A stretch of 64,000 nucleotides of DNA from Haloarcula hispanica ATCC 33960 (GTDB lineage: Archaea > Halobacteriota > Halobacteria > Halobacteriales > Haloarculaceae), in the NCBI RefSeq assembly GCF_000223905.1, contig NC_015948.1, forward strand, positions 2,728,001 to 2,792,000, in the 5' to 3' direction. Position 1 is the first letter of the stretch. Each line of letters opens with the position of its first letter. The notes beneath the pieces are model-generated. The model had not been told where the DNA came from. It made no database searches and worked only from the letters and a program-made list of their open reading frames with translations. This document shows, piece after piece, positions 1-64,000 of the stretch. Made by a program: the position numbers and the translations under genes.

Positions 1-1497
1 AATCGCTTTCCCGTGCTTCTCGATCTCCCCGAACCGCAGGGTCATCTGTGCCTCGCGAGCGTCATTCACGTCAACACCGTGGCGAGCTGCCCACGCGATG
101 AACGCGCTCATCGTATTCTCCAGCCCACGTTCGACCGCTTCCGCGGCCTTCGCCGCGGTATCGACAGCACGGCGAGTGGCTTCCCGCGCCTCGTCGACGG
201 CGGCGTGAACCATCTCCGCGACGTACTCCGACCGGAGCGACACGTCGGCATAGTCCGAGATCACCAAGTCTTCCATCTCTCGAAGCGCTCGACGGACACT
301 CTCGACATGACGGCCGTACTCGTCGGCGATATCCGCCGGAGCAACCTGCCCGCCGTCTGCTACCAACATCTCCAGGGCTTCCCACTGCACCGGCGAGAGC
401 CCGTCTGAGAGATGGCGCACGACGACACTCTCCTGCTTCTGCTCGACTCGCGTCAGATCCAAGCCCACCGGTTCGGGACCGGAATGGTCCACCTCCGGTT
501 CGAAGTACGAATCTTCGACAAATGGGCCGGAACCAGATGGTGCGATGTCGATACCCGCATCGGCCAGTACCGACAACACAGTCTGGTCTAACTCCCGTTC
601 CAGCTTCTCCAAGTCGCGCCACCGGACAGTTTCATCATCATCCAGCAGCGAAGCCTGCAGAGACGAACCGACTTTCGGGTGGGATAGCGGATGGTCGTCG
701 GGCACAGACAGCGCCTCACGGGCGTAGTAGTGCTTCACCTCCTTGGGGAGGTGGTGGTCGGGGAACGCCTCTCGAATCCGCTTCGGGCCGAGTGTGGCCG
801 TGTGGTAGTATCCTGGCAGGTTCCGCCCGCGCTCGTCGTCATCGTTCTGGACGATCTTCCGATAGCCGCGGCGGTCGGATTCTAACAGGTGGCCCATCGC
901 CGCAATCGGCCCATCGCGAGCGTGGACTGGTCCGCTAGCATCCCGATGAACACGGGCGTACTTTTCGGCGTCCTGAACGTTGCTGTAAGGGTGTGGCTCC
1001 TGGAAGTACCGACCGGTGACGCCAATCTCGACGGCTGCCCGCTGCAGTAGCTCGGGATATCGGTGAAACTCGATATTCGACCCCTTCACGCGGACGTTCA
1101 CACCTTCGCCGAAGCCGTCCGGCACGGGAATCTCGATACGGCTGCCGTCGTCCCGCTCGCCCTGCATCCCGGGCCAGCGTGGGGCAACATGGGCTACGAA
1201 ATCCTGCTGTCCGACCGAATCCTCCTCGGGATGACGGGCAACCTTTAGCCGGTACTCGCGCATGGTCTGCAGCTGCCAGTCCGTTCCCTGTGGTGTCCGC
1301 CCACCGGGGTGAACGATATTGCTGTCCTGGTAGGAGAGGCGAACGACCCACCGCTCGCCATCCTGCAGAAACTCGCCGCACTTTGACCCCTCACCAGCCT
1401 TGACCTCACTGTCCAGCGCGAAAAACGGCGCAAGGCCGTCGCTATTGAACAGGAGATTGGCGTGGAGTTCGTGAGGGGCCAGCCCTATCGTTCGCAT
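1..1497 (-). CDS. Large winged-helix protein, DUF7845-like, 3' end beyond window
   Basis: My own translation of the minus strand is open for 499 codons from an ATG at 1497 to the window edge, with no stop, so the gene is partial. The N-terminal two thirds (about residues 1-330) is a globular region with no motif I can name. Residues about 365-425 contain an HTH-like stretch (SPVQWEALEMLVADGG, then DIADEYGRHVESVRRALREM), followed by an Ala/Glu-rich likely coiled coil. It resembles the haloarchaeal DUF7845 family from memory, a family I associate with proviruses and integrated plasmids. It overlaps the preceding 52-aa gene by 13 bases, so it is the last visible gene of a four-gene operon starting near the tRNA-Ala. 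DNA binding is inferred from the HTH; the biochemical role is unknown. Confidence 0.75.
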   Translation of the reverse strand, partial: MRTIGLAPHELHANLLFNSDGLAPFFALDSEVKAGEGSKCGEFLQDGERWVVRLSYQDSNIVHPGGRTPQGTDWQLQTMREYRLKVARHPEEDSVGQQDFVAHVAPRWPGMQGERDDGSRIEIPVPDGFGEGVNVRVKGSNIEFHRYPELLQRAAVEIGVTGRYFQEPHPYSNVQDAEKYARVHRDASGPVHARDGPIAAMGHLLESDRRGYRKIVQNDDDERGRNLPGYYHTATLGPKRIREAFPDHHLPKEVKHYYAREALSVPDDHPLSHPKVGSSLQASLLDDDETVRWRDLEKLERELDQTVLSVLADAGIDIAPSGSGPFVEDSYFEPEVDHSGPEPVGLDLTRVEQKQESVVVRHLSDGLSPVQWEALEMLVADGGQVAPADIADEYGRHVESVRRALREMEDLVISDYADVSLRSEYVAEMVHAAVDEAREATRRAVDTAAKAAEAVERGLENTMSAFIAWAARHGVDVNDAREAQMTLRFGEIEKHGKAI

Positions 1498-1643
1498 CGC
1501 CCCCCGTCAGTCTTGACGGCGGCCACCGCCCGCTCGACCTCGGCTTGACTCTCCGCAAGCGGTTGGAGGTTCGTCCAGTCGAACTGAAGGGGTTCGCCTG
1601 CTTCTACGTCATATAATTCCGAAGCACGAACGAACCCAGTCAC
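1485..1643 (-). CDS. Small 52-aa protein in tRNA-proximal cassette
   Basis: This short gene begins with GTG at 1643. That GTG shares the four bases GTGA with the stop codon of the upstream HTH gene, and its stop lies 13 bases inside the next gene. The coupling on both sides is the main reason to accept it. The product begins TGFVRASELYDVEAGEPLQF and is acidic, without membrane segments, cysteine motifs or any domain I recognise. It is probably cotranslated with its neighbours. Function unknown. Confidence 0.55.
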   Translation of the reverse strand: MTGFVRASELYDVEAGEPLQFDWTNLQPLAESQAEVERAVAAVKTDGGRCER

Positions 1644-1837
1644 GCCGGAACCCCCTCCAGTTTCTCGCGAGCACGGCCAAGGAGATTGCCCACAGTACCG
1701 GGTGAACGGCCAGTCTTCCGGGCGTACTCCCGTGGCCCATACTGGCCCATGCCCACAGCCTCGTACACCTCTCGCTCGGCGTCAGTCAGTGGCGACAGGT
1801 CCGGTTCGTAATCGAACAGCGAAGACTGCGGAGTCAC
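1640..1837 (-). CDS. 65-aa sigma-70 region-4-like HTH protein
   Basis: A 65-residue protein. Residues about 18-60 read as a region-4-type helix-turn-helix: LTDAEREVYEAVG, then YGPREYARKTGRSPGTVGN, then LLGRAREKLEG. The pattern of a Glu/Arg-rich first helix, a turn before SPGTV and a basic last helix is that of sigma-70 region 4 or LuxR-type DNA-binding domains. Archaea do not use sigma factors, so it is probably a small regulator rather than an initiation factor (inference). It overlaps the zinc-ribbon gene by ATGA at 1834-1837 and the 52-aa gene by GTGA, so all are likely one transcript. Confidence 0.75.
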   Translation of the reverse strand: MTPQSSLFDYEPDLSPLTDAEREVYEAVGMGQYGPREYARKTGRSPGTVGNLLGRAREKLEGVPA

Positions 1838-2139
1838 AGACTCTCACCCCCGTCAGTCCGGGCTTCCACTCGACCGCCCTGATTCCGCTGTGGCTGGTCT
1901 TCTGGGTCGGGGTAGTCGAGTTCTTTCCCAGCCGCAGTGCCCCGCGAGATACGGGGCATACAGTCACAGGCTGGACAGCGGTGGGCAATATCATCGCCGT
2001 CGCCGAACGTCCGCCGAAAGTCACGCGAAACGTGTGCCCCGCAGTGCTGGCAGTTCGACTTCTCGATAGTTGCGTTCTCGACAAGTCGGTTACTCAAGAG
2101 AAACCACCCCCGCTCGGGAAGCGGCCAAATCCTTCGCAA
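1834..2139 (-). CDS. Zinc-ribbon protein, DUF7563-like
   Basis: First gene of the cassette next to the tRNA. The product has a four-Cys zinc ribbon: CQHC at residues 30-33 and CPAC at 55-58, with another Cys at 60. The spacing and the sequence around it (HVSRDFRRTFGDGDD) resemble the haloarchaeal DUF7563 family as I remember it. The longest form starts with TTG at 2139. A second TTG at 2097 has a GGGGGTGG stretch just upstream and may be the true start, giving about 87 aa. The stop overlaps the start of the HTH gene by four bases. It probably binds nucleic acid or a protein partner; no enzymatic motif is visible. Confidence 0.65.
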   Translation of the reverse strand: MRRIWPLPERGWFLLSNRLVENATIEKSNCQHCGAHVSRDFRRTFGDGDDIAHRCPACDCMPRISRGTAAGKELDYPDPEDQPQRNQGGRVEARTDGGESL

Positions 2140-2198
2140 AATCGCAAGACTGCACCCCAGATGATTCGTAACCGTTCGTGGTTCGATTTGATTTCGAG

Positions 2199-2204
2199 TT
2201 TATA
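2199..2204 (-). promoter_or_regulatory. TATA box for the tRNA-proximal cassette
   Basis: On the minus strand the sequence reads TATAAA in an otherwise AT-enriched gap between the tRNA-Ala 3' end and the zinc-ribbon gene. Transcription would be expected to start near 2175, about 35 bases before the longest start codon. It is the only good TATA element in the gap. Confidence 0.5.
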
Positions 2205-2288
2205 CGCAGAAGGGCCTGCGAGTAAGATTCAGATAGAAGGGCGTAGGCGACGCTTTTCGGGATAGTTCGCCAGAACGAAGTAACGCCA

Positions 2289-2360
2289 TGGACTCGCCGG
2301 GATTTGAACCCGGGGCCTCTTCCTTGCGAAGGAAGCGATCTGCCACTGATCTACGAGCCC
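2289..2360 (-). tRNA. tRNA-Ala (anticodon CGC)
   Basis: The reverse complement folds as a complete 72-base tRNA. It has a seven-base-pair acceptor stem (GGGCTCG with CGAGTCC), a G3-U70 wobble pair that is the alanine identity element, an anticodon arm CTTCC-TTCGCAA-GGAAG with anticodon CGC, and a T arm containing GGTTCAAATCC. The discriminator base is A and no CCA is encoded. No intron is present. It lies downstream of rpsJ on the same strand but has its own TATA box. Its 3' end borders an element-like cassette, as expected for a tRNA used as an integration site. Confidence 0.95.
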
Positions 2361-2386
2361 GCGTGGTCTGCCACTCGAACGCGGAG

Positions 2387-2395
2387 TTATAAAAA
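2387..2395 (-). promoter_or_regulatory. TATA box of tRNA-Ala
   Basis: The minus strand reads TTTTTATAA about 30 bases before the tRNA 5' end. This puts transcription start a few bases upstream of the mature tRNA, so the tRNA is probably transcribed independently of rpsJ. Confidence 0.65.
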
Positions 2396-2498
2396 CCCTG
2401 CGCGTGAGAGCGGCCTTCGATAGCGATTCACACTGTCCCGGCCAGCGGTTCGGTCGGGCTACACAACGACGCTGTCGCGAAGCGACAGGTCCCGAGGC

Positions 2499-2810
2499 TC
2501 AGTCCTCGAGGACTATCTCGATGGAGACGTCGTTGGGAACCTGGATGCGCATCAGCTGGCGCAGTGCCCGTTCGTCGGCGTCGATATCGATGAGCCGCTT
2601 GTGGACGCGCATCTCCCAGTGTTCCCACGTCGCGGTCCCCTCACCGTCGGGGGACTTGCGGGTGGGAACCTCCAGCGTCTTGGTGGGGAGCGGAACCGGA
2701 CCGGAGAGTTCGACGCCGGTCTTGTTCGCGATCTCCCGCACGTCGGCGCAGATGTCGTCGAGGTCCTCGGGGCTTGTGCCCGCGAGCCGAACGCGTGCCT
2801 GCTGGGACAT
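2499..2810 (-). CDS. rpsJ: 30S ribosomal protein S10 (uS10)
   Basis: A 103-aa protein of the archaeal/eukaryotic S10 type ([19 protein letters not shown] at the start, then [20 protein letters not shown] with the conserved loop, then [20 protein letters not shown]). It is a component of the 30S head and full length for the family. It lies only a few bases after the aEF1A stop codon, the usual archaeal arrangement, so it is almost certainly cotranscribed with that gene. Confidence 0.97.
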
Positions 2811-2813
2811 ACG

Positions 2814-4079
2814 TTATCGCTCGTTGACGCTGAGGACTTTGCCGGCGGCGATGGTCTGACCCATGTCGCGGATAGCGAACGAACCGAGCTCCGGAATCTC
2901 GGAGGACGGCTCGATGCTGAGCGGCTTCTGTGGGCGGACCGTCACGACGGCGGCGTCCCCGTTCTGGATGAAGTCGGGGTTCTCCTCGGCGACCTCACCG
3001 GAGGACGGGTCGATCTTCTTGTCGATGGACTCGACAGTACAGGCGACCTGTGCCGTGTGGGCGTGGAAGACCGGCGTGTACCCTTCCGTGATGACGGACG
3101 GGTGCTGCATCACGACGATCTGGGCCTGGAAGGTCTCGGCGACCGACGGCGGGTCGTCGGCCGGACCGCAGACGTCACCGCGTCGGATGTCGTCCTTGCC
3201 GACGCCGCGGACGTTGAAGCCGACGTTGTCACCGGGCTCGGCCTTCGGGACTTCCTCGTGGTGCATCTCGACGGTCTTCACTTCACCGGAGACGTCAGAC
3301 GGCTGGAAGCTGACGTTGTCGCCCGTGTTCAGGATACCCGTCTCGACACGGCCGACCGGGACCGTACCGATACCGGAGATGGTGTAGACGTCCTGAATCG
3401 GCAGTCGGAGCGGCGCGTCCGTCGGCGGCTCCGGAGCCGGCAGGTTGTTGAGTGCTTCCAGCAGGATTTCGCCGTCGTACCAGTCCGTGTTCTCGGACTC
3501 CTCGGCGACATTGTCGCCTTCGAACGCCGAGAGCGGGATGAACTTGGCGTTGTCAGGGTCGAAGCGGACCTGTGTGAGGAGGTCCTTGACCTCTTCGACG
3601 ACCTGCTTGTACTCGGATTCGCCGTAGTCGACGAGGTCCATCTTGTTGACACCGACGACGAGCTCGCCGATGCCCAGGGTGCGGGCCAGGAACACGTGCT
3701 CCTGAGTCTGCGGCTGAACGCCGTCGTCCGCGGCGACGACCAGGACGGCGTTGTCGGCCTGGGACGCGCCGGTAATCATGTTCTTCACGAAGTCGCGGTG
3801 ACCAGGACAGTCCACGATGGTGAAATCGTAGGCGTCGGTGCTGAACTCCTGGTGGGCGATGTCGATGGTGACACCGCGCTCACGCTCTTCGGCGAGGTTG
3901 TCCATGACGTAGGCGAACTCGAATCCGCCCTTGCCCTTCTCCTCGGCTTCTTCCTTGTGCTGTTCGATGACGTGCTCCGGTACCGATCCTGTCTCGTACA
4001 GGAGTCGGCCGACGAGCGTGCTCTTCCCGTGGTCGACGTGGCCGATAATGGCCAGGTTCTGGTGTTGTTCGTCGCTCAT
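2814..4079 (-). CDS. tuf: Translation elongation factor 1-alpha (aEF1A)
   Basis: A 421-aa GTPase that delivers aminoacyl-tRNA to the ribosome. G-domain motifs are all present: GHVDHGKST (P loop), DCPGH (switch II) and NKMD. Two beta-barrel domains follow (from about residue 225, and 320 to the end). Length is normal. The start is the ATG before [13 protein letters not shown]. It is followed by rpsJ after three bases. Two TATA-like elements lie 35-60 bases upstream. In other archaea this gene usually follows the aEF2 gene; here about 3.4 kb of metabolic and membrane-protein genes separate them. Confidence 0.98.
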
Positions 4080-4110
4080 TGTTATCTCTCACGCGCAGAG
4101 GCGCTGTATC

Positions 4111-4137
4111 GGGTTTATTAGCTGGTGGTTCATAAAA
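4111..4137 (-). promoter_or_regulatory. Promoter region of aEF1A-rpsJ
   Basis: Two AT-rich minus-strand elements, TTTTATG (4137-4131) and TAATAAACC (around 4112-4120), lie 30-60 bases before the aEF1A ATG. The nearer one would give a leader of about a dozen bases. Which one is used cannot be decided from sequence. Confidence 0.45.
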
Positions 4138-4356
4138 CGATTTCGAAAGCGTGTAAGCGTCAGCCCGTCGCTTTCTTGCGATTCGGCACGACATGGCATG
4201 GTAGTGTGGCACCCAATAGCTTGGTCAGGGAGAACGACCGATACCGGCAGTCACGGCCGGGTTTGTGTCCTTCGGAGTGACAAACGGGACTGCCAACTGA
4301 GGGAAGCACAGTGGATAAGAGAACGATACAGGCGCGTCGGAAATCCCGCTATCTCG

Positions 4357-5301
4357 TTACAGTCGGCCGATATCGGCAAGCACCGCGCTCGCGGTTTCCG
4401 GGCCGCCGGCACCGCGCCCGGAGATGTTGAGCTGGCCGGCGTGTTCGGTCTCTAGCTGCGCGATGTTCCGGGTCCCGGAGACGGCAAGCGGCGCGTTGTC
4501 CGGAACGAGCCGCGGGCCGACGCGGACGGAGCCCTCGACGACCTCGGCGATGAGCCGAACGGTCCGCCCGTCAGCCCGTGCGAGTTCGAGCGCACTGCCG
4601 GAGATATCCTGAATGCCCTCGACTTCGGCGTCATCGAGCGTGTATTCTGTCTCGTCATCGGCCAGGACGTTCGCGACGATGACGCCTTTCAGCGCCGCGT
4701 CGGTGCCGTCGACGTCGAAGGTCGGGTCAGCCTCGGCAACGCCGAGGTCCTGCGCCTCCGCGAGGACGTGCTCGTAATCGAGACCCTCGGTCGCCATCCG
4801 GGAGAGGATGAAGTTCGCCGTCCCGTTGAGCACCCCGCGGACGGCGGTAATGTGGCTCGGGTCGAAGTCGTCGATGGTCGAGAGGACCGGCATCGCGCCG
4901 CCGACGGTTGCCTCGAACAGCACGCTCCCCTCGCTTTCGCGTTCCAGCGCGCGAACGTCGGCGTACCGCTCTGCGACCGGGCCTTTGTTCGCCAGCACGG
5001 CGTGGCGGTCCCGTTCGAGTGCGGCCTGAACGTGGCTGAACCCCGGTTCGGCGTCGCCGAGCGTCGTCGGCGTCGCCTCGACGAGTACGTCGTACTCGGC
5101 CGAAAGCGCGTCTTCGGGTGCGGCACTGCCGACAACGCCGTCGGTTCGCTTCCGGTCGAGCACCTCGGCAGTGTCAATGCCGGCGCTGTCGATGACGGCA
5201 CTACTGGAGTCAGCGAACGCGGTGACCGAATGGCCGTGGTCGCTCGCTAATTCGACGACGCTGGAGCCGACTGCACCGGCTCCGATGACGGCGAGCCTCA
5301 T
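4357..5301 (-). CDS. hom: Homoserine dehydrogenase
   Basis: A 314-aa NAD(P)-dependent enzyme reducing aspartate semialdehyde to homoserine for threonine and methionine synthesis. An N-terminal Rossmann fold has the glycine motif IGAGAVGSSV. The middle shows the family signature region (VLNGTANFILSRM, then GVAEADPTFDVDGTDAALK). It lacks the C-terminal ACT domain found in longer homologues; instead the gene immediately upstream encodes a separate double-ACT protein. The two genes share ATGA at 5298-5301, so they are translationally coupled. The plus-strand cystathionine synthase/lyase at 10 kb could act later in the same pathway. Confidence 0.93.
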   Translation of the reverse strand: MRLAVIGAGAVGSSVVELASDHGHSVTAFADSSSAVIDSAGIDTAEVLDRKRTDGVVGSAAPEDALSAEYDVLVEATPTTLGDAEPGFSHVQAALERDRHAVLANKGPVAERYADVRALERESEGSVLFEATVGGAMPVLSTIDDFDPSHITAVRGVLNGTANFILSRMATEGLDYEHVLAEAQDLGVAEADPTFDVDGTDAALKGVIVANVLADDETEYTLDDAEVEGIQDISGSALELARADGRTVRLIAEVVEGSVRVGPRLVPDNAPLAVSGTRNIAQLETEHAGQLNISGRGAGGPETASAVLADIGRL

Positions 5302-5831
5302 GCCTCACCTCCCGCAGCGAGCGGTTCGATGACGTGGAGCCCCTTCTCGTCGGCGACAGCACGAATCGAAGTCATCGTCTCGTCGACTGCCCCTTCCTCG
5401 GTCGCCAGTCGGATGCGCGCGCTGGAGGCGTCGTCGGTCCCCTCCGGTGCCGACAGCGAGAGGTCGGTCACGGTCGCGTCCGTGGACTCGTGAATCCGCG
5501 AGAGCGTGTCAGAGAGGTCTGTGTTGACGAGATGGCCGGTGAGGATGATCGTCAACGCCTCGCTGTACTGCTCGGCCCCGGCCTGGATGACGTTGATGCC
5601 CGCGTCCCGGAGTGCGTCGACGATTCCGTCGAACCGCTCGGGGGTCGCCTCCAGGTCGACCTCCACGGGGATGTGGCCCCGCGGGGTCACGTTCCCCCGC
5701 TCGTGGAAGATAGAGAGGAGGTTCCCGCCGTTCGTGGCGATGGGCTCGAGCGCCCGCAGCAGTTCGCCCGGTTCGTCGACCAGCTCCAGCCGAACTGTGT
5801 AGGACCGTACCTCGTCGGTCGAGTCGCTCAT
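5298..5831 (-). CDS. ACT-domain amino-acid-binding protein, probable regulator of homoserine dehydrogenase
   Basis: A 177-aa protein with two ACT-type repeats. The first is about residues 8-85 (SYTVRLELVDEPGELLRAL, then GNLLSIFHERGN), the second about 92-165 (ILTGHLVNTDLSDTLSRIHE). ACT domains bind small ligands, often amino acids, and regulate enzymes. The four-base overlap with hom strongly suggests that it supplies the allosteric domain missing from that enzyme, with threonine as an obvious candidate ligand (inference). A TATA-like element lies at about 5888-5893 on the minus strand (TTATAC). Confidence 0.85.
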   Translation of the reverse strand: MSDSTDEVRSYTVRLELVDEPGELLRALEPIATNGGNLLSIFHERGNVTPRGHIPVEVDLEATPERFDGIVDALRDAGINVIQAGAEQYSEALTIILTGHLVNTDLSDTLSRIHESTDATVTDLSLSAPEGTDDASSARIRLATEEGAVDETMTSIRAVADEKGLHVIEPLAAGGEA

Positions 5832-5910
5832 CGCCCGCTCACCTCCTGGGTATCTCGGCTCATTGTGGATGACTCAGCAGGGGCACGTATAAGAAACCGT
5901 TCGTTTGGTC

Positions 5911-6132
5911 TCAGGGCAGAAAGCGGTCGTACAGGTCGTCGATCCACTCGTTGTACGCCTCGCCGCGAGGCGACCCCCAGGGATTGCGTGAAAAGTAGTA
6001 CATCGCCGCGAACATCCCCGCAAGCGTCAGCGCCAGCCCCGTCGGCAGGACGAGATTCCAGATGAACGTCGACGTGCCGGCGATGACAGCAGCGACGAGA
6101 AGGTCCACAATCTGGTGAAGGCGGTCACTCAT
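5911..6132 (-). CDS. Small membrane protein, 73 aa
   Basis: The start at 6132 (MSDRLHQIVDLLVAAVIAG) was chosen because the longer in-frame extension is Arg-rich and non-membrane. Two hydrophobic segments are predicted, residues about 8-25 (VDLLVAAVIAGTSTFIWNL) and 29-45 (TGLALTLAGMFAAMYYF), followed by an acidic tail ending YDRFLP. No domain is recognised. It is transcribed away from the M48-like gene on the plus strand, about 95 bases away, so the two could share a divergent promoter region. Confidence 0.6.
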   Translation of the reverse strand: MSDRLHQIVDLLVAAVIAGTSTFIWNLVLPTGLALTLAGMFAAMYYFSRNPWGSPRGEAYNEWIDDLYDRFLP

Positions 6133-6228
6133 ACCCTGCCGTTCGGTTCCGGGTGACCTAAGCGTGGGGCTCCGCCGTCGTGACAGTCGCGGGCAGGGAA
6201 CGCTACGTTTTTTTCCTACCGGTGAAGC

Positions 6229-7332
6229 GTGTCGTATGTGCACGCCCTCCAGTCAGCCCCGATAGCGATAGGTACGGCGGCGTTCCTCGTCGGTGTCCTC
6301 GCCGTCGTCGGAGCGGGCATCGGCGCGCTCGGAAGCGCGGTCGTACGACGACTCTCGAACCCCGTCGCCAGATACCGGCAGTTGTTCCTCGGCATCATAC
6401 TCCCGTTCACGCTGCTGTCGTACGTCGTCTTTCTGTTGCTCGGACTCGGCCACTTGATCGCCGGCGGGCAGACCGGAGTGGTCGGAGCAGTGGTAGCGAC
6501 GTTCGCCGAGCTGCTCGCCGCCGGCACCGTCGGACTGGCCGCCTACGCGCCGACTGTCCCGGGTATCCGCAGCGTTCGTGACATCGAACTCTCGACCGGT
6601 CGGGCGGTGGTCCGGATGGGACGGTACGTCCTCGGAATCACTGCGTTGGTGACTGTCGTCGTGGTACCGCTCGAAACCGGGCTGTCGCCCCCCGGACTGC
6701 TGGCTCTCGTTACCGTTTTCGCTGTCACCGTACAGGCTGTCTCCCCGTGGTTCATCCCGCTAATCCGGTCGGTCGATAGACCGGACGAACCGACAGCGGA
6801 GACGCTGGAGCGACTCAAAGAGCGTGCGGGACTGACTGTCCGAGACGTCCGGGTGTTCGACACCGAACAGGAGAGAACCGCGAACGTGACCGTGCGCGGC
6901 TTCCCCGGGTATCGCCGCCTGTTCCTGACGAGCACGTTCCTCGACGTGTTCGACGACGAGACGGCGACGGCCCTGCTCGCAATCCAGGCCGGCCGCCAGA
7001 ACGCCCGAGTCCTTGCCCGGGTCGTCGGCGGCCTGCTTGTCGCAGTAGTTCCGCTGTTCGTGGCACTGGCCGACGTCGGCCCGCTGTGGCCGCTTGCCGG
7101 CGCAAGTCTCGGACTCATCGTCGCCAGCCTGTGGGTCACCCGCCGCGGTGTCCGGGCAGCCGACGACTACGCGGCCGACCGCGTCGGCCCCGATGCCGTT
7201 GCCGACGCCCTCGAACGGTACGCTACCGTCCACGAAATGGAGCCGTCGAGACGACGACTCGCGAACCCGTTCTCGAAATCGCCACCGCTGGGGAACCGAA
7301 TCGACCGGTTGCGGGAACAAGCGGGAGAATGA
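6229..7332 (+). CDS. M48-like membrane protein with degenerate active site
   Basis: A 367-aa protein starting with GTG. It has four N-terminal membrane segments (about 10-35, 48-70, 78-100, 128-165), a soluble M48-like domain (from GLTVRDVRVFDTEQERTANV) and two further hydrophobic segments near 265-305. It aligns with the HtpX/Ste24-like M48 family in layout. However, where zinc HExxH is expected after ATALLA the sequence is IQAGR, so both zinc-binding His residues and the catalytic Glu are missing. The usual third-ligand region (E.xxAD) reads DDYAADR. It is probably not a zinc protease; it may be a pseudoenzyme. It is convergent with the aEF2 gene. Confidence 0.75.
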   Translation: MSYVHALQSAPIAIGTAAFLVGVLAVVGAGIGALGSAVVRRLSNPVARYRQLFLGIILPFTLLSYVVFLLLGLGHLIAGGQTGVVGAVVATFAELLAAGTVGLAAYAPTVPGIRSVRDIELSTGRAVVRMGRYVLGITALVTVVVVPLETGLSPPGLLALVTVFAVTVQAVSPWFIPLIRSVDRPDEPTAETLERLKERAGLTVRDVRVFDTEQERTANVTVRGFPGYRRLFLTSTFLDVFDDETATALLAIQAGRQNARVLARVVGGLLVAVVPLFVALADVGPLWPLAGASLGLIVASLWVTRRGVRAADDYAADRVGPDAVADALERYATVHEMEPSRRRLANPFSKSPPLGNRIDRLREQAGE

Positions 7333-7382
7333 GAGCAGTCCTGTAGCGGGGCAGAGACAAGAGAAAGCGGGCAGACAGCATA

Positions 7383-7522
7383 CCGCGCGCCGGCGGCGCG
7401 CGGTTTCACTCCGAGCGCGCTCACAGAGCGCGACTTGGAGGTCGTTTTTAGCGTAGATTTTTACGAGGAGTGGTTCCCGCAGCGCCGCCATCGGCGGCGC
7501 GAGGAAACCCGACGAAGTAAAA
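7383..7522. terminator. Cluster of three GC-rich hairpins between convergent genes
   Basis: Three perfect stem-loops follow one another: 7383-7403 (9-bp stem), 7416-7432 (7-bp stem, 3-base loop) and 7482-7500 (7-bp stem, 5-base loop). On the plus strand the second is followed by T5 runs near 7444 and 7458. On the minus strand a T5 run (7522-7516) lies right after the aEF2 stop. This fits a bidirectional terminator for the M48-like gene and aEF2, although three separate hairpins is more than termination usually needs. Confidence 0.55.
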
Positions 7523-7528
7523 AGGTAC

Positions 7529-9715
7529 TTAGAAGTAGTCGATAGCCGGGTTCAGTTCCTGCTTCATGCCCTTGCGCTCGCGGATCTCGCTGATCTTGTC
7601 GGGCTGGAGGTTGTCGGCAAGGACCTGGAAGCCGGCGTTCTCGGTGTTCCAGGAGGCACGGCCCTCAGTGGCCGAGCGGATGTCTGAGGAGAAGCCGATC
7701 ATCTCGTCGACCGGGGCGACGCCTTCGACGACCATCAGGTCGCCTTCCTGGTACATATCGTCGACGCGGCCACGGCGGCCCTGAATCTCGCCGCTCGCAG
7801 CGCCCATGTGGTCGTTGGGCACGTCGATGCGGACCTGCTGAATCGGCTCCAGCAGCTTGATGCTGGCGTCGATGAGCGCGTTGTGGACAGCCTCGCGGAC
7901 GGCCGGGATGACCTGGGCCGGGCCGCGGTGGATGGCGTCCTCGTGGAGGCGGGCGTCGTGGAGACGGATGAGCGACCCCTGGACCGGCTCGGACGCGAGC
8001 GGGCCGTCGTCGAGGGCTTCTTCGAGGCCTTCGATGACGAGTTCCATCGTCTCGTTGAGGTGCTGGATACCCTTCGTCTCGTCGAGCAGGATGTTGGTCC
8101 CGTGGATGTGCTCGATGTTCTGGGAGTCGTCCTTGTCCATGCCGGCTTCCTGCAGCGCTTCACGGCGCTCCAGTTCTGGCATGTCCATCGACGCCTCGCC
8201 CATCTTGATGGTCTCGACGATGTCCTCGCCGAGCGGCTCGATGCTGATGTAGAAGCGGTTGTGGTTGTTCGGCGACCGACCTTCGACTTCGCGGCTCTCG
8301 TTCTGCGGGGCCTCGCGGTAGACAACAATCGGCTCACCGGTGTTGATCGGGATGCCCTGGTTGCGCTCGATACGCTGGCCGATGACTTCCAGGTGGAGTT
8401 CACCCTGCCCGGAGATGAGGTGCTCGCCGGTGTCTTCGTTAATTTCGACCTGGATGGTCGGGTCTTCCTTGGCGACCTGCTGGAGCGTCTCGATGAGCTT
8501 CGGCAGGTCGTCCATGTTCTGTGCCTCGACGGACTTCGTGATGACCGGCTCCGAGATGTGCTCGATGGACTCGAATGGCGTCATCTCCTCGCTGGAGACG
8601 GTGGAGCCAGCGATGGCGTCCTTGAGGCCCGTGACGGCGGCGATGTTCCCGGCGGGAACGTGCTCGACTTCCTCGCGCTCGCCACCCATGTAGATACCGA
8701 CGCTCTGGATGCGGTTCTTGCCCGCAGTTCCGGAGACGTACAGCTCCTGCCCCTTCTCCAGCGTGCCGGAGAAGACACGACCGGCGGCGATTTCGCCAGC
8801 GTGGGGGTCGACACCGATGTCGGTGACCATCAGGACGACTTCGCCGTCCTCGTTGACCATCGCCATGTCCTCGGCGAGCTGGGATTCGGCGTCGCCACGC
8901 CAGATACGCGGAACTCGCATCGGCTGGGCGTCGACAGGGTTCGGGAAGTGCTCACACACCATGTCGAGCACCACGTCGGACAGCGGCGTGCGCTCGTGGA
9001 GTTCTTGGCGGTTGTCGTTGCGCTCGAGCTCCATGATTTCGCCGAAGTCCATGCCGGTCCGCTGCATCGACGGCATCGAGACGCCCCACTTGTACAGCGC
9101 GGAGCCGAAGCCGACGGTTCCTTCCTCGACGGAAACCGTCCAGTCCTCGATGTCGTCCATCTCCTCGGTCATGCCGCGGATGAGGTCGTTGACGTCCTGA
9201 ATGACCGCGAGCAGGCGCTCCTGCATCTCCTCGGGTCCTTCCTGAAGCTCGGAGATGAGGCGGTCGACCTTGTTGATGAACAGCGTCGGCTTGACGCCCT
9301 CGCGGAGCGCCTGCCGGAGCACCGTCTCGGTCTGGGGCATCGCGCCCTCGACGGCGTCGACGACCACCAGCGCGCCGTCGACGGCACGCATCGCACGGGT
9401 CACGTCGCCACCGAAGTCGACGTGGCCAGGGGTGTCGATAAGGTTGATGAGGTGGTTCTGGTCCTCGTATTCGTGGGTCATCGAAACGTTAGCCGCGTCG
9501 ATGGTGATCCCACGTTCCTGTTCGTCTTCCTCAGTGTCCATCGCCAGCTGTTCGCCGGCGGTGTCGTCGGAAATCATGCCGGCACCGGCCAGCAGATTGT
9601 CTGTCAGTGTCGTCTTTCCGTGATCGACGTGAGCAGCGATGGCGATGTTCCGGATGTGCTCCGGATCGTCCATCAGTGTCTCACATTCTTGGACGATTTT
9701 CTTACGTCGGCCCAT
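7529..9715 (-). CDS. fusA: Translation elongation factor 2 (aEF2)
   Basis: A 728-aa translocase GTPase. The start at [15 protein letters not shown] (9715) is preferred over an upstream in-frame ATG ten codons away. Motifs are [15 protein letters not shown] and NKVD. In domain IV the diphthamide histidine is in HRGPAQ. Domains II-V follow in the normal order with normal length. In many archaea the gene sits next to rpsG and tuf. Here rpsG is about 9 kb upstream and tuf about 3.4 kb downstream, with unrelated genes between, so aEF2 must be transcribed from its own promoter in the 237-base gap above it. Confidence 0.98.
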
Positions 9716-9922
9716 TATACAGCTTTCTATCAACAGCAGGGTCAAAAGGATAGTGTTTCACTACGGCCGTGACCGCTCGAAATCCGGCCGTTCGCGTGTC
9801 ATGGTCTGGCATTCCGAACGGTCGGTGCACTGCTGGCTGTGTCTTCGTGCAGATAGTCGCTACCTGTGGGGCAACCCCTCACGGGAGAACAACCGACAGT
9901 ATAGTCACGGGAGTATACCCAG

Positions 9923-9936
9923 CGATTATAATTATT
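9923..9936 (+). promoter_or_regulatory. TATA box of the cystathionine synthase/lyase gene
   Basis: An AT block (GATTATAATTAT) is centred about 26 bases before an ATG at 9953 and about 68 bases before the ATG at 9995. The spacing to 9953 is that of a leaderless transcript, which complicates the start choice for the gene. Confidence 0.55.
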
Positions 9937-9994
9937 TGCAGTCGGATGAGTAATGATTGCAAAGGTATTAGCGCCAGCCAGCAGACGGAAGCGT

Positions 9995-11188
9995 ATGACT
10001 CGGCGTCCACACCTCGACACGATTGCAGTCGATACCGAGACGGCGTCAGCAGCAGGGGATGTCACGCTCCCGATACACCTCTCGTCGACCTACGAACTAG
10101 CCGGGCTCGACACGGACCTCTCTCTGGAGGACGTCGACCCCGGTGAAGGCGAGTTCCTCTACTCGCGGCTGTCGAACCCGACACGACACGGCCTCGAACA
10201 GGAGTTAGCCGCGCTAGAGGACGGAGAGCGAGCCTATGCCTTCAGTTCGGGGACAGCGGCCGTTGCAACAGCGGTGCTCTCACTGGTCGAACCGGGCGAC
10301 CACGTCGTTGCGTTCGACGACCTGTACGCGGGCACGCGACGGATGTTCGAAACGCTGTTCCGGGACCAGCTTGGCGTCGACGTGGAGTTCGTCGACGCAA
10401 CTGACGCCGACGCTGTCGCGGCCGCGATGACGCCGGCAACGGAGTTAGTCTGGGTCGAGACCCCGACAAATCCACTGATAAAACTCTGTGACATCGACGC
10501 GATTGCGGCCGTCGCCGCCGACTACGACGCGACGCTCGGGGTCGACAACACCTTCGCGAGTCCGTACTTCCAGCAGCCGCTGTCCCTCGGCGCGGACCTC
10601 GTGGTCCACAGCACGACGAAGTACCTCAACGGCCACAGCGATGCCGTCGGCGGCGCACTGATTACTAACGACCCCGAGGTGGCCGAGCGGGTGGAGTTCC
10701 GCCAGCAGATCGCGCTCGGGAACATGCTCGCCCCGTTCGACAGCTATCTCATCTCGCGGGGCATCAAGACGCTGGGTGTCCGGATGACTCGCCACGAGAA
10801 CAACGCTATGGCCCTCGCGCAGTACCTCGACGACCACGAGCGCGTCGAAACGGTCCACTACCCAGGGTTAGAGAGTCACCCACAGCACGACCTGGCTCGC
10901 GAGCAGATGCAGGGCTTTGGCGGCGTGCTCTCGTTCGAACTGGCCGGAGACATGGCCGACGCCAAGCGCTTCCTCGAAGCGTTAGAGACGGTGACGCTGG
11001 CAGTCAGCCTCGGCGGCGTCGAGAGCCTGGCGGAGCTCCCGGCGGCGATGACACACGAACCCCTCTCACCGGCTGCGCGGGACGAACTCGGCATCTCTGA
11101 CACGCTTATCCGCCTTTCGGTGGGTATCGAAGCCGTCGAGGACCTCCGGGCCGACCTGGAGCGCGGTTTCGCGGCGATTGAGTCCTGA
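9995..11188 (+). CDS. Cystathionine gamma-synthase/lyase family PLP enzyme
   Basis: A 397-aa fold-type-I PLP enzyme of the Cys/Met metabolism family. It forms or cleaves cystathionine or related thioethers. The PLP lysine is K209 in HSTTKYLNGHSD, and the phosphate-binding FSSGTAAVAT and the active-site TPTNPLIKLCDI region are intact. The ATG at 9995 (MTRRPHLDTIAV) matches the family's usual N terminus. The ATG at 9953 would add 14 residues and fits the TATA spacing better, so it remains possible. Sequence alone does not separate synthase from lyase (metB, metC or mgl activity). Homoserine dehydrogenase encoded about 4 kb away would supply the precursor. Confidence 0.9.
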   Translation: MTRRPHLDTIAVDTETASAAGDVTLPIHLSSTYELAGLDTDLSLEDVDPGEGEFLYSRLSNPTRHGLEQELAALEDGERAYAFSSGTAAVATAVLSLVEPGDHVVAFDDLYAGTRRMFETLFRDQLGVDVEFVDATDADAVAAAMTPATELVWVETPTNPLIKLCDIDAIAAVAADYDATLGVDNTFASPYFQQPLSLGADLVVHSTTKYLNGHSDAVGGALITNDPEVAERVEFRQQIALGNMLAPFDSYLISRGIKTLGVRMTRHENNAMALAQYLDDHERVETVHYPGLESHPQHDLAREQMQGFGGVLSFELAGDMADAKRFLEALETVTLAVSLGGVESLAELPAAMTHEPLSPAARDELGISDTLIRLSVGIEAVEDLRADLERGFAAIES

Positions 11189-11258
11189 GCACCCGCTCTG
11201 TGCGAACGCTGCCCCCACCCGTGGATTAATAGCTCTGCGACCCATGAGAAGGTGACAC

Positions 11259-12053
11259 ATGGACGTGCACGTGCAGGGTGGGCCGGCCGAACCGTTTCTC
11301 GGGGCGCGGGACCTCTTCTCGACGGAACACGACCTGAACCGACCAGTGACTGTCCGGATCCGGGAGGACCCCGACGAGCGCACCCGCGTCAGCCACAGCG
11401 ACGACGCCCACCGGCTGACAATCTCCCGCCAGGCCGCGACGAGCGCGATGGCCCGCGAACTGGCGTTACACGAATACGCGCACATGCACCATCACGAACG
11501 GGAGCATCCGTCACACACCCAGTCGACGCGGGAGGCCATCTACCTCGCGCTGGCGGGGCGTTCGGTCGAGCAGCGAAAGCTCACGCACTGTTACCAGATC
11601 GCCAACCACATGAAAGACGTCTACGCCGACGACATCTGGATGCCGGTGGTGCCCGGCGACAAACTGGTTCCGTTTCTGGAAGCCAGCCTCGCGGCCGCCG
11701 TCGCGGACCGCCCCGGCGACCCGCCGACCTGGGACCGCTCGACGTCACCGACCCGAGTGCGCCACCCCAGCGAACCGGCCGCACGACTGACGCCGGCTGC
11801 AGACCCGGATATCACGGCCGTCAATGCGGCGTTCGCTCTTGCGCTGTGTGAGCGCCACGACCTGGTCGAACCGGACCACCGGCTGTACGACCTCGCCCAC
11901 GCCGCGGCCCAGGACGCCGAATCGGTCGACCTCACGGAGTTCAAGCGCCACTTCGGCTCGCTGTCGCCCGAGCCGAACGAGTCCGAGTTCCGGAAGGCGC
12001 TCGTCGACGTGACTCGCGCGTACGCCGGCGGCGGCGGCCGAGCGGCAGACTGA
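11259..12053 (+). CDS. DUF5781-like protein with HEYAH metalloprotease-type motif
   Basis: A 264-aa soluble acidic protein. Residues about 71-84 read LALHEYAHMHHHER, a zincin-type HExxH followed by three more histidines. The rest has no motif I can name. It resembles the haloarchaeal DUF5781 family from memory. Residues 45-70 and 85-110 are helical, as in zincin active-site helices. It has no signal peptide, so any activity would be cytoplasmic. It follows the cystathionine synthase/lyase gene by 70 bases on the same strand but is not obviously coupled to it. Peptidase activity is inferred from the motif only. Confidence 0.7.
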   Translation: MDVHVQGGPAEPFLGARDLFSTEHDLNRPVTVRIREDPDERTRVSHSDDAHRLTISRQAATSAMARELALHEYAHMHHHEREHPSHTQSTREAIYLALAGRSVEQRKLTHCYQIANHMKDVYADDIWMPVVPGDKLVPFLEASLAAAVADRPGDPPTWDRSTSPTRVRHPSEPAARLTPAADPDITAVNAAFALALCERHDLVEPDHRLYDLAHAAAQDAESVDLTEFKRHFGSLSPEPNESEFRKALVDVTRAYAGGGGRAAD

Positions 12054-12200
12054 AACCGAATGTCCCGGGAAGACCGGCTCACTGACGGCCGGGTGTTGTC
12101 ACACGCAGGCGATAGCCTCGTCGCCACCGACTGCCGGCTTCGCTTGCGCGCGAACACAAATTAACTGGCAGAACTGTTTTTGCGTGGACTTGTGAACTAG

Positions 12201-15200
12201 TTGACTATGACCGAGGCGCTTCGCGGCCGGCATCTCGACGGGGAAACCGATGTCGTCGGCGAACGGATTCAGGTGTTACACATCGACGACGACCCTGATT
12301 TCGTGGCTGTCGCAGCGGATTCCCTGGAGGCTGCGGACGACCGGATCTCCGTCGAAACCGCGACCAGCGCACGAGACGGGCTCGACCAGCTCGCCGAAAA
12401 CGGATTCGACGCCGTCGTCTCCGACTACGATATGCCGAAGATGAACGGCATCGATCTGCTCGATGCGATTCGGGAGACGAACCCGGACCTACCGTTCATT
12501 CTGTTCACCGGCAAGGGCAGCGAAGAGGTGGCCAGCGAAGCTATCTCGATGGGCGTCACCGACTATCTACAGAAGTCGTTCGGAGTCGAGGTGTACGAGC
12601 TACTGGCCAACCGCATCGAAAACGCGGTCTCCGAGTACCGCGCGAAGCGACAGGCCGCCGAGTCAGAGCGCCGTGTCCGGGAGCTCACTGAGGCAACCAA
12701 CGATATCCTCTGGGAGTTCACAGCCGACCTGAGCGAAGTCCTCGTGATCAACTCCGCCTACGAGGATATCTGGGGGCGGTCAGTGGCCAAGCTCCGTGAC
12801 AACCCCTACGATTTCCTGAACGGTATCCATCCCGAGGACCGCGAGCTGATGAAAGACGCGATGCGGCGTCTCATGCACGGCGAGTCGGCCGACGTCGAAT
12901 GCCGTGTCAACGCAACGGAGGAGTATCAGCGCTGGGTCTGGATACAGGGCGAGCCAATCACGAACGACGACGGCGAGGTCGTTCGCGTGGCCGGGTTCGC
13001 CCGTGACATCACCGAGCGGCGGAACCGCGAGCGCGAACTCGAAGCCACCAAGAACCAGCTCACAGAGCACAACCAGACGCTCCGGAAGCTCTACGAGATC
13101 AGCGCCGACCCCGACGCCTCGTTTGAAGAGAAGATACAGGCGGTTTTGGACCTTGGTCGGGAGCGCCTTGGGACCGCTGGCGCGTTCCTGTCCGCGAACG
13201 ATACTGACCGCGACGAGTTCACCGTCCGCTATGCGAGCGGGAGCGACGAACGGCTCAAGCCAGGAACCGTCACACCGCTGTCGGAGGCGTACTGCCGGAA
13301 GATGATCGACACAGGGAGCGTCATGGCAATCGCCGAAGCGTCCGATGAGGGGTGGGCCTCGGACCCGGCATACGACCGCTGGGAATACGAGACGTACATC
13401 AGCGCCGAGGTCCGTGTCCGTGACGCGCATTCAGGGAGCCTCTGTTTCGTCGACCGGGAGGCCCGCAAGACCCCCTTCACCGAGGACGAGAAGACGTTCG
13501 TCCATCTCGCGACGCAGTGGGTGAGCTACGAACTCGAACGCCAGCAGCGCGAACAACGCCTCGAACGGTACAAGGAGTACACCGACGACATGCTGGACGC
13601 CATCGACGACGTGTTCTACGTCCTCGACAGCGACGGCCGCTTCCGGCGCTGGAACGAGAGCCTGCTGAACGTGACCGGCTACTCGGACGCGGAAGTTGCC
13701 GGGACTCACGGAGCCGATTTCTTCCCGGAGGAGCATCAGGACCTCGTCGCGGCCGCTATCGAATCGGTGTTCGAGGGCGACACGACCCGGGTGGAAGTGC
13801 CGTTTATCACGAAATCGGGGGACCAGATCCCCCACGAGTTCACGGCGACCCGCGTCGAAGACCCCGACGGGAACCCGATGCTGGCCGGCATCGGCCGGGA
13901 CATCACCGAACGGAAGGCACGCGAGCAGGAGCTTACGCGAACGAAGGAACTCCTCGACCAGGCCCAGCGGATCGCGAGCGTCGGTGGCTGGGAGATAGAC
14001 GTGACGAGCGAGCCGCCGGAGATGACGGTGACAAGCGAGTTCTACCGGATACACGGGCTGACACCGGACGACGAACTGAGCGTCGAGTCTATCGTCGATC
14101 TGTACCACCCCGACGACAGAGAGACGGTCATGACGGAGTTCCACCGAGCGATAGAGACGGCAGAAGGATACGACATGGAGGTGCGTATCGGCGACGACGA
14201 CCACGACCGATGGGTCCGCGCACTGTGTGAACCAGTCACCGAGAACGGCGATGTTGTCAAACTCCGGGGCTCTGTCCAGGATATCACGGACCGGAAGCTC
14301 CGGGAGCGCGAACTGGAGGAGGCACGCGAGCGGATGGAAATCGCGCTAGAGACCACTAATACGGTCGTCTGGGACCGCGAGTTCGAGTCCGGCGGCCTGT
14401 CGTACTACCCCGGGTCCGAGACGCTGTACGGCACCGACATCGAGTCGCTGGACGAGTTTTTACCGCTGGTCCATCCCGAGGACCAGTCGGAAGTCGCGGC
14501 CCGAATCGAATCAGCGACCGAGACCGGCACGTACGAAGCCGAGTTCCGAATCGTCCGTGACGGCGAGGTCCGCTGGATGGAGGCAAAGGGCCGCGTCGAA
14601 TCCGACAGCGACGGGACGCCAGTCCGGGCAATCGGTATCGACCGTGACATCACCGAGCGCAAGCGCCGCGAGCAGGAACTGGAGGACACGAACGAACGTC
14701 TCGAAGAGTTCACGAGCATCGTCAGCCACGACCTCAGGAACCCACTATCCGTCGCCGAGGGACGCATCGAACTGGCCCAACAGGAGTACGACAGCGAACA
14801 CCTCGACAGCGCCAGCGACGCGCTCGCGCGGATGCGGACGCTCATCGACGACCTGCTCGCGGCCGCTCGCGACGAGCAGTCAGCGGTTGACGCCGGCGTA
14901 GTGGCGCTCACGGACACGGCCGAACAGTGCTGGCACAACGTCGAAACCAACGACGCCGAACTCACTGTCGAGACAGACGCCGTCGTTCGTGCCGACAGGA
15001 GCCGATTGGAACAACTGCTCGAGAACCTGTTCAGCAACAGTGTGGAGCATGGCTCCACAAGCAGTCGGCCGGGGGCCGACGACAGCGTGGAACACGGCGG
15101 CGACGACGTGACGGTCACCGTTGGAGAACTTGACGACGGCTTCTACGTCGAAGACGACGGCGATGGCATCGACGAATCGGAGCGGTCACGCGTGTTCGAG

Positions 15201-15350
15201 ACCGGCTACTCGACGTCAGACGCCGGGACGGGGTTCGGGCTCTGGATCGTCGCGGAGATTGCCGACGCCCACGGCTGGACGGTAACTATCGACGAGGGGA
15301 ACGAGGGCGGCGCACGGTTCGAGATTACCGGTGTCGATGTCGTGGAGTGA
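12201..15350 (+). CDS. Histidine kinase with N-terminal receiver, GAF and multiple PAS domains
   Basis: A 1049-aa cytoplasmic sensor kinase. Order: receiver (about 20-140, phosphoacceptor D75 in SDYDMP), PAS (155-275), GAF (about 300-440), PAS (465-580), PAS (585-700), PAS (710-825), HisKA (H843 in FTSIVSHDLRNPL), HATPase (about 935-1045, with NLFSNSVEHG, DDGDGIDESE and GTGFGLWIV). No membrane segment is present. PAS domains in haloarchaea commonly sense redox, light or oxygen, but the ligands here are unknown. The region between the N and G1 boxes carries an insertion rich in Ser/Gly/Asp. It is monocistronic; the next genes are convergent. A second ATG at codon 3 is an alternative start. Confidence 0.92.
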   Translation: MTMTEALRGRHLDGETDVVGERIQVLHIDDDPDFVAVAADSLEAADDRISVETATSARDGLDQLAENGFDAVVSDYDMPKMNGIDLLDAIRETNPDLPFILFTGKGSEEVASEAISMGVTDYLQKSFGVEVYELLANRIENAVSEYRAKRQAAESERRVRELTEATNDILWEFTADLSEVLVINSAYEDIWGRSVAKLRDNPYDFLNGIHPEDRELMKDAMRRLMHGESADVECRVNATEEYQRWVWIQGEPITNDDGEVVRVAGFARDITERRNRERELEATKNQLTEHNQTLRKLYEISADPDASFEEKIQAVLDLGRERLGTAGAFLSANDTDRDEFTVRYASGSDERLKPGTVTPLSEAYCRKMIDTGSVMAIAEASDEGWASDPAYDRWEYETYISAEVRVRDAHSGSLCFVDREARKTPFTEDEKTFVHLATQWVSYELERQQREQRLERYKEYTDDMLDAIDDVFYVLDSDGRFRRWNESLLNVTGYSDAEVAGTHGADFFPEEHQDLVAAAIESVFEGDTTRVEVPFITKSGDQIPHEFTATRVEDPDGNPMLAGIGRDITERKAREQELTRTKELLDQAQRIASVGGWEIDVTSEPPEMTVTSEFYRIHGLTPDDELSVESIVDLYHPDDRETVMTEFHRAIETAEGYDMEVRIGDDDHDRWVRALCEPVTENGDVVKLRGSVQDITDRKLRERELEEARERMEIALETTNTVVWDREFESGGLSYYPGSETLYGTDIESLDEFLPLVHPEDQSEVAARIESATETGTYEAEFRIVRDGEVRWMEAKGRVESDSDGTPVRAIGIDRDITERKRREQELEDTNERLEEFTSIVSHDLRNPLSVAEGRIELAQQEYDSEHLDSASDALARMRTLIDDLLAAARDEQSAVDAGVVALTDTAEQCWHNVETNDAELTVETDAVVRADRSRLEQLLENLFSNSVEHGSTSSRPGADDSVEHGGDDVTVTVGELDDGFYVEDDGDGIDESERSRVFETGYSTSDAGTGFGLWIVAEIADAHGWTVTIDEGNEGGARFEITGVDVVE

Positions 15351-15404
15351 CAGAATAGCGAAACCACCATCCACCGTTGTACTCGGGCGCACACAGGCGA
15401 CCGG

Positions 15405-16115
15405 CTAAACCGGAACGAGCGGCGACACCGACAGCGCGATGCCGACGGCGAGCACCGGGTAGTCACGACGCTCGAAGGCAAGCGGCGGCAGCGTCGGGTT
15501 CCACGCGAAACAGCGGGCCCGCAGAGCGGCCGAGAGCCGGTCCGAGCGGTCGAGGGTCCGTTCCAGCGACCGAACGGCGAGCAGCCGAACGCGGTCCCGT
15601 AGCGGGCGGGCCTCACCGCCGCGAGCGTGGATCGCATCGCGCACCTCCCGAACGTCCGCGAGTACCAGCGGGAACAGTCGGACAACGAGCGCCATCCCGA
15701 TACCGAGGATCTGGCCGGGCTTGCCGGGGATCAGGCGCTGGACCGCCGCCCGGGTATCTCGGACTGGCGTCGAGGTGAGGTAGGCGGCGCTGACGAGCAA
15801 CACCGGGAGGATGCGCCCGACGTGCAGGGCCGAACGGAGCGCCGGGTCGACCCGAAACCACGGCGGGCCGAGCGCCACACCGGCGACGACCGGTGCCAGC
15901 GCCAGCACGGCGAGGACGACCCGGTAGGAGCGCAGGACGGCCAGCGGCGAGAGCCGTGCCGCCGCGAGCGTCCCCAGTGCGAACGCGGTCGTCCCGACGA
16001 GCCACGGGAGCGTGGGGTGTGCGACCGCGGCGATGGCGAGCCCGAACTGGACCAGGAGCTTCGACCGCGGGTCCAGCCGATGCGCGAACGTCGAGCCGGG
16101 CCGGTAGCTCAACAT
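15405..16115 (-). CDS. bioN: ECF transporter membrane component, biotin type
   Basis: A 236-aa EcfT/CbiQ-family protein, the transmembrane coupling subunit of an energy-coupling-factor transporter. It starts LSYRPGSTFAHRLDPRSKL, a typical EcfT opening, followed by about four membrane segments to residue 160. A cytoplasmic ARG-type coupling motif appears as DAIHARGGEARPLRDRV, followed by a hydrophobic C-terminal segment. It overlaps the ATPase gene by seven bases and is the last gene of the bioY-bioM-bioN operon. Confidence 0.88.
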   Translation of the reverse strand: MLSYRPGSTFAHRLDPRSKLLVQFGLAIAAVAHPTLPWLVGTTAFALGTLAAARLSPLAVLRSYRVVLAVLALAPVVAGVALGPPWFRVDPALRSALHVGRILPVLLVSAAYLTSTPVRDTRAAVQRLIPGKPGQILGIGMALVVRLFPLVLADVREVRDAIHARGGEARPLRDRVRLLAVRSLERTLDRSDRLSAALRARCFAWNPTLPPLAFERRDYPVLAVGIALSVSPLVPV

Positions 16116-16813
16116 CGTGGGTCGCGGATACCGAGGTCCGTGAGGGTATCGAGCGCTTCGGATGGCGACGCATCGAGCACGACCTGCCCATCCTGCAGCG
16201 CGACGAGGCGGTCGGCCCGCTCGTGGAGGTCCCGGAGGTCGTGCGTGACGACGATGATGCCCGTTCCATCGGCGGCCAGCGCGTCGAGGTGGTCGAGCAC
16301 CGACTCCCTGGCCGGCCAGTCGAGGCCGACGAGCGGTTCGTCGAGCACGAGGTAGTCCGGTTCCATGGCGAGCGCCCCGGCGATGGCGACGCGGGCCTGC
16401 TCGCCGCCCGAGAGAGCGTCGATACGGCTATCCGCTGCATCGCCGAGGTCGACGGCGTCGAGCGCCGTTCCGACCCGGCGGTCGATCTCGTCCCTGTCGA
16501 GGCCGAGGTTCTCCGGGCCGAAGGCCACGTCAGCCGCCACGGTCGCGGCGACGAACTGGTCGCGGGGGTGCTGGAACACCATCCCGATGCGTGTCCGGGC
16601 GACGACCGGGTCGTCCGTCACGTCGGTCCCGTCGACGGTGATCGTTCCGGCGTCGGGCGTCAGCAGGGCGTTGAAATGCCGGACGAGCGTCGTCTTGCCG
16701 CTCCCGTTCGGTCCGACGAGCAGGCAGTACTGACCGTCGGGTATTGACAGCGTGAGCCCGTCGAGGACGTCGACGTCGCCGTACCGATAGCGCAGGTCGC
16801 TGACCGCTATCAT
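16109..16813 (-). CDS. bioM: ECF transporter ATPase, biotin type
   Basis: A 234-aa ABC ATPase with Walker A GPNGSGKTTL, Q loop (GMVFQHPRDQF), signature LSGGEQARVAIA, Walker B YLVLDEPLVG and the H loop (IVVTHD). The short length and pairing with EcfT and BioY identify it as the single ATPase (EcfA/BioM) of a biotin ECF transporter. It overlaps bioY by four bases and bioN by seven, so the three are translationally coupled. Confidence 0.9.
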   Translation of the reverse strand: MIAVSDLRYRYGDVDVLDGLTLSIPDGQYCLLVGPNGSGKTTLVRHFNALLTPDAGTITVDGTDVTDDPVVARTRIGMVFQHPRDQFVAATVAADVAFGPENLGLDRDEIDRRVGTALDAVDLGDAADSRIDALSGGEQARVAIAGALAMEPDYLVLDEPLVGLDWPARESVLDHLDALAADGTGIIVVTHDLRDLHERADRLVALQDGQVVLDASPSEALDTLTDLGIRDPRC

Positions 16814-17391
16814 CGACCGTTGAGATATCCGCCCTGCACAACGGCGACTGCGATACCGAGCTTCAGGAGGTCAAGTGGTATGTACGGAGCCATCACGGCC
16901 GCGGCGCGAGTGAGTGGGAGGCCAGTAACGAACCACATCCACGGGATGCCGATAGCGTACACGACGACGACCGCCGCGGTGAGCGCGACGACCTGCACTG
17001 GGGCAGAGAGAGCAGCGACCGGTTTGGGCGCTACGCTCCGGTGTGCGATAGCGCCAGCGACGACCGCGCCGACGAGGAACCCGACGAGGAAACCGCCCGA
17101 CCCCTGGCCGGCGATGACGTATCCGATACCCGCATTCCCGTTCGAGAACACCGGCGCACCGGCGATACCGACCAGCAGGTACAACAGGAGCGCGACGCCG
17201 CCCCACAGCGGCCCCAGTAGCAGGCCGGCGAAGAACATCCCGAACGGCTGCAGCGAGAACGGCACCAGCGGTCCCGGAAGCGGGATAGATATCTGTGCGA
17301 GCGCCGCGGTCAGCGCCGCGAGCAGCACCGCCTTCGTGAACAAGCCCACAGTCTCGTCGTCGACGAGGTCGACGGATTGCTCTGTTGCCAT
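16810..17391 (-). CDS. bioY: Biotin-binding ECF S component
   Basis: A 193-aa BioY-family membrane protein with about six hydrophobic segments. The family region is visible as PFSLQPFGMFFAGLLLGP, followed by GIAGAPVFSNGNAGIG with the conserved glycine loop. It captures biotin and hands it to the bioM/bioN module encoded downstream. A TATA-like element (CTATATTTC, minus strand, near 17416-17424) lies about 27 bases upstream, giving a short or absent leader. A GTTC-N3-GAAC inverted repeat at about 17430-17440 abuts it and could be an operator. No biotin synthesis genes are in the window, so uptake may be the route for biotin. Confidence 0.92.
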   Translation of the reverse strand: MATEQSVDLVDDETVGLFTKAVLLAALTAALAQISIPLPGPLVPFSLQPFGMFFAGLLLGPLWGGVALLLYLLVGIAGAPVFSNGNAGIGYVIAGQGSGGFLVGFLVGAVVAGAIAHRSVAPKPVAALSAPVQVVALTAAVVVVYAIGIPWMWFVTGLPLTRAAAVMAPYIPLDLLKLGIAVAVVQGGYLNGR

Positions 17392-17476
17392 GGGTCTCCC
17401 TCTCTCGTCAACCGAAATATAGCCAGTGGTTCACGGAACAGAGCGGAGAGCGGTGCCGGGTGCCCGCCCGCGCTGG

Positions 17477-18856
17477 TCACTCGGCCGGCGTGATGCGGGC
17501 GAGCACGTCGTCGCGCTCCCGCGGGAAGCCGTCGCCGGCCCGTCCGTCGCGGTTCGACGTGACGAGGTAGAGGCCGCCGTCCGGTCCCTGCTCGACGTGG
17601 CGAATCCGGCCGACTTCGTCGGCCAGCAGGGAGTGGGTCGTCGCGGTGTAGGCGTCGTCGGTCCAGTCAGCGTCGTACACCTCGGCGTCGTCACCCGGTG
17701 GCAGGTCCCCACCGGCCGGCGTCAGCGTCGTTGTGAGGAGTTTCTGGCCCTTCAGGCCGCCAGTGAGCAGTCGGTTCCGCAGCGACGGCACGGCGTCGCC
17801 GGTGTAGAACAGCGACCCGGAGGGAGCCCAACCGCCGGCGTTGCCCGTGTTTGCGAGCGGGCGGCGGACCTCGGGGCCGGCGTCGGCGTACTCCTCGTGC
17901 TTGCGGGTGTCTGGCCAGCCGTAGTTGCCGCCAGCTTCGAGGCGGTTGAGTTCGTCCCGGCCGGTCGGGCCATGTTCCGAGGCGACGACGGTCCCGTCGG
18001 GGAGCCAGGCCAGCCCCTGTGGGTTCCGGTGGCCGTAGGTGAACACCCGCGGGTCACCACCGAGGTCCGGGTTCCCCGGAGCGGGGTCGCCCGCGGGCGT
18101 CACGCGAAGGACCTTCCCGCCGAGCGAATCGGTGTCGGCGGCCAGTTCGCCGGACCCGGCGTCCCCGGTCGTAATCCAGAGGTAGTCCTCGGGGCCGAAC
18201 GTGAGCCGACCGCCGTTGTGTATCTTGCTTCCGGGAATGTCGTCGACGAGGACGGACTCCGTGGCGGCCGGGTCCTCGGCCGAGACATCCATGGCGACGA
18301 CCCGGTTGACCCGCTCGTCGTCGGTTGTCGTCGTGTAGTAGACGTACACTACCGGCGGCTCGGGGTAAGTCGGGTGCGCGGCGACGCCGAGCGTGCCGCC
18401 CTCACCGCCGGTGACCCACCAGCCATCGTCGCTCGATTCCGCGTCGATGACTGCCGCCGGTTCGGTGACTGTTCGGACGCTGCCGTCCACAAACGAGAGG
18501 ACGCGGCCGACCCGCTCGGTGAGAAACAGCGTTCCGTCCGCGGCAAACGAGAGGTCCCACGGGATCTCCAGATCCTCGATGAGTGGTTCGGTGGCGAGCG
18601 GTGTGTCTGTTGGCGACGCGGTCGGAGCCGCCCAGTCGGTGTCGGGTGACTGGCTGCGCTCGTGGCTGAGGGATACGTCGTAGCGGTCCAGCGCCCGAGC
18701 CGGGTCTGCCGTCGTTGTGGTTGTCGGTGTCGGGTCCGAGCTACCGTCCTGTGACCCGGACTCACCGCGACAGCCGGCCAGCGCGGTCGCTCCGGCGGCG
18801 GCGAGTGCGGCGAGATACTGGCGGCGAGACCCGCCGTCCCGGCACGGTTTTCGCAT
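17477..18856 (-). CDS. PQQ-type glucose/sorbosone dehydrogenase, Tat lipoprotein
   Basis: A 459-aa secreted beta-propeller protein of the soluble glucose/sorbosone dehydrogenase (GSDH) family, which oxidises sugars using pyrroloquinoline quinone. The start at 18856 gives a Tat signal with the twin arginine in GGSRRQYLAALAA and a lipobox ALAGC, then a Thr/Pro-rich linker. The propeller begins near residue 100 (LIEDLEIPWDLSFAADGTLF). Family regions include GTLGVAAHPTYPEPP, KIHNGGRLTFGPEDYLWI and FTYGHRNPQGLAWLPDG. It would face outside, lipid-anchored. The substrate is unknown, and the window shows no PQQ synthesis genes. Confidence 0.88.
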   Translation of the reverse strand: MRKPCRDGGSRRQYLAALAAAGATALAGCRGESGSQDGSSDPTPTTTTTADPARALDRYDVSLSHERSQSPDTDWAAPTASPTDTPLATEPLIEDLEIPWDLSFAADGTLFLTERVGRVLSFVDGSVRTVTEPAAVIDAESSDDGWWVTGGEGGTLGVAAHPTYPEPPVVYVYYTTTTDDERVNRVVAMDVSAEDPAATESVLVDDIPGSKIHNGGRLTFGPEDYLWITTGDAGSGELAADTDSLGGKVLRVTPAGDPAPGNPDLGGDPRVFTYGHRNPQGLAWLPDGTVVASEHGPTGRDELNRLEAGGNYGWPDTRKHEEYADAGPEVRRPLANTGNAGGWAPSGSLFYTGDAVPSLRNRLLTGGLKGQKLLTTTLTPAGGDLPPGDDAEVYDADWTDDAYTATTHSLLADEVGRIRHVEQGPDGGLYLVTSNRDGRAGDGFPRERDDVLARITPAE

Positions 18857-18905
18857 AGATTTCACTGCAGAACAAAGAAGAATAAAGATGTCGGAGACAG
18901 CCGTG

Positions 18906-19526
18906 TTAGCGAGCGGCGGCCGCGACGCGTTCTTTCTCTTCTTTCTGGTTGACCGCGTAGGCCTGGACGTCGTCGTTAGCAGCGCCGATGAGCTGCTGTG
19001 CGAGCGCCTCGGCGGCGCTGGTGGTGGTCTTGAACGAGCCACCGTACACGCCCTCTGCGATGAACTTCAGGGCCTGGTCGACGCGGCGCTGTGGCGCGAC
19101 GTCGACGGCCTTCGGGACCGAGATACCACCGTATTTCAGGCGGACGGTCTCCTCTCGCGGGGCGCTGTTCTCGACAGCACTGACGAGCACCTGAATCGGG
19201 TTCTCGTCGGTGCGCTCGTGAACGATTTCGAACGCCTCAGTGACGATGGAGGTCGCGAGCTGCTTCTTGCCCGTGTTCTCGTCGGTCTGCATCAGGCGGT
19301 TGATGAGCCGCTCGACGATGCTGATCTCGCTTTTCTTGAACTGCTTGTCCGCGTGTCGCCCCATCGTGTGGGCGATCGGCGTGACAGTGATGTAGCGCTC
19401 GGTCGAGGGGTCGGAGTACTCGATGTCCGCGATCTCCCACTCGCCGAACAGCTTCGCACGGGCCGTCTCCGGCTCGCTTTCCGCAGCCTCGTCAGCGTCA
19501 GCCTCGGGTGTGTCTTCGGCACTCAT
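18906..19526 (-). CDS. rpsG: 30S ribosomal protein S7 (uS7)
   Basis: A 206-aa archaeal S7 with an acidic N-terminal extension (about residues 1-25, typical of halophiles) before KLFGEWEIADIEYSD. Conserved regions include THE-type PIAHTMGRHADKQF and APQRRVDQALKFIAEG. It initiates 30S head assembly. It lies two bases after the rpsL stop codon, so the pair is cotranscribed. aEF2 would normally follow; here it is displaced by about 9 kb. Confidence 0.97.
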   Translation of the reverse strand: MSAEDTPEADADEAAESEPETARAKLFGEWEIADIEYSDPSTERYITVTPIAHTMGRHADKQFKKSEISIVERLINRLMQTDENTGKKQLATSIVTEAFEIVHERTDENPIQVLVSAVENSAPREETVRLKYGGISVPKAVDVAPQRRVDQALKFIAEGVYGGSFKTTTSAAEALAQQLIGAANDDVQAYAVNQKEEKERVAAAAR

Positions 19527-19528
19527 GG

Positions 19529-19957
19529 TTATCGGACCGGTTTCTCCGCGTTCCCGCGAACAAGTTCGATGAGAGAGACGCCGTTGACCTTCTCGACCTT
19601 GTAGTTGACACCGGAGAGGTCGCCCATCGCGCGGCCCTTCGCCCCGCCGATACCCGCAATCGTGACCTCGTCGTGCTCGTCGATGAAAGAGATAGCGCCG
19701 TCACCGGGACAGAACGCGGTGACCTGCTTACCGTTCTTGATGAGCTGGACGCGGACACACTTCCGGATAGCGGAGTTGGGCTGCTTGGCCTCGATGCCGA
19801 CTTTCTCCAGTACGATACCTCGTCCCTGGGGCGCACCCTCGAGCGGGTCGGACTTCTTGCCCAGGCCGCGTTCGCGACGCGCGTAGTCAGTGTCGGACCA
19901 CCGGTGTTTCTGGCGGTCCTTCTTGAGCTTGCGCGCGGCGTACTTGCCGTTCGCCAT
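19529..19957 (-). CDS. rpsL: 30S ribosomal protein S12 (uS12)
   Basis: A 142-aa archaeal S12, the decoding-centre protein. Conserved region: [20 protein letters not shown], then the [14 protein letters not shown] loop. The start [13 protein letters not shown] (ATG, 19957) is preferred over a GTG three codons earlier because a TATA-like element (TTAAGTA) lies about 27-30 bases upstream, giving a near-leaderless mRNA. nusA, the usual upstream neighbour, is 3.3 kb away. Confidence 0.97.
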
Positions 19958-19982
19958 AGTAGGCACTGGTACCTTTCGGAGG

Positions 19983-19990
19983 TACTTAAG
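19983..19990 (-). promoter_or_regulatory. TATA box of rpsL-rpsG
   Basis: The minus strand reads TTAAGTA about 26-30 bases before the rpsL ATG. Because nusA is separated by genes of opposite orientation, rpsL-rpsG needs this independent promoter. Confidence 0.5.
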
Positions 19991-20415
19991 ACTCCTCTTT
20001 CGGACTCAGCCGGTAGCGCTTCCGTGTGTGGCGTTCTGTGCCATAGACGGGGAAATCAGGTGCAGAACTGGGTTAGATAACGCGAAGAGAGGCCACGACA
20101 GCGGGAAAGAAACGGGTAACAAGGTGTTTCGGTCGGCGTATGACGCGCAAAACAGTTCCCGGCGGTCCTTCGGGAACCCATATTCGATGATTTCAGCTTT
20201 CACAGAGTTTTCTGACACTATTTCGGGAGACCACACTAGCATCGGTCTGCGGAATTCGTCACAGCCGACAGTGTACGTATCAGGAGTCACAGACACCGGT
20301 CCCAGTCCGCCAGGCCGGGAGATAGCCCGGCCACATGGAATCAGGTGTGATAACTGGGCAGATGGTTTCTAGTACCGGCGCTTGAGTTATTCAGACAGAC
20401 CTGCGGGTAGTATCT
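19991..20415. other. Intergenic region with two hairpins, no convincing gene
   Basis: A gap of about 425 bases between the divergent rpsL and transducer genes. Short open frames exist but lack haloarchaeal codon bias and any recognisable product. Two perfect 7-bp stem-loops stand out: GTTCCCG/CGGGAAC at 20155-20177 (9-base loop) and GGCCGGG/CCCGGCC at 20313-20332 (6-base loop). The AT content is above the surroundings in the middle. It could hold regulatory sites for both flanking genes or a small RNA; nothing is proven. Confidence 0.4.
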
Positions 20416-22803
20416 ATGAAACTCGAACAACGTCTCCCAGACATCGTCCGGCGAACGTACCTCCGGAAGTTGACGCTCATCATTCTCTGTATTGCCCTGC
20501 TCGTTGCGGGTGTCAGCGTCACTGCGGAGCGGACGGTCGCAAACGAACTGACTGAACAGCGCGAGAACGAACTGCAGACGGGCACCATCCAGACGGCCAC
20601 GACAACAGCGGACTGGGTCCGTAGCCAGCGAAACGCCGCACGAACTCTCTCAACGCTGTCCGACGTTCAGGAGGGGAGTCCAACGATGATCCGTGGTGCG
20701 TTACAGCGGCAAGCGTTCTACCAGCCGGAGTCCGTGTATGCCATCCACTACGTCAACGAGGAGACCCTGGAAATCGAGGAGTCGTCGCTGAGCGACCGAC
20801 GCGACACGTCGCTCCGGACTGACGACTTCGAGTGGGAAGGTGGAGGCCTCTCGGTCACCGGGTCGAACTCGGTCGATATGTCGACAGTGTACACTTATAA
20901 CGGGGGCAAGTACATCGCCTTCGCGAGCCCGGTCGCCCGGAGCGACAAGCTGGTCGTCGTGGTCCACAACGTGACCGCGCGGACGGCCCAGTTCCGCAAC
21001 TCCATCGACGGCGGTGAAACGCGGATTATCCGACAGGACGGCACGGTCCAGTTCGCCGAGGACGCCTCGACTATCGGGACACAGTACAACGTCTCCGCCA
21101 ACCTGACCGCACTCACAGCGGGAGAGAGCGACGTGGCCCGGAGCGGGCCGTACCTGATCGCCGCGGAGTCCGTCGATGACACGCCGTGGATCGTCGTCAA
21201 GCAGGCCCCGAAATCGACCGCCTTCGCGTTACGTGACAGTATTCAGGGGAGCTTCGTCGCCATCATCGGCGTTTCACTGGCCGGGTTCGCCCTCATCGGC
21301 GTCCTCGTCGGTCGCGGCATCATGCAGTCGCTCAGACAGCTCTCGACACAGGCGGAAGCCCTCGCGGTGGGGAACTTCGACACCGACATCGAACAGTCTG
21401 ACCGCCTCGACGAGATCGGCGACGTCCAGAACGCCTTCTACGAGATGAAGACCTATCTCGACACCGTCGCCGCACAGGCCGACGCGCTCTCCAGACAGGC
21501 GTTCGACGACCCGGTGCTCGACGAGGACATCCCCGGCCAGCTCGGAGCGTCGCTATCGAGCATGCACGGCAACCTCGAATCGTTCATCAGCGATCTCGAA
21601 CAGGCCCAGCAAGAGGCCGAAGAGTCCAAAGAGGAGGCTGAGGAGTTGGCCGGAACGCTCGAACGGCAGGCCGAGGAGTTCTCGGCCGTGATGCGGAAAG
21701 CGGCCGACGGCGACCTCACCCAGCGACTCGACACCGACACGGACAACGACGCGATGGCCGACATCGCCGCCGCGTTCAACGATATGCTCGCCCAACTTGG
21801 CCAGACGGTCATGCGTATCCGGGAGTTTGCCGACGACGTTGACGGCTCCGCCGACCAGATCACCGCGAGCGCCACGGAGGTCCGTGACGCCAGCGAGGAG
21901 GTCAGCGAATCCGTACAGGAGATCGCCGACGGCGCGGAGACGCAGTACGAGAACATCGAGGAGACGGTCGACGAGATGTCCGGCCTCTCCGCGACGGTCG
22001 AAGAGGTCGCGGCACAGGCCGACGAAGTCGCGACCACGTCGAACGAAGCCGCCGAAATCGGTGAAACCGGCAGCGAGCGCGCATCGGAGGCCATCGAGGT
22101 GATGAACGACATCGAGACGCGAGCCGACGAAACAATCGACCGCGTCGAGTCACTCGACGAGGAGATGGAGCAGATCGGCGACATCGTCGACCTCATCGAC
22201 GACATCGCCGAGCAGACCAACATGCTCGCCCTGAACGCCTCCATCGAGGCCGCACGAGCCGGCGAAGCTGGCGAAGGGTTCGCCGTCGTCGCCGACGAGA
22301 TCAAAGGCCTCGCACAGGAAACGACCGAAGCCACCGAGGAGGTCTCGACGGTTATCGAGGAAGTGCAGGACACCACCGGTGACGCCGTGACCGACATCAG
22401 GCAGATGGGCGACTCCGTCACGGACGGTATCGACACTGTCGACGACGCGATCAAATCCCTCGAACAGATCGTCGACCGCGTCGAAGAGGTCAACGACGGT
22501 ATCCAGTCCATCAGCGACGCCACCGACGAGCAGGCCGCGACGACGGAGGAAGCAGTGGCGATGACCGACGAGGTCGGGACAATCAGCGAGGAAACCGCTT
22601 CCCGCGCCGAGAACGTCGCCGCCGCCGCGGAGGAACAGACCGCGACGATCAACGAAGTCACCGGCGGCATCGAGTCCCTCTCGGATCAGGCCGGCGACCT
22701 CAGCGAACTCCTGCAGACGTTCGATGTCGACAGCGGCACCACGCACAGCGATACCGACGTGTACGAACACGGCGCGGACGACCCGGCCACTGGCGACGAC
22801 TGA
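20416..22803 (+). CDS. Methyl-accepting chemotaxis transducer with extracellular sensor
   Basis: A 795-aa haloarchaeal transducer (Htr type). TM1 is about residues 15-36. An extracellular Cache-like sensor of about 235 residues follows, then TM2 (about 276-300), a HAMP domain (about 303-355) and a second HAMP-like segment near 415-465. The signalling domain has the conserved hairpin ([17 protein letters not shown], then [16 protein letters not shown]). Glutamate-rich heptads around 500-560 and 690-740 are likely methylation helices. The C-terminal 30 residues are a flexible acidic tail. The stimulus is unknown. It is inserted between nusA and rpsL on the opposite strand. Confidence 0.95.
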
Positions 22804-22829
22804 GTGTCGCCTCCTGTTTCATCTGCCAC

Positions 22830-23174
22830 TTACAGTTTCGGTTCGGCGCTCGACGTGACCAATTGGTAGAGGCCATAGCTACCGAAAAGAACTCCGGCAC
22901 AAACGCCGAAGGCGGAGCCGATATCCTGTCGCTGGCTGAACCGGACGAGATAAAAGACCGCGATTAGTCCGCCACCGACGAGCGGGTACGCCGGTGACGC
23001 GAGCAGTCCCTCGACGAGACTCGTGGCCCCCACCAACACGAACAGCGCGAGCATAAACGCGCCTTCGAGTCCGGACGGGGGGTTCCCCAGAACGTGTGCG
23101 TGATACAGGTAAATGCCGACGATAGTCAGCGGAGCCAGCAGGTCGCCGCCGTCTGGACGCCGGAGTGCAGGCAT
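22830..23174 (-). CDS. Small four-helix membrane protein, 114 aa
   Basis: The start at 23174 (MPALRRPDGGDLLAPLTIVG) was chosen because the longer frame upstream runs antisense through nusA and is Arg-rich. Four hydrophobic segments are visible at about residues 12-30, 38-58, 62-78 and 88-107. There is no domain I recognise. It lies downstream of the terminator-like hairpin of the RNA polymerase operon and converges with the transducer, whose stop is 26 bases away. Confidence 0.6.
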   Translation of the reverse strand: MPALRRPDGGDLLAPLTIVGIYLYHAHVLGNPPSGLEGAFMLALFVLVGATSLVEGLLASPAYPLVGGGLIAVFYLVRFSQRQDIGSAFGVCAGVLFGSYGLYQLVTSSAEPKL

Positions 23175-23196
23175 AGCAGTCGGTTCACGACCAATC

Positions 23197-23258
23197 AAAA
23201 AAGCGGTTTCTGTCCGTCTCCACATCGACTGCCCGAGCAGGCGGGTCCGTGGACCCGC
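23197..23258 (-). terminator. Terminator of the RNA polymerase-nusA operon
   Basis: Just after the nusA stop codon in the minus direction there is a perfect 8-bp stem (GCGGGTCC/GGACCCGC, 23241-23258) with a two-base loop. A T6 run (complement of 23197-23202) follows about 40 bases later. This is a good candidate for the operon end. Confidence 0.55.
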
Positions 23259-23272
23259 TCGAATCGCCTCGC

Positions 23273-23698
23273 TCAGGTCAGTTCGATGCCGTCGATTTCG
23301 AAGTGTCGCTTCGCCAGTTGCCGGGCGGCGTCGATGTTTCGGCCTTCGCGGCCGATAGCAGCCCCGCGGTCTTCCTGTGCCACTTCGACGTACGCGACGG
23401 TGTCGTCGTTCTCCGAGACGGTGACGTTGTACACCGCGGCCGGCGCGAGCGCGTTGGCCACGAAGTCCTCGGCCGTCTCGGCGGCTTCGACGAGTTTGAC
23501 CTCGCGGCCGAGGCGCTCCTCGACGCGCTCGACCGTCTGACCGCCCGGGCCGATAGCGTCGGCCATCTCCCCGCGCTTGACCAGATACACCACCTGGTCG
23601 TGGTCCTCGTCGACGACGCAATCCCGGACGGTGACGGCTGCCTCGTCCTCGAAGAGGGCGACCAGTCGACGCGCTTCGTCCGAGAGTTCGACCCGCAT
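23273..23698 (-). CDS. nusA: NusA-like transcription factor with KH domains
   Basis: A 141-aa archaeal NusA, which contains only two KH RNA-binding domains and lacks the bacterial N-terminal RNAP-binding and S1 domains. KH motifs are VKRGEMADAIGPGGQTVERV (first) and GAAIGREGRNIDAARQLAKR (second). It shares one base with the stop codon of rpoA2 and is the last gene of the RNA polymerase operon, as is common in archaea. Confidence 0.95.
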   Translation of the reverse strand: MRVELSDEARRLVALFEDEAAVTVRDCVVDEDHDQVVYLVKRGEMADAIGPGGQTVERVEERLGREVKLVEAAETAEDFVANALAPAAVYNVTVSENDDTVAYVEVAQEDRGAAIGREGRNIDAARQLAKRHFEIDGIELT

Positions 23699-24885
23699 CA
23701 GTCCTGGGTCGTGCCCATCCGGAGGTTGACGTCGCCGGTGCCGAGCTTGATCGGCTTCCCGACGATGACGTTCTCCGTGACGCCGTCGAGTTCGTCGACC
23801 TCGCCGTGGATGGCGGCGTCGAGCAAGTGATTGACCGTCACCTCGAACGCTGCACGGGCAAGCACGGAGTCTTTCGACCCCGAGATGCCGTGGCGGCCGA
23901 TGGACTCGATGGTCCCCTCGTTGGTCATGATGTCGGCCACGAGCATCAGGTGCCGGACGTTCACGTCGTCGAGCCCCTGCTCTTCGAGCGTGTTCATCGT
24001 CTCGTTGATGAGCGTCTCGCGGGCCGCTTCGACGCCGAGTTCCCGGTAGATCTCGTGGATGTTGTTACACGTCGTCCGGGAGGCGTCGACGCCCTCGATG
24101 TCGAGCACTTCGCCGAAGTCCGACCCCTCGGTGTAGAGGACGAACTCCTCGCCGTTGTCAGTCTCCTCCTTGCGGATGACGACGCGGGTGATCTCCTCGA
24201 TCCCCTTGAAGACGATCTCCCGCAACTCCTCGACCAGTTGTAGGAGGTCGCGGTAGCTGGGTTCCTCCGGGCCGAACTCGATGACCGTGCCGGCCTGCCG
24301 GGTCGAGACGCCGAGATTCGATTCGATGGTCTCGGCGATCTCCTCGGCGATGGCGTCCGTGTCGTTGACCGTCGGCCACCGCTCCAGCAGCGTGTCCTCG
24401 TTGAGGTCGATCTCGACGAGCATGTCCGCGACGTTCGTCGAGATGTCACCCAGCGCGAGGATGCGCGTCGCCTCGATCTTCCAGACGACCTCGTGTGCGC
24501 GCTCGCGGTCATCCGCGTACTCCTCGTCGAGGTGAACCGTCATCATCGGCGTGTCCGGCGTCTTCCGGGCGTCCACCAGCTCGATGAGCCGTGGCAGGCC
24601 CTGGGTCACGTCGATCTCGGCGACCCCCGCGTAGTGGAACGTGTTCATCGTCATCTGCGTTCCCGGTTCGCCGATGGACTGGGCCGAGACGGTCCCGACC
24701 GGGTCCAGCGGGTCGACACGCGTGTCGAGGTAGCGGGACTCGACGGCCTTGGCGATGCGGTCGGCGTCGTCGACGCCGACGCCCCGTTCATCGATGGTGC
24801 TGTACACTTCGTCTTTCAGCCGTCGCGGCAGCTCAGTGTCCTCGACGACGGCTTCGATGTCTGCTGATACGTCGTGTGCTGTCAT
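23698..24885 (-). CDS. rpoA2: DNA-directed RNA polymerase subunit A''
   Basis: A 395-aa C-terminal half of the archaeal largest subunit (split as in all archaea). The bridge-helix/trigger-loop region appears early ([19 protein letters not shown], then [19 protein letters not shown]). The end contains the conserved jaw/clamp region ([18 protein letters not shown], then GTGDVNLRM). It follows rpoA1 by two bases. Confidence 0.98.
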
Positions 24886-24887
24886 TG

Positions 24888-27797
24888 TTAGTCGTCACCC
24901 TCGGCCATCCACCAGTCGTCCGCATGCTCCGAGAGGTTGGTCCGCTCGGTCCGCGTGCCGAGGAAGCTCTCTTTCTGTTTCTCGCTCTCGAACTCCTCGT
25001 CGAGGACGCTGTCGGCGATCTGCTCGACGTCGACGATGTCACCCTCCTGGTTCGAGGACACGTCGACCGGCGACGTGCCGTCCTCGCCGAACTCGAACTG
25101 AACGATGGTGTCGCTTGTGTCCCGGACGGTCCCGTCGTACTGCGTTTCGAGTTCTGACAGGGCGTTGATGAGCCGGCGCTGCAGGTACCCGGACTTCGAT
25201 GTCCGGACAGCCGTATCGACCAGTCCCTCGCGGCCACCCATCGCGTGGAAGAAGAACTCCTTCGGGCCGAGCCCGGAGCGGTAGGACGCCTCCACGAAGC
25301 CGTGGGCGTCCGCCGAGAGGTCGTTCTCCTCAAAGTGGCTAAGCGTGCGGTTCTCGTAGCCGCGGTTGATCCGCTCGCCACGGACTGCCTGCTGGCCGAC
25401 ACAGCCGGCCATCTGGGTCAGGTTCAGCATCGACCCACGCGCGCCGGACTCGGCCATGATGACGGCCGGGTTGTCCTCGCCGAAGTGGTCCTCGGCGATG
25501 TCACCGGCGGAGTCACGCGCCTTGCCCAGCGTCTGCATGATCTTCATCTCCAGCGTCTCGTCGACGGTCCGACCGGGCAGCGATTCGAGTTCGCCGCGGT
25601 CGTAGGTCTCGATGAGTTCCTCGACGCGGTCGTAGGCGCTGTCGATGGCGTCGTTGATTTGCTCTTCGGCCTCCCGCGGGATGGACTCGTCGTCGATGCT
25701 GATGGAGAACCCGAAGTGCATGATCGACCGCATCGCCAGCGCCGAGACCTCGTTGACCAGAATCCGGGCGCGGGTCCGCGAGTAGTCCTTGGCGATGGTG
25801 TCGACGATTTCGCCGCCGAATGCGCCGACGGCGTCCTCGTCGATGGTGCCGCCAGTCATCTGGCCGTCCTCGACGACGACCGTGTCGCCGGCGGAGGACG
25901 TGAACTCCAGGTTCAGGTCGTCCGGCAGCAGTTCGGAGAACAGGGAGCGGCCGGTCCAGTACTCCTCGCCGTCCTCATCGACGCCGTCGGCTTCGGGCAG
26001 TTCGTCGATACGCGTCGCCCGGAGCAGGTCAAGCGCCTGCGTCTCGTTGAACTTCGGATTGGTGTGGGTCAGCAGGTAGGTCCCGCTGATGTGGTCCTGA
26101 ATCGCGCCGATGATGTTCTCGCCGAAGCGCGGGGAGAGCATCTGTTCCTGCACGCGCATGAGGACGCGGGCTTCGGCCCGGGCCTCCTCGTTTTGCAGGG
26201 CGTGCATGTTCATCTCGTCCCCGTCGAAGTCAGCGTTGTACGGCGGACAGACCGTCGTGTTCAGCCGGAACGTCTTGTACGGCATCACGACGACCTCGTG
26301 GGCCATGATAGACATCCGGTGCAGCGACGGCTGGCGGTTGAAGATGATGATGTCGCCGTCGACCAGGTGGCGGGACACTTCCCACTCCGCTTCGACCTTC
26401 TCCGCGAGTTCCTCGCAGTTTTTCTCGGTCACCTTCAGCCGGCGGCCGTCCGGCCGCTTGACGTAGTTCGCGCCGGGGTGGGCTTCAGGCCCGTTGGAGA
26501 CGTAGCGCCGCGCTTTCTCCAGGTTTCGCTCGGTGACGTTCATCGTCTGGGTCATCTCCTTGGCGACCCGGTCCGGCACGCCGACCTCGTTCAGCGAGAG
26601 CGTCGGGTCCGGCGAGATGACGGTCCGGGCGGAGAAGTTCACGCGCTTCCCGGACAGCGAGCCGCGGAAGCGACCCTCCTTGCCTTTCAGGCGCTGGGAG
26701 AGGGTCTTCAGCGGCCGGCCGGAGCGGTGTCGCGCCGGCGGCGTGCCCGAAATCTCGTTGTCCATGAAGGTGGTGACGTGGTACTGCAGCAGTTCCCAGA
26801 GGTCCTCGATAATCAGCTGTGGCGCACCCGCCTCGCGGTTCTCCATGAACCGCTGGTTGATGCGGATGATGTCCACAAGCTTGTGGGTGAGGTCGTCCTC
26901 GGAGCGCTGGCCGTTGTCCAGCGTAATCGAGGGCCGAGCCGTCACCGGCGGCACCGGCAGCACCGTCAGAATCATCCACTCCGGCCGGGAGCGGGCCGGT
27001 TTCATCCCCAGCACTTCGATGTCCTCGTCCGGGATGTCCTCGAACCAGTCCCGGATGTCGCTGGGCATCAGCTTGTTCATGTCCTCCTCGGTCAGGTCAA
27101 CCGACAACGCCTTTTCCAGAGCGCGGCGGTCCTCCTGCCGGGGTCGGAACTCGCCGCTGAGAATCTCCTGCACACGGCTGCTGTCGATGCCGGTTTCTTC
27201 GGAGAGGTCGATCGGCGAGATCGGGTCCTCGGACTCCTCCATCGCGGCGGCGATCCGCTCGGGGTAGTCCGAGGCCAGCACGTCCTGCACCTCGTAGTAG
27301 GTGGTCGGCTTCTCGTGTTTGATGTCGTACTGCTTCTCGCCACAGAACGGACAGCGGTCCTTCTTGCGGGCCTGCCGGATGGCGGCCTTGGTCACGTCGT
27401 TGAGGTCGCGACCGAGGTCCTGGGTCCGTGTCAGTCGGTCAGCGAACTCGTCGCGCTCGTGCTCGTCGAGACAGAGCCGGGAGCACTCCCGGCAGGTCCC
27501 GCGCAGGAGTCGGCGGATGAGCTTCGCGAACCCGACGTGGATGACGGGCGCAGCGAGTTCGATGTGGCCGAAGTGGCCGTTACAGGAGCCGCTGTGTTTC
27601 CCGCAGGTCTTGCACTCCAGTCCGGGGTCGATGACCCCAAGCCGCGGGTCCATCAGCCCCATGTCGATGGGGAAGCCGTCGTCGTCGTACGTGTCGGCCG
27701 TGATCACTTTCGTGGCCGACATCTCGCGGTACTCCTCTGGGTCCATCAGCCCGAAGCTGAGCTGACCGATTTCCTGGGGTGTCTGTTGTGAGCTCAT
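24888..27797 (-). CDS. rpoA1: DNA-directed RNA polymerase subunit A'
   Basis: A 969-aa N-terminal half of the largest subunit. The start at 27797 ([18 protein letters not shown]) fits the four-base overlap with rpoB1. The clamp zinc site is C-x2-C...C-x2-H ([17 protein letters not shown]). The catalytic Mg site is [13 protein letters not shown] funnel region [19 protein letters not shown] precedes the end. The sequence contains a conspicuous acidic insertion typical of halophiles near residues 215-300 ([17 protein letters not shown]). Confidence 0.98.
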
Positions 27798-29620
27798 ACT
27801 GCGTCCTCCAGTTCGATCCGCGGGGCGATTCCGAGCGCCTTCATCTCGTCGAGCAGGAGCTTGAACGCGTAGGACATCTCGACCTCGTGGATGTCCGTCT
27901 CCTCCTCGCAGTTCGGACAGTAGATGCGCCGTTGCTCGACGTTCTCGACGGCGGTCATCCCGCACTGCCCGCAGACGTTGATCCACTCGCGGTCGGACTC
28001 GTCGAGCAGACGCTCCTTGAGCGCCATCGCCGCGCCGTGCCCGATGAGCACGTCCCGCTCCATCTCACCCACGCGCAGGCCACCTTCGCGGGCGCGTCCC
28101 TCGGTGGGCTGGCGGGTGAGCACCTGCACCGGCCCGCGCGAGCGGGCGTGCAGCTTGTTCGAGACCATGTGGTACAGCTTCTGGTAGAAAATGTCGCCGA
28201 CGAAGATCTCCGCATCGATCTTCTCGCCGGTAACGCCGGAGTACATCGTCTCCTTGCCGCTGGAGTCGAAGCCGTGGTCTTCGAGCGAGCCGCGCAGTTC
28301 CTCCTCGTCCTCGCCGGTGAAGGCGGTGCCGTCGACGCGGCGGCCTTCGAGCGCGCCGACTTTGCCGCCGATCATCTCGAGGATGTGGCCGACGGTCATC
28401 CGCGACGGCAGTGCGTGCGGATTGATGATGAGGTCCGGGACGACACCCTCCTCGGTGAAGGGCATGTCCTCCTGCGGGGCGATGTGGCCGACGACACCCT
28501 TCTGGCCGTGCCGTGACGCGAACTTGTCCCCGAGTTCGGGGATGCGCTCGTCACGCACAGAGACCTTCGAAAGTTTCGAGCCGTCCTCGCCTTCCATCAG
28601 CGTGACCGTGTCCACGACACCGGATTCGCCCGAACGCATCGTCACGCTCGTCTCCCGGCGCTTCTGGGGCGAGAGACCGCCCATGTCGTCCGGCTCTTCG
28701 AGGAACCGGGGCGGGCTGGTCTTGCCGAGCAGGACGGCGTTCTCGCCGACCTTCGTTTCGGGGTTGACGAGGCCATCGTCGTCGAGGTGCGTGTACGCTT
28801 CCTCGCCGCGTGCGCCACGAACCTCGTCGTCAGGAATCTCGAAGCGGTCCTCCTGACCGCCGGGGTAGCGCCGTTCCTCGCCCTCGTAGGTACGGAAGAA
28901 GTGTGAACGGGCGAGCGCGCGGTCGACCGACCCCTGGTTCATCACGAGTGCGTCCTCGATGTTGAAGCCTTCATAACTCATGACGGCGACGACGAAGTTC
29001 TGTGCCGCCGGGCGGTCGTCGTAGCCGATCTGTTCGGTGGTCTGGGTCTTGACCATCGATAGCTGCGGGTAGTGCAGCAGGTGCTGGCGCGTGTCCGGGC
29101 GAATGCGGTAGTTCGCCGACGGCAGGCCCAGCGACTGTTTAATCATCCCCGACCCCATCGTAATCCGGGGCGAGGCGTTGTGTTCGGGGTACGGAATCAT
29201 CCCGGCACCGATACCGAACATCAGCTGCGGGTCGACTTCCAGGTGCGTGTGCTTCTCCGTGAGTTCGTCCTCGTCGACGCCGACGAGGATGTCCTCCTCC
29301 TCCTCGGCGTCGATGAACTCGACGAGGCCACGCTCGACGAGTTCCTCGAATTCGAGCTCGCCCTCTTTGACCTGCTCGACCTCCTCGTCGGTCATCAGCG
29401 GTTCGCCGTCTTCGACGACCAGCAGCGGGCGTCGGGCACGGCCAGCGTCGGCGTTGATGATGACTTCCCCGGTCCGGTTCTTGACCGAGACGTTGACCAT
29501 CTGGGAGACGTCCCCCCGTCGTCGCGCCTGTCGTACCTGTTCTGCGAGCTGTTCCGGGTCGGGATGTGTCCCAACCAGACTACCGTTTACGTATACTTTG
29601 GCTTCGCGTCCCTGACTCAT
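27794..29620 (-). CDS. rpoB1: DNA-directed RNA polymerase subunit B'
   Basis: A 608-aa C-terminal part of the second-largest subunit, split from B'' as in halophiles and methanogens. Conserved regions are [34 protein letters not shown] and [12 protein letters not shown]-terminal zinc ribbon reads [20 protein letters not shown] followed by NCE. It overlaps rpoA1 by four bases and follows rpoB2 by one base. Confidence 0.98.
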
Positions 29621-29621
29621 A

Positions 29622-31187
29622 TTAATCGTCCGCGGGCTGCTGTTCGATCGACTCGATACCGGGGATGCCCTGGACCCCCATCTCTGCGAGTTCCTGTTTG
29701 AGACCCTGCGGGTCCGACACGTCCTGTGACAGCTCCATCGCCTGGGCGAAGTTCTTCACCAGCCCACAGTTCGGTCCTTCCGGCGTCTCGGAGGGACAGA
29801 TGCGACCCCACTGGGTCGCGTGCAGGTCCCGTGCCTCGAAGTGGGGCTGAGAGCGACTGAGCGGCGAGCGCAGTCGCCGGAGGTGTGACAGCACCCCCAT
29901 GAAGTCGGTCCGGTCGACCAGCTGGCTCACGCCGGAGCGGCCGCCGACCCAGTTCCCCGTCGCGATCGGGTGCTCCAGCCGCTCGGTTAGCACGTCCGAG
30001 CGAACGACTGTCGAAACGGAGAGCTGTCGGTTCCGCATGTTGGCCCGTTCGAGCTGGTACTTCACGTCCCGGGCGAGCTTGTTCAGCGCCGTCCGGAACA
30101 GGTCGGTCATCAGGTCGCCGCTGACCTTCAGCCGCTTGTTGGCGTAGTGGTCCTTGTCGTCGGATTCGCGACGGCCCAGTGCCAGTTCGAAACACGCCTC
30201 GGCCATCCGGCAGAGGTAGAAGGCCTTGTTGATACGGACTTCCTCTTCCTCGACGCCTTCCTCGTGCAGGTGCGGGAGGAGATAGCGGTCGATGACGTAG
30301 TTGGCCCGCTTGAGCTGGTAGTTCTTGCCCTGCCCGGAGGCGACACGCTTGCCCAGCGTCTCGATGGCTTCCTCGGTCGTCTGGACCTCGGCCTCCTCCA
30401 GGTTCTCCAGCATGAACTTCACGATTTCCGGGTCCTCACTGACGCGGTGGACGATCTCCTCGTCCGACTCCAGCCCCAGCGCGCGGACCAGCGTGACGAA
30501 GTCGATACTGCCCGAAACGGACGGGAACGAGACTTCCAGCAGCCCGTCCCGGGTCCGTTCACACAGCACCAGCGCGCGGTAGCCACGGCGCTGGGAGAAC
30601 GTCTTGGCGACCTGCACCTCGTCGCCGTACTTGGTGTCGTACTCGGCCAGAATCTTGTTCGGGGCGAGGTCCTCACTGGTCATCAGCACCCGCTCGGAGC
30701 CGTTGACACAGAAGTAGCCACCGGGGTCTGCAGGGTCCTCGCCGATGTCGATGAGTTCCTCGTCGGTGAAGCCCGCGATGTTACACTTGTTCGACCCGAC
30801 CATGATGGGCATTCGCCCGATCTTGGTCTCCGTCCGGTCGACGACTTCCTCCGGCTCCTCCTCACCGCCGCGGACGATGGCCATCTCCATGAACACCGGC
30901 GCGGAGTAGGTGATGTTGCGGAGGCGGGCTTCCTGCGGGTACAGCAGTTCCTCGCTGCCGTCGGCCTCGCGAACCCGTGGAGTGACGACGCGGACGTCGC
31001 CCAGTTCGACCCACACCGGTTCCTGCCCTTCCTTGTCACCGATGTCGGTCTCGATGGTCTCTTTCTCGTCGACGACCTGCTGCATCCCCCGGTCGAGGAA
31101 GGCGTTAAACGAGCGGAAGTGGTGTTCGGCGAGCCGTTCCTTGGCGAAATATTCACGCGATATAGCGCGGCGATCTTGTGTGTCCAT
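29622..31187 (-). CDS. rpoB2: DNA-directed RNA polymerase subunit B''
   Basis: A 521-aa N-terminal part of the second-largest subunit: protrusion, lobe and the start of the fork (near the end [20 protein letters not shown], a highly conserved block). Length is normal for the split form. The start overlaps the last base of rpoH's stop codon, so the operon is tightly coupled. Confidence 0.98.
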
Positions 31188-31414
31188 TATTCTACCACCA
31201 GTCGATACACGACGGCTTCGTCCGTCGTTCGAGAGTCGCGGACGATCCGAACCACGTCACCGACTTCGGCATCATCGGGCAGCGCCTTGTCGGTGCGCTT
31301 GATCTTCGGAAGGTCCGTCTTCTTGATTTCATACTCCGTGAGTACTGCTTCGAGGTCGTCCTCGTCGACGACACTGTGGTCTGGGACGAGGTCGTGTTGA
31401 CTTACATCTACCAT
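31187..31414 (-). CDS. rpoH: DNA-directed RNA polymerase subunit H (Rpo5)
   Basis: A 75-aa small subunit, first gene of the RNA polymerase operon. The start at [16 protein letters not shown] (31414) fits the family; conserved C-terminal text is [20 protein letters not shown] followed by VRIVRDS. It is equivalent to the C-terminal domain of eukaryotic Rpb5. It is preceded by a TATA box about 80 bases upstream. Confidence 0.97.
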
Positions 31415-31491
31415 GTGTGTGCGTGTGCGTTTGGCCTGCTGCTGGAGAAGGTGGCTGTCACGAGATACTACAGGGCCGTACTGTCGGGGTG

Positions 31492-31499
31492 CATATAAC
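31492..31499 (-). promoter_or_regulatory. TATA box of the RNA polymerase operon
   Basis: The minus strand reads GTTATATG, the strongest TATA element upstream of rpoH. Start of transcription is expected near 31470, giving a leader of about 55 bases. The leader contains an unusual alternating CAC/ACG run just before the ATG. Confidence 0.6.
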
Positions 31500-31650
31500 A
31501 CTTACCAAGTCGCTCTGCCGTGGCTATCGGACCCGTCCACCCTCGCGGACTGCGGGCGTGGTTGCTCCTACCAATCACATGAAGCAGACCGGACATAGAA
31601 CTTTGGGTCCCGTCATGTGCACTCATCACGGGGCGGATTTCTTTGGAAAG

Positions 31651-31659
31651 TCTTAATAC
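31651..31659 (+). promoter_or_regulatory. TATA box of the tRNA-Asp pair
   Basis: TCTTAATAC lies about 35 bases before the first tRNA-Asp. The expected transcription start is about ten bases upstream of the mature tRNA. Confidence 0.55.
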
Positions 31660-31690
31660 CGACACCAAGGTACGAAGAAATGCAACGAAG

Positions 31691-31763
31691 GCCCGGATGG
31701 TGTAGTGGCCCATCATACGACCCTGTCACGGTCGTGACGCGGGTTCAAATCCCGCTCCGGGCG
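31691..31763 (+). tRNA. tRNA-Asp (anticodon GTC), copy 1
   Basis: Complete 73-base tRNA. Acceptor stem GCCCGGA/TCCGGGC, anticodon arm CGACC-CTGTCAC-GGTCG with GTC, and T arm with GGTTCAAATCC. The discriminator is G, as expected for aspartate. No intron and no encoded CCA. Confidence 0.96.
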
Positions 31764-31814
31764 TTCCTATTGCGACCCAACTGACGAGCACCGTGCAGTG
31801 TGTGCTCGTAGGCT

Positions 31815-31887
31815 GCCCGGATGGTGTAGTGGCCCATCATACGACCCTGTCACGGTCGTGACGCGGGTTCAAATCCCGCTCCGGGCG
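31815..31887 (+). tRNA. tRNA-Asp (anticodon GTC), copy 2
   Basis: Base-for-base identical to copy 1, 51 bases downstream. The spacer is not duplicated and holds no TATA element, so the two tRNAs are probably processed from one transcript. Confidence 0.96.
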
Positions 31888-31906
31888 TTTCTCTGAATTT
31901 GACTCG

Positions 31907-31942
31907 GTGAGCGACGCGTTTCATCGCGTCGTGATCGCTCAC
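31907..31942 (+). terminator. Hairpin downstream of the tRNA-Asp pair
   Basis: Two nested stems, GTGAGC/GCTCAC outside and GACGCG/CGCGTC inside with a TTTCAT loop and a one-sided bulge. It lies 20 bases past the second tRNA and is the likely end or processing signal of the transcript. Confidence 0.4.
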
Positions 31943-32150
31943 TCCGTTCCGGGCCCCCGTTTCAGTGGCTGTCCAGCAAGCAGTAAACACCGCTTACTGG
32001 TCGATAAAACGGCATATACTGATATTACACGCCCGGCACAATAGCAGACGTCCGGGGAAGTGCCCCCTTGGCCTGTCATAGTGTCCGTCCACCGGGGTCG
32101 GACGTGCTATCACTTCACGCGGGATGGCATATGTTTTGTGTTGGTTGTAA

Positions 32151-32228
32151 TACTGTCGGCTGTAACTATTTCAAGATATTCGCCACCTCAGGGTGGCGAA
32201 ATTCTTCACAGACGTACAGCCGACAGTA
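32151..32228. mobile_element. 78-bp palindromic element, IS200/IS605- or MITE-like
   Basis: Perfect 14-bp terminal inverted repeats (TACTGTCGGCTGTA at 32151-32164 and its complement at 32215-32228) enclose a central 9-bp stem with four-base loop (TTCGCCACC-tcag-GGTGGCGAA, 32179-32200). The whole element could fold into one long hairpin. Subterminal hairpins are a feature of IS200/IS605 ends and of related non-autonomous elements known in haloarchaea. There is no coding capacity, so it would be a remnant or a MITE. Alternatively it is a transcription terminator. Confidence 0.5.
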
Positions 32229-32282
32229 TAAGCCGTGCGGATTAGCGGCTGCCAGTAAGCCGTGCGGATTAGCGGCTGCCAG
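32229..32282. repeat. Perfect 27-bp tandem duplication
   Basis: The unit TAAGCCGTGCGGATTAGCGG plus CTGCCAG occurs twice head to tail with no mismatch (32229-32255 and 32256-32282). The first copy begins at the exact outer edge of the palindromic element, which suggests a slippage or insertion-associated duplication. Confidence 0.85.
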
Positions 32283-32319
32283 CGACAAACTGTTTACGAG
32301 GCCCCGCAAAAGAGGGGCC

Positions 32320-32973
32320 ATGGAGGACGTGGATGGCGAGGAAATGCCCGGCGCGATCGTCGAGGCGTTCCTCGAACGCGAGGAGGGCGTCCGGGCGCTG
32401 CTTGAGGAACTGGAGAAGCTCACTATCGAGGGCCGTCACGAGGAGGTCCGCGACCGCGTTCGCAATCTGGCCGACAGCGACGAGTCAGTGTTTTACACCG
32501 TAGCGTTTAGCCTCACCAACTCCCGGCAGTTCTTTGGCGACGTGGAGGCACAACTGGACGTGACCGCCGCGGACCGGCTTCGGGACCTCGCCGACACGTT
32601 TCCCGCGCTGGCCGAGCCGTTCAACATCGTCCGAACGGAGCGGGCGGACGACCGCCTCAATCCGGTGACGGACACGAGCTACGCCGTGAGCTACCACCGC
32701 GGGGTCGAGTCGCCGATGGTGACATACAGCCCGCTGTCGGGCGAACAGGAGCTGTACGAGTCCCGCGGAACGCCAAGCGAGGTGTTGCGGGTGGCGTCTG
32801 ACCTCACGAGCGCGACGACCGACGCGCTGGACGTGGCGATGGATAACGACTACTCGGTCAACACGGAGGAGCTGAGCGCGCTCATCGACCGCCGTGAAGA
32901 ACTGGAGACGGAGCTGAGCAAGCTCCGGGACCAGCTCGACGAGCTTCGCCGGACGCCGGTCTCGGACGAGTAG
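32320..32973 (+). CDS. Acidic coiled-coil protein of unknown function, 217 aa
   Basis: The start at 32320 (MEDVDGEEMPGAIVEAFLER) is preferred because the frame upstream passes through the repeat region. The protein is soluble and acidic. Residues about 15-60 are helical (EGVRALLEELEKLTIEGRHE), the middle contains VTDTSYAVSYHRGVESPMVT, and residues about 180-210 form a short coiled coil (REELETELSKLRDQLDEL). I do not recognise the family. It is followed on the same strand by a small HTH regulator about 110 bases away. Confidence 0.75.
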   Translation: MEDVDGEEMPGAIVEAFLEREEGVRALLEELEKLTIEGRHEEVRDRVRNLADSDESVFYTVAFSLTNSRQFFGDVEAQLDVTAADRLRDLADTFPALAEPFNIVRTERADDRLNPVTDTSYAVSYHRGVESPMVTYSPLSGEQELYESRGTPSEVLRVASDLTSATTDALDVAMDNDYSVNTEELSALIDRREELETELSKLRDQLDELRRTPVSDE

Positions 32974-33084
32974 CGACTGATGGTTCACATAGGCAGAGAG
33001 CGGTACAGAAGGACAACCCGCGTCGCAGTGCCGCAACTGAGGCGTTTATGTGTCGTGGCCGTAAAAGCACAGATACGATTTGCT

Positions 33085-33387
33085 ATGGGAATGGACCGAC
33101 TGGAAGATCAGGTCGAGAAGGAGGGGCGGGACCTGTCGATCCTCGAAGCCGTCATCGAGAACGGGCCGATCGGTATCGTTCGGCTCGCCGAGGAGACAGG
33201 GGTCCCGAAACACAAGGTGCGGTACTCGCTGCGGATGCTGGAAGACGACGAACTCATCGAGCCGACGCCGCAGGGAGCGATTCCGGTGGACAACATCGAC
33301 GAGCGGGTCGCAACAATCAATGGCGGCATTGATCGACTGGTCGAGCAGTTGGACGGACTGCGGGACGTGTTTTCGTCCACAGAGTAG
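33085..33387 (+). CDS. Small winged-helix transcriptional regulator, 100 aa
   Basis: The ATG at 33085 gives MGMDRLEDQVEKEGRDLSIL. Residues about 17-70 form a winged helix: LEAVIENGPIGIVRLAEETG, then VPKHKVRYSLRMLEDDELIE, then a beta-wing TPQGAIPVD. The remaining 30 residues are a helical tail, possibly for dimerisation. It looks like a stand-alone archaeal DNA-binding regulator. Targets are unknown. A weak TATA-like element is present about 40 bases upstream (GTTTATG). Confidence 0.75.
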   Translation: MGMDRLEDQVEKEGRDLSILEAVIENGPIGIVRLAEETGVPKHKVRYSLRMLEDDELIEPTPQGAIPVDNIDERVATINGGIDRLVEQLDGLRDVFSSTE

Positions 33388-33461
33388 CGCCGCCACAGCG
33401 ATCGGTCGGCACCCGTTTCCGTGGCAGAAACCCTTTTTGAACGCCGACGCGATGGATTTGT

Positions 33462-33950
33462 ATGGATGTCGCTCTCATCAGCGATTCGCACATTCCCTCC
33501 CGGGAACACGAAATCCCGCCGTCGTTCCGGGAGCGCATCGAAGTCGCGGACCACGTCATCCACGCCGGTGACTTCGACAGCAAGGGGGCGCTCGCTGACA
33601 TCCGCCACATGGCGACGGGGCTGACCGCCGTCTCGGGCAACATCGACCCACAGATCGGATTGCCGGAGCGGGCGACAGTCGAACTCGGCGGCGTCACGTT
33701 CGTCGTGACACACGGCACCGGGTCGCCGCGGGGCTGGGCGGACCGTGTCGCCGCTGCGGTCCGCGACGAGGCCGACAGCAGTGCCGTCGGCGTCGCCGGC
33801 CACACCCACGAACTGACGGACACTGTCTACGAGGGTGTGCGGCTCCTGAACCCTGGCAGCGTCACGGGCGCATCGCCGGCCAGCCGACCGACGATGCTGA
33901 CGGCGACGGTCGAGGACGGCACGCTCGACGTGCACCAATACGAGCTGTAA
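33462..33950 (+). CDS. YfcE/MJ0936-type metallophosphoesterase
   Basis: A 162-aa calcineurin-like phosphoesterase. The five metal-binding motifs are in order: DSH (residue 8), GDFD, GNID, THG and GHTHE. The small size and arrangement match the YfcE/MJ0936 group of phosphodiesterases active on model substrates. The physiological substrate is unknown. Start ATG at 33462. Confidence 0.9.
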   Translation: MDVALISDSHIPSREHEIPPSFRERIEVADHVIHAGDFDSKGALADIRHMATGLTAVSGNIDPQIGLPERATVELGGVTFVVTHGTGSPRGWADRVAAAVRDEADSSAVGVAGHTHELTDTVYEGVRLLNPGSVTGASPASRPTMLTATVEDGTLDVHQYEL

Positions 33951-34056
33951 GGCCTCGGCTGTCGCGGTTCGCTCCCGCGTACCGGCAGCTGTTGCCACTG
34001 TTGGCCGGCTTTGCAGCGAACGCGGGTCTTTTTCCCGCAGGGACCGCAGGAACGGT

Positions 34057-34830
34057 ATGGAAGTCTTCGCGGTCGAAGGGTTGCCCGAGGTCCGCCCCGG
34101 GGACGACGTGGCGGGGCTGCTCGTCGAGCAGGCCGACCTCCGGGACGACGACGTGATCTGTGTCGCCAGCACTATCGTTTCCAAGGCCAACGGACGCGGC
34201 CGGTCGCTATCGTCGTACGAGCCGAGCGCGCGTGCCGAGCGCATCGCGGCGACCATCGAGGACATCGCCGGTGAGGAGAAAGACCCGCGAATGGCACAGG
34301 CGATTCTCGATGAGTGTACTGAGGTGCTGGTCGAAGCCCCCTTCATCCTCGGCGTGACGGAGTTCGGGCATATCACCGTCAACGCGGGCATCGACCGCTC
34401 GAACGTGCCCGGCGCGGACCTCCTCTTGCTCCCCGAGAATCCGACGGCCGAGGCCGAAGCCATCCGTGCTGGCATCCGCGAACAAGCGGGCGTCGAACCC
34501 AGCGTTATCGTCACCGACACGTCGGGGCGGCCGTTCCGACTCGGCCAGCGCGGCGTCGCACTGGGCTGGGCCGGGCTCCCTGCCTCTCGGGACTGGCGGG
34601 GCGAACACGACCGCGACGGCCGCGAACTCGAAGCCACCGTCCAGGCCGTTGTCGACGAACTCGCCGCCGCGGCCAACCTCGTCACCGGCGAAGGCGACGG
34701 CGGAACGCCCGTCGCAGTCGTCCGCGATTTCGACTTCGGCGACCACGCGGGCAGCGAGCAACTGTTCCGCGACCCGGAGAAGGACGTAGTCAGACAAGCA
34801 CTCAGAGACTGGTCTCATGTACGCGATTGA
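34057..34830 (+). CDS. cofE: Coenzyme F420-0:L-glutamate ligase
   Basis: A 257-aa enzyme that adds L-glutamates to F420-0 with GTP, the tail step of coenzyme F420 synthesis. Conserved blocks are VICVASTIVSKANGRG, ILGVTEFGHITVNAGIDRSN, VIVTDTSGRPFRLGQRGVA and NLVTGEGD. The single-domain form is archaeal; bacteria fuse it to an FMN domain. Its last 14 bases overlap the downstream F420-dependent reductase gene, linking cofactor synthesis to a cofactor user. Confidence 0.93.
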   Translation: MEVFAVEGLPEVRPGDDVAGLLVEQADLRDDDVICVASTIVSKANGRGRSLSSYEPSARAERIAATIEDIAGEEKDPRMAQAILDECTEVLVEAPFILGVTEFGHITVNAGIDRSNVPGADLLLLPENPTAEAEAIRAGIREQAGVEPSVIVTDTSGRPFRLGQRGVALGWAGLPASRDWRGEHDRDGRELEATVQAVVDELAAAANLVTGEGDGGTPVAVVRDFDFGDHAGSEQLFRDPEKDVVRQALRDWSHVRD

Positions 34831-35794
34831 ACTCACCCCGGAACATCCGGTCGCACAGCTCGCCTCGTTTGCCGAACAGGCCGAATCGAACGCGCTCGAC
34901 GCCGTGTACGTCAGCCATCACTACAACAACCGCGACCAGTTCATGTCGCTGACCGCGATGGCCGAACGGACCGAAGAGATACTGCTCGGTCCCGGCATCG
35001 CCAACCCCTACGAGACGCATCCAGTGACGCTGGCCTCGCGGGTGGCGACGCTGGAGGAACTGAGCGATGGCCGGGCCGTCTTCGGTATCGGGCCGGGAGA
35101 CAAATCGACGCTCAGCAACCTCGGCTTCGACCACAACGACGCCCTGCGTCGCGTGCTTGAGACGTTCACGACGGCCCGGAAGCTCTGGGACGGCGAGCGG
35201 GTCGACCACGACGGGACGTTCGAGGCCGTCGACGCCGGGCTGAACTACGAGGTCGGCGATATTCCGGTGTACGTCGGTGCACAGGGGCCACACATGACCC
35301 GGATGGCGGCGAAACACGCCGACGGCGCGCTGTACAACGGCGCGCACCCGAAAGACCTCGCGTGGGCACGCGAGCAAGTAGAAGAGATGGCCGACGAACG
35401 GCCCGAGGAGTACGGCGAGTTCGACCTCGCGGCCTACGCCAGCGTCTCGGTCGCCGAGGACGAGGCCGAGGCGCGGGAAGCCGCCCGGCCACCGGTCGCG
35501 TTCGTCGCCGCGGGGTCGCCGCCGCCGGTGCTCGACCGCCACGGCATCGACCACGACGCCGCCGCCGACATCGGGGCGGCGATTTCGGCCGGCGAGTTCC
35601 CGGCCGCGTTCGAGGGTGTGACGGAGGCGATGCTGGACGCGTTCTGTATCGCCGGAACGCCGGAGACGGTGGCCGAGCGCACGGCAGAATTAGAAGAATA
35701 TGCCGACAGTATCGTGTTCGCGTCGCCGCTCGGGCCGGACGTCGAGACGGCTATCGATTTGCTTGGGGCGGTCCTCGACCGCCGGAGCCACTGA
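34817..35794 (+). CDS. mer: F420-dependent methylene-tetrahydromethanopterin reductase-like enzyme
   Basis: A 325-aa luciferase-like TIM-barrel oxidoreductase, closest in feel to Mer (5,10-methylenetetrahydromethanopterin reductase). Family regions include YVSHHYNNRDQFMSLTAMA, LLGPGIANPYETHPVTLASR, FGIGPGDKSTL and VGAQGPHMTRMAAKHADG. Haloarchaea lack methanogenesis and are thought to use it on folate or a pterin carrier as a methylene-to-methyl reductase (inference). It overlaps cofE by 14 bases in another frame and is translated with it. The 3' end overlaps a small convergent gene. Confidence 0.88.
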   Translation: MYAIELTPEHPVAQLASFAEQAESNALDAVYVSHHYNNRDQFMSLTAMAERTEEILLGPGIANPYETHPVTLASRVATLEELSDGRAVFGIGPGDKSTLSNLGFDHNDALRRVLETFTTARKLWDGERVDHDGTFEAVDAGLNYEVGDIPVYVGAQGPHMTRMAAKHADGALYNGAHPKDLAWAREQVEEMADERPEEYGEFDLAAYASVSVAEDEAEAREAARPPVAFVAAGSPPPVLDRHGIDHDAAADIGAAISAGEFPAAFEGVTEAMLDAFCIAGTPETVAERTAELEEYADSIVFASPLGPDVETAIDLLGAVLDRRSH

Positions 35795-35969
35795 ACAGCG
35801 ACAGCACGGCCCCCAGCGACAGGTACCCGAAGAAGACGACCGAGACGGTCGTGATGACGGCACCGACGGCGAGCATGAGTGCCGCCAGCGGGTCGTTCAG
35901 TGCCACGTCGATGAACCAGCCGGGCATGTCGATGATGCTCTGGAGCAGTTCCGACAGCAGTCCTTGCAT
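35751..35969 (-). CDS. Small membrane protein, 72 aa
   Basis: A 72-residue protein with one clear membrane segment, perhaps two (about residues 26-58, ALMLAVGAVITTVSVVFFGY, then LSLGAVLSLFSG), and an amphipathic N-terminal helix. The last 44 bases overlap the 3' end of the mer-like gene in convergent orientation. The hydrophobic pattern and a reasonable start support it, but no family is recognised. Confidence 0.55.
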   Translation of the reverse strand: MQGLLSELLQSIIDMPGWFIDVALNDPLAALMLAVGAVITTVSVVFFGYLSLGAVLSLFSGSGGRGPPQANR

Positions 35970-36067
35970 TACCTGAACGTTAGCGTGGCCCTACTTTGTG
36001 TTTGCGTTCCCGGCCACAACGTGGTTGCTCGTGGGTCGCTGTCGTCCGGGGCCACGGGCGAACGACC

Positions 36068-37411
36068 CTACGCAACGGGCTCGAGTTCCGCTGAGAAGTG
36101 TCTGAGTTCTTCCATCGGTGGCTCCCAGACGATTTTCAGGCCAGTGTACTCGTCGCGACAGTCGCGAACGCGAGCAGCGGTCTCCGCGATGTGTTCCAAG
36201 TGTTCGCGCCAGTACGTCCGGCGAGGAAGGGCGAGCCGAACGAGTTCTGGGCGGTCGGTCCCGGGGAACGCAAACGAACCGAGTTCGACTGTCCGGACGC
36301 CGCCTTCGCGGTAGAGTTCGCAGACGAGCCGCTGCCCGGGGAATTGGTCGGCGGGGATGTCCGGGAGCAGGGCGGCCGCATCGATGTAGACGGCGTGGCC
36401 GCCGGTCGGCGTGACGATCGGGATATCGCGCTCACGCAGGAGGTCGCCGAGGGTCGCGACTTGTTCGATCCGCTCGGCGACGTACGGCGGTTGGACCGCT
36501 TCCCGCAGACCGGTGGCCATCGCTTCAAGATCACGACCTGCGAGGCCACCGTAGGTCGGGAATCCTTCATACAGGATCGCGCGCTGTTTGCACCGTTCAA
36601 ACAGGGCAGCGTCGCGGACTGCGGTGAACCCGCCGATATTTGCGAGTGCGTCCTTTTTCCCACTCATCGTGATTGCGTCCGCGGGACGCAACTGCTCGCG
36701 AGCGATCTCACTGAGTGGCGTATCGGCGTATTCGGGGTCCCGTTGCTTGATGAACTGTGCGTTTTCGGCGAACCGGCAGGCGTCAATGACGAACGGTACG
36801 TCGATTTCCGTGGCGAAGGCGGCCGTCTCGCGGATGTTCGCCATCGACACCGGCTGGCCGGCGGCGGAGTTGTTCGTGATCGTCAGGACGACAGCCGAGA
36901 CGGCGTCCTGCCCGTACTCCTCGACAGCGTCCCACCCCCGATCTGTGTCGAAGTTTCCGGCAAACGTCCCGACGCTATCAGTAGTCAGGTCTGTCTCTGC
37001 CGGGCAGTCAACCGCGATAGCGCCCTGGTTCGTTACGTGTGCGCGGGTGGTGTCGAAATGCGTGTTGTTGAGCACGACGTCACCCTCGTCCAGTAGCGCC
37101 CCGAACAGGACGTTCTCCGCGCCGCGGCCCTGATGTGTCGGGACCACGCGGTCGAATCCCATCACGTCAGCGACCGCCTCACGGAAGCGTTCGAACGAGC
37201 GCGAACCGGCGTAGGCCTCGTCCCCGCGGACCACGTCCGCCCACTGGTCGTCGCTCATCGCGCCAGTCCCCGAATCAGTCAACAGGTCGATAAAGACATC
37301 ATCCGCAGCGAGGTTGAAGACGTTGTGTCCGGCTTCGCTGAGCGCGGTCTCACGTCGCTCACGGGGCGGAAGCTGTATCGACGTTACCGATTTAGCCTTG
37401 TACGAGCGCAT
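36068..37411 (-). CDS. tnaA: Tryptophanase
   Basis: A 447-aa PLP beta-eliminating lyase converting tryptophan to indole, pyruvate and ammonia. Conserved text: DDVFIDLLTDSGTGAMSDDQ, GDEAYAGSRSF, THQGRGAENVLF, ITNNSAAGQPVSMANI and FAENAQFIKQRDPEY. The PLP lysine is K253 in SGKKDALANIGG. The features favour tryptophanase over tyrosine phenol-lyase but do not prove it. The start MRSYKAKS (37411) is chosen because a TATA-like element (AATAAG) lies about 27 bases upstream; an ATG 12 codons earlier would lie within the promoter. In Haloferax volcanii the homologous gene is strongly tryptophan-inducible. Confidence 0.9.
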   Translation of the reverse strand: MRSYKAKSVTSIQLPPRERRETALSEAGHNVFNLAADDVFIDLLTDSGTGAMSDDQWADVVRGDEAYAGSRSFERFREAVADVMGFDRVVPTHQGRGAENVLFGALLDEGDVVLNNTHFDTTRAHVTNQGAIAVDCPAETDLTTDSVGTFAGNFDTDRGWDAVEEYGQDAVSAVVLTITNNSAAGQPVSMANIRETAAFATEIDVPFVIDACRFAENAQFIKQRDPEYADTPLSEIAREQLRPADAITMSGKKDALANIGGFTAVRDAALFERCKQRAILYEGFPTYGGLAGRDLEAMATGLREAVQPPYVAERIEQVATLGDLLRERDIPIVTPTGGHAVYIDAAALLPDIPADQFPGQRLVCELYREGGVRTVELGSFAFPGTDRPELVRLALPRRTYWREHLEHIAETAARVRDCRDEYTGLKIVWEPPMEELRHFSAELEPVA

Positions 37412-37435
37412 GCTGTGTCGCAGTACGCCGATTGA

Positions 37436-37461
37436 CTTATTCCCCATCTGATATTTTGTGT
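37436..37461 (-). promoter_or_regulatory. tnaA promoter region
   Basis: Two AT elements on the minus strand, AAAATAT (around 37454-37460) and AATAAG (around 37437-37442), precede the tryptophanase start. The nearer one predicts a leaderless mRNA starting at the ATG at 37411. The region is shared with the divergent methyltransferase gene. Confidence 0.45.
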
Positions 37462-37573
37462 ACAGAGGTGGGCTGAGATGTCCATCACCAGACGGGTACG
37501 GCTATCGGTGGACACGTCTTTCTGGCAGGCTAAAATAGCGGGCATTTTGAGGCCAGAACTGCTGGAGGGACGT

Positions 37574-38257
37574 ATGAGCGTTCGCGAGGAATTCGACGCG
37601 TGGGCGGCCGAAGGCAAAGACAGAGGGATGGAAGACCGGCACTGGCACACCGCCAAGCACGTCCTCGCCCGGATGCCGGTCGAACCGGGCGACACGGTAC
37701 TCGACCTCGGTACTGGCTCGGGCTACGCGCTCCGTGCGCTCCGTGACACCAACGACGCCGGCCCCTGCTACGGGCTCGACGGGTCACCGGAGATGCTCCG
37801 GAACGCCCGCGAGTACACGGACGACAACGGTATCGGGTTCCTGCGTGGCGACTTCGACGCGCTGCCGTTTGCGACCGACAGCATCGACCATGTGTTCTCG
37901 ATGGAGGCGTTCTACTACGCCAGTGATCCGCCACACACCCTCGAAGAAATCGCGCGAGTGCTGCGACCGGGCGGGACCGCCCACATCGCGGTGAACTACT
38001 ACGAGGAGAACGTCCACTCCCACGAGTGGCAGGAGTTCATCGACATCGAGATGACCCGCTGGAGCGGCCCGGAGTACCGCGAGGCCTTCCGTGAGGCCGG
38101 CCTGGCCGTTGCGTCGCAGGACACGATCCCCGACCGCGAGGTGGAGATTCCGCCGGCGGATGCGTTCCCCACGGACGAGTTCGAGACCCGCGAGGCGATG
38201 GTCGAGCGCTACCGCGAACTGGGGACGTTGCTGACCGTCGGCGTCGCCACCGAATAA
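37574..38257 (+). CDS. SAM-dependent methyltransferase
   Basis: A 227-aa class-I methyltransferase. The start MSVREEFDAWAAEGKDRG at 37574 has GGAGG-like bases upstream. Motif I is VLDLGTGSGYALRAL, the acidic binding residue follows in GLDGSPEML, motif II/III regions are FLRGDFDALPF and VLRPGGTAHIAVNYY. It belongs to the UbiE/Methyltransf_11 type; the substrate cannot be assigned. It is transcribed away from tryptophanase. Confidence 0.88.
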   Translation: MSVREEFDAWAAEGKDRGMEDRHWHTAKHVLARMPVEPGDTVLDLGTGSGYALRALRDTNDAGPCYGLDGSPEMLRNAREYTDDNGIGFLRGDFDALPFATDSIDHVFSMEAFYYASDPPHTLEEIARVLRPGGTAHIAVNYYEENVHSHEWQEFIDIEMTRWSGPEYREAFREAGLAVASQDTIPDREVEIPPADAFPTDEFETREAMVERYRELGTLLTVGVATE

Positions 38258-38330
38258 CGAGGTAGGCATCAGAGCACGGCGTCGGAACGACCGACAGGGT
38301 ATTTTGTGACCGCAACCAAAACCAGGGTGT

Positions 38331-38600
38331 ATGGCCGAAGACGCCTCGCTGGAGGACTTTCTCGACGATAGCAGCGAGAGCGAGGACGAAGGAGCGGACG
38401 GCATGTCGGCGAGAGACGATACTGCAGAGACAGAAGGCGAAACCACCGACTCCGCAGCCTCGTCCGAGGCGGTCGACCCGGCCGTGACGACGTACGCGTG
38501 GTCGCCCGAGGGAGCGGCATGTGACGAGTGTGGCGAGGTCGTCGAGCGCCGGTGGACACAGGACGGGCTCCTCGTCTGTGGGGCCTGCAAGTGCTGGTGA
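38331..38600 (+). CDS. Small zinc-finger protein with acidic N terminus, DUF7573-like
   Basis: An 89-aa protein. The first 50 residues are a very acidic, disordered Ser/Glu/Asp tract. The C terminus is a compact zinc ribbon: C-x2-C (CDEC) and C-x2-C (CGAC), followed by KCW at the end. This layout recalls a haloarchaeal DUF7573-type family from memory. It may be a nucleic-acid or protein-interaction module. It is monocistronic, with its own gap of about 70 bases upstream. Confidence 0.75.
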   Translation: MAEDASLEDFLDDSSESEDEGADGMSARDDTAETEGETTDSAASSEAVDPAVTTYAWSPEGAACDECGEVVERRWTQDGLLVCGACKCW

Positions 38601-38793
38601 GCCCCGCTACCGGCCACAGAGCGGATGTGTGTGGACCTCACGCATCCACAGAGTTACATGCCATCACGCCGTAGACGCGGCTACAACTGAACGGCCCGGA
38701 GGATGTGGCACCCACACAAGACACTTACTGGTCGACAGGGCAGACTATCCCACCAGTCCCCGTGCCAAGCCGTCGTCCCACGAGACCGCGACT

Positions 38794-39753
38794 ATGACAG
38801 ACACTGACACCTCACGCAGTCAACAGTCGGACAGTCCCCTCCGTGACGCGACACGCGTCGCCAATCAGGTGATCGAGAACGTCGAGCAGGTCATCGTCGG
38901 ACAACACGACGCTATCGAGCACATCGTGACGGCGGTGCTCGGCCGCGGACACATTCTACTTGAGGACGTCCCCGGCGTCGGCAAGACGATGCTGGCCCGC
39001 TCCGTCGCGGCCTCCTTCGACGGTGAGTTCAAGCGCGTCCAGTTCACACCGGACCTCCTGCCGACCGACGTGACCGGTGTCAACATCTACAACCAGAAGA
39101 CACAGGAGTTCGAGTTCCGGCCCGGCCCGATCTTCGCCAACGTCGTTCTCGGCGACGAAATCAACCGCGCCCCGCCGAAGACACAGTCGGCGCTGCTTGA
39201 GGCGATGGAGGAACAGCAGGTGTCCGTCGACGGGACCACACATCCCGTGCCACAGCCGTTTACCGTCATCGCCACGCAGAACACGGTCGAGCAGAACCGG
39301 GCCTACGACCTCCCGATGGCTGAACTCGACCGGTTCATGACGAAACTCCATCTGGGCTATCCGAACGAAGCGGCAGAGACGGAGATGCTGGGTGACGTCG
39401 TGGGGCAGCACCCCATCGAGGAACTCACGTCGGTCGCCACCCTCGAAGCGCTGTCCGCCGCTCGGGAGACGGTGGCCGACGTGACCGTCGAAGAGCCCAT
39501 TCGCTCGTACGCGACCCGGCTGGCGCGGTACACGCGGGAGAACGCACAACTGGGCGTCAGCCCGCGAGGGAGCATCTCGCTGCTGCGGGCGGCACAGGCC
39601 CGGGCCGTCCTCGACGGCCGCAGCTACGTCATCCCCGACGACATCCAGACGGAAGCGCCGGTTGTCCTCCCGCACCGGATCCGCACTGAAAGTAGCGAGC
39701 AGAACGCCCGGGAACTCGTCGCGGAGGCACTCGATACCGTCTACGTCGAATGA
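38794..39753 (+). CDS. MoxR-family AAA+ ATPase
   Basis: A 319-aa AAA+ ATPase. Walker A EDVPGVGKTMLARS, Walker B VVLGDEINRAPPKTQSALLE, sensor 1 VIATQNTVEQ, sensor 2 in SPRGSISLLRAAQARA. MoxR proteins act as chaperones for assembly or activation of protein complexes, typically with DUF58 and von Willebrand partners. The ATG at 38794 starts a short Ser-rich leader. The stop overlaps the DUF58 gene by four bases, so the three genes to 42955 form one coupled operon. Confidence 0.92.
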   Translation: MTDTDTSRSQQSDSPLRDATRVANQVIENVEQVIVGQHDAIEHIVTAVLGRGHILLEDVPGVGKTMLARSVAASFDGEFKRVQFTPDLLPTDVTGVNIYNQKTQEFEFRPGPIFANVVLGDEINRAPPKTQSALLEAMEEQQVSVDGTTHPVPQPFTVIATQNTVEQNRAYDLPMAELDRFMTKLHLGYPNEAAETEMLGDVVGQHPIEELTSVATLEALSAARETVADVTVEEPIRSYATRLARYTRENAQLGVSPRGSISLLRAAQARAVLDGRSYVIPDDIQTEAPVVLPHRIRTESSEQNARELVAEALDTVYVE

Positions 39754-40724
39754 GACCGACGCGCCGCGGTTTCGCCGTCCTCGCCGTCGCCGTTGCCGCC
39801 CTCCTCGTCAGTGCCAGATTCGGCCAGCCCGGGCTCACTGCCGTCGCCGGCCCGCTGTTCGTCGGCGTGTTCGCCGCCGCCGTGCAGGTTCGCTGGAGCG
39901 GCGCGCCGACTGTCGAGCGGAGCCGCCTCCGCCGTGGCTTTCCCGGCGAGACGAAGCTGGTCGAGTTCCGCGTCGACGGCAGCGGCATCGCGACAGTCAC
40001 CGACCGGCTCTCCGAGGGGTTAGAGGGGGAGACGACAGTCACTAAATCCCTGCCCGCGACGGTGACCTACCGAGTCACCTACACGGCCCGGGGCGAGCAA
40101 CAGGTCGGCCCCGTCGAAGCGACGGTGACGGACGCACTGGGACTCATCAGAGAGCGCTACACCATCGAGAGCAAGGCCGACGTACTGGTGTATCCGCCCG
40201 TCTACCGACTGGGCGGCACGGACGCGTTCGCGCGGACGTTCACACCGGAGAACGAGGACCGGCAGTCGTTTGACCGACTGCGAGAGTACGTCAGCGGCGA
40301 CTCCTTGCGGAACGTCCACTGGAAGTCAAGCGCCAAGCGCGAGGACCTGTTAGTCAAGGAGTTCACTGACAACCGGAGCGACCGGACCCTGCTCGTTGCC
40401 GCGGAAGCCCAGCGGGGCCACGCCGACGAGATGGCCGCCGCGGCGGCGACGATCACGATGGCCGCGCTGGAGAGTGGTCTCGCCGTCGAACTCGCCGTCC
40501 CGAACGGCGCGGTCGAACAGGGGTACGGCGACACCCACCGAACGCGACTGCTCGAACTGCTGGCCCGGGCTGACGCGGGCCAGACCGGCCGGACAGACGA
40601 CGCCGACGTGATTGTCACAGCCAACGGCGACGGGGTCACGGTGTCGGTCGACGGCCGCCGCCAGTCCTTCGCTGCTGTGACCGCCAGTCGGGACAACCCC
40701 ATCGCAGGCGAGGTGAACGGATGA
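39750..40724 (+). CDS. DUF58 domain membrane protein
   Basis: A 324-aa protein: an N-terminal pair of membrane segments (about residues 6-42), a beta-rich domain, then the DUF58/VWA-like core with the signature RLREYVSGDSLRNVHWKSSA, followed by KREDLLVKEF. DUF58 proteins accompany MoxR ATPases. Overlaps at both ends (ATGA with moxR, four bases with the transglutaminase gene) show translational coupling. Confidence 0.9.
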   Translation: MRPTRRGFAVLAVAVAALLVSARFGQPGLTAVAGPLFVGVFAAAVQVRWSGAPTVERSRLRRGFPGETKLVEFRVDGSGIATVTDRLSEGLEGETTVTKSLPATVTYRVTYTARGEQQVGPVEATVTDALGLIRERYTIESKADVLVYPPVYRLGGTDAFARTFTPENEDRQSFDRLREYVSGDSLRNVHWKSSAKREDLLVKEFTDNRSDRTLLVAAEAQRGHADEMAAAAATITMAALESGLAVELAVPNGAVEQGYGDTHRTRLLELLARADAGQTGRTDDADVIVTANGDGVTVSVDGRRQSFAAVTASRDNPIAGEVNG

Positions 40725-42955
40725 GCGCCGTCGTCGTGGAACGAATCCGCCGCCGAGTCCCGTGGAGCGGGTCACGAACGTTGGCGCTGCTTGCGGCGGC
40801 GCTGGCCATCGGTGCGCCGCTGCGGACGATGTACTATCTCAGCGACGTAGTCGGCGACCCGACTCTGTTTCTGGCGCTCACCGCGCTCTCGCTCGTCGGT
40901 GCGACGCTGCTGGCTCGCGTGCTCAGACCGCCCCTCGCGGTCGCTGTCGGCGCAGTGCTGTTCGCCGGCGGTCTCGGTGCGTACATCCTGAACCTCTCGA
41001 CGAACCCGGCAGTGACAGAACTTCTGGGCGACACCGCCGCTCTGCTGACCGGACGGTCACTGCTCCAGATTGCCAAGGTCAGGCTGTGGGTGCTGTCGTT
41101 CGCGCCGGCACCGGTGTTTCTGACCTGGTACTTCGCCTTGCGGCGCTGGTACGTGACGGCGACGGTGGCGGCCGGCACGGCGCTGGCGTTCTTCGCCCTG
41201 ACGACCGACGCCGGCGTGGTGACGACGCTGCTGGGCGTGGTCGGCATCGCGGCGACCATCGGCTTCGGGACGCTCGATACGCTGTCGGCGGACGAGCCGG
41301 CGGACCTGACGAAGCGACCCGATGCGATGTCCGGCAGCAGCGAGACGGGACAGACGGACGACGACAGCGAGGGCATCGACGCCGGGCGGCGAGCCGTCCT
41401 CGAACAACTGGCGGCGATAATCGTCGTCCCGGCGGCGCTCTCGCAGGTCCCGATCACCCGGGATAGTTTGCTGTCGTACGATGATGGGTCGGACGGCCAG
41501 ACCGTCGAAGGGAGCCTCTTCGACGCCGGGGAGTCCCTCTCGGTGCTCGGGAGCATCTCGTTGACGCCGGAGATACGGTACACGGTCGAAAGCGAGGAAC
41601 CGCGCTACTGGCGGGTCGCCTCCTACGACCGCTACACCGGCAACGGGTGGGTGCGGACGGGGAACCCCATCCCGTACGACGACCAGCGCCTCGACTCTCC
41701 TGAGGGAGAGACCCGGACACTTCGACAGGAGTTCCGGGCGGAGTCGACCATCGGGACCGTCCCGGCCGCCTGGAAGCCCGTCCGTTACTCGGGGGAGCCG
41801 TCGGTACTGGTCTCCAGCGAGGGCGGGTTCCAGCCTAACGGTACGCTGTCGACGGGCGACAGCTACGAGGTCAGGAGCGAACTGCTCGTGGCGACGCCCG
41901 ACGGGCTGCGCGGGGCCGGCACTGACTACGACGACGCGACCGCGGAGCTGTACACTCAACTCCCCGACAGCACGCCGGATCGGGTCGCCGAACGGACGTC
42001 CATCCTCACCGCGAACGCCGAAAACCCCTACGAGACGGCACTGGTCGTCGAGCGGTGGCTCCAGGAGAGCAAGGGCTACTCGCTGGAGGTCGACCGACCC
42101 GACTTCAACGTCGCCGACGCCTTCCTCTTCGAGATGGACGAGGGGTACTGTGTCTACTTCGCGACGACGATGGTGACGATGCTCCGGACACAAGGCATTC
42201 CAGCGCGCATGACCGTCGGCTACACGTCCGGCCAGCGAATCGACGAGAACCAGTGGGTTGTGCGCGGGCTCAACTCCCACGCCTGGGTCGAGGTGTACTT
42301 CCCCGACCAGGGCTGGGTGCAGTTCGACCCGACGCCGTCCGGGCCGCGCGAGGCGGTCAGGCAGCAGCGTATCGAGGAGGCGAGTTCGGACGAATCGTCA
42401 CCCACTGTCGGCGACGACAACCCGGTCGAACAGTACACGCCATCCGACACGTCGACACCCGCCCCGCTGACCGAGACCGACGAAACCGAGGCCGAGCCGA
42501 CTGAGACACCAACGGCCACAGAAACCGACACGCCAACCGGCACTGCAAGGGAGCCGGGCACGGGCGACGATGCGGGGCCGAGCCTGCCGGACCTCCCGTC
42601 ACGCGAGGAGATGACGCTCGGCGTCGTTGCACTGCTCGGCATCGCGGCGGGCGCGCGTCGGTCCGGCCTCAGCGGGCGAGCCTACCGGGCAGTGTGGCTG
42701 CGCTACCAGCGCCGCGTGGACCCCGAGACCGACATCGAGCGAGCGTTCCAGCGGGCCATGTACGTCCTTGCGACGGAACACCGGGACCGCGAGAGCGGTG
42801 AGACAGTCCGGGCGTATCTCGACGCGATAGAGGCCGACGACCGGGTCCGTCGGCTGGCGGCGCTACGGGAACGACTCCGGTACGGCGGCGAGGTCGACGA
42901 AGCGGTTGCCGACGAGGCCGTCGAAATCGCTGATAGAATCGTCTCCGCCCGGTAG
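40721..42955 (+). CDS. TgpA-type transmembrane transglutaminase-like protein
   Basis: A 744-aa protein. The N-terminal 200 residues hold about five to six membrane segments (DUF3488/TgpA-like). A large external part follows with a transglutaminase/protease core at about residues 430-540: the catalytic Cys is in DEGYCVYFATTMVTMLRTQG, His in GLNSHAWVEVYFPDQGW and Asp in FDPTPSG. A Thr/Glu-rich linker (about 570-625) precedes another membrane segment and a C-terminal DUF4129-like domain. It is the last gene of the MoxR-DUF58 operon. Cross-linking or proteolysis of surface proteins is inferred from the family. Confidence 0.9.
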   Translation: MSAVVVERIRRRVPWSGSRTLALLAAALAIGAPLRTMYYLSDVVGDPTLFLALTALSLVGATLLARVLRPPLAVAVGAVLFAGGLGAYILNLSTNPAVTELLGDTAALLTGRSLLQIAKVRLWVLSFAPAPVFLTWYFALRRWYVTATVAAGTALAFFALTTDAGVVTTLLGVVGIAATIGFGTLDTLSADEPADLTKRPDAMSGSSETGQTDDDSEGIDAGRRAVLEQLAAIIVVPAALSQVPITRDSLLSYDDGSDGQTVEGSLFDAGESLSVLGSISLTPEIRYTVESEEPRYWRVASYDRYTGNGWVRTGNPIPYDDQRLDSPEGETRTLRQEFRAESTIGTVPAAWKPVRYSGEPSVLVSSEGGFQPNGTLSTGDSYEVRSELLVATPDGLRGAGTDYDDATAELYTQLPDSTPDRVAERTSILTANAENPYETALVVERWLQESKGYSLEVDRPDFNVADAFLFEMDEGYCVYFATTMVTMLRTQGIPARMTVGYTSGQRIDENQWVVRGLNSHAWVEVYFPDQGWVQFDPTPSGPREAVRQQRIEEASSDESSPTVGDDNPVEQYTPSDTSTPAPLTETDETEAEPTETPTATETDTPTGTAREPGTGDDAGPSLPDLPSREEMTLGVVALLGIAAGARRSGLSGRAYRAVWLRYQRRVDPETDIERAFQRAMYVLATEHRDRESGETVRAYLDAIEADDRVRRLAALRERLRYGGEVDEAVADEAVEIADRIVSAR

Positions 42956-42975
42956 TCCCCGACAGTGTTTAATAG

Positions 42976-43293
<318 letters not shown>

Positions 43294-43424
43294 ACTCCTG
43301 ACTGCCAACGGTTCTCGTGAGAGCGCCGTGGCAAGCCACTGCTGTGACCTGCTCGCCAGCTTTTCAGTCTGGTCTGCTCGCGAGTGGTCGCTGCGGCCGG
43401 CCACGAGTGGTTCAGGTCTGGCTG

Positions 43425-43432
43425 TTTTTTTT
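43425..43432 (+). terminator. T8 run after the eIF1 gene
   Basis: A run of eight T residues lies 130 bases past the eIF1 stop, in a 250-base gap that holds no gene. Oligo-T without a hairpin is enough for termination in archaea. Confidence 0.4.
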
Positions 43433-43525
43433 ACCGTCGTGGGCGCTTCTGGTAGCGACCGGTCGAGACAGATTTTGTTGCATGATACCAGCACCCATAA
43501 TCGGCGGTCAACTATTTCAACCACG

Positions 43526-43533
43526 GGGAGGTA
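43526..43533 (+). promoter_or_regulatory. Strong Shine-Dalgarno site of the surface-protein gene
   Basis: GGGGAGGT lies ten bases before the ATG at 43544. It is unusual here because most first genes in the window look leaderless. Confidence 0.5.
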
Positions 43534-43543
43534 ACTGTTTGCA

Positions 43544-45850
43544 ATGTTCGTTGTACCCCGACGGGTGGTGGCCGTCGGACTCGTGGTCCTTCTCCTCGGT
43601 GGGGGATTCGCGTCGCTCCCGGTGGCGGCGAGCGCTGACCACGGGGCGGTGACCGGGGCCAGCGTCGACACAGCAGTCGGCGGAGACAGCGAGAACAGTA
43701 CGTATCAGGCTGATAGGACGTCAGAGCAAGATAGTGGTGGGACAGTCGAGACAGCGGCCACTGCCGAGGCGAGCGGTTCGCTAGCCCGGGTCGGAAGTGC
43801 CGATACACACCGTCGACGGCCGCGGCGACAGGGTGGGAACACTGCCGGAGGGGCCGTCGCGATGGCGGCCAGCATTGAGACAGGGACAGCCACGTCGGGT
43901 GCGACACAGACCGACGACGGCGACGTGATTCAGCAGACACAGACCTACGCGCGCATACCGGAGGAGCCGGGCGAAGTCGCGGTGACCCTGACCTACGAGG
44001 TTCCGGACCGGGTCGTCGACCTCGAAACACACGTCCCAGCGGAAGCGACGGTGACTGACACCGACGGGTTCGAGCGCGTCAACGAGTCCGTCTACGAGTG
44101 GGAAGAAACGACGGATACGGCGACGGTCAGCTACCGCATCAACCCGAACCGGACCATCGAGAAGAGCGGTCCGGAGGGGGCCGAGGGCCGCTATCTCAGC
44201 GTCGATACGGGCGACTGGGCGCTGCTCACGCGGTCACGGACGCCGACGCGCTGGCGCTACACTGGCCAGGACCCCGTCAGGTACAACCGGACACTCCGGA
44301 CGGCAGGCCCGGGTGCGGCGGGCGAGGAGATCGTGTACCTCGGCGAGGTAGCGACCTTCGAGGAGACGGCGCACAACCAGACGTTCACGCTGGCTATACC
44401 GGAGCGGGCGACGATGACGGCCTCGCCGATTTCGGTCCTCGACTCGATGGCGAACGCGTCGAACGCCCTCCGGGTCGGTGACCGTGACGAGCAGGTGTTC
44501 GTCGTCGCCGCGCCGTCCGAGGCCGTCGAGTGGGGCGTCGAGGGGTATCAGATCGGTGACGCAGATATGTGGGTCCAGTCCCGGCAATCGCTGGATACCG
44601 CCAACAACGTCTGGCTCCACGAGTACGTCCACAGCCGGCAGGCCTACGAGACGACGCGGGAGACGCGGTGGACGGTCGAGGGCTGGGCGACGTACTACGC
44701 CGCCGTCCTGACGCTGGAACAGGACCGGATCGGGTTCGACGAGTTCCGGGCACAGCTCGCAGCGGGCGGACGCCCCGTCTACAGCGACGTGGCGCTGACG
44801 GACCGGTCGAGTTGGACGAACGACGCGAACTACAGGAAGGGCGCGCTGGTAGCCGGGCGGGCAGACGTCCATATCCGCTCGGCTACTGACCGCAACAAGA
44901 CACTCCAGACTGTGTTCCAGTCGCTAAACGGCTACCGCGACCCGGTCACGCAATCGCAGTTCCTCAGCGAGGTCGAGGCCACTGGCGGGGCAAGCGTTCG
45001 GAACACGACCGCGACGGAGACCGAAACGACAACAACGGTGGCGATGTGGAACGAGACGACGCACCGGCGGTTGTTCGGTGCGATCCCCGCCCGTATCGGC
45101 TACAGCCTCCCACCGGTCGACCGCGCGGACGCCTACCGTGCAGACAGTCTCTACCGGTCTGACGCACCCGTCGGCGGGAGCGAACCGATCCGGCTGGCGA
45201 CCAACGAGACGCTCGCGGTCGACGCGGTCGTCGAGAACGCCGGCGGTGATGCGGGAGCGTACAACGTGACGCTCGCGGTCAACGAGACCGTCGTCGCCGC
45301 GAAACAGGGCCAGATCGAACCGGGGGAGCGGACCGAGGTCGAAGTGACACACACGTTTGCCGACCCCGGCCGATACGTGATCAGTGTCGACGGCGACACC
45401 GTCACTGTCGTGGTGACGGAACCGGCAGCGGCCAGCGTCACTGACGTCACCGCGAGTCCGCAAGAAGTCAGGCAGGGGGACAGTGTGGACGTGACCGCCA
45501 CTGTCGCCAACGACAACGAGATTCCGGGGACAATCGCGGTCGAGTTCCGCCGCAACGGCACCGTGTTCGCGGAGCAACGGCTGTATCTCCCGCCACAGGC
45601 GACGACGACAGTCGTGCGGACGGTCACCCTCGGCGAACCCGGAACAGTCTCGCTGTCGGCGGGTGACGGACGGACCGCGACGGCGGTCGAGGTGGTCGTC
45701 TCGACCGAAACAGCCGAACCAACGTCGACGCCGACGGAGCGGCTCACAGACACACAGACGACAGCCGGCGAGGGCAACGGCTTCACCGCGCTCGTGGCCG
45801 GTCTCGCGGTGTTGCTTGCGGCCCTGATCGCCCGTCAGCGCGGTTCCTGA
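43544..45850 (+). CDS. Secreted gluzincin-like surface protein with PGF-CTERM-like tail
   Basis: A 768-aa secreted protein with a Sec signal (about residues 1-30) and a Ser/Thr/Ala-rich spacer. A metallopeptidase-like domain follows with HEYVHSRQ and, 15 residues after its second His, Glu in WTVEGWATYYA, the pattern of MA-clan gluzincins (Peptidase MA-like). Two CARDB-like domains follow (about 548-630 and 640-730), then a Thr-rich stretch and a terminal GNGFTALVAGLAVLLAALIA ending in RQRGS. That tail resembles PGF-CTERM signals cut by archaeosortase. Many N-x-T/S sites suggest heavy N-glycosylation. Confidence 0.82.
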   Translation: MFVVPRRVVAVGLVVLLLGGGFASLPVAASADHGAVTGASVDTAVGGDSENSTYQADRTSEQDSGGTVETAATAEASGSLARVGSADTHRRRPRRQGGNTAGGAVAMAASIETGTATSGATQTDDGDVIQQTQTYARIPEEPGEVAVTLTYEVPDRVVDLETHVPAEATVTDTDGFERVNESVYEWEETTDTATVSYRINPNRTIEKSGPEGAEGRYLSVDTGDWALLTRSRTPTRWRYTGQDPVRYNRTLRTAGPGAAGEEIVYLGEVATFEETAHNQTFTLAIPERATMTASPISVLDSMANASNALRVGDRDEQVFVVAAPSEAVEWGVEGYQIGDADMWVQSRQSLDTANNVWLHEYVHSRQAYETTRETRWTVEGWATYYAAVLTLEQDRIGFDEFRAQLAAGGRPVYSDVALTDRSSWTNDANYRKGALVAGRADVHIRSATDRNKTLQTVFQSLNGYRDPVTQSQFLSEVEATGGASVRNTTATETETTTTVAMWNETTHRRLFGAIPARIGYSLPPVDRADAYRADSLYRSDAPVGGSEPIRLATNETLAVDAVVENAGGDAGAYNVTLAVNETVVAAKQGQIEPGERTEVEVTHTFADPGRYVISVDGDTVTVVVTEPAAASVTDVTASPQEVRQGDSVDVTATVANDNEIPGTIAVEFRRNGTVFAEQRLYLPPQATTTVVRTVTLGEPGTVSLSAGDGRTATAVEVVVSTETAEPTSTPTERLTDTQTTAGEGNGFTALVAGLAVLLAALIARQRGS

Positions 45851-45867
45851 CACGAGGCCGAAGGGAA

Positions 45868-45876
45868 CAGTTATTG
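45868..45876 (+). promoter_or_regulatory. TATA box of the EamA permease gene
   Basis: CAGTTATTG is centred about 27 bases before the GTG at 45900, predicting a leaderless transcript with a GTG start. Confidence 0.5.
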
Positions 45877-45899
45877 CGGTCGGCTAGCCGTTGTCAACC

Positions 45900-46772
45900 G
45901 TGAACGTCGGAATCGCGTACGCCGTTCTGTCGGCGCTGGTGTTCGGGGTGTACCTGTTCGTGATGAAGCGGTGGTTCACCGAGTATCCGTCGCCGGTGTT
46001 CCTGTTGCTTACGTACAGCCTGGTCCCCATCGTCTACCTCCCCATCGTCTTCGTCAGCAACGAGCCCTTCCTCCCGGCGGGCAACCGCGTCAACGTCCTC
46101 TCGTCGGTTCTCGCCGTGACGGCGGTGACGGCGGTTGGACTGCTCACCCTCTTTCGAGCGATCCGCGTCGGCGAAGTCTCCTACGTGTCGCCGATCAGCA
46201 AAATCGTTCCCGTGTTCGTGTTACCGCTGGAAGTCGGACTGCTGGGCCAGCATCTCTCGGCGCTGCAGGTCGGCGGTGTCGTCGTCGCGACCGCCGCCGT
46301 CTACGTCGCGAACTGGCAGGGCACAGCGTTGCTGGCCCCGCTCAAGCGGGCCCGGAAGTCCCGGCCCGCACAGCTAGCCTTACTGTCGGCTGCGGCGTTC
46401 GCGCTCGTCGATGTAAGCAAGCGGGTGCTGATGCAGGAACTGGCCGTCGAACCGACGACCTACATCCCGGTGATGGCCGTCGGCATCGCCGTCTTGATGA
46501 CGCCGCTCGCGTTCCGGTATCAGGTCCCGCCGGGATGGCGGGGGGACCTCCCGAAGTTCGTCGTCGCGGCGATGTTCGTCGCCTACGCGAACCACATCGT
46601 GTTGCTGTCCTTCCAGTTGCTCCCGGCGAGTATCGTCTCACCCATCGTCAACGGGCAAGCCATCGTCGCCGTTATTCTGGGCGCGATTGTTCTCGACGAA
46701 GCGCAGTTCCGAGCACGCCTGGCCGCTGCGGGGCTGGCTATCGTCGGTATCGCGATGATATCGGTCGGATAG
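45900..46772 (+). CDS. EamA/DMT-family permease
   Basis: A 290-aa drug/metabolite transporter family protein with ten predicted membrane helices in two five-helix EamA repeats (about 1-135 and 155-290). The GTG at 45900 is chosen because of TATA spacing; a TTG three codons earlier is possible. Signature-like parts are [20 protein letters not shown] and, in the second half, [20 protein letters not shown]. The substrate is unknown. Confidence 0.85.
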
Positions 46773-46777
46773 AAAGG

Positions 46778-46942
46778 TCAGGCCGACTTTCGTTCCGACG
46801 AGCAGCCGACTTGTACCGCATAGCTGGATTGAAGCCACGCGGTCGGGTTCTCGGTGTCGTAGACGACGACGTCGCCGCCGCCAGTTGTGAAGCTGCCGTA
46901 CTGCTCGTCGGAGTCGGTAGTATCGCGCGACGCTGGTTCCAT
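46778..46942 (-). CDS. Small haloarchaeal protein, DUF7331-like, 54 aa
   Basis: A 54-residue protein from ATG 46942: a Ser/Thr/Asp-rich start followed by [20 protein letters not shown] and [12 protein letters not shown]. The core VVYD(T/R)EN..AWLQS is a pattern I associate with the haloarchaeal DUF7331 family. No function is known. A TATA element (CATTTATG, minus strand, 46975-46982) lies about 36 bases before the start. It converges with the EamA gene. Confidence 0.7.
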
Positions 46943-47091
46943 TGTGGTACAAGGGCACATCCGACACAGTGACACATAAATGTTTCTCAAATGTAGTATG
47001 GAGTAATATTAGCATACTAGGATTTGGCCGCATAGTTTCGTCCGACTGAGAGACCAGCACCGATATGTGGCCGCCAGTGAAGTCATCAGGT

Positions 47092-48441
47092 ATGACACGA
47101 GCGGACGCCCCAGTGACGCCGCCAGTCGTGCTGACCGTCGCCGGCAGCGACTCCGGTGGCGGGGCCGGTATCCAGGCCGACGTCAAGACCATCGAGGCCT
47201 GTGGCGGCTTCGGGACCAGCGCGATCACCAGCATCACGGCACAGAACACCACGGGCGTACAGGGTCAGCATCTGCTCCCGATTGAACAGATCGAGGCCCA
47301 GATCGAGGCGGTCACGGGAGATTTCGACGTGGCCGCGGTCAAGACGGGGATGCTCGCAACGAGCGACGTCATCGACCTGGTCGTGGAACACGCTGCCGAC
47401 CTGCCGAACCTCGTCGTCGACCCGGTGATGGTGGCGGCGTCGGGCGACCGACTGCTGGCCGCCGAAGCCGAAGACGCCTACGAGACCCTCATCGCCGAAG
47501 CGACGCTTGTCACACCGAACGCCGACGAGGCCGCCGTCCTGACCGGGCGCGACGTCGACGACCCCGAGGCCGCGGAACAGGCTGGCCGCGACCTCGTCGA
47601 GATGGGGGCCGACAGCGCGCTCGTGAAAGGGGGCCACGTCCCGGGCGACGCCGTGGTCGACACTCTCGTAACCGAGGACGGGGTAACGACGTTCCGCCAC
47701 GACCGCATCGACACCGAGGCCACCCACGGTTCGGGCTGTACGCTGTCCTCGGCCATCGCGACGCAGTTGGCCCACGGCGACGACCTGCCGACGGCAGTCG
47801 GAGACAGTATCGACCTGCTTGCGAGCGCAGTCCGGTACAACCTCGACGTTGGTGAAGGCCCGGGTGCGGTCCACCACCTCGTCCAGACGCGCAACGACGC
47901 CGCACGCCATCCGACGGGCGAGGCCGTTGAGCGGGCTGTGTCGGCGCTCGTCAAGGCGGACGTGTCGACGCTGGTCCCCGAGCGAGGGATGACCGTCGCC
48001 GGCGCGACGCCCTACGCGGAGACGCCGGACGCGGTCGCCGCCGTCGAGGGCCGCATCGCCCGCACGATGGACGGCGTCCGGCCGAACCGCGGCGTCCGCT
48101 TTGGCGCATCGACGACGGTGGCTCGTGCCCTGCTGGCCGCCCGGGAGCACGACCCAGCGGTCCGGTTCGCCGTCGACTGCCGACTGACCGATGCCATCGA
48201 GGACGCGCTGGCGTCGCTGGACGGCTCAGTCGCTACGTACGACCCCGACGAGCAACCGGACGAGGTTTCCGACGACGCCGCGGCACAGTGGGGCATCGAC
48301 CGGGCGTTCGGGACCAGCGACGGAACGCCGGTCGCCGTCGTCGGCCGCGAGGGCGTGGGTACCGACGGCCGCGTGATGCTGCTCGCAGCGGACGTCGACG
48401 ACCTCGTCTCCCGGGTGGAGACCATCGGGGACGGCGCGTAG
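47092..48441 (+). CDS. thiD: HMP/HMP-P kinase fused to ThiN thiamine-phosphate synthase
   Basis: A 449-aa fusion (ThiDN). Residues about 1-265 are ThiD, a ribokinase-fold enzyme that phosphorylates hydroxymethylpyrimidine twice ([20 protein letters not shown], then the anion hole [17 protein letters not shown]). Residues about 275-449 are ThiN, the archaeal thiamine-phosphate synthase ([20 protein letters not shown], then [20 protein letters not shown]). Together they perform pyrimidine activation and coupling to the thiazole. The start at 47092 ([13 protein letters not shown]) fits the family better than an upstream ATG. Confidence 0.93.
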
Positions 48442-48516
48442 CGGGCCGGTCGGTCGTGCGCTGTGTCGACACAGACGGTGACCGCGTTTAACCGCGAGCA
48501 ACGCATACCCGGACGT

Positions 48517-49152
48517 ATGAGTGAGACACAGTCGAGCGAGCGGATCACGGTCTTCTCGGACTACGTCTGCCCGTTCTGTTATCTCGGACGCGAATCGCTC
48601 AGGCAGTATCAGTCGACGCGCGAGGAGAAACTGGAGGTCGACTGGCACCCCTTCGACCTCCGGAGCGGGAAGCGCAACCCCGACGGCTCCATCGACCACT
48701 CCGTCGACGACGGCAAGGACGAGGACTACTACGAACAGGCCAAGCAGGGCGTCCGTCGGCTCCAGGATAAGTACGGCGTCGAGATGGATCTGGATATCGC
48801 CACCGACATCGATTCGCTGCCCGCCCAGATCGCCTCCTACTACGTCAAGGAGCACTACGACTACGAGACGTGGCTGACCTTCGACGTGGCCGTTTTCGAG
48901 GCGCTGTGGCAGGGCGGGCAGGATATCGGCGACGAGGACCTGCTGGTCGACCTAGCCGAGGACGCGGGCGTCGACGGCGACGAGATCCGGTCGGCGCTCG
49001 CGGACGACGGCCTCCGGTCTGCGGTCCGCGAGAAGTTCACGGCGGCCAAGCGCCAGGGCATCACCGGCGTCCCGACGTTCGCGTACGACGGCCACGCCGC
49101 CCGCGGCGCGGTCCCGCCCGAGCAGCTAGAACGGCTAGTCGAAGGCACCTGA
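48517..49152 (+). CDS. DsbA/FrnE-like thiol-disulfide oxidoreductase
   Basis: A 211-aa DsbA-family protein without a signal peptide, so cytoplasmic. The redox pair is C18-C21 in FSDYVCPFCYLG. Conserved downstream features are the helical insertion with WLTFDVAVFEALWQGGQDIG and the cis-proline in GITGVPTFAYDG. It resembles FrnE/2-hydroxychromene-2-carboxylate-isomerase-like proteins. The ATG at 48517 is chosen. The partner is unknown. Confidence 0.9.
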   Translation: MSETQSSERITVFSDYVCPFCYLGRESLRQYQSTREEKLEVDWHPFDLRSGKRNPDGSIDHSVDDGKDEDYYEQAKQGVRRLQDKYGVEMDLDIATDIDSLPAQIASYYVKEHYDYETWLTFDVAVFEALWQGGQDIGDEDLLVDLAEDAGVDGDEIRSALADDGLRSAVREKFTAAKRQGITGVPTFAYDGHAARGAVPPEQLERLVEGT

Positions 49153-49194
49153 GCGGCGCAGCCGGTCGCTGTACTCGAATAGCAGGAAGCGAAC

Positions 49195-50360
<1,166 letters not shown>

Positions 50361-50525
50361 AACGATATGTGTTACCACGGGCTGTGAAATAAATATTAGG
50401 GATATTAGGCCACCGGAGACCTCGTGTGTTTTTGCCGTCTTCGCGTATTTATGCCATCATTTTTGAAACAAGTACAGACAACAAGGGATTTAAGCGATAA
50501 TTAACAATGCTGGCTTCACGCGTCA

Positions 50526-51620
50526 ATGACCACGTCGTCACCGTCCAGTCGACTCCAGAAGGGGTTTCTCAAGTACCAGCACGTCTTCGTGTTTCTGGCA
50601 CCACTGCTGTTCGTCGTCGGTGTGTACACCGCCGCACCGACGCCCGCGGACGCGGGCACCGGCTACTGGTTCGAGTACTGGTGGCTCTGTATCGCCTTCG
50701 TCACTGGTGCAACCATCGTCAACACGGTCGGTATCAGCGGGTCGGCCCTGTTCGTTCCGTTTCTCATCTTCATCTTCCCGCTACTAGCCGGAGAGACGCT
50801 GACACCGGAGACACTGGTGAAGGTCGGGCTCATCAGCGAATCGTTCGGCCTCTCCAGTTCCGCACTCGCGTTTATCCAGTACGGGCTCGTCGACCGACGG
50901 CTCGCGCTGAGCCTCGTCCTCGGGAGCGTGCCCTTTGTCATCGCCGGCGCGCTACTGTCGTTTGTCATCCCGGAGCCGCTGTTTCACGCGTTGCTCGGCA
51001 TCGCTCTGCTGGCGGCGTCGTACTTGCTTTTCAAGGCTGACCTCGGCCACGAGGAGCCGGGCGCGGCAGGCGACAGTGACCCGGAGGTATCGGCTGATGG
51101 GGGCGACGCGACACTCCCCGACGACGACAACAAGCTCGGCCCGGCCGGCGTCGAAACGGCCGACGACGGAGCAGTGACGCGCGTCGACCGCGACGGCAAC
51201 GACTACGGCTACACGCGCGGCGGCTATCTCGAACGCTTCGCGAACTACAGCATCGGCGGCGTCTTCCAGGGACTGGCCGGCTTCGGCGTCGGCGAACTGG
51301 GCATCATCTCGATGCTCCGGACAGAGGTCCCTGTCCGGGTCGCCATCGGCACGAACCACATCGTCGTCGCGACGACGGCCGTGCTGGCGTCGCTGGTTCA
51401 CGTCTTCGGCGGCGGCCTCGTTCCGGGCGCGCACTCGATCGACCTCGCGTCGACGCCGTGGAACATGGTCGTCTGGACTGTGCCCGCGACCGTCACCGGC
51501 GGCCAGATCGCACCGTACGTCTCGACCGCACTGGATACCGGGACCATCAAGAAGTTCGTCGGCGGGCTGTTCGCAGTCATCGCCGTAGCGCTGTTCCTGA
51601 TGGCGACGGGTGGTGTCTAA
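50526..51620 (+). CDS. TauE/SafE-family sulfite/anion exporter
   Basis: A 364-aa membrane permease with about eight to nine helices in two TauE/SafE repeats (about 55-170 and 235-362). A long hydrophilic, acidic loop of about 60 residues (about 175-230, with AGDSDPEVSADGGDATLPDD) splits them. The second repeat has GLAGFGVGELGIISMLRTEV and VAIGTNHIVVATTAVLAS. Family members export sulfite or other organosulfur anions. The downstream universal stress protein gene begins four bases after its stop. Confidence 0.85.
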   Translation: MTTSSPSSRLQKGFLKYQHVFVFLAPLLFVVGVYTAAPTPADAGTGYWFEYWWLCIAFVTGATIVNTVGISGSALFVPFLIFIFPLLAGETLTPETLVKVGLISESFGLSSSALAFIQYGLVDRRLALSLVLGSVPFVIAGALLSFVIPEPLFHALLGIALLAASYLLFKADLGHEEPGAAGDSDPEVSADGGDATLPDDDNKLGPAGVETADDGAVTRVDRDGNDYGYTRGGYLERFANYSIGGVFQGLAGFGVGELGIISMLRTEVPVRVAIGTNHIVVATTAVLASLVHVFGGGLVPGAHSIDLASTPWNMVVWTVPATVTGGQIAPYVSTALDTGTIKKFVGGLFAVIAVALFLMATGGV

Positions 51621-51624
51621 GACG

Positions 51625-52062
51625 ATGTACGACACGATCCTCCTCCCGACCGACGGCAGCGACGGTATCGGTGCGGCCGCGAGGCATGCCGGAACGATTG
51701 CAGGTCGGTTCGACGCGACAGTCCACGTCCTCTCGGTCGTCGACACCCGCAACCGGTTCGAGAGCCCGTCGAGCGGTCTCTCGACCGACGCATGGATCGA
51801 GGCGGAGCGGGAGCGCGCAGGGACGGCCATCGATGCGACCGTCGCCGAGCTACCCGACGACGTTTCGGTCGAGACCACACAGCGAGAGGGCGTCCCGAAG
51901 ACGGAAATCGTCGACGCCGTCACGGAGATTCCGGCGGACCTCGTCGTGATGGGGACCCACGGCCGGACCGGACTGGACCACTATCTCATCGGCAGCGTTG
52001 CAGAGACGGTCGTCCGCGAATCGCCGGTGCCGGTGCTGACCGTGCAACTGGCAGACGAATGA
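51625..52062 (+). CDS. Universal stress protein (UspA family)
   Basis: A 145-aa UspA with a complete ATP-binding motif G-2x-G-9x-GS (GTHGRTGLDHYLIGS), preceded by PADLVVM. MYDTILLPTDGSDGIG at 51625 is the family start. An alternative GTG at 51610 overlaps the TauE/SafE stop. It is probably cotranscribed with that exporter, a pairing often seen in haloarchaea, where Usp proteins are thought to regulate the attached transporter. Confidence 0.9.
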   Translation: MYDTILLPTDGSDGIGAAARHAGTIAGRFDATVHVLSVVDTRNRFESPSSGLSTDAWIEAERERAGTAIDATVAELPDDVSVETTQREGVPKTEIVDAVTEIPADLVVMGTHGRTGLDHYLIGSVAETVVRESPVPVLTVQLADE

Positions 52063-52093
52063 GACACAGCGGATAGCGGCCTGTACTGGCATA

Positions 52094-52612
52094 TCAGACA
52101 TCGACCGGACCCGCGCGAGACGAGCCGATAGCCCGGTGGTAGGCGGACAGCACGAGCGCGTGGAACGCGACGAGAACGCCGACACCGACGACGATGACTG
52201 CGACCTGCAGCGGCGTCGAGAGCAGCCCTAAGGAGACGATGAGCGTCGTCGCACAGGCCGGGGCGTGGACCGTGTCGGTGGCGATCATCCCCCAGCTCGT
52301 GGCGATGATCGAGAGCGTCGCGCTCGCGACGAGGCGGAGTCCGTCCGTCGAGAACGCGGCCGGATCCGCGACCAGCGAGACACCGCCGGCAAGCAGGCTG
52401 TACGCGACCAGCCCCGCGATGCCGCCGATGAGATGGCTCACGACGACGCTTATCAGGTCCGTCCGGTCGCCGTTCCGCTGGAAGGACAGGATGAACGCCG
52501 AGGGGCCCAGACTCGGGAAAATGAACGGCTGGCCGCTCGCCCACGCGAGCGTCCCGAGGACGACGAACAGCACGCCGGCGTACAGGCTCGTTCCGATCCG
52601 ATGCCGTCGCAT
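52094..52612 (-). CDS. HPP-family membrane protein
   Basis: A 172-aa protein with about five membrane segments. The HPP-type motif appears as FIFPSLGPSAFILSF. The later region IATDTVHAPACATTLIVSLG contains the conserved His-Pro-Pro-like stretch, here His-Ala-Pro-Ala. Some HPP proteins transport nitrite; the role here is unknown. Confidence 0.82.
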   Translation of the reverse strand: MRRHRIGTSLYAGVLFVVLGTLAWASGQPFIFPSLGPSAFILSFQRNGDRTDLISVVVSHLIGGIAGLVAYSLLAGGVSLVADPAAFSTDGLRLVASATLSIIATSWGMIATDTVHAPACATTLIVSLGLLSTPLQVAVIVVGVGVLVAFHALVLSAYHRAIGSSRAGPVDV

Positions 52613-52704
52613 TGCTCCCGGTAGGAAACTGGACGGATAAGACAGTCACGGTCCGATAGAGTGGCGCTGTAGTCCCGGGGGACAACAGCGGCCAGCAGCT
52701 CCAG

Positions 52705-53472
52705 TCAGAGCGCGGTCATCGACGTATCGTCCTCGCTCGGGGCCGACGGCGGCCTCCCGTCACGCTCACGGAGTTGCTCGAACGCGACCGCGATAATCGC
52801 CGTGCCGTACAGCGACGCCAGTGGTTGGATGACGATGGTCGGAAGCTGCGAAGTCGGCCCCGAAAGCGCCAGCGCGCCGACGAATCCGATGACACCGCCG
52901 ACGAGCGCCGCGGCGGTACCGACAATTAACAGCAGTCCGAACAGCGCCAGCCGGTTGCCCTCGGTGAGCCGATAGCTCTCTTTGAGCGCCGCGACGAAGT
53001 TCCGGTCTTCGACGATGACGTACGGCATCATGAAGATGAACGCGACGTAGGCGAAGATGCCAGGGATGAGGAGCAGGACCGACCCAATGAACACCAGTAG
53101 ACTGTAGACGATTCCGCCGACGAACACGTTCACCATCGCCAGCGGTACGTTCCGAGTGAGCGCTCCCGTGGGGAAACTGTCACGCGCTCCGGCAGCGAAC
53201 GTCCGGAAAGACACGATGGTGAGATACAGTGAGACCACAGAGCCAATGGCGATACCGGCACCAGCGACATTGAGCGAGATGTCGAGGGTCAGCGGCAGGG
53301 CTGCGGCGATCTCGCCGTATCCCATCCTGGTGTAGGTCGTCGCCACGATCGTGTTGAACAGTGCTTGAAAGCTAGCCATCAGGGCGAAAAACGCTACGAG
53401 TAGTATCGCGCCGGTACGACTGAACAGCCGATACCCCGCCTCTTCGAGGACGGAGCCGATTTGGAGGGCCAT
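52705..53472 (-). CDS. DUF7847-like multi-pass membrane protein
   Basis: A 255-aa protein with about six hydrophobic segments (near 20-40, 65-85, 110-140, 150-160, 175-205, 215-235). The cytoplasmic part carries LIPGIFAYVAFIFMMPYVIV and EDRNFVAALKESYRLTEGNR, typical of a family of haloarchaeal membrane proteins of unknown function (DUF7847/UPF0259-like). The start could be either of two adjacent ATGs. Confidence 0.75.
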   Translation of the reverse strand: MALQIGSVLEEAGYRLFSRTGAILLVAFFALMASFQALFNTIVATTYTRMGYGEIAAALPLTLDISLNVAGAGIAIGSVVSLYLTIVSFRTFAAGARDSFPTGALTRNVPLAMVNVFVGGIVYSLLVFIGSVLLLIPGIFAYVAFIFMMPYVIVEDRNFVAALKESYRLTEGNRLALFGLLLIVGTAAALVGGVIGFVGALALSGPTSQLPTIVIQPLASLYGTAIIAVAFEQLRERDGRPPSAPSEDDTSMTAL

Positions 53473-53534
53473 CAAGGGAGCGCTTCGACAAGCGGGGACA
53501 TAAGTGTTGTCTCAGTGTGAGAAGGCCACTCGGT

Positions 53535-53903
53535 TCACGCGTCCGATTCCGACCCGCTTTCGACGAACTCGATTAGCTCCTCGGCCGGGACGAACCCGTC
53601 GGCACGGCGGTCGATAAGCTCCCCGTCGGCAAACAGCAGGAACGTCGGGACGCTCCGCACGTCGAACGCGTCGACGGCATCGAGGTCGCGTTTGGGATTG
53701 AATACGACGACTGTCGCGTCGGTGGCTTTCGCGGCGATGTCGAGTATCGGCTCCATCGACTTGCAGATTGTACAGCCGCTTGTCCGGACCATCGCCAGTA
53801 CGCGGTCGGCCGTCGCCAGCACGTCGTCGAGTTCGTCCCGCGTTTCGACCGTCCGAACGCCGTGTTCCGTTGTCGTGTCCATATCTTCGGTCGTGGTGTC
53901 CAT
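53535..53903 (-). CDS. Thioredoxin-family protein
   Basis: A 122-aa protein with a thioredoxin fold. The active site is CTIC in RTSGCTICKSM instead of the usual WCGPC; the cis-proline is in VRSVPTFLLF. The N terminus contains an imperfect repeat (MDTTTED, MDTTTEH), so translation could start at 53903 or 53882. The first is used here. It converges with no gene and lies 76 bases from a sugar acetyltransferase gene. Confidence 0.85.
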   Translation of the reverse strand: MDTTTEDMDTTTEHGVRTVETRDELDDVLATADRVLAMVRTSGCTICKSMEPILDIAAKATDATVVVFNPKRDLDAVDAFDVRSVPTFLLFADGELIDRRADGFVPAEELIEFVESGSESDA

Positions 53904-53979
53904 ACAGTCAGTACGTGCCACAGCGCGAAGAACCCCGCGACGGGTCACAGCCGCTCAGCCACGCTTGCTGCGCGGGCCG

Positions 53980-54540
53980 TCAGTCCTCAATTTCTCGTAC
54001 GACCGACGCGGGGTTCCCCTGAACGACGACGCCGGCGGGAACGTCGTCGGTCACGACAGCGCCGGACCCAACGACGGCGTCGTCGCCGATGGTGACGCCC
54101 GGATTGACGACCGCCTGGCCGCCGATCCAGACGTTGTCACCGATGGATACCGGCTTCCCGTACTCGACGCCGCTACGTCGTTCCTCCGGGTCAAGCGGAT
54201 GCGTCGCGGTGTAGATGTGGACGCCCGGCCCGAGCAGGCAGTCGTCGCCGATATCGACCCGACAGACATCCAGTACGACGCAGTCGAAGTTCGCGTAAAA
54301 GCCCTCGCCGACGTGGATGTTGTCGCCGTAGTCACACCGGAAGGGCGGTTCGACGTGACAGTCCGCACCGACGGAGCCGAACAGGTCCTCGATGAGTGCC
54401 TGTCTGGTGTCGGTGTCCGATGGATCGGTCCGGTTGTACTCCCGGGTGAGTTCGTTCGCGCGCTCGCGAGCCGCGACGAGTTCTGGGTCGCTCGCGTCGT
54501 AGTGCTCGCCCGCGAGCATCTTCTCCCGTTCAGATACCAT
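53980..54540 (-). CDS. Maltose/galactoside O-acetyltransferase-type enzyme
   Basis: A 186-aa left-handed beta-helix acetyltransferase of the NodL/LacA/Maa family. The N-terminal part has MLAGEHYDASDPELVAARE. Hexapeptide repeats run from about residue 85 to the end (CDYGDNIHVGEGFYANFDC, IGDNVWIGGQAVVNPGVTIG). The catalytic His is in TATHPLDPEER. It transfers acetyl from acetyl-CoA to a sugar hydroxyl. Confidence 0.9.
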   Translation of the reverse strand: MVSEREKMLAGEHYDASDPELVAARERANELTREYNRTDPSDTDTRQALIEDLFGSVGADCHVEPPFRCDYGDNIHVGEGFYANFDCVVLDVCRVDIGDDCLLGPGVHIYTATHPLDPEERRSGVEYGKPVSIGDNVWIGGQAVVNPGVTIGDDAVVGSGAVVTDDVPAGVVVQGNPASVVREIED

Positions 54541-54752
54541 GCCGACCTACCTCCGAAGTCTCTCTCGCGGCGTAGCGAGGGATGGTCATAGTGGGCCGTC
54601 GGAGCGCCCTGATAAGAGGTGTTGGGGTCAACGATCCCGAACAATAACCCCCTCCGCAAGCCAGTTGAACAATCCACGCTGGGTGGGGCTTTCTGGCTGT
54701 TCGAAGTCTCACTCACGTACCGAACAGTGCCCATACTGCTAGCCCGGAACGG

Positions 54753-54759
54753 ATTTATA
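54753..54759 (+). promoter_or_regulatory. TATA box of the DUF460 gene
   Basis: TTTATAG is centred 27 bases before the GTG at 54784, so the mRNA should start at or near the initiation codon. Confidence 0.65.
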
Positions 54760-54783
54760 GTCGACCGTCGCCTACCATGGTTC

Positions 54784-56760
54784 GTGAACCGCACGGCAGC
54801 GCTCGACGCAGTCGTTTTCGGTGTCGACATCCAGAGCGGCGACGTACGCGGCGACGCGCCGTCGTACGCGCTGGTGGTCTTCGACGGGGAATCAGTCGAG
54901 CGAGACGTGGTCTCGCGGCGGAAGCTCCGCCGGCGTATCGACGACGAGGAGCCGGCCATCGTCGCGACGGACAACATGTACGAACTCGCCGAGGACAAAA
55001 ACGCCCTCATCCACTTTCTGGGGTCGCTCCCCGACGAGACGAAGCTGGTGCAGGTGACAGGCGACGAGCGACCGGAACCGCTCTCGCGGGTCGCCAAGCG
55101 CCACGGCGTCCCCTACGGCAAGGACCCGATGGAGGAGGCCGAGGCCGCGGCCCGGCTGGCCGCCGCCAACGTCGGTCAGGAAGTGTCGGCGTTTACCGAT
55201 ACGACGGAGGTGAAGGTCTCGCGGGGCCGCTCGACCGGGAAAGGTGGGTGGTCAGAAGACCGCTACACGCGACGCATCCACGGCGCGGTCCGGAAGCGCG
55301 CCCGTGAAATCGAGTCCGAACTCGACGCGGCCGGTCTGGAGTACGAGCGGGACGTGACCGAGAAGTACGGCGGCTTCTCGAACGCCGTCTTTCTGGTGTC
55401 GGCACGACCGCAGGACATCCCTGTATCGAGAGCGCGTTCGGGCGACACACGCGTCGAAATCGAGCGCCAGCGGCGGGACGGCATCGAGTTCAAGCCGCTG
55501 GCGAAACGGCGCGACCACGTCGTCGTCGGCGTCGACCCCGGGACAACGACGGCTGTCGCCATCGTCTCCCTCGACGGCACTGTACTGGATGTATACTCCT
55601 CGCGAACCGACGGCACCGCCGCGACGACGGAGTGGATTATCGAGCGCGGGCGGCCCGTCGTCGTCGCCGCCGACGTGACGCCGATGCCCGAGACCGTCGA
55701 GAAACTCCGGCGCTCGTTCAGCGCTGCCGGCTGGGAGCCCGATACGGACCTGCCCGTCGACGAGAAGAAACACCGGACACGCGAGGAAGCCTACGACAAC
55801 GACCACGAGCGCGACGCGATGGCCGCCGCCCTCTACGCCTTCGATCACCACGCCGACCAGTTCGAGCGCGTCGCGAGCAAGGTGCCGCCACAGCACGACG
55901 TGGGGCCGGTCATCGACCGCGTCGTCGCCGGCGAAGAGAGCGTCGAGACGGTGCTGCGTGACCTCGAAGACGACGACGGCGAGGCCGAAGAGGACACGGC
56001 TCACGAGCCCCGGGAGCTCACCGACGACGAGAAGGAGATCAAGCGGCTGAACGCCCGCATCGAACGGCTCGAATCACACGTCGACGACCTCAAGGAGACG
56101 ATCAAGCGCAAGGACGACCAGCTCGCCGAGAAGGACAAACAGCTGGAGAAGGCCCGCAGCGAGGGCCGGCGCGAAGTCAGAAAAGACCGCGAGGTGACGC
56201 GGCTACAGCGGCGCAACGAGGCCTTAGAGCGGAAGGTCGAGGAAGAGGAGGAGAAACGCGAGGCGCTGGCCGACAAACTCGACCGGCTGAAGGCGCTGTG
56301 GAAGCTCGACCACTCGAACTTCGCCGACGTGTCGGAGAAACAGGAGGGGCTCACCCCGGTCAAGGTGGTCGAGCAGTTCACCAAGGACGCCATCACCGAC
56401 GCCGACGAGCGGTTCGGCCTCGTCGAGGACGACATCGTCATGTTCCGGGACGCCTCGGGCGCGGGCCGGTCGACGGCCCAGCAGCTGGCCGATATCGACC
56501 CCAAACTCGTCCTCCGGAACGGCAATCTCTCCGATATCGCTGATCAAGTGCTGTTCGACAACGAGGTCCCCGTCGCACCGGCTGAACTGGTCACCGTGCA
56601 GGAAGTGGACGAACTGGCCGTCGCCCGCGAGGGCGAAATCGAGGCCGCAATCGAGGACTGGGAGGAACGCGCCGCCGACCGCCGGAAGGAACAGAACGCG
56701 GAGATGGTGGACCAGATCATCAGCGAACACCGGGCCGACCGGCCGACAAGCGAGAACTAG
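54784..56760 (+). CDS. DUF460 protein with two RNase H/RuvC-like segments and coiled coil
   Basis: A 658-aa protein of the archaeal DUF460 family. The GTG start at 54784 is fixed by a TATA box 27 bases upstream. Residues about 8-35 (FGVDIQSGDVRGDAPSYALV) and about 250-275 (VVVGVDPGTTTAVAIVSLDG) look like two RNase H-fold opening hairpins. The second half ends NDHERDAMAAALYAF, a RuvC-like acidic motif with the conserved Asp-Ala. A long coiled coil follows (about 410-505), then a domain with TPVKVVEQFTKDAITDADER. It is predicted to act on nucleic acid; activity is unproven. Confidence 0.82.
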   Translation: MNRTAALDAVVFGVDIQSGDVRGDAPSYALVVFDGESVERDVVSRRKLRRRIDDEEPAIVATDNMYELAEDKNALIHFLGSLPDETKLVQVTGDERPEPLSRVAKRHGVPYGKDPMEEAEAAARLAAANVGQEVSAFTDTTEVKVSRGRSTGKGGWSEDRYTRRIHGAVRKRAREIESELDAAGLEYERDVTEKYGGFSNAVFLVSARPQDIPVSRARSGDTRVEIERQRRDGIEFKPLAKRRDHVVVGVDPGTTTAVAIVSLDGTVLDVYSSRTDGTAATTEWIIERGRPVVVAADVTPMPETVEKLRRSFSAAGWEPDTDLPVDEKKHRTREEAYDNDHERDAMAAALYAFDHHADQFERVASKVPPQHDVGPVIDRVVAGEESVETVLRDLEDDDGEAEEDTAHEPRELTDDEKEIKRLNARIERLESHVDDLKETIKRKDDQLAEKDKQLEKARSEGRREVRKDREVTRLQRRNEALERKVEEEEEKREALADKLDRLKALWKLDHSNFADVSEKQEGLTPVKVVEQFTKDAITDADERFGLVEDDIVMFRDASGAGRSTAQQLADIDPKLVLRNGNLSDIADQVLFDNEVPVAPAELVTVQEVDELAVAREGEIEAAIEDWEERAADRRKEQNAEMVDQIISEHRADRPTSEN

Positions 56761-56847
56761 GCGCTGTCCGGGCTGTCGGCGGACAGTAGCTGTATGGAAC
56801 CCCGTTCAGTGTCACTTGCCGAACCGCGGGCCGTCTGTACTGCGTGG

Positions 56848-56855
56848 TTATATTC
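56848..56855 (+). promoter_or_regulatory. TATA box of the PAS histidine kinase gene
   Basis: TTATATTC is centred about 25 bases before the ATG at 56876, predicting a leaderless transcript. Confidence 0.55.
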
Positions 56856-56875
56856 ATTGGGTGCCTCTCTCTCGC

Positions 56876-57922
56876 ATGGATGACCAGTGTCGTGTTCTGG
56901 CGGCCGCACTCGAAACGCTCGACGATGTCTTCTACGTCTACGACACGGACGGCCGGCTTGCCTACTGGAACGCCCGACTGAACGAACTGTTCGGCCTGAC
57001 GGACAGCGAACTGTCGGGCATGGACCCAACCGAGTTTTTCGTCGCGGACGACCGGGCAGCCGTTGAAGCAGCCATCGCGGAGGTGTTCGAGTCGGGTCAG
57101 ACGACCGTCGAAGCGCGGGCCGAGACGACGGAGGGAGTCGTGACGTTCGAACTCAGCGGCCGGCTTCTCACGGCGGACGACGGCACAGTCCAGGGATTCA
57201 GCGGTGTCGGTCGCGACATCACGGACCGGCGCGAACGGGAGTGGCACCTCCAGCGGCAGAACGAGCGGCTCACGGAGTTCGCTGACCTGCTAGCACACGA
57301 CCTCCGGACGCCGCTTGCCGTCACCAGCGGCCACCTCGAACTCGCTGCCGAGGAGCTGTCGCCCGAGCGTATCGACGCCGCCAGAGACGGGTTACAGCGG
57401 TTAGAATCGATTATCAACGATCTGCGGACGGCGACCAGAGAGGGAGCGCTGGCAACCGACGAGCAGGCGGTGGATATCGCCGACGTGGCGACGACGGCGT
57501 GGAACCACGTCGAAACCGGCAGTGCAGTGCTGGAACCGCCGCCGCCGATACCGGTCGAGGCAGACCCGAAGCGACTGCTTCGGTTGTTCGAGAATATCTT
57601 CATTAACGCGGTCACACACGGCCCTGTGCGTGACGACCGCGTATCTGACGAGGAGCGCAAAGCTGGCACTACCGACATCACAGTTCGTCTCGTACCGACG
57701 GCCGACGGCTTCGCTGTCGAGGATGACGGCCGGGGAATCGACCCGGACGACCGGGAGTGGGTGTTCGAACCGGGCGCGTCACGGGCGGCTGACGGGACCG
57801 GCTTCGGTCTCTATATCGTCAGGGCAATCGCCGAAGCCCACGGCTGGACAGTACGTGCCACAGCAGGAGAACACGGCGGTGCACGGTTCGAGTTCGATAT
57901 TGATGCGGACACCGCCTGTTAG
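56876..57922 (+). CDS. PAS-domain histidine kinase
   Basis: A 348-aa cytoplasmic kinase: one PAS domain (about residues 5-120, DDVFYVYDTDGRLAYWNARL), HisKA (His in FADLLAHDLRTPLAVTSGHL) and a HATPase domain with NIFINAVTHG, EDDGRGIDPDD and GTGFGLYIV. There is no receiver domain and no adjacent response regulator. A TATA box sets the start at 56876. It is close in layout to the last half of the large kinase at 12-15 kb. Confidence 0.9.
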   Translation: MDDQCRVLAAALETLDDVFYVYDTDGRLAYWNARLNELFGLTDSELSGMDPTEFFVADDRAAVEAAIAEVFESGQTTVEARAETTEGVVTFELSGRLLTADDGTVQGFSGVGRDITDRREREWHLQRQNERLTEFADLLAHDLRTPLAVTSGHLELAAEELSPERIDAARDGLQRLESIINDLRTATREGALATDEQAVDIADVATTAWNHVETGSAVLEPPPPIPVEADPKRLLRLFENIFINAVTHGPVRDDRVSDEERKAGTTDITVRLVPTADGFAVEDDGRGIDPDDREWVFEPGASRAADGTGFGLYIVRAIAEAHGWTVRATAGEHGGARFEFDIDADTAC

Positions 57923-57933
57923 TCGCGCTCGCG

Positions 57934-58179
57934 TCAGGGCATACCGTCGCCGCCCATGCCGCCACCGCCCATGCCGCCGCCACCCATCCCGCCCATCCCG
58001 CCGCCGAGTCCGAACGCACCGAGCAGGCTCGTGACGAGGCCGTAGACGACCAGTCCGAGGCCCCCGACAACGAGAGCGATGCCGACGGCGACGATGGGTG
58101 CCTTCCACGCGACCAGACCGATGCCGGCGAGCAAAACGACGATGCCGCCGATACCAACCGCACCGAGTTTGTCGAGCAT
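57934..58179 (-). CDS. Small membrane protein with Gly/Met tail, DUF7470-like
   Basis: An 81-aa protein beginning MLDKLGAVGIGGIVVLLAGI. Two hydrophobic helices (about 5-24 and 28-50) are followed by a glycine/methionine repeat tail with several GGM units. It resembles a haloarchaeal DUF7470-type family from memory. The long Arg-rich frame upstream is antisense noise, so ATG 58179 is the start. It converges with the PAS kinase, 11 bases away. Confidence 0.7.
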   Translation of the reverse strand: MLDKLGAVGIGGIVVLLAGIGLVAWKAPIVAVGIALVVGGLGLVVYGLVTSLLGAFGLGGGMGGMGGGGMGGGGMGGDGMP

Positions 58180-58217
58180 ACCCGTGTAGGCCAAGCGGGC
58201 GGACAAAAGCCCGTCGG

Positions 58218-58628
58218 TCAGTGCTCGAACTCGGTGTCGACGTTCTGTGCCGCCGCGACCATCTCGGCGATGGTGTCCTGCCGGCGCAGCAGCCGCATCG
58301 TATCGCCCTCGACGTCGAACGTCCCGTCCATCGCCGCGGCGGAGATATCGAGGTCGCCCTGCAGCATCGTGACCCACTGACTGTAGGGACCACGGAACGC
58401 GAAGTCGTACTCGGGGTCCGCGACCGTCCCAGCGGCGGTACAGACACCGTCCTTGATTACAACGACGAACTGTATCGGTTCGCCGGTATAGGCGTCGTCA
58501 GCACGGATTTCGAAACAGAATACGGCGGTGAAGCCGTCGGCGCTGTCGGCGAACTCGGACCGGTCGTTTATCCGGTCGCGCCACGCGGCGGCCCAGTCGT
58601 CGGCCTCGGTCGGCAGCGTCACAGTCAT
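58218..58628 (-). CDS. SCP2 sterol-binding-domain protein
   Basis: A 136-aa protein of the SCP2 lipid-transfer fold. Typical pattern: EFADSADGFTAVFCFEIRAD, then VVVIKDGVCTAAGTV, then MLQGDLDISAAAMDGTFDVE followed by GDTMRLLR. In archaea such proteins may bind hydrophobic ligands or fatty-acid derivatives. It lies downstream of the liv operon on the same strand, 117 bases from livF, but nothing shows a shared job. Confidence 0.82.
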   Translation of the reverse strand: MTVTLPTEADDWAAAWRDRINDRSEFADSADGFTAVFCFEIRADDAYTGEPIQFVVVIKDGVCTAAGTVADPEYDFAFRGPYSQWVTMLQGDLDISAAAMDGTFDVEGDTMRLLRRQDTIAEMVAAAQNVDTEFEH

Positions 58629-58745
58629 TGGCAGGCGGTATGCAAGGGGGGCTTTTCTGTGTTGCCTTGTCCGTTCGAATGCGACGCCAGCAGGGTCGTC
58701 GTCGCGGCTCCGCGGCGAGCGCGAATAAAACAGCGATGTGAGACC

Positions 58746-59468
58746 TCAGCGGCGGGATTCGCCGCCGAGATACAGCCGGGACACCTCGGGGTCGTCGAGC
58801 AGCGAGTCCGCCTCGCCCTCGAACTTGACTGTCCCCTGGTCGAGGACGAACCCGCGGTCGGAGATGCCCAGCCCCTCGCGGGCGTTCTGCTCGACCATGA
58901 GGATCGACGTGCCGAGGTCGTTGACCGTCTCCACGTCGTCGAACACCTCTTTCGCAGTGTTCGGTGCCAGCCCGGCGCTCGGCTCGTCGATGAGGAGCAC
59001 GTCGGGCTCCATCACGAGCGCGCGGGCGAAGGCCAGCACCTGCCGCTGGCCGCCCGAGAGCGTCTTCGCGTTCGCGGTACGCTTGTCGTCGAGGATGGGG
59101 AACCGGTCGTACAGCTCGGCCACGACCTCGTCGAGGCCGCCGTCGCGGGCGACCCCGCCCATCCGGAGGTTCTCGTCGATGGTCAGCGAGCCGAACACGT
59201 TCTCGGTCTGTGGGACGTAGCCGACGCCGATACGGACGATGTCTTCGGGGGCCATGCCGCCGATCTCGCGGTCGCCCAAACGTACCGAGCCGGTCCATGG
59301 CTCCAGCATCCCGAACACCGTCTTGAGGACGGTAGACTTGCCGGCCCCGTTCGGGCCGACGAGGCAGGCGATCTCCCCCTCGCCGAGCGTCAGCGAGAGG
59401 TCGTCGAGCACCTGCACCTCGCCGTAGCCGCTGTCGACGCCGTCGACGGTGAGGATGGGGTCGGTCAT
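58746..59468 (-). CDS. livF: Branched-chain amino-acid-type ABC ATPase, LivF
   Basis: A 240-aa ABC ATPase with Walker A GPNGAGKSTVLK, signature LSGGQRQVLAFARAL and Walker B DVLLIDEPSAGL. The PQTENVFGSLTIDENLRMGG region marks it as the LivF type. It overlaps livG by four bases and is the last gene of the transport operon. Confidence 0.95.
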   Translation of the reverse strand: MTDPILTVDGVDSGYGEVQVLDDLSLTLGEGEIACLVGPNGAGKSTVLKTVFGMLEPWTGSVRLGDREIGGMAPEDIVRIGVGYVPQTENVFGSLTIDENLRMGGVARDGGLDEVVAELYDRFPILDDKRTANAKTLSGGQRQVLAFARALVMEPDVLLIDEPSAGLAPNTAKEVFDDVETVNDLGTSILMVEQNAREGLGISDRGFVLDQGTVKFEGEADSLLDDPEVSRLYLGGESRR

Positions 59469-60277
59469 TCCGACGGCCCTCCCAGGTAGGCGTCAATGAC
59501 GCGCTCGTCGCTCCGGACCGCCTCGGGCGGCCCCTCGACGAGGACACTCCCCTGATTGAGGACGATAATCGGGTCGGCCAGGCGCATGATGAAGTTCATG
59601 TCGTGTTCGATGATGAGGAAGGTGATCCCCTCCTCGTTGAGTTCCTCGATGAACCCGGCCAGCTTGTCGGCCAGCACGGGGTTGACGCCAGCGACGGGCT
59701 CGTCGAGCAGGAGCAGGTCGGGTTCGGCCATCATCCCGCGGGCCAGTTCGACCAGTTTCATCTGTCCGCCCGAGAGGTCCGTCGCGGGCTGGGTGGCCAG
59801 ATCGCCGATCTCGAACCGTTCGAGCATCTGCTGGGCCTGTTCCAGCGAGCGCCGTTCCTCCTGTTCGACGGTGTCAGGCGAGGTGAACAGCGGGATGATC
59901 GACTCCCCGGTCTGGTTGTGCGGCCCCACGAGCAGCGCCTCCCGGACGGTCATCCCCTCCGGTTTGCGCGGCGTCTGGAACGTCCGGATCATCCCCTGAT
60001 CGGCGATCTGGTGGGGCTTCTGGCCAGTCACGTCGACGCCGTTGACTGCGACGGAGCCGGCGTCGGGTTCGTAGAAGCCCGAGACGAGATTGAACAGCGT
60101 GGACTTGCCGGCGCCGTTCGGGCCGATGAGGCCCGTTATGGTGCCGCGTTCGACCTCGATTGACGCGTCGTCCGTCGCCACGAGGCCGCCGAAGCGTTTC
60201 TCCAGCCCCTCAGCACGGAGGACGGGGTCCTCCTTGCCGAGAACGGGGCCGTCGGAGACGAGCGACTGCTCACTCAT
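59465..60277 (-). CDS. livG: Branched-chain amino-acid-type ABC ATPase, LivG
   Basis: A 270-aa ABC ATPase with Walker A GPNGAGKSTLFN, signature LSGGQMKLVELARGM and Walker B LLLLDEPVAGV. The region RTFQTPRKPEGMTVREALLV matches LivG. The ATG at 60277 gives an eight-base overlap with livM; an in-frame ATG three codons upstream is also possible. Confidence 0.94.
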   Translation of the reverse strand: MSEQSLVSDGPVLGKEDPVLRAEGLEKRFGGLVATDDASIEVERGTITGLIGPNGAGKSTLFNLVSGFYEPDAGSVAVNGVDVTGQKPHQIADQGMIRTFQTPRKPEGMTVREALLVGPHNQTGESIIPLFTSPDTVEQEERRSLEQAQQMLERFEIGDLATQPATDLSGGQMKLVELARGMMAEPDLLLLDEPVAGVNPVLADKLAGFIEELNEEGITFLIIEHDMNFIMRLADPIIVLNQGSVLVEGPPEAVRSDERVIDAYLGGPSE

Positions 60278-61379
60278 CGCGACCACCGCCCAGCGAGTCG
60301 GGCCAGATAAGCTCGCGCTCCGGCGGGAGAATCCCCTCCGGGCGGAGCCTGACGATAAAGATGATGAGCAGGCCGACCAGCATGAGTCGGAGCGGTGCCG
60401 CGCCGATGGGAAGTGCGCCAGTGTCGGTCAGGAAGCGCGTCCCCTGCTGGATGGCGACGATAGTGAACCCGCCCAGCATCGCACCGCGGTCGCTGCCGGT
60501 GCCGCCGAGGATGACAGCGACCCAGACGTAGAACGTCGTGATCGGCTGGAGGTCCGAGGGACTGACGAACAGGACGAGGTGGGAGTAGAACACGCCCGCG
60601 AGCGCCATGATGAGGCTCCCGATGACGAAGGCCTGCATCTTGAACGCGAACGTGTTCTTGCCCAGCGTCTCCGCGAGGTCCTCGTCGGTCCGGATGGTTC
60701 GCAGGACGCGGCCCCACGGCGACTGGTGGATGCGCCGGAGGAACAGGTAGACGGCCGCGACAATCACCGTGACGAGGACGACGTTCAGCGCGCTGGTGAC
60801 CACCGACTGACTCATGTTGAACACCGGCGTCCCGCCTACGTAGAAGATGTAGGGGTACGTCAGGTCACCGAGCACGGGCCAGTCGGAGAAGAACAGCGGG
60901 ATGCCGGTCAGACCGGCACTGCCCGCCGTCCACTGCGATTCGTTGAGGATGAAGATACGCACGACCTCTGCAAGGCCCAGCGACGCAATTGCGAGGTAGT
61001 CATCGCGGAGTTTCAGCGTCGGATATCCGATAATCACCGCGAGCACCGCGGCGAGGCCGAGACCGCCAAACAGCGCGATGACGGGGCTGACGCCGCCGGA
61101 TATCGGCGAGCCGGACGCCGTTAGCAGCGCGGTCCCGTACGCGCCGAGGCCGAAGAAGGCCGCGACGCTGAAGTTGATCATGCCACCGTACCCCCACTGG
61201 ACGTTCAGCCCCATCGAGAGGAGCATGTACATCGCCGACAGCCCGATGAGATACAGCAGGTACGCTGGTGCAAGGAAGCCGGTCAAAACCGCGACGAGCA
61301 GGAGCGCGGCGAGCGCGCCCAGCACCCCCGCGACGCCTTTCTCCCGGGGCGAGTACCCACCGACATCGAGCGCGCTCAT
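60270..61379 (-). CDS. livM: Branched-chain amino-acid-type permease, LivM
   Basis: A 369-aa inner permease with about ten membrane helices. LivM-type text: GLNVQWGYGGMINFSVAAFF, then KLRDDYLAIASLGLAEVVR, and near the end AVILGGTGSDRGAMLGGF. It overlaps livH by four bases. It pairs with LivH to form the translocation path. Confidence 0.94.
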   Translation of the reverse strand: MSALDVGGYSPREKGVAGVLGALAALLLVAVLTGFLAPAYLLYLIGLSAMYMLLSMGLNVQWGYGGMINFSVAAFFGLGAYGTALLTASGSPISGGVSPVIALFGGLGLAAVLAVIIGYPTLKLRDDYLAIASLGLAEVVRIFILNESQWTAGSAGLTGIPLFFSDWPVLGDLTYPYIFYVGGTPVFNMSQSVVTSALNVVLVTVIVAAVYLFLRRIHQSPWGRVLRTIRTDEDLAETLGKNTFAFKMQAFVIGSLIMALAGVFYSHLVLFVSPSDLQPITTFYVWVAVILGGTGSDRGAMLGGFTIVAIQQGTRFLTDTGALPIGAAPLRLMLVGLLIIFIVRLRPEGILPPERELIWPDSLGGGRDE

Positions 61380-62293
61380 GTCATATCACCCGCGATGCCG
61401 CGAGGCCTGACAAGCAGGACTGCGACCATGATGACGAATGCGACGGCCGGCGCGTAGGCGTTGCTGATGGGGAGCCCGATGTCGCCGAGCAACGGCGTCA
61501 GTTCGTGGAGCATCCCGATGAGCAGCCCACCGAGCATCGCCCCGTACACCGAACCGATACCGCCGAGGATGACCGCGGCGAACACGACCAGCAGGATGTT
61601 GAAGCCGATGCGCGGGTCGAGCTGGCTGTACAGCGCGAGGAAGACGCCACCGGCGGCGGCCAGGGCGCTGCCGACGACCCACATGACGAGGATGACGCGG
61701 TCGGTTCGGATGCCGCTCACGCGTGCGAGGTCGGGGTTGTCAGCCGTCGCACGCATCTTCCGGCCCAGCGTCGTCCGCTGGAGCAAGAGGTGTAGAGCGA
61801 CGACGAGTACCGCCGCGCTGACGATGATCGCGACGTCTCGCTGTGTCACCGCGACGCCGAGCGTGTCCAGCAACACCTGAATCGGCCCGCTGCGACGGAT
61901 ATCGTACTGCAGGAAGTCCGTCCCGAAGGACGCCTGTAGCACCGCGCGGTAGACGAACGCCACGCCGATGCTCGTGATGAGGAGCCCGATCGAGTCCGTA
62001 TCGAGGGGCTTGTACACGAGAATGTGAGTCAGGACGGCGACGACGGCCGCTAGCGCCATTCCGACTGCCAGGGCGATGAAGAACCCGATCGGGAGACCGA
62101 GAACGGTGCCGCCGAGACCGCCGAACACGCCGAACGCGACGAACGCCCCGTAGGCGCCCAGCGTCATCGTATCGCCGTGTGCGAAGTTCGCGAAGTCGGC
62201 GATGCTGTAGACCAGCGAGAGTCCGATGCTCCCGAGGATGATGATACTACTGAAAACGAGCCCGTTTGCCAGGTACTGTAATATCTGCGCCAT
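61376..62293 (-). CDS. livH: Branched-chain amino-acid-type permease, LivH
   Basis: A 305-aa permease with about eight membrane helices. LivH signature text: IGLSLVYSIADFANFAHGD near the start and VFAAVILGGIGSVYGAMLGG near the end. It follows the substrate-binding protein gene by 30 bases and is coupled to livM by overlap. Confidence 0.94.
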   Translation of the reverse strand: MAQILQYLANGLVFSSIIILGSIGLSLVYSIADFANFAHGDTMTLGAYGAFVAFGVFGGLGGTVLGLPIGFFIALAVGMALAAVVAVLTHILVYKPLDTDSIGLLITSIGVAFVYRAVLQASFGTDFLQYDIRRSGPIQVLLDTLGVAVTQRDVAIIVSAAVLVVALHLLLQRTTLGRKMRATADNPDLARVSGIRTDRVILVMWVVGSALAAAGGVFLALYSQLDPRIGFNILLVVFAAVILGGIGSVYGAMLGGLLIGMLHELTPLLGDIGLPISNAYAPAVAFVIMVAVLLVRPRGIAGDMT

Positions 62294-62323
62294 TGGTGAA
62301 AATGGAAAAGGGTCGTGGCCGCC

Positions 62324-63622
62324 TTAGCCCTCGATGAAGCCGCTGGATTCGTACGCGTGGTCCACGACTTCGAACACCTGCAGCAACCCGACGGGATCAC
62401 CGTTCTCGTCGAGGTCGATCGGGCCGCTCACGCCGGTGTAGTCCACGTCCGATGGCGAGCCACCGTTGGCCAGAATCTCGTGTGCATCCTCATAGGTGGT
62501 CGCCTCCTCGCCTTCGGGACGAGTCACGTCACGGACGACCTCCATGAGCGCCGAGCCGGTGAACTCGTCGGCGGCTTCGATAGCGAGTGCGCTGACGACC
62601 ACCGCGTCGTAGGCGTACGCCGACCACGACGTTGGTTCCTCGCCGAAGCGCTCCTCGAACTCCGAGACGAACGCCTGATAGTTCTCGGCGTCCTGTGGGA
62701 CGCTCGGCACCACGGCCTTCATTCCGTCGAGGCTGCCCTCGGGAGCTGATTCGAGGACTTTCGGGCCTTTGACGCTGTCCCCACCGTACCAGGCGGCCTG
62801 ATCGGTGACGCCCAGGTCGAACGCCTCCTGGGACATCGTTGCGAACTCCGGCTGGTAGGTGATGAACACCCACGCGTCGGCGTCGGTGTTAGCCATCGAG
62901 GAGATGGTGCTACTGTAGGAGGACTGGCCCTGGTCGTGGGGTTCGTTGTAGACGATTTCTCCGTCGTAGGCCTCGATAAAGGCCTCGCCGACGGACTGCC
63001 CGTAATCGTTGTTGATCCAGGCCAGGGCAGCGGACTCGTTACCGTCTTCATCGAGGAGCGTTGAGATCGCCTCCGCCTGTGCCTTGCCGGCCGGCGGCAT
63101 CCGGAGCAGGTCCGGGAAGTTCGTCAGGTTCGGGCTGGTGCTGTTCTGGCTGATCTGGACGACATCAGTGTTCTGGACAACGCTCTCGTGGATGGCCGTG
63201 CTGACGCCGCTCCCGACAGTACCGATGAGCAGCGGAACTTCTTCCTGATTGACGAGTGTCTGGGCTGCACTGACTCCACCCTGGCTCGTACTCTGGTCGT
63301 CCTGCTGTGAGATCGCCAGTTCGCCGCCACTAACACCGACGGAGTTGATATCGTCAAGCGCGATTTCCTTGCCGCGCTGGTTCCGCTGCCCGAACGCGGA
63401 CAGCGAGCCGGAGAGGCTGTCCACCATCCCGATGGTGTAGGTTTCAGAGCCCGAATCCGTCGAGGTGTCCGTCGATTCACCGTCGCCGCCGTCACCACCG
63501 TCGCCACCGTCACCTTCGTCGGGAGCACCACCGGAACAGCCGGCGAGGCCGACGAGTCCGGCACTGGCAGCGGCTTTGATTACGCTTCGCCTGTCGATCG
63601 AAGACTTGTCATGGTCGTTCAT
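62324..63622 (-). CDS. livK: Branched-chain amino-acid-type substrate-binding lipoprotein, LivK
   Basis: A 432-aa periplasmic-binding-type lipoprotein, first gene of the operon. The N terminus has a Tat-like DRRSVIKAAASAG and lipobox LAGC, then an acidic Gly/Asp linker (about 30-50). The receptor fold starts near residue 60 (YTIGMVDSLSGSLSAFGQRN). The ligand is not readable from sequence; family members bind leucine/isoleucine/valine, other amino acids, amides or urea. A TATA element (GGTTATACA, minus strand) lies about 35 bases upstream. Confidence 0.92.
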   Translation of the reverse strand: MNDHDKSSIDRRSVIKAAASAGLVGLAGCSGGAPDEGDGGDGGDGGDGESTDTSTDSGSETYTIGMVDSLSGSLSAFGQRNQRGKEIALDDINSVGVSGGELAISQQDDQSTSQGGVSAAQTLVNQEEVPLLIGTVGSGVSTAIHESVVQNTDVVQISQNSTSPNLTNFPDLLRMPPAGKAQAEAISTLLDEDGNESAALAWINNDYGQSVGEAFIEAYDGEIVYNEPHDQGQSSYSSTISSMANTDADAWVFITYQPEFATMSQEAFDLGVTDQAAWYGGDSVKGPKVLESAPEGSLDGMKAVVPSVPQDAENYQAFVSEFEERFGEEPTSWSAYAYDAVVVSALAIEAADEFTGSALMEVVRDVTRPEGEEATTYEDAHEILANGGSPSDVDYTGVSGPIDLDENGDPVGLLQVFEVVDHAYESSGFIEG

Positions 63623-63652
63623 GGTATACTGATATCCTTTTTCGTAAGTCCC

Positions 63653-63661
63653 TGTATAACC
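63653..63661 (-). promoter_or_regulatory. TATA box of the liv operon
   Basis: The minus strand reads GGTTATACA, predicting transcription start near 63632, about ten bases before the livK ATG. A separate TATA-like element (ATTAATAC, about 63715-63722) serves the divergent racemase gene. Confidence 0.55.
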
Positions 63662-63762
63662 CTGTCACCGTCCATGGTAGGCACCATGTTCTGGACGGCG
63701 TACGGAAAGCCGTCAATTAATACTTCTGGAACGCCTTTCCCGCATAGAGTATCGCTACGGCT

Positions 63763-64000
63763 ATGGAACGAACGGAGTTTATCACGGTAGACACGCATAC
63801 GGGCGGAGAGCCGACGCGCATCGTACTCGACGGCATCGAGGCCGACACACTCGCCGGAGAGACCGTCCGGGAGAGACGCGACCGGTTCGCAGCCACAGCA
63901 GACGGCGTCCGAAAACTCCTCATGCAGGAGCCCCGCGGACACGCGGATATGTTCGGGGCGGTCCCGGTGCCCACCGACCGGGCCGACCTCGGGGTCTTCT
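63763..64000 (+). CDS. Proline racemase / hydroxyproline epimerase family, 5' part
   Basis: The first 79 codons of a gene cut by the window end. VDTHTGGEPTRIVLDGIEAD and EPRGHADMFGAV are hallmarks of the proline racemase family. That family includes proline racemase, 4-hydroxyproline 2-epimerase and trans-3-hydroxy-L-proline dehydratase; the catalytic cysteines lie beyond the visible part, so the activity cannot be assigned. It is divergent from the liv transport operon. Confidence 0.88.
   Translation, partial: MERTEFITVDTHTGGEPTRIVLDGIEADTLAGETVRERRDRFAATADGVRKLLMQEPRGHADMFGAVPVPTDRADLGVF

Follow-up and report, generated by a model that had tools for sequence, protein, structure and literature searches.

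Right end of the provirus Harhisp1 beside a tRNA-Ala gene of Haloarcula hispanica, with a replication operon probably rejoined by excision

Positions 1-2301 of the window, the 64,000-nucleotide stretch of DNA analysed here (positions 2728001-2792000 of contig NC_015948.1; the Haloarcula hispanica ATCC 33960 genome is 3.89 Mb in three contigs), are the right end of the provirus Harhisp1, a betapleolipovirus-like member of the Pleolipoviridae. Taken as a whole, the region is very probably explained by this right end together with a replication operon that excision would rejoin and that would end in the gene for a rolling-circle Rep protein. The element, its tRNA-Ala site and its induction are already published. 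Our analysis makes three small additions: a paired swap of acidic residues in the Rep active site, an attachment-site (att)-spanning frame that evolves without codon-position bias, and a same-strand tRNA upstream of most genomic Rep loci.

Table 1 Features of the right end of Harhisp1 and associated features to its left (negative window coordinates lie left of the window)
Feature	Window coordinates	Strand	Remarks
tRNA-Ala(CGC), integration target	2289..2360	-	ARAGORN; left intact by insertion
Attachment core, right end, CATGGACTCGCCGGG	2287..2301	.	Exact 15-bp direct repeat
Att-spanning open frame, C-terminal part	2090..2286	-	87 codons when joined; N-terminal part at far left end beside integrase gene
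CxxC zinc-ribbon protein, 87 aa, DUF7563	1834..2097	-	Pfam 4.8e-18; homologue of SNJ2 ORF25
Small HTH protein, 65 aa, sigma-70 region 4-like	1640..1837	-	Pfam 2.9e-6; homologue of HHPV3 protein 13
52-aa protein, phrog_9008	1485..1643	-	Short N-terminal match to SNJ2 ORF24
Rep-Arvir, predicted rolling-circle initiator, DUF7845 + winged helix, 538 aa	1..1497, on to -119	-	Pfam 2.5e-124
Predicted origin hairpin motif GTGTGGCTAAGGCCA	starts at -292		Outside window; 15/15 match to SNJ2 motif
Orc1/Cdc6-type gene	-13394 to -12342		AAA and Cdc6-lid domains; annotated rep in MW344767
Tyrosine integrase, 340 aa			Gene end 53 bp from left att; far left end of provirus
Attachment core, left copy, CATGGACTCGCCGGG	-17194 to -17180		19,481 bp left of the right copy

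An earlier sequence-only reading had taken the tRNA-Ala(CGC) gene to mark the edge of an integrated element whose integrase and far attachment site would lie outside the window. Both are found when the genome is extended leftwards by 80 kb, an extension that holds a single exact 15-bp repeat of the tRNA 3' end, the direct repeat which that reading had proposed to look for. Of the 15 bases of this core at the right end, 13 are the last of the tRNA gene and 2 lie beyond it. The 19,481 bp between the repeats also show the anticipated compositional break, with a GC content of 53.2% in the provirus versus 63.7% and 64.6% in its flanks.

Rotated to start at record position 9593, the sequence of Haloarcula virus Harhisp1 (MW344767) matches the element exactly, and the attP deposited with that record lies at 9593-9607. 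Published work places Harhisp1 at this tRNA-Ala (HISP_14435), reports 1403x coverage of the circular form in a virus stock that had been propagated on Haloarcula hispanica, and cites earlier PCR evidence for excision (PMC7911831). The integrated-element reading is thus supported, and the identity adds what its author could not have known, namely that a virus already described and shown to be inducible is integrated here. Genes for a VP1-like membrane protein, a spike and an NTPase lie between the att sites in pleolipovirus order (annotation of the identical record MW344767), and an HRPV3 ORF9-type protein is present (55% identity). Assignment to the Pleolipoviridae rests on these genes and on the identical record, the virus form of Harhisp1 being known here as the published circular DNA in the virus stock.

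The integrase is 40% identical to that of SNJ2, and in the alignment of the two it has Ala at Glu/Asp-I and Val at His/Trp-III. SNJ2-type integrases are defined by the catalytic R, K, HxxR and Y together with Gly or Ala at the former position and Ala or Val at the latter (PMC7547991), which places the Harhisp1 enzyme among them. Recombination by such an integrase over the 15-bp core would place the viral circle at the tRNA-Ala(CGC) 3' end without disrupting the tRNA. The integrase gene overlaps at its start with a 40-aa Cys-rich frame (-16107 to -15985) that MW344767 leaves unannotated.

The tRNA-Ala(CGC) gene is also present in the other Haloarcula genomes compared, where it is an integration hotspot. 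Close relatives of Harhisp1 occupy it in six of them (G001, G003, G007, G013, G023 and G030), with Rep proteins 96-98% identical and repeats of 14 or 15 bp. These relatives are 17.9-25.5 kb long (18.9 or 20.9 kb in G003, depending on which of its two repeats is taken), and each provirus at the site has both a repeat and an integrase. Among the sites that were classed, two are empty at this tRNA: in G031 the joined flanks align without a break over the junction (87%), and in G011 the tRNA lies directly beside engB, about 170 bp away. Four more (G008, G012, G021 and G027) carry other integrases there. The G003 provirus (L058, L070) is followed about 2 kb further on by a third att copy, which suggests a small second element in tandem. 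In five related proviruses the spike protein (gene at -6562 to -4769) is only 49-61% identical, whereas identities of 95-99% were obtained for those of the Rep, NTPase, VP1 and integrase proteins that were compared; such divergence would be expected of a host-recognition part that evolves rapidly or is exchanged.

The occupancy pattern bears on whether the four genes beside the tRNA are simply core chromosome, for which their presence at tRNA-Ala in seven Haloarcula genomes, Haloarcula hispanica included, might speak. The same cassette in all relatives, with neither repeat nor integrase, would have indicated as much. Instead, the site is empty in two of the genomes and taken by other integrase-bearing elements in four, att repeats flank the element, which carries an integrase, and its sequence is identical to that of a deposited virus. 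We therefore rejected the core-chromosome explanation, to which we give virtually no credence, on the strength of the empty sites and the induced circle.

Within the provirus, the tightly overlapping four-gene cassette described from sequence beside the tRNA is confirmed as four overlapping minus-strand genes, all of whose products match virus families (PHROGs 7550, 6362, 9008 and 3288; E values 1e-31 to 1e-217). It begins about 190 bases past the tRNA, as measured from the deposited TTG start of the CxxC protein at 2097, rather than the 150 first given. The two families named in the sequence-only reading, DUF7563 and DUF7845, were both confirmed by Pfam. The CxxC protein is 57% identical to SNJ2 gp25 over 65 aa, and its gene has a pN/pS of about 0.04 among the seven Haloarcula proviruses; the HTH protein is 86% identical to that of HHPV3. 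The large protein recognised as winged-helix indeed combines DUF7845 with a winged helix, but is longer than the window displays, its final 39 codons lying to the left.

The DUF7845 protein of the Natrinema virus SNJ2 was identified in 2026 as a rolling-circle initiator, termed Rep-Arvir (PMC13107129). The Harhisp1 protein has the same layout (PF25227), with DUF7845 covering residues 4-335 and a winged helix following. The latter gives weak Pfam matches, and an AlphaFold model covering the 499 residues that the window encodes (pLDDT 86) has helices at 348-407 with MarR-type structure matches. A structure search with this model returned the neighbours that have been published for SNJ2 Rep, viral TBP-fold and Inoviridae Rep_trans proteins (PMC13107129), whereas among solved structures the catalytic domain had no convincing match and the winged-helix matches were marginal. 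A search of viral contigs with one query sequence gave HGPV1 as the sole match. Harhisp1 Rep keeps the equivalents of SNJ2 E25, D207, Y283 and G410, with the catalytic Tyr at residue 257 by alignment; SNJ2 E303, essential there, is replaced by Gly, and Glu occurs instead at SNJ2 position 209. A hairpin downstream of SNJ2 rep is the likely origin of that virus (PMC13107129), and its motif recurs 173 nt downstream of Harhisp1 rep, where it folds as a hairpin (z -4.0; stem GTGTGGC/GCCACAT, loop TAAG). By homology with SNJ2, we infer that Harhisp1 Rep works as a rolling-circle initiator.

Replication of the excised circle could alternatively depend mainly on the Orc1/Cdc6-type protein, leaving the DUF7845 protein as a regulator only. 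The domains of the Orc1-type protein and the annotation of its gene as rep would fit such a role, and the protein might also act as a second initiator. SNJ2, however, also has an Orc1-type gene (34% identical), yet its minimal replicon is the integrase-to-orf19 operon and point mutations in its Rep abolish replication (PMC13107129). Among the related proviruses, moreover, Orc identity falls as low as 68%, against 96-98% for Rep. We regard an Orc-driven circle as distinctly unlikely and favour initiation by Rep.

In SNJ2 the replication operon is assembled only on provirus excision, and its transcription start lies inside the integrase gene (PMC13107129). When the ends of Harhisp1 are joined, the integrase gene, the att-spanning frame and the CxxC, HTH, 52-aa and Rep genes all run in one direction. 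The four-gene cassette would thus be the downstream part of a replication operon ending in Rep, with the hairpin origin behind it. In the integrated state it would be separated from the integrase gene and any promoter there; excision would reunite all six, so that replication would start only from the excised circle. Excision therefore probably reconnects the cassette to the upstream half of the replication machinery. A tRNA lies on the same strand at most 3 kb upstream of rep in 49 of 60 genomic Rep loci, which suggests that this split geometry is general. The Harhisp1 cassette showed no recognisable counterparts of ORF20-23, each of which SNJ2 requires. Across the seven proviruses, synonymous change showed no clear local drop within the integrase gene that would point to a promoter there.

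Excision would not be the switch if the cassette were also expressed in the integrated state, whether by transcription running on from the tRNA or from a right-end promoter. The cassette does lie on the strand of the tRNA and a short distance downstream of it, and a TATAAA at 2204-2199 is present in all seven proviruses. That stretch, however, shows no greater conservation than the sequence around it, and the SNJ2 operon starts within the integrase gene. Expression before excision thus seems to us improbable, though less so than replication driven by the Orc1-type protein, and we retain the rejoined operon as the preferred reading.

The att-spanning frame, previously described for Harhisp1 (PMC7911831), corresponds to SNJ2 ORF26, which is expressed and needed (PMC13107129). 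None of the seven Haloarcula proviruses has a stop codon within the 87 codons of the joined frame; when the same changes are placed at random, it remains open in 4.5% of trials. Its variable columns fall almost evenly over the three codon positions (13, 20 and 19; pN/pS 0.75), whereas those of the CxxC gene (2, 4 and 37) and rep (9, 6 and 77) in the same seven proviruses do not. Given the absence of codon-position bias, the frame either encodes a rapidly evolving protein or is kept chiefly for its DNA sequence.

Compared with known viruses, the provirus is identical to Harhisp1 (MW344767; PMC7911831) over 19,481 bp by circular permutation, with the same attP and the same tRNA-Ala, and differs only in being integrated. 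With the betapleolipovirus SNJ2 (OP012469; PMC13107129) it shares, besides the integrase and the CxxC protein (57%), Rep-Arvir (34%), the Orc1-type protein, the origin hairpin motif (15/15), the att-spanning frame and an operon split by integration. SNJ2 nevertheless targets tRNA-Met rather than tRNA-Ala, and its operon is longer, including ORF20-23, for which no Harhisp1 counterparts were recognised. The structural genes of Harhisp1 are similar to those of HHPV3 (KX344510) and HHPV4 (KY264020) of Haloarcula hispanica, according to record notes, but no integrase is annotated in the HHPV3 record. The HTH and 52-aa region is 80% identical to HHPV3 in DNA, whereas the Rep proteins of HHPV3 and HHPV4 are only about 31% identical to that of Harhisp1, which is nearer to those of HGPV1 and HRPV3 (55-56%). 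This contrast suggests that rep was probably exchanged within the operon behind a front that was kept.

The exchange of acidic residues in Rep extends well beyond Harhisp1. Among 67 aligned Rep proteins, the position of SNJ2 E303 is Gly in 30, Harhisp1 among them, and SNJ2 position 209 is Glu in exactly these 30 and Ala in the remaining 37; mixed cases number 0 of 67. The proteins therefore form two classes, the SNJ2 form (E303/A209) in 37 and the Gly/Glu form (G277/E178 in Harhisp1) in 30. The distant virus LSV-48N also has the Gly/Glu form. Loss of E303 abolishes SNJ2 replication (PMC13107129). The best tree has four joint changes of the pair, and counting supported branches alone leaves at least two, too few independent events for a sign test to reach significance. 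In the Rep model, used for strand membership and not for distances, the conserved Asp, D176, and E178 lie two residues apart on the strand 173-183 and G277 lies on the strand 275-280, an arrangement that makes a moved metal ligand plausible. The joint change on the tree and the lack of mixed cases suggest two interchangeable ways of holding the same catalytic metal, and on balance we lean slightly towards the view that an essential acidic active-site residue has moved.

Alongside SNJ2, in which the switch was shown, Harhisp1 would be another example of a replication operon assembled by excision. As a provirus of the laboratory haloarchaeon Haloarcula hispanica with a shorter operon and a Rep of the other active-site class, it could show which operon genes and which residues are generally needed.

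Follow-up and report, generated by a model that had tools for sequence, protein, structure and literature searches.

A 78-bp haloarchaeal palindrome with TNA target duplications, probably a MITE of an IS630-family transposase

The window analyzed here, a stretch of 64,000 nucleotides from Haloarcula hispanica ATCC 33960, contains a palindromic sequence of 78 bp at 32151-32228, and the question raised by this locus is what kind of element it is and what moves it. The initial annotation had proposed the end of an IS200/IS605 element or a MITE derivative of one (PATE). Our sequence comparisons indicate that it is very probably a non-autonomous MITE on which an IS630-clade DDE transposase acts in trans, in a cut-and-paste manner.

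The coordinates and the length of 78 bp given in the initial annotation are exact to the base, and so are the perfect 14-bp inverted ends (32151-32164 on the forward strand and, as its perfect complement, 32215-32228 on the reverse strand; the remaining features of the element carry no strand) and the inner hairpin at 32179-32200, in which a 9-bp stem (32179-32187 with 32192-32200) encloses a 4-nt loop. The left half of a largely unpaired middle lies at 32165-32178. Over the whole palindrome, two 38-nt arms separated by 4 nt are 82% complementary; the single-stranded DNA fold reaches -28.2 kcal/mol versus -7.8 ± 2.4 in shuffles (z -8.55; none of the 200 shuffles folds as well), and the RNA fold of the element region gives a z of -9.36. 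A Rfam scan at a loose threshold returned no family for the hairpin. Two features absent from that annotation were found outside the ends: a 3-bp direct repeat, TAA, directly adjoining them (32148-32150 and 32229-32231), and a 27-bp tandem duplication from the right-hand repeat onward. The unit of the latter, TAAGCCGTGCGGATTAGCGGCTGCCAG, is doubled at 32229-32282, starting exactly with the right target repeat, and relatives carry one unit; this doubling is perhaps an event separate from the insertion of the MITE.

A single copy conserved only at this locus, the outcome named in the initial annotation as refuting its reading, was not what a BLASTN search for further copies gave. Matches of at least 56 bp occupy at least 21 places (L001-L021) in the own genome, across all three contigs. 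In 120 of 195 relatives there was some match at E ≤ 1, many of them weak, and with a strict pattern in which both 14-bp ends are fixed, 46 of the 195 genomes were positive, with up to 43 copies each and 0 control matches in any genome. A scan of 84,980 genomes returned at least 120 stretches, 119 of them from haloarchaea or Euryarchaeota by label and one from a Nitriliruptoraceae MAG among the matches listed, and yielded a catalogue of 123 distinct copies, likewise among the matches listed, of which 89 are 78 bp long. The copy on the contig assigned by label to a Nitriliruptoraceae bacterium MAG (L271), a MITE copy flanked by TA/TA, may represent a transfer to a bacterium or misbinning. There was no match to the element in the INPHARED phages, nor, with the strict pattern, in 2.9 million viral contigs. 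The family is thus short, has inverted ends, lacks a transposase gene and exists in many copies, as a MITE-like mobile element does, and it accounts for a repeat that ranks among the commonest short ones in Haloarcula and its relatives.

Insertion is accompanied by a 3-bp target duplication, TAA at the window copy and TNA in general. Congeneric relatives lack the element at the orthologous position, where they read ...GGTTG-TAA-G..., with a single TAA: at 10 of 13 loci the alignment runs cleanly across the junction and shows TAA, two have TAC and likewise no element, and one is unaligned there. For a second MITE (L010), which has a TGA duplication and whose insertion is common to G006, taken as Haloarcula amylolytica, the alignment spans the empty junction at 10 of 12 loci, with TGA in six. 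Within the own genome a TNA repeat flanks 15 of the 21 copies, as compared with 15 of 25,200 by chance. In the catalogue, among the matches listed, (i) identical TNA stands on both sides of 98 of the 123 copies (TCA 43, TGA 42, TTA 8, TAA 5), (ii) one copy has GCA/GCA and four have TA/TA only, (iii) 24 have unequal triplets, (iv) none shows a 4-bp flank identity, and (v) the target is preceded by C in 77 and followed by G in 72. Since the TAA of the window copy alone would fit a TA duplication too, it is the TCA and TGA copies that argue for 3 bp rather than TA.

These flanks bear on two other readings of the element. It could be 80 bp long (ATACTG...CAGTAT) with a 1-bp target duplication, and where the target is TNA the empty sites are compatible with both lengths; nevertheless, IS630-family relatives start at TACTG beside a TA duplication and the MITE copy L173 is flanked by GCA on either side, which is not expected from an 80-bp element, so that we regard this delimitation as very improbable. 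The assignment to IS200/IS605 ends or PATE derivatives would have the element moved single-stranded by a hairpin-reading TnpA HUH enzyme, in keeping with the nested hairpins, the lack of coding capacity and the haloarchaeal host. However, such elements are described as being without terminal inverted repeats and without target duplications (PMC3119063), whereas here the terminal repeats are perfect and the 3-bp duplication is seen against empty sites; besides, these ends were found on no IS other than an IS630 element. The assignment was therefore wrong, with a residual probability close to nil, although the MITE-like nature that it implied holds.

The IS630 element that we take as partner of the MITE is 1,070 bp long and was found by reading around single ends, as two identical copies in the own genome, on contigs C1 and C3. 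Of 13 places around single ends or diverged pairs inspected in this search, two are the IS and the rest are in part diverged 76-78-bp copies and in part likely chance matches, with no further IS with both ends among them. Its ends are TACTGTCGGCTGAAAA and TACTCACGGACATAAA, and its coding part is split into two frames that meet at a run of A, with the Pfam domains HTH_32/HTH_33 and DDE_3 (1e-32). Against the NCBIfam IS630 model NF033545 the C-terminal part scores 142.4 bits, the cut-off being 100, and the N-terminal part alone 91.7; with an HTH and the DDE transposase of this model the element belongs to the IS630 family, and copies 93% and 90% identical in two plasmid records are annotated by NCBI as one 1,022-bp IS630 transposase CDS. 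On C3 the copy lies between two TAA triplets, and four of four relatives examined are without this insertion.

The MITE has its end sequence, a subterminal motif and the TNA duplication in common with this IS of its own genome. TACTGTCGGCTG occurs at the MITE end and at one IS end, the identity of the outer ends extending over only about 12 bp, and further inside the MITE arm interiors match the interior of the IS right end at 15 of 24 positions (0 of 2000 shuffles), including a GTGAAGA-type motif at 32165-32178; there is no match to the interior of the IS left end (7 of 24, p about 0.46). On this alignment the simplest reading is that the MITE would consist of two IS right ends joined head to head, with the outer bases of the left end.

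It is also conceivable that the MITE is moved by another kind of DDE transposase, such as one of IS5/IS1031 type, and that the likeness to IS630 is convergent. IS1031-like elements make TNA duplications, and several MITE-rich genomes are without close IS630 kin: strict copies number 41 in G034, 34 in G052, 40 in G105 and 15 in G078, and at E ≤ 1e-5 the last three gave no transposase match and G034 only distant ones. Ends of the form TACTGNCGGCTRAA occur in MITE-rich genomes at six places in four of 14 genomes, and tblastn to the transposase was negative at the four places (in three genomes) outside G000. G034, G052, G105 and G078 may thus hold orphan MITEs, or else another enzyme, or one since lost, may act there. 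For the family as a whole we judge an enzyme of another type unlikely, given that the IS630 element itself makes TNA duplications and shares both the outer end and the inner motif with the MITE.

The duplication made by the IS630 relatives was then read from the flanks of 60 loci with relatives of the transposase: 18 copies have identical TNA, 10 have TA and 7 have unequal flanks (7 of 35 IS copies with mapped ends), and the remaining 25 loci have no clear end pair or duplicate another row. The end of L332 (TNA) was re-read by eye, L328 duplicates L096 and L316 was left out. A tree of 31 distinct sequences (15 TNA, 6 TA, 6 unequal and 4 outgroup) places the TNA rows in a clade with support 98/96, for which a single change suffices; all six unequal-flank rows fall inside this clade, and the ten TA copies belong to its sister lineages. 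Candidate residues by which 13 TNA sequences differ from 5 TA sequences include an S/P position three residues past the second catalytic Asp; the clade-diagnostic positions lie around 190-210 and 265 of the joined transposase. Both kinds occur in G058, in whose genus no empty site of the IS was found. L081, L111, L312, L313, L333 and L338 have TNA on both sides with a different middle base (e.g. TGA/TCA), for which recombination between copies is one explanation. L107 is a 1,114-bp IS630 relative with about 29 bp of identity between its two ends, its kin having short imperfect ends.

The strand-transfer stagger of IS630/Tc1-mariner elements is regarded as nearly fixed. One paper states that the whole ITm group duplicates TA, and the same paper gives TATA for Sailor (PMC8533490). 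The TNA clade departs from this TA duplication. Zator has a 3-bp duplication, so that, with the TATA of Sailor, other staggers exist in the wider ITm group; a TNA duplication in a clade of the IS630 family is nonetheless unusual. Searches of open-access text brought up no report of the 78-bp repeat, of IS630 elements that duplicate TNA or of MITEs in stop codons. With staggers of 2 and 3 bp among close relatives that coexist in G058, the family offers a natural pair for tracing the residues behind the stagger.

That the transposase of this clade moves the MITE is what we infer from the shared ends and duplication. It would bind the TACTG[T/C]CGGCTG ends and the subterminal motif, excise the element and join it to a T-N-A target (best C-T-[C/G]-A-G) with a 3-base stagger, and gap repair would leave TNA on both sides. 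Every TNA reads TGA or TAA on one strand and the duplication copies TNA, so that a stop codon is restored after insertion into it; such an insertion would rebuild the stop and add an 80-nt hairpin directly behind the gene.

Stop codons are indeed frequent targets. With a codon-usage gene caller, which on an annotated 35-kb stretch placed all 33 of its stops where NCBI has them and missed 3 of 36, we classified, among the matches listed, the 99 copies that show a TNA duplication and have 400 bp or more of flank. Among these matches, 42 of 99 copies have a called gene's stop codon as their target versus 4.9 expected from target-weighted TNA sites within the same loci, 51 an intergenic site, and 6 a site inside a gene versus 71.4 expected. 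Again among the matches listed, the excess holds against non-genic sites alone (p = 7e-10) and is modest against sites 0-30 nt past a stop (42 versus 10, p = 0.016). A control using all CTGA[GC] sites was superseded by this gene-caller comparison. Judged by eye on the NCBI annotation, the duplication falls exactly at the annotated stop in 6 of 12 copies; this applies to 4 of 9 copies on a Halomicrobium plasmid, one with the right triplet alone intact, and, in Haloarcula hispanica N601, to 2 of 3 copies on a plasmid of 405,815 bp. The IS lies at a stop codon in 1 of 17 cases and has no such excess when compared with the MITE (Fisher p = 0.003), several of the IS loci having just 300 bp of flank. 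Because the IS lacks the excess, retention after insertion, whether other insertions were lost or the hairpin is used, is likelier than targeting of stop codons by the transposase, which we put second. Insertions at stop codons would be harmless or mildly useful and would persist.

A further point is the pairing of the inner hairpin. In 81 distinct 78-bp copies, among the matches listed, positions 15-28 of the middle part are largely unpaired, and the pairs 29:50, 30:49, 33:46, 34:45 and 35:44 stay paired through two-sided changes, above all 300 shuffles, which ignore relatedness; the outer 14 pairs are fixed by the search pattern and uninformative in this respect. The pairing may thus have been kept by selection or, equally, by the palindrome serving as template for its own correction.

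The family might, then, be mainly a functional 3' element by now (a terminator or mRNA stabiliser), selected and immobile. The copies starting at stop codons, the 10 further copies at most 30 nt past one among the matches listed, the covarying inner pairs and the different behavior of the IS could all be understood in this way. However, close species differ in their insertions, the window copy lies away from any stop codon and has no T run behind its hairpin, and loss of harmful insertions may account for much of the pattern, 6 of 99 copies being inside genes among the matches listed. We consider this reading doubtful, with a minor share of the probability, and keep to a mobile MITE. It is tempting to speculate, and we do so tentatively, that one haloarchaeal IS630 clade changed its stagger once from 2 to 3 bases (TA to TNA), and that a palindromic MITE exploited targets in which the stop is rebuilt and so spread as ready-made 3' hairpins behind genes. 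A MITE that rebuilds stop codons on insertion illustrates a way for mobile DNA to supply gene 3' ends at little cost.

Among described archaeal elements, SM1 of Sulfolobus is about 80 bp in size. The Sulfolobus MITEs SM1-SM4 were compared by description: like the present family they are archaeal and reach tens of copies, but in the accessible part of the source we found no report of TNA or of stop codons for them (PMC10969869). The SMRs of Haloquadratum walsbyi (80-110 bp) are likewise haloarchaeal, short and multicopy with inverted ends, whereas their description has neither a target duplication nor a related transposon (PMC3119063), both of which set the 78-bp family apart. A further close system is RUP of Streptococcus pneumoniae, an IS630-Spn1 MITE of 107 bp and about 110 copies that inserts into TA; it too is a short non-coding palindrome with ends resembling those of an IS630-family IS (PMC2229807, PMC3049150), while the present family is archaeal, 78 bp long, duplicates TNA and is common at stop codons. 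ISY100, which duplicates TA in 34 of 39 products (PMC2170065), shares with the partner IS and other IS630/Tc1-mariner elements the HTH and DDE transposase, for which cut and paste is expected, but not the TNA duplication of its clade.

As to its surroundings, the window copy was correctly placed in a gene-free stretch near tRNAs: it is intergenic, with two tRNA-Asp genes on one side (31691-31763 and 31814-31888) and a 217-aa ORF on the other (32320-32973), the start of which lies 91 bp further on, and no tRNA forms part of it. It would represent an intergenic insertion between these tRNA genes and the conserved ORF, and there is no sign of its acting on the former. The tandem tRNA-Asp (GTC) genes are nearly identical in sequence. 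For the ORF, conserved throughout the genus, Pfam and NCBIfam give no family above cut-off. Between the tRNA-Asp genes and the ORF, and preceding the MITE, a conserved noncoding block (32054-32141) has no Rfam family above the gathering score and almost no covariation in its consensus fold; with its invariant CCTGTCATAG and ATA..T.TTGT motifs in 18 aligned sequences, it is a possible RNA or regulatory element.
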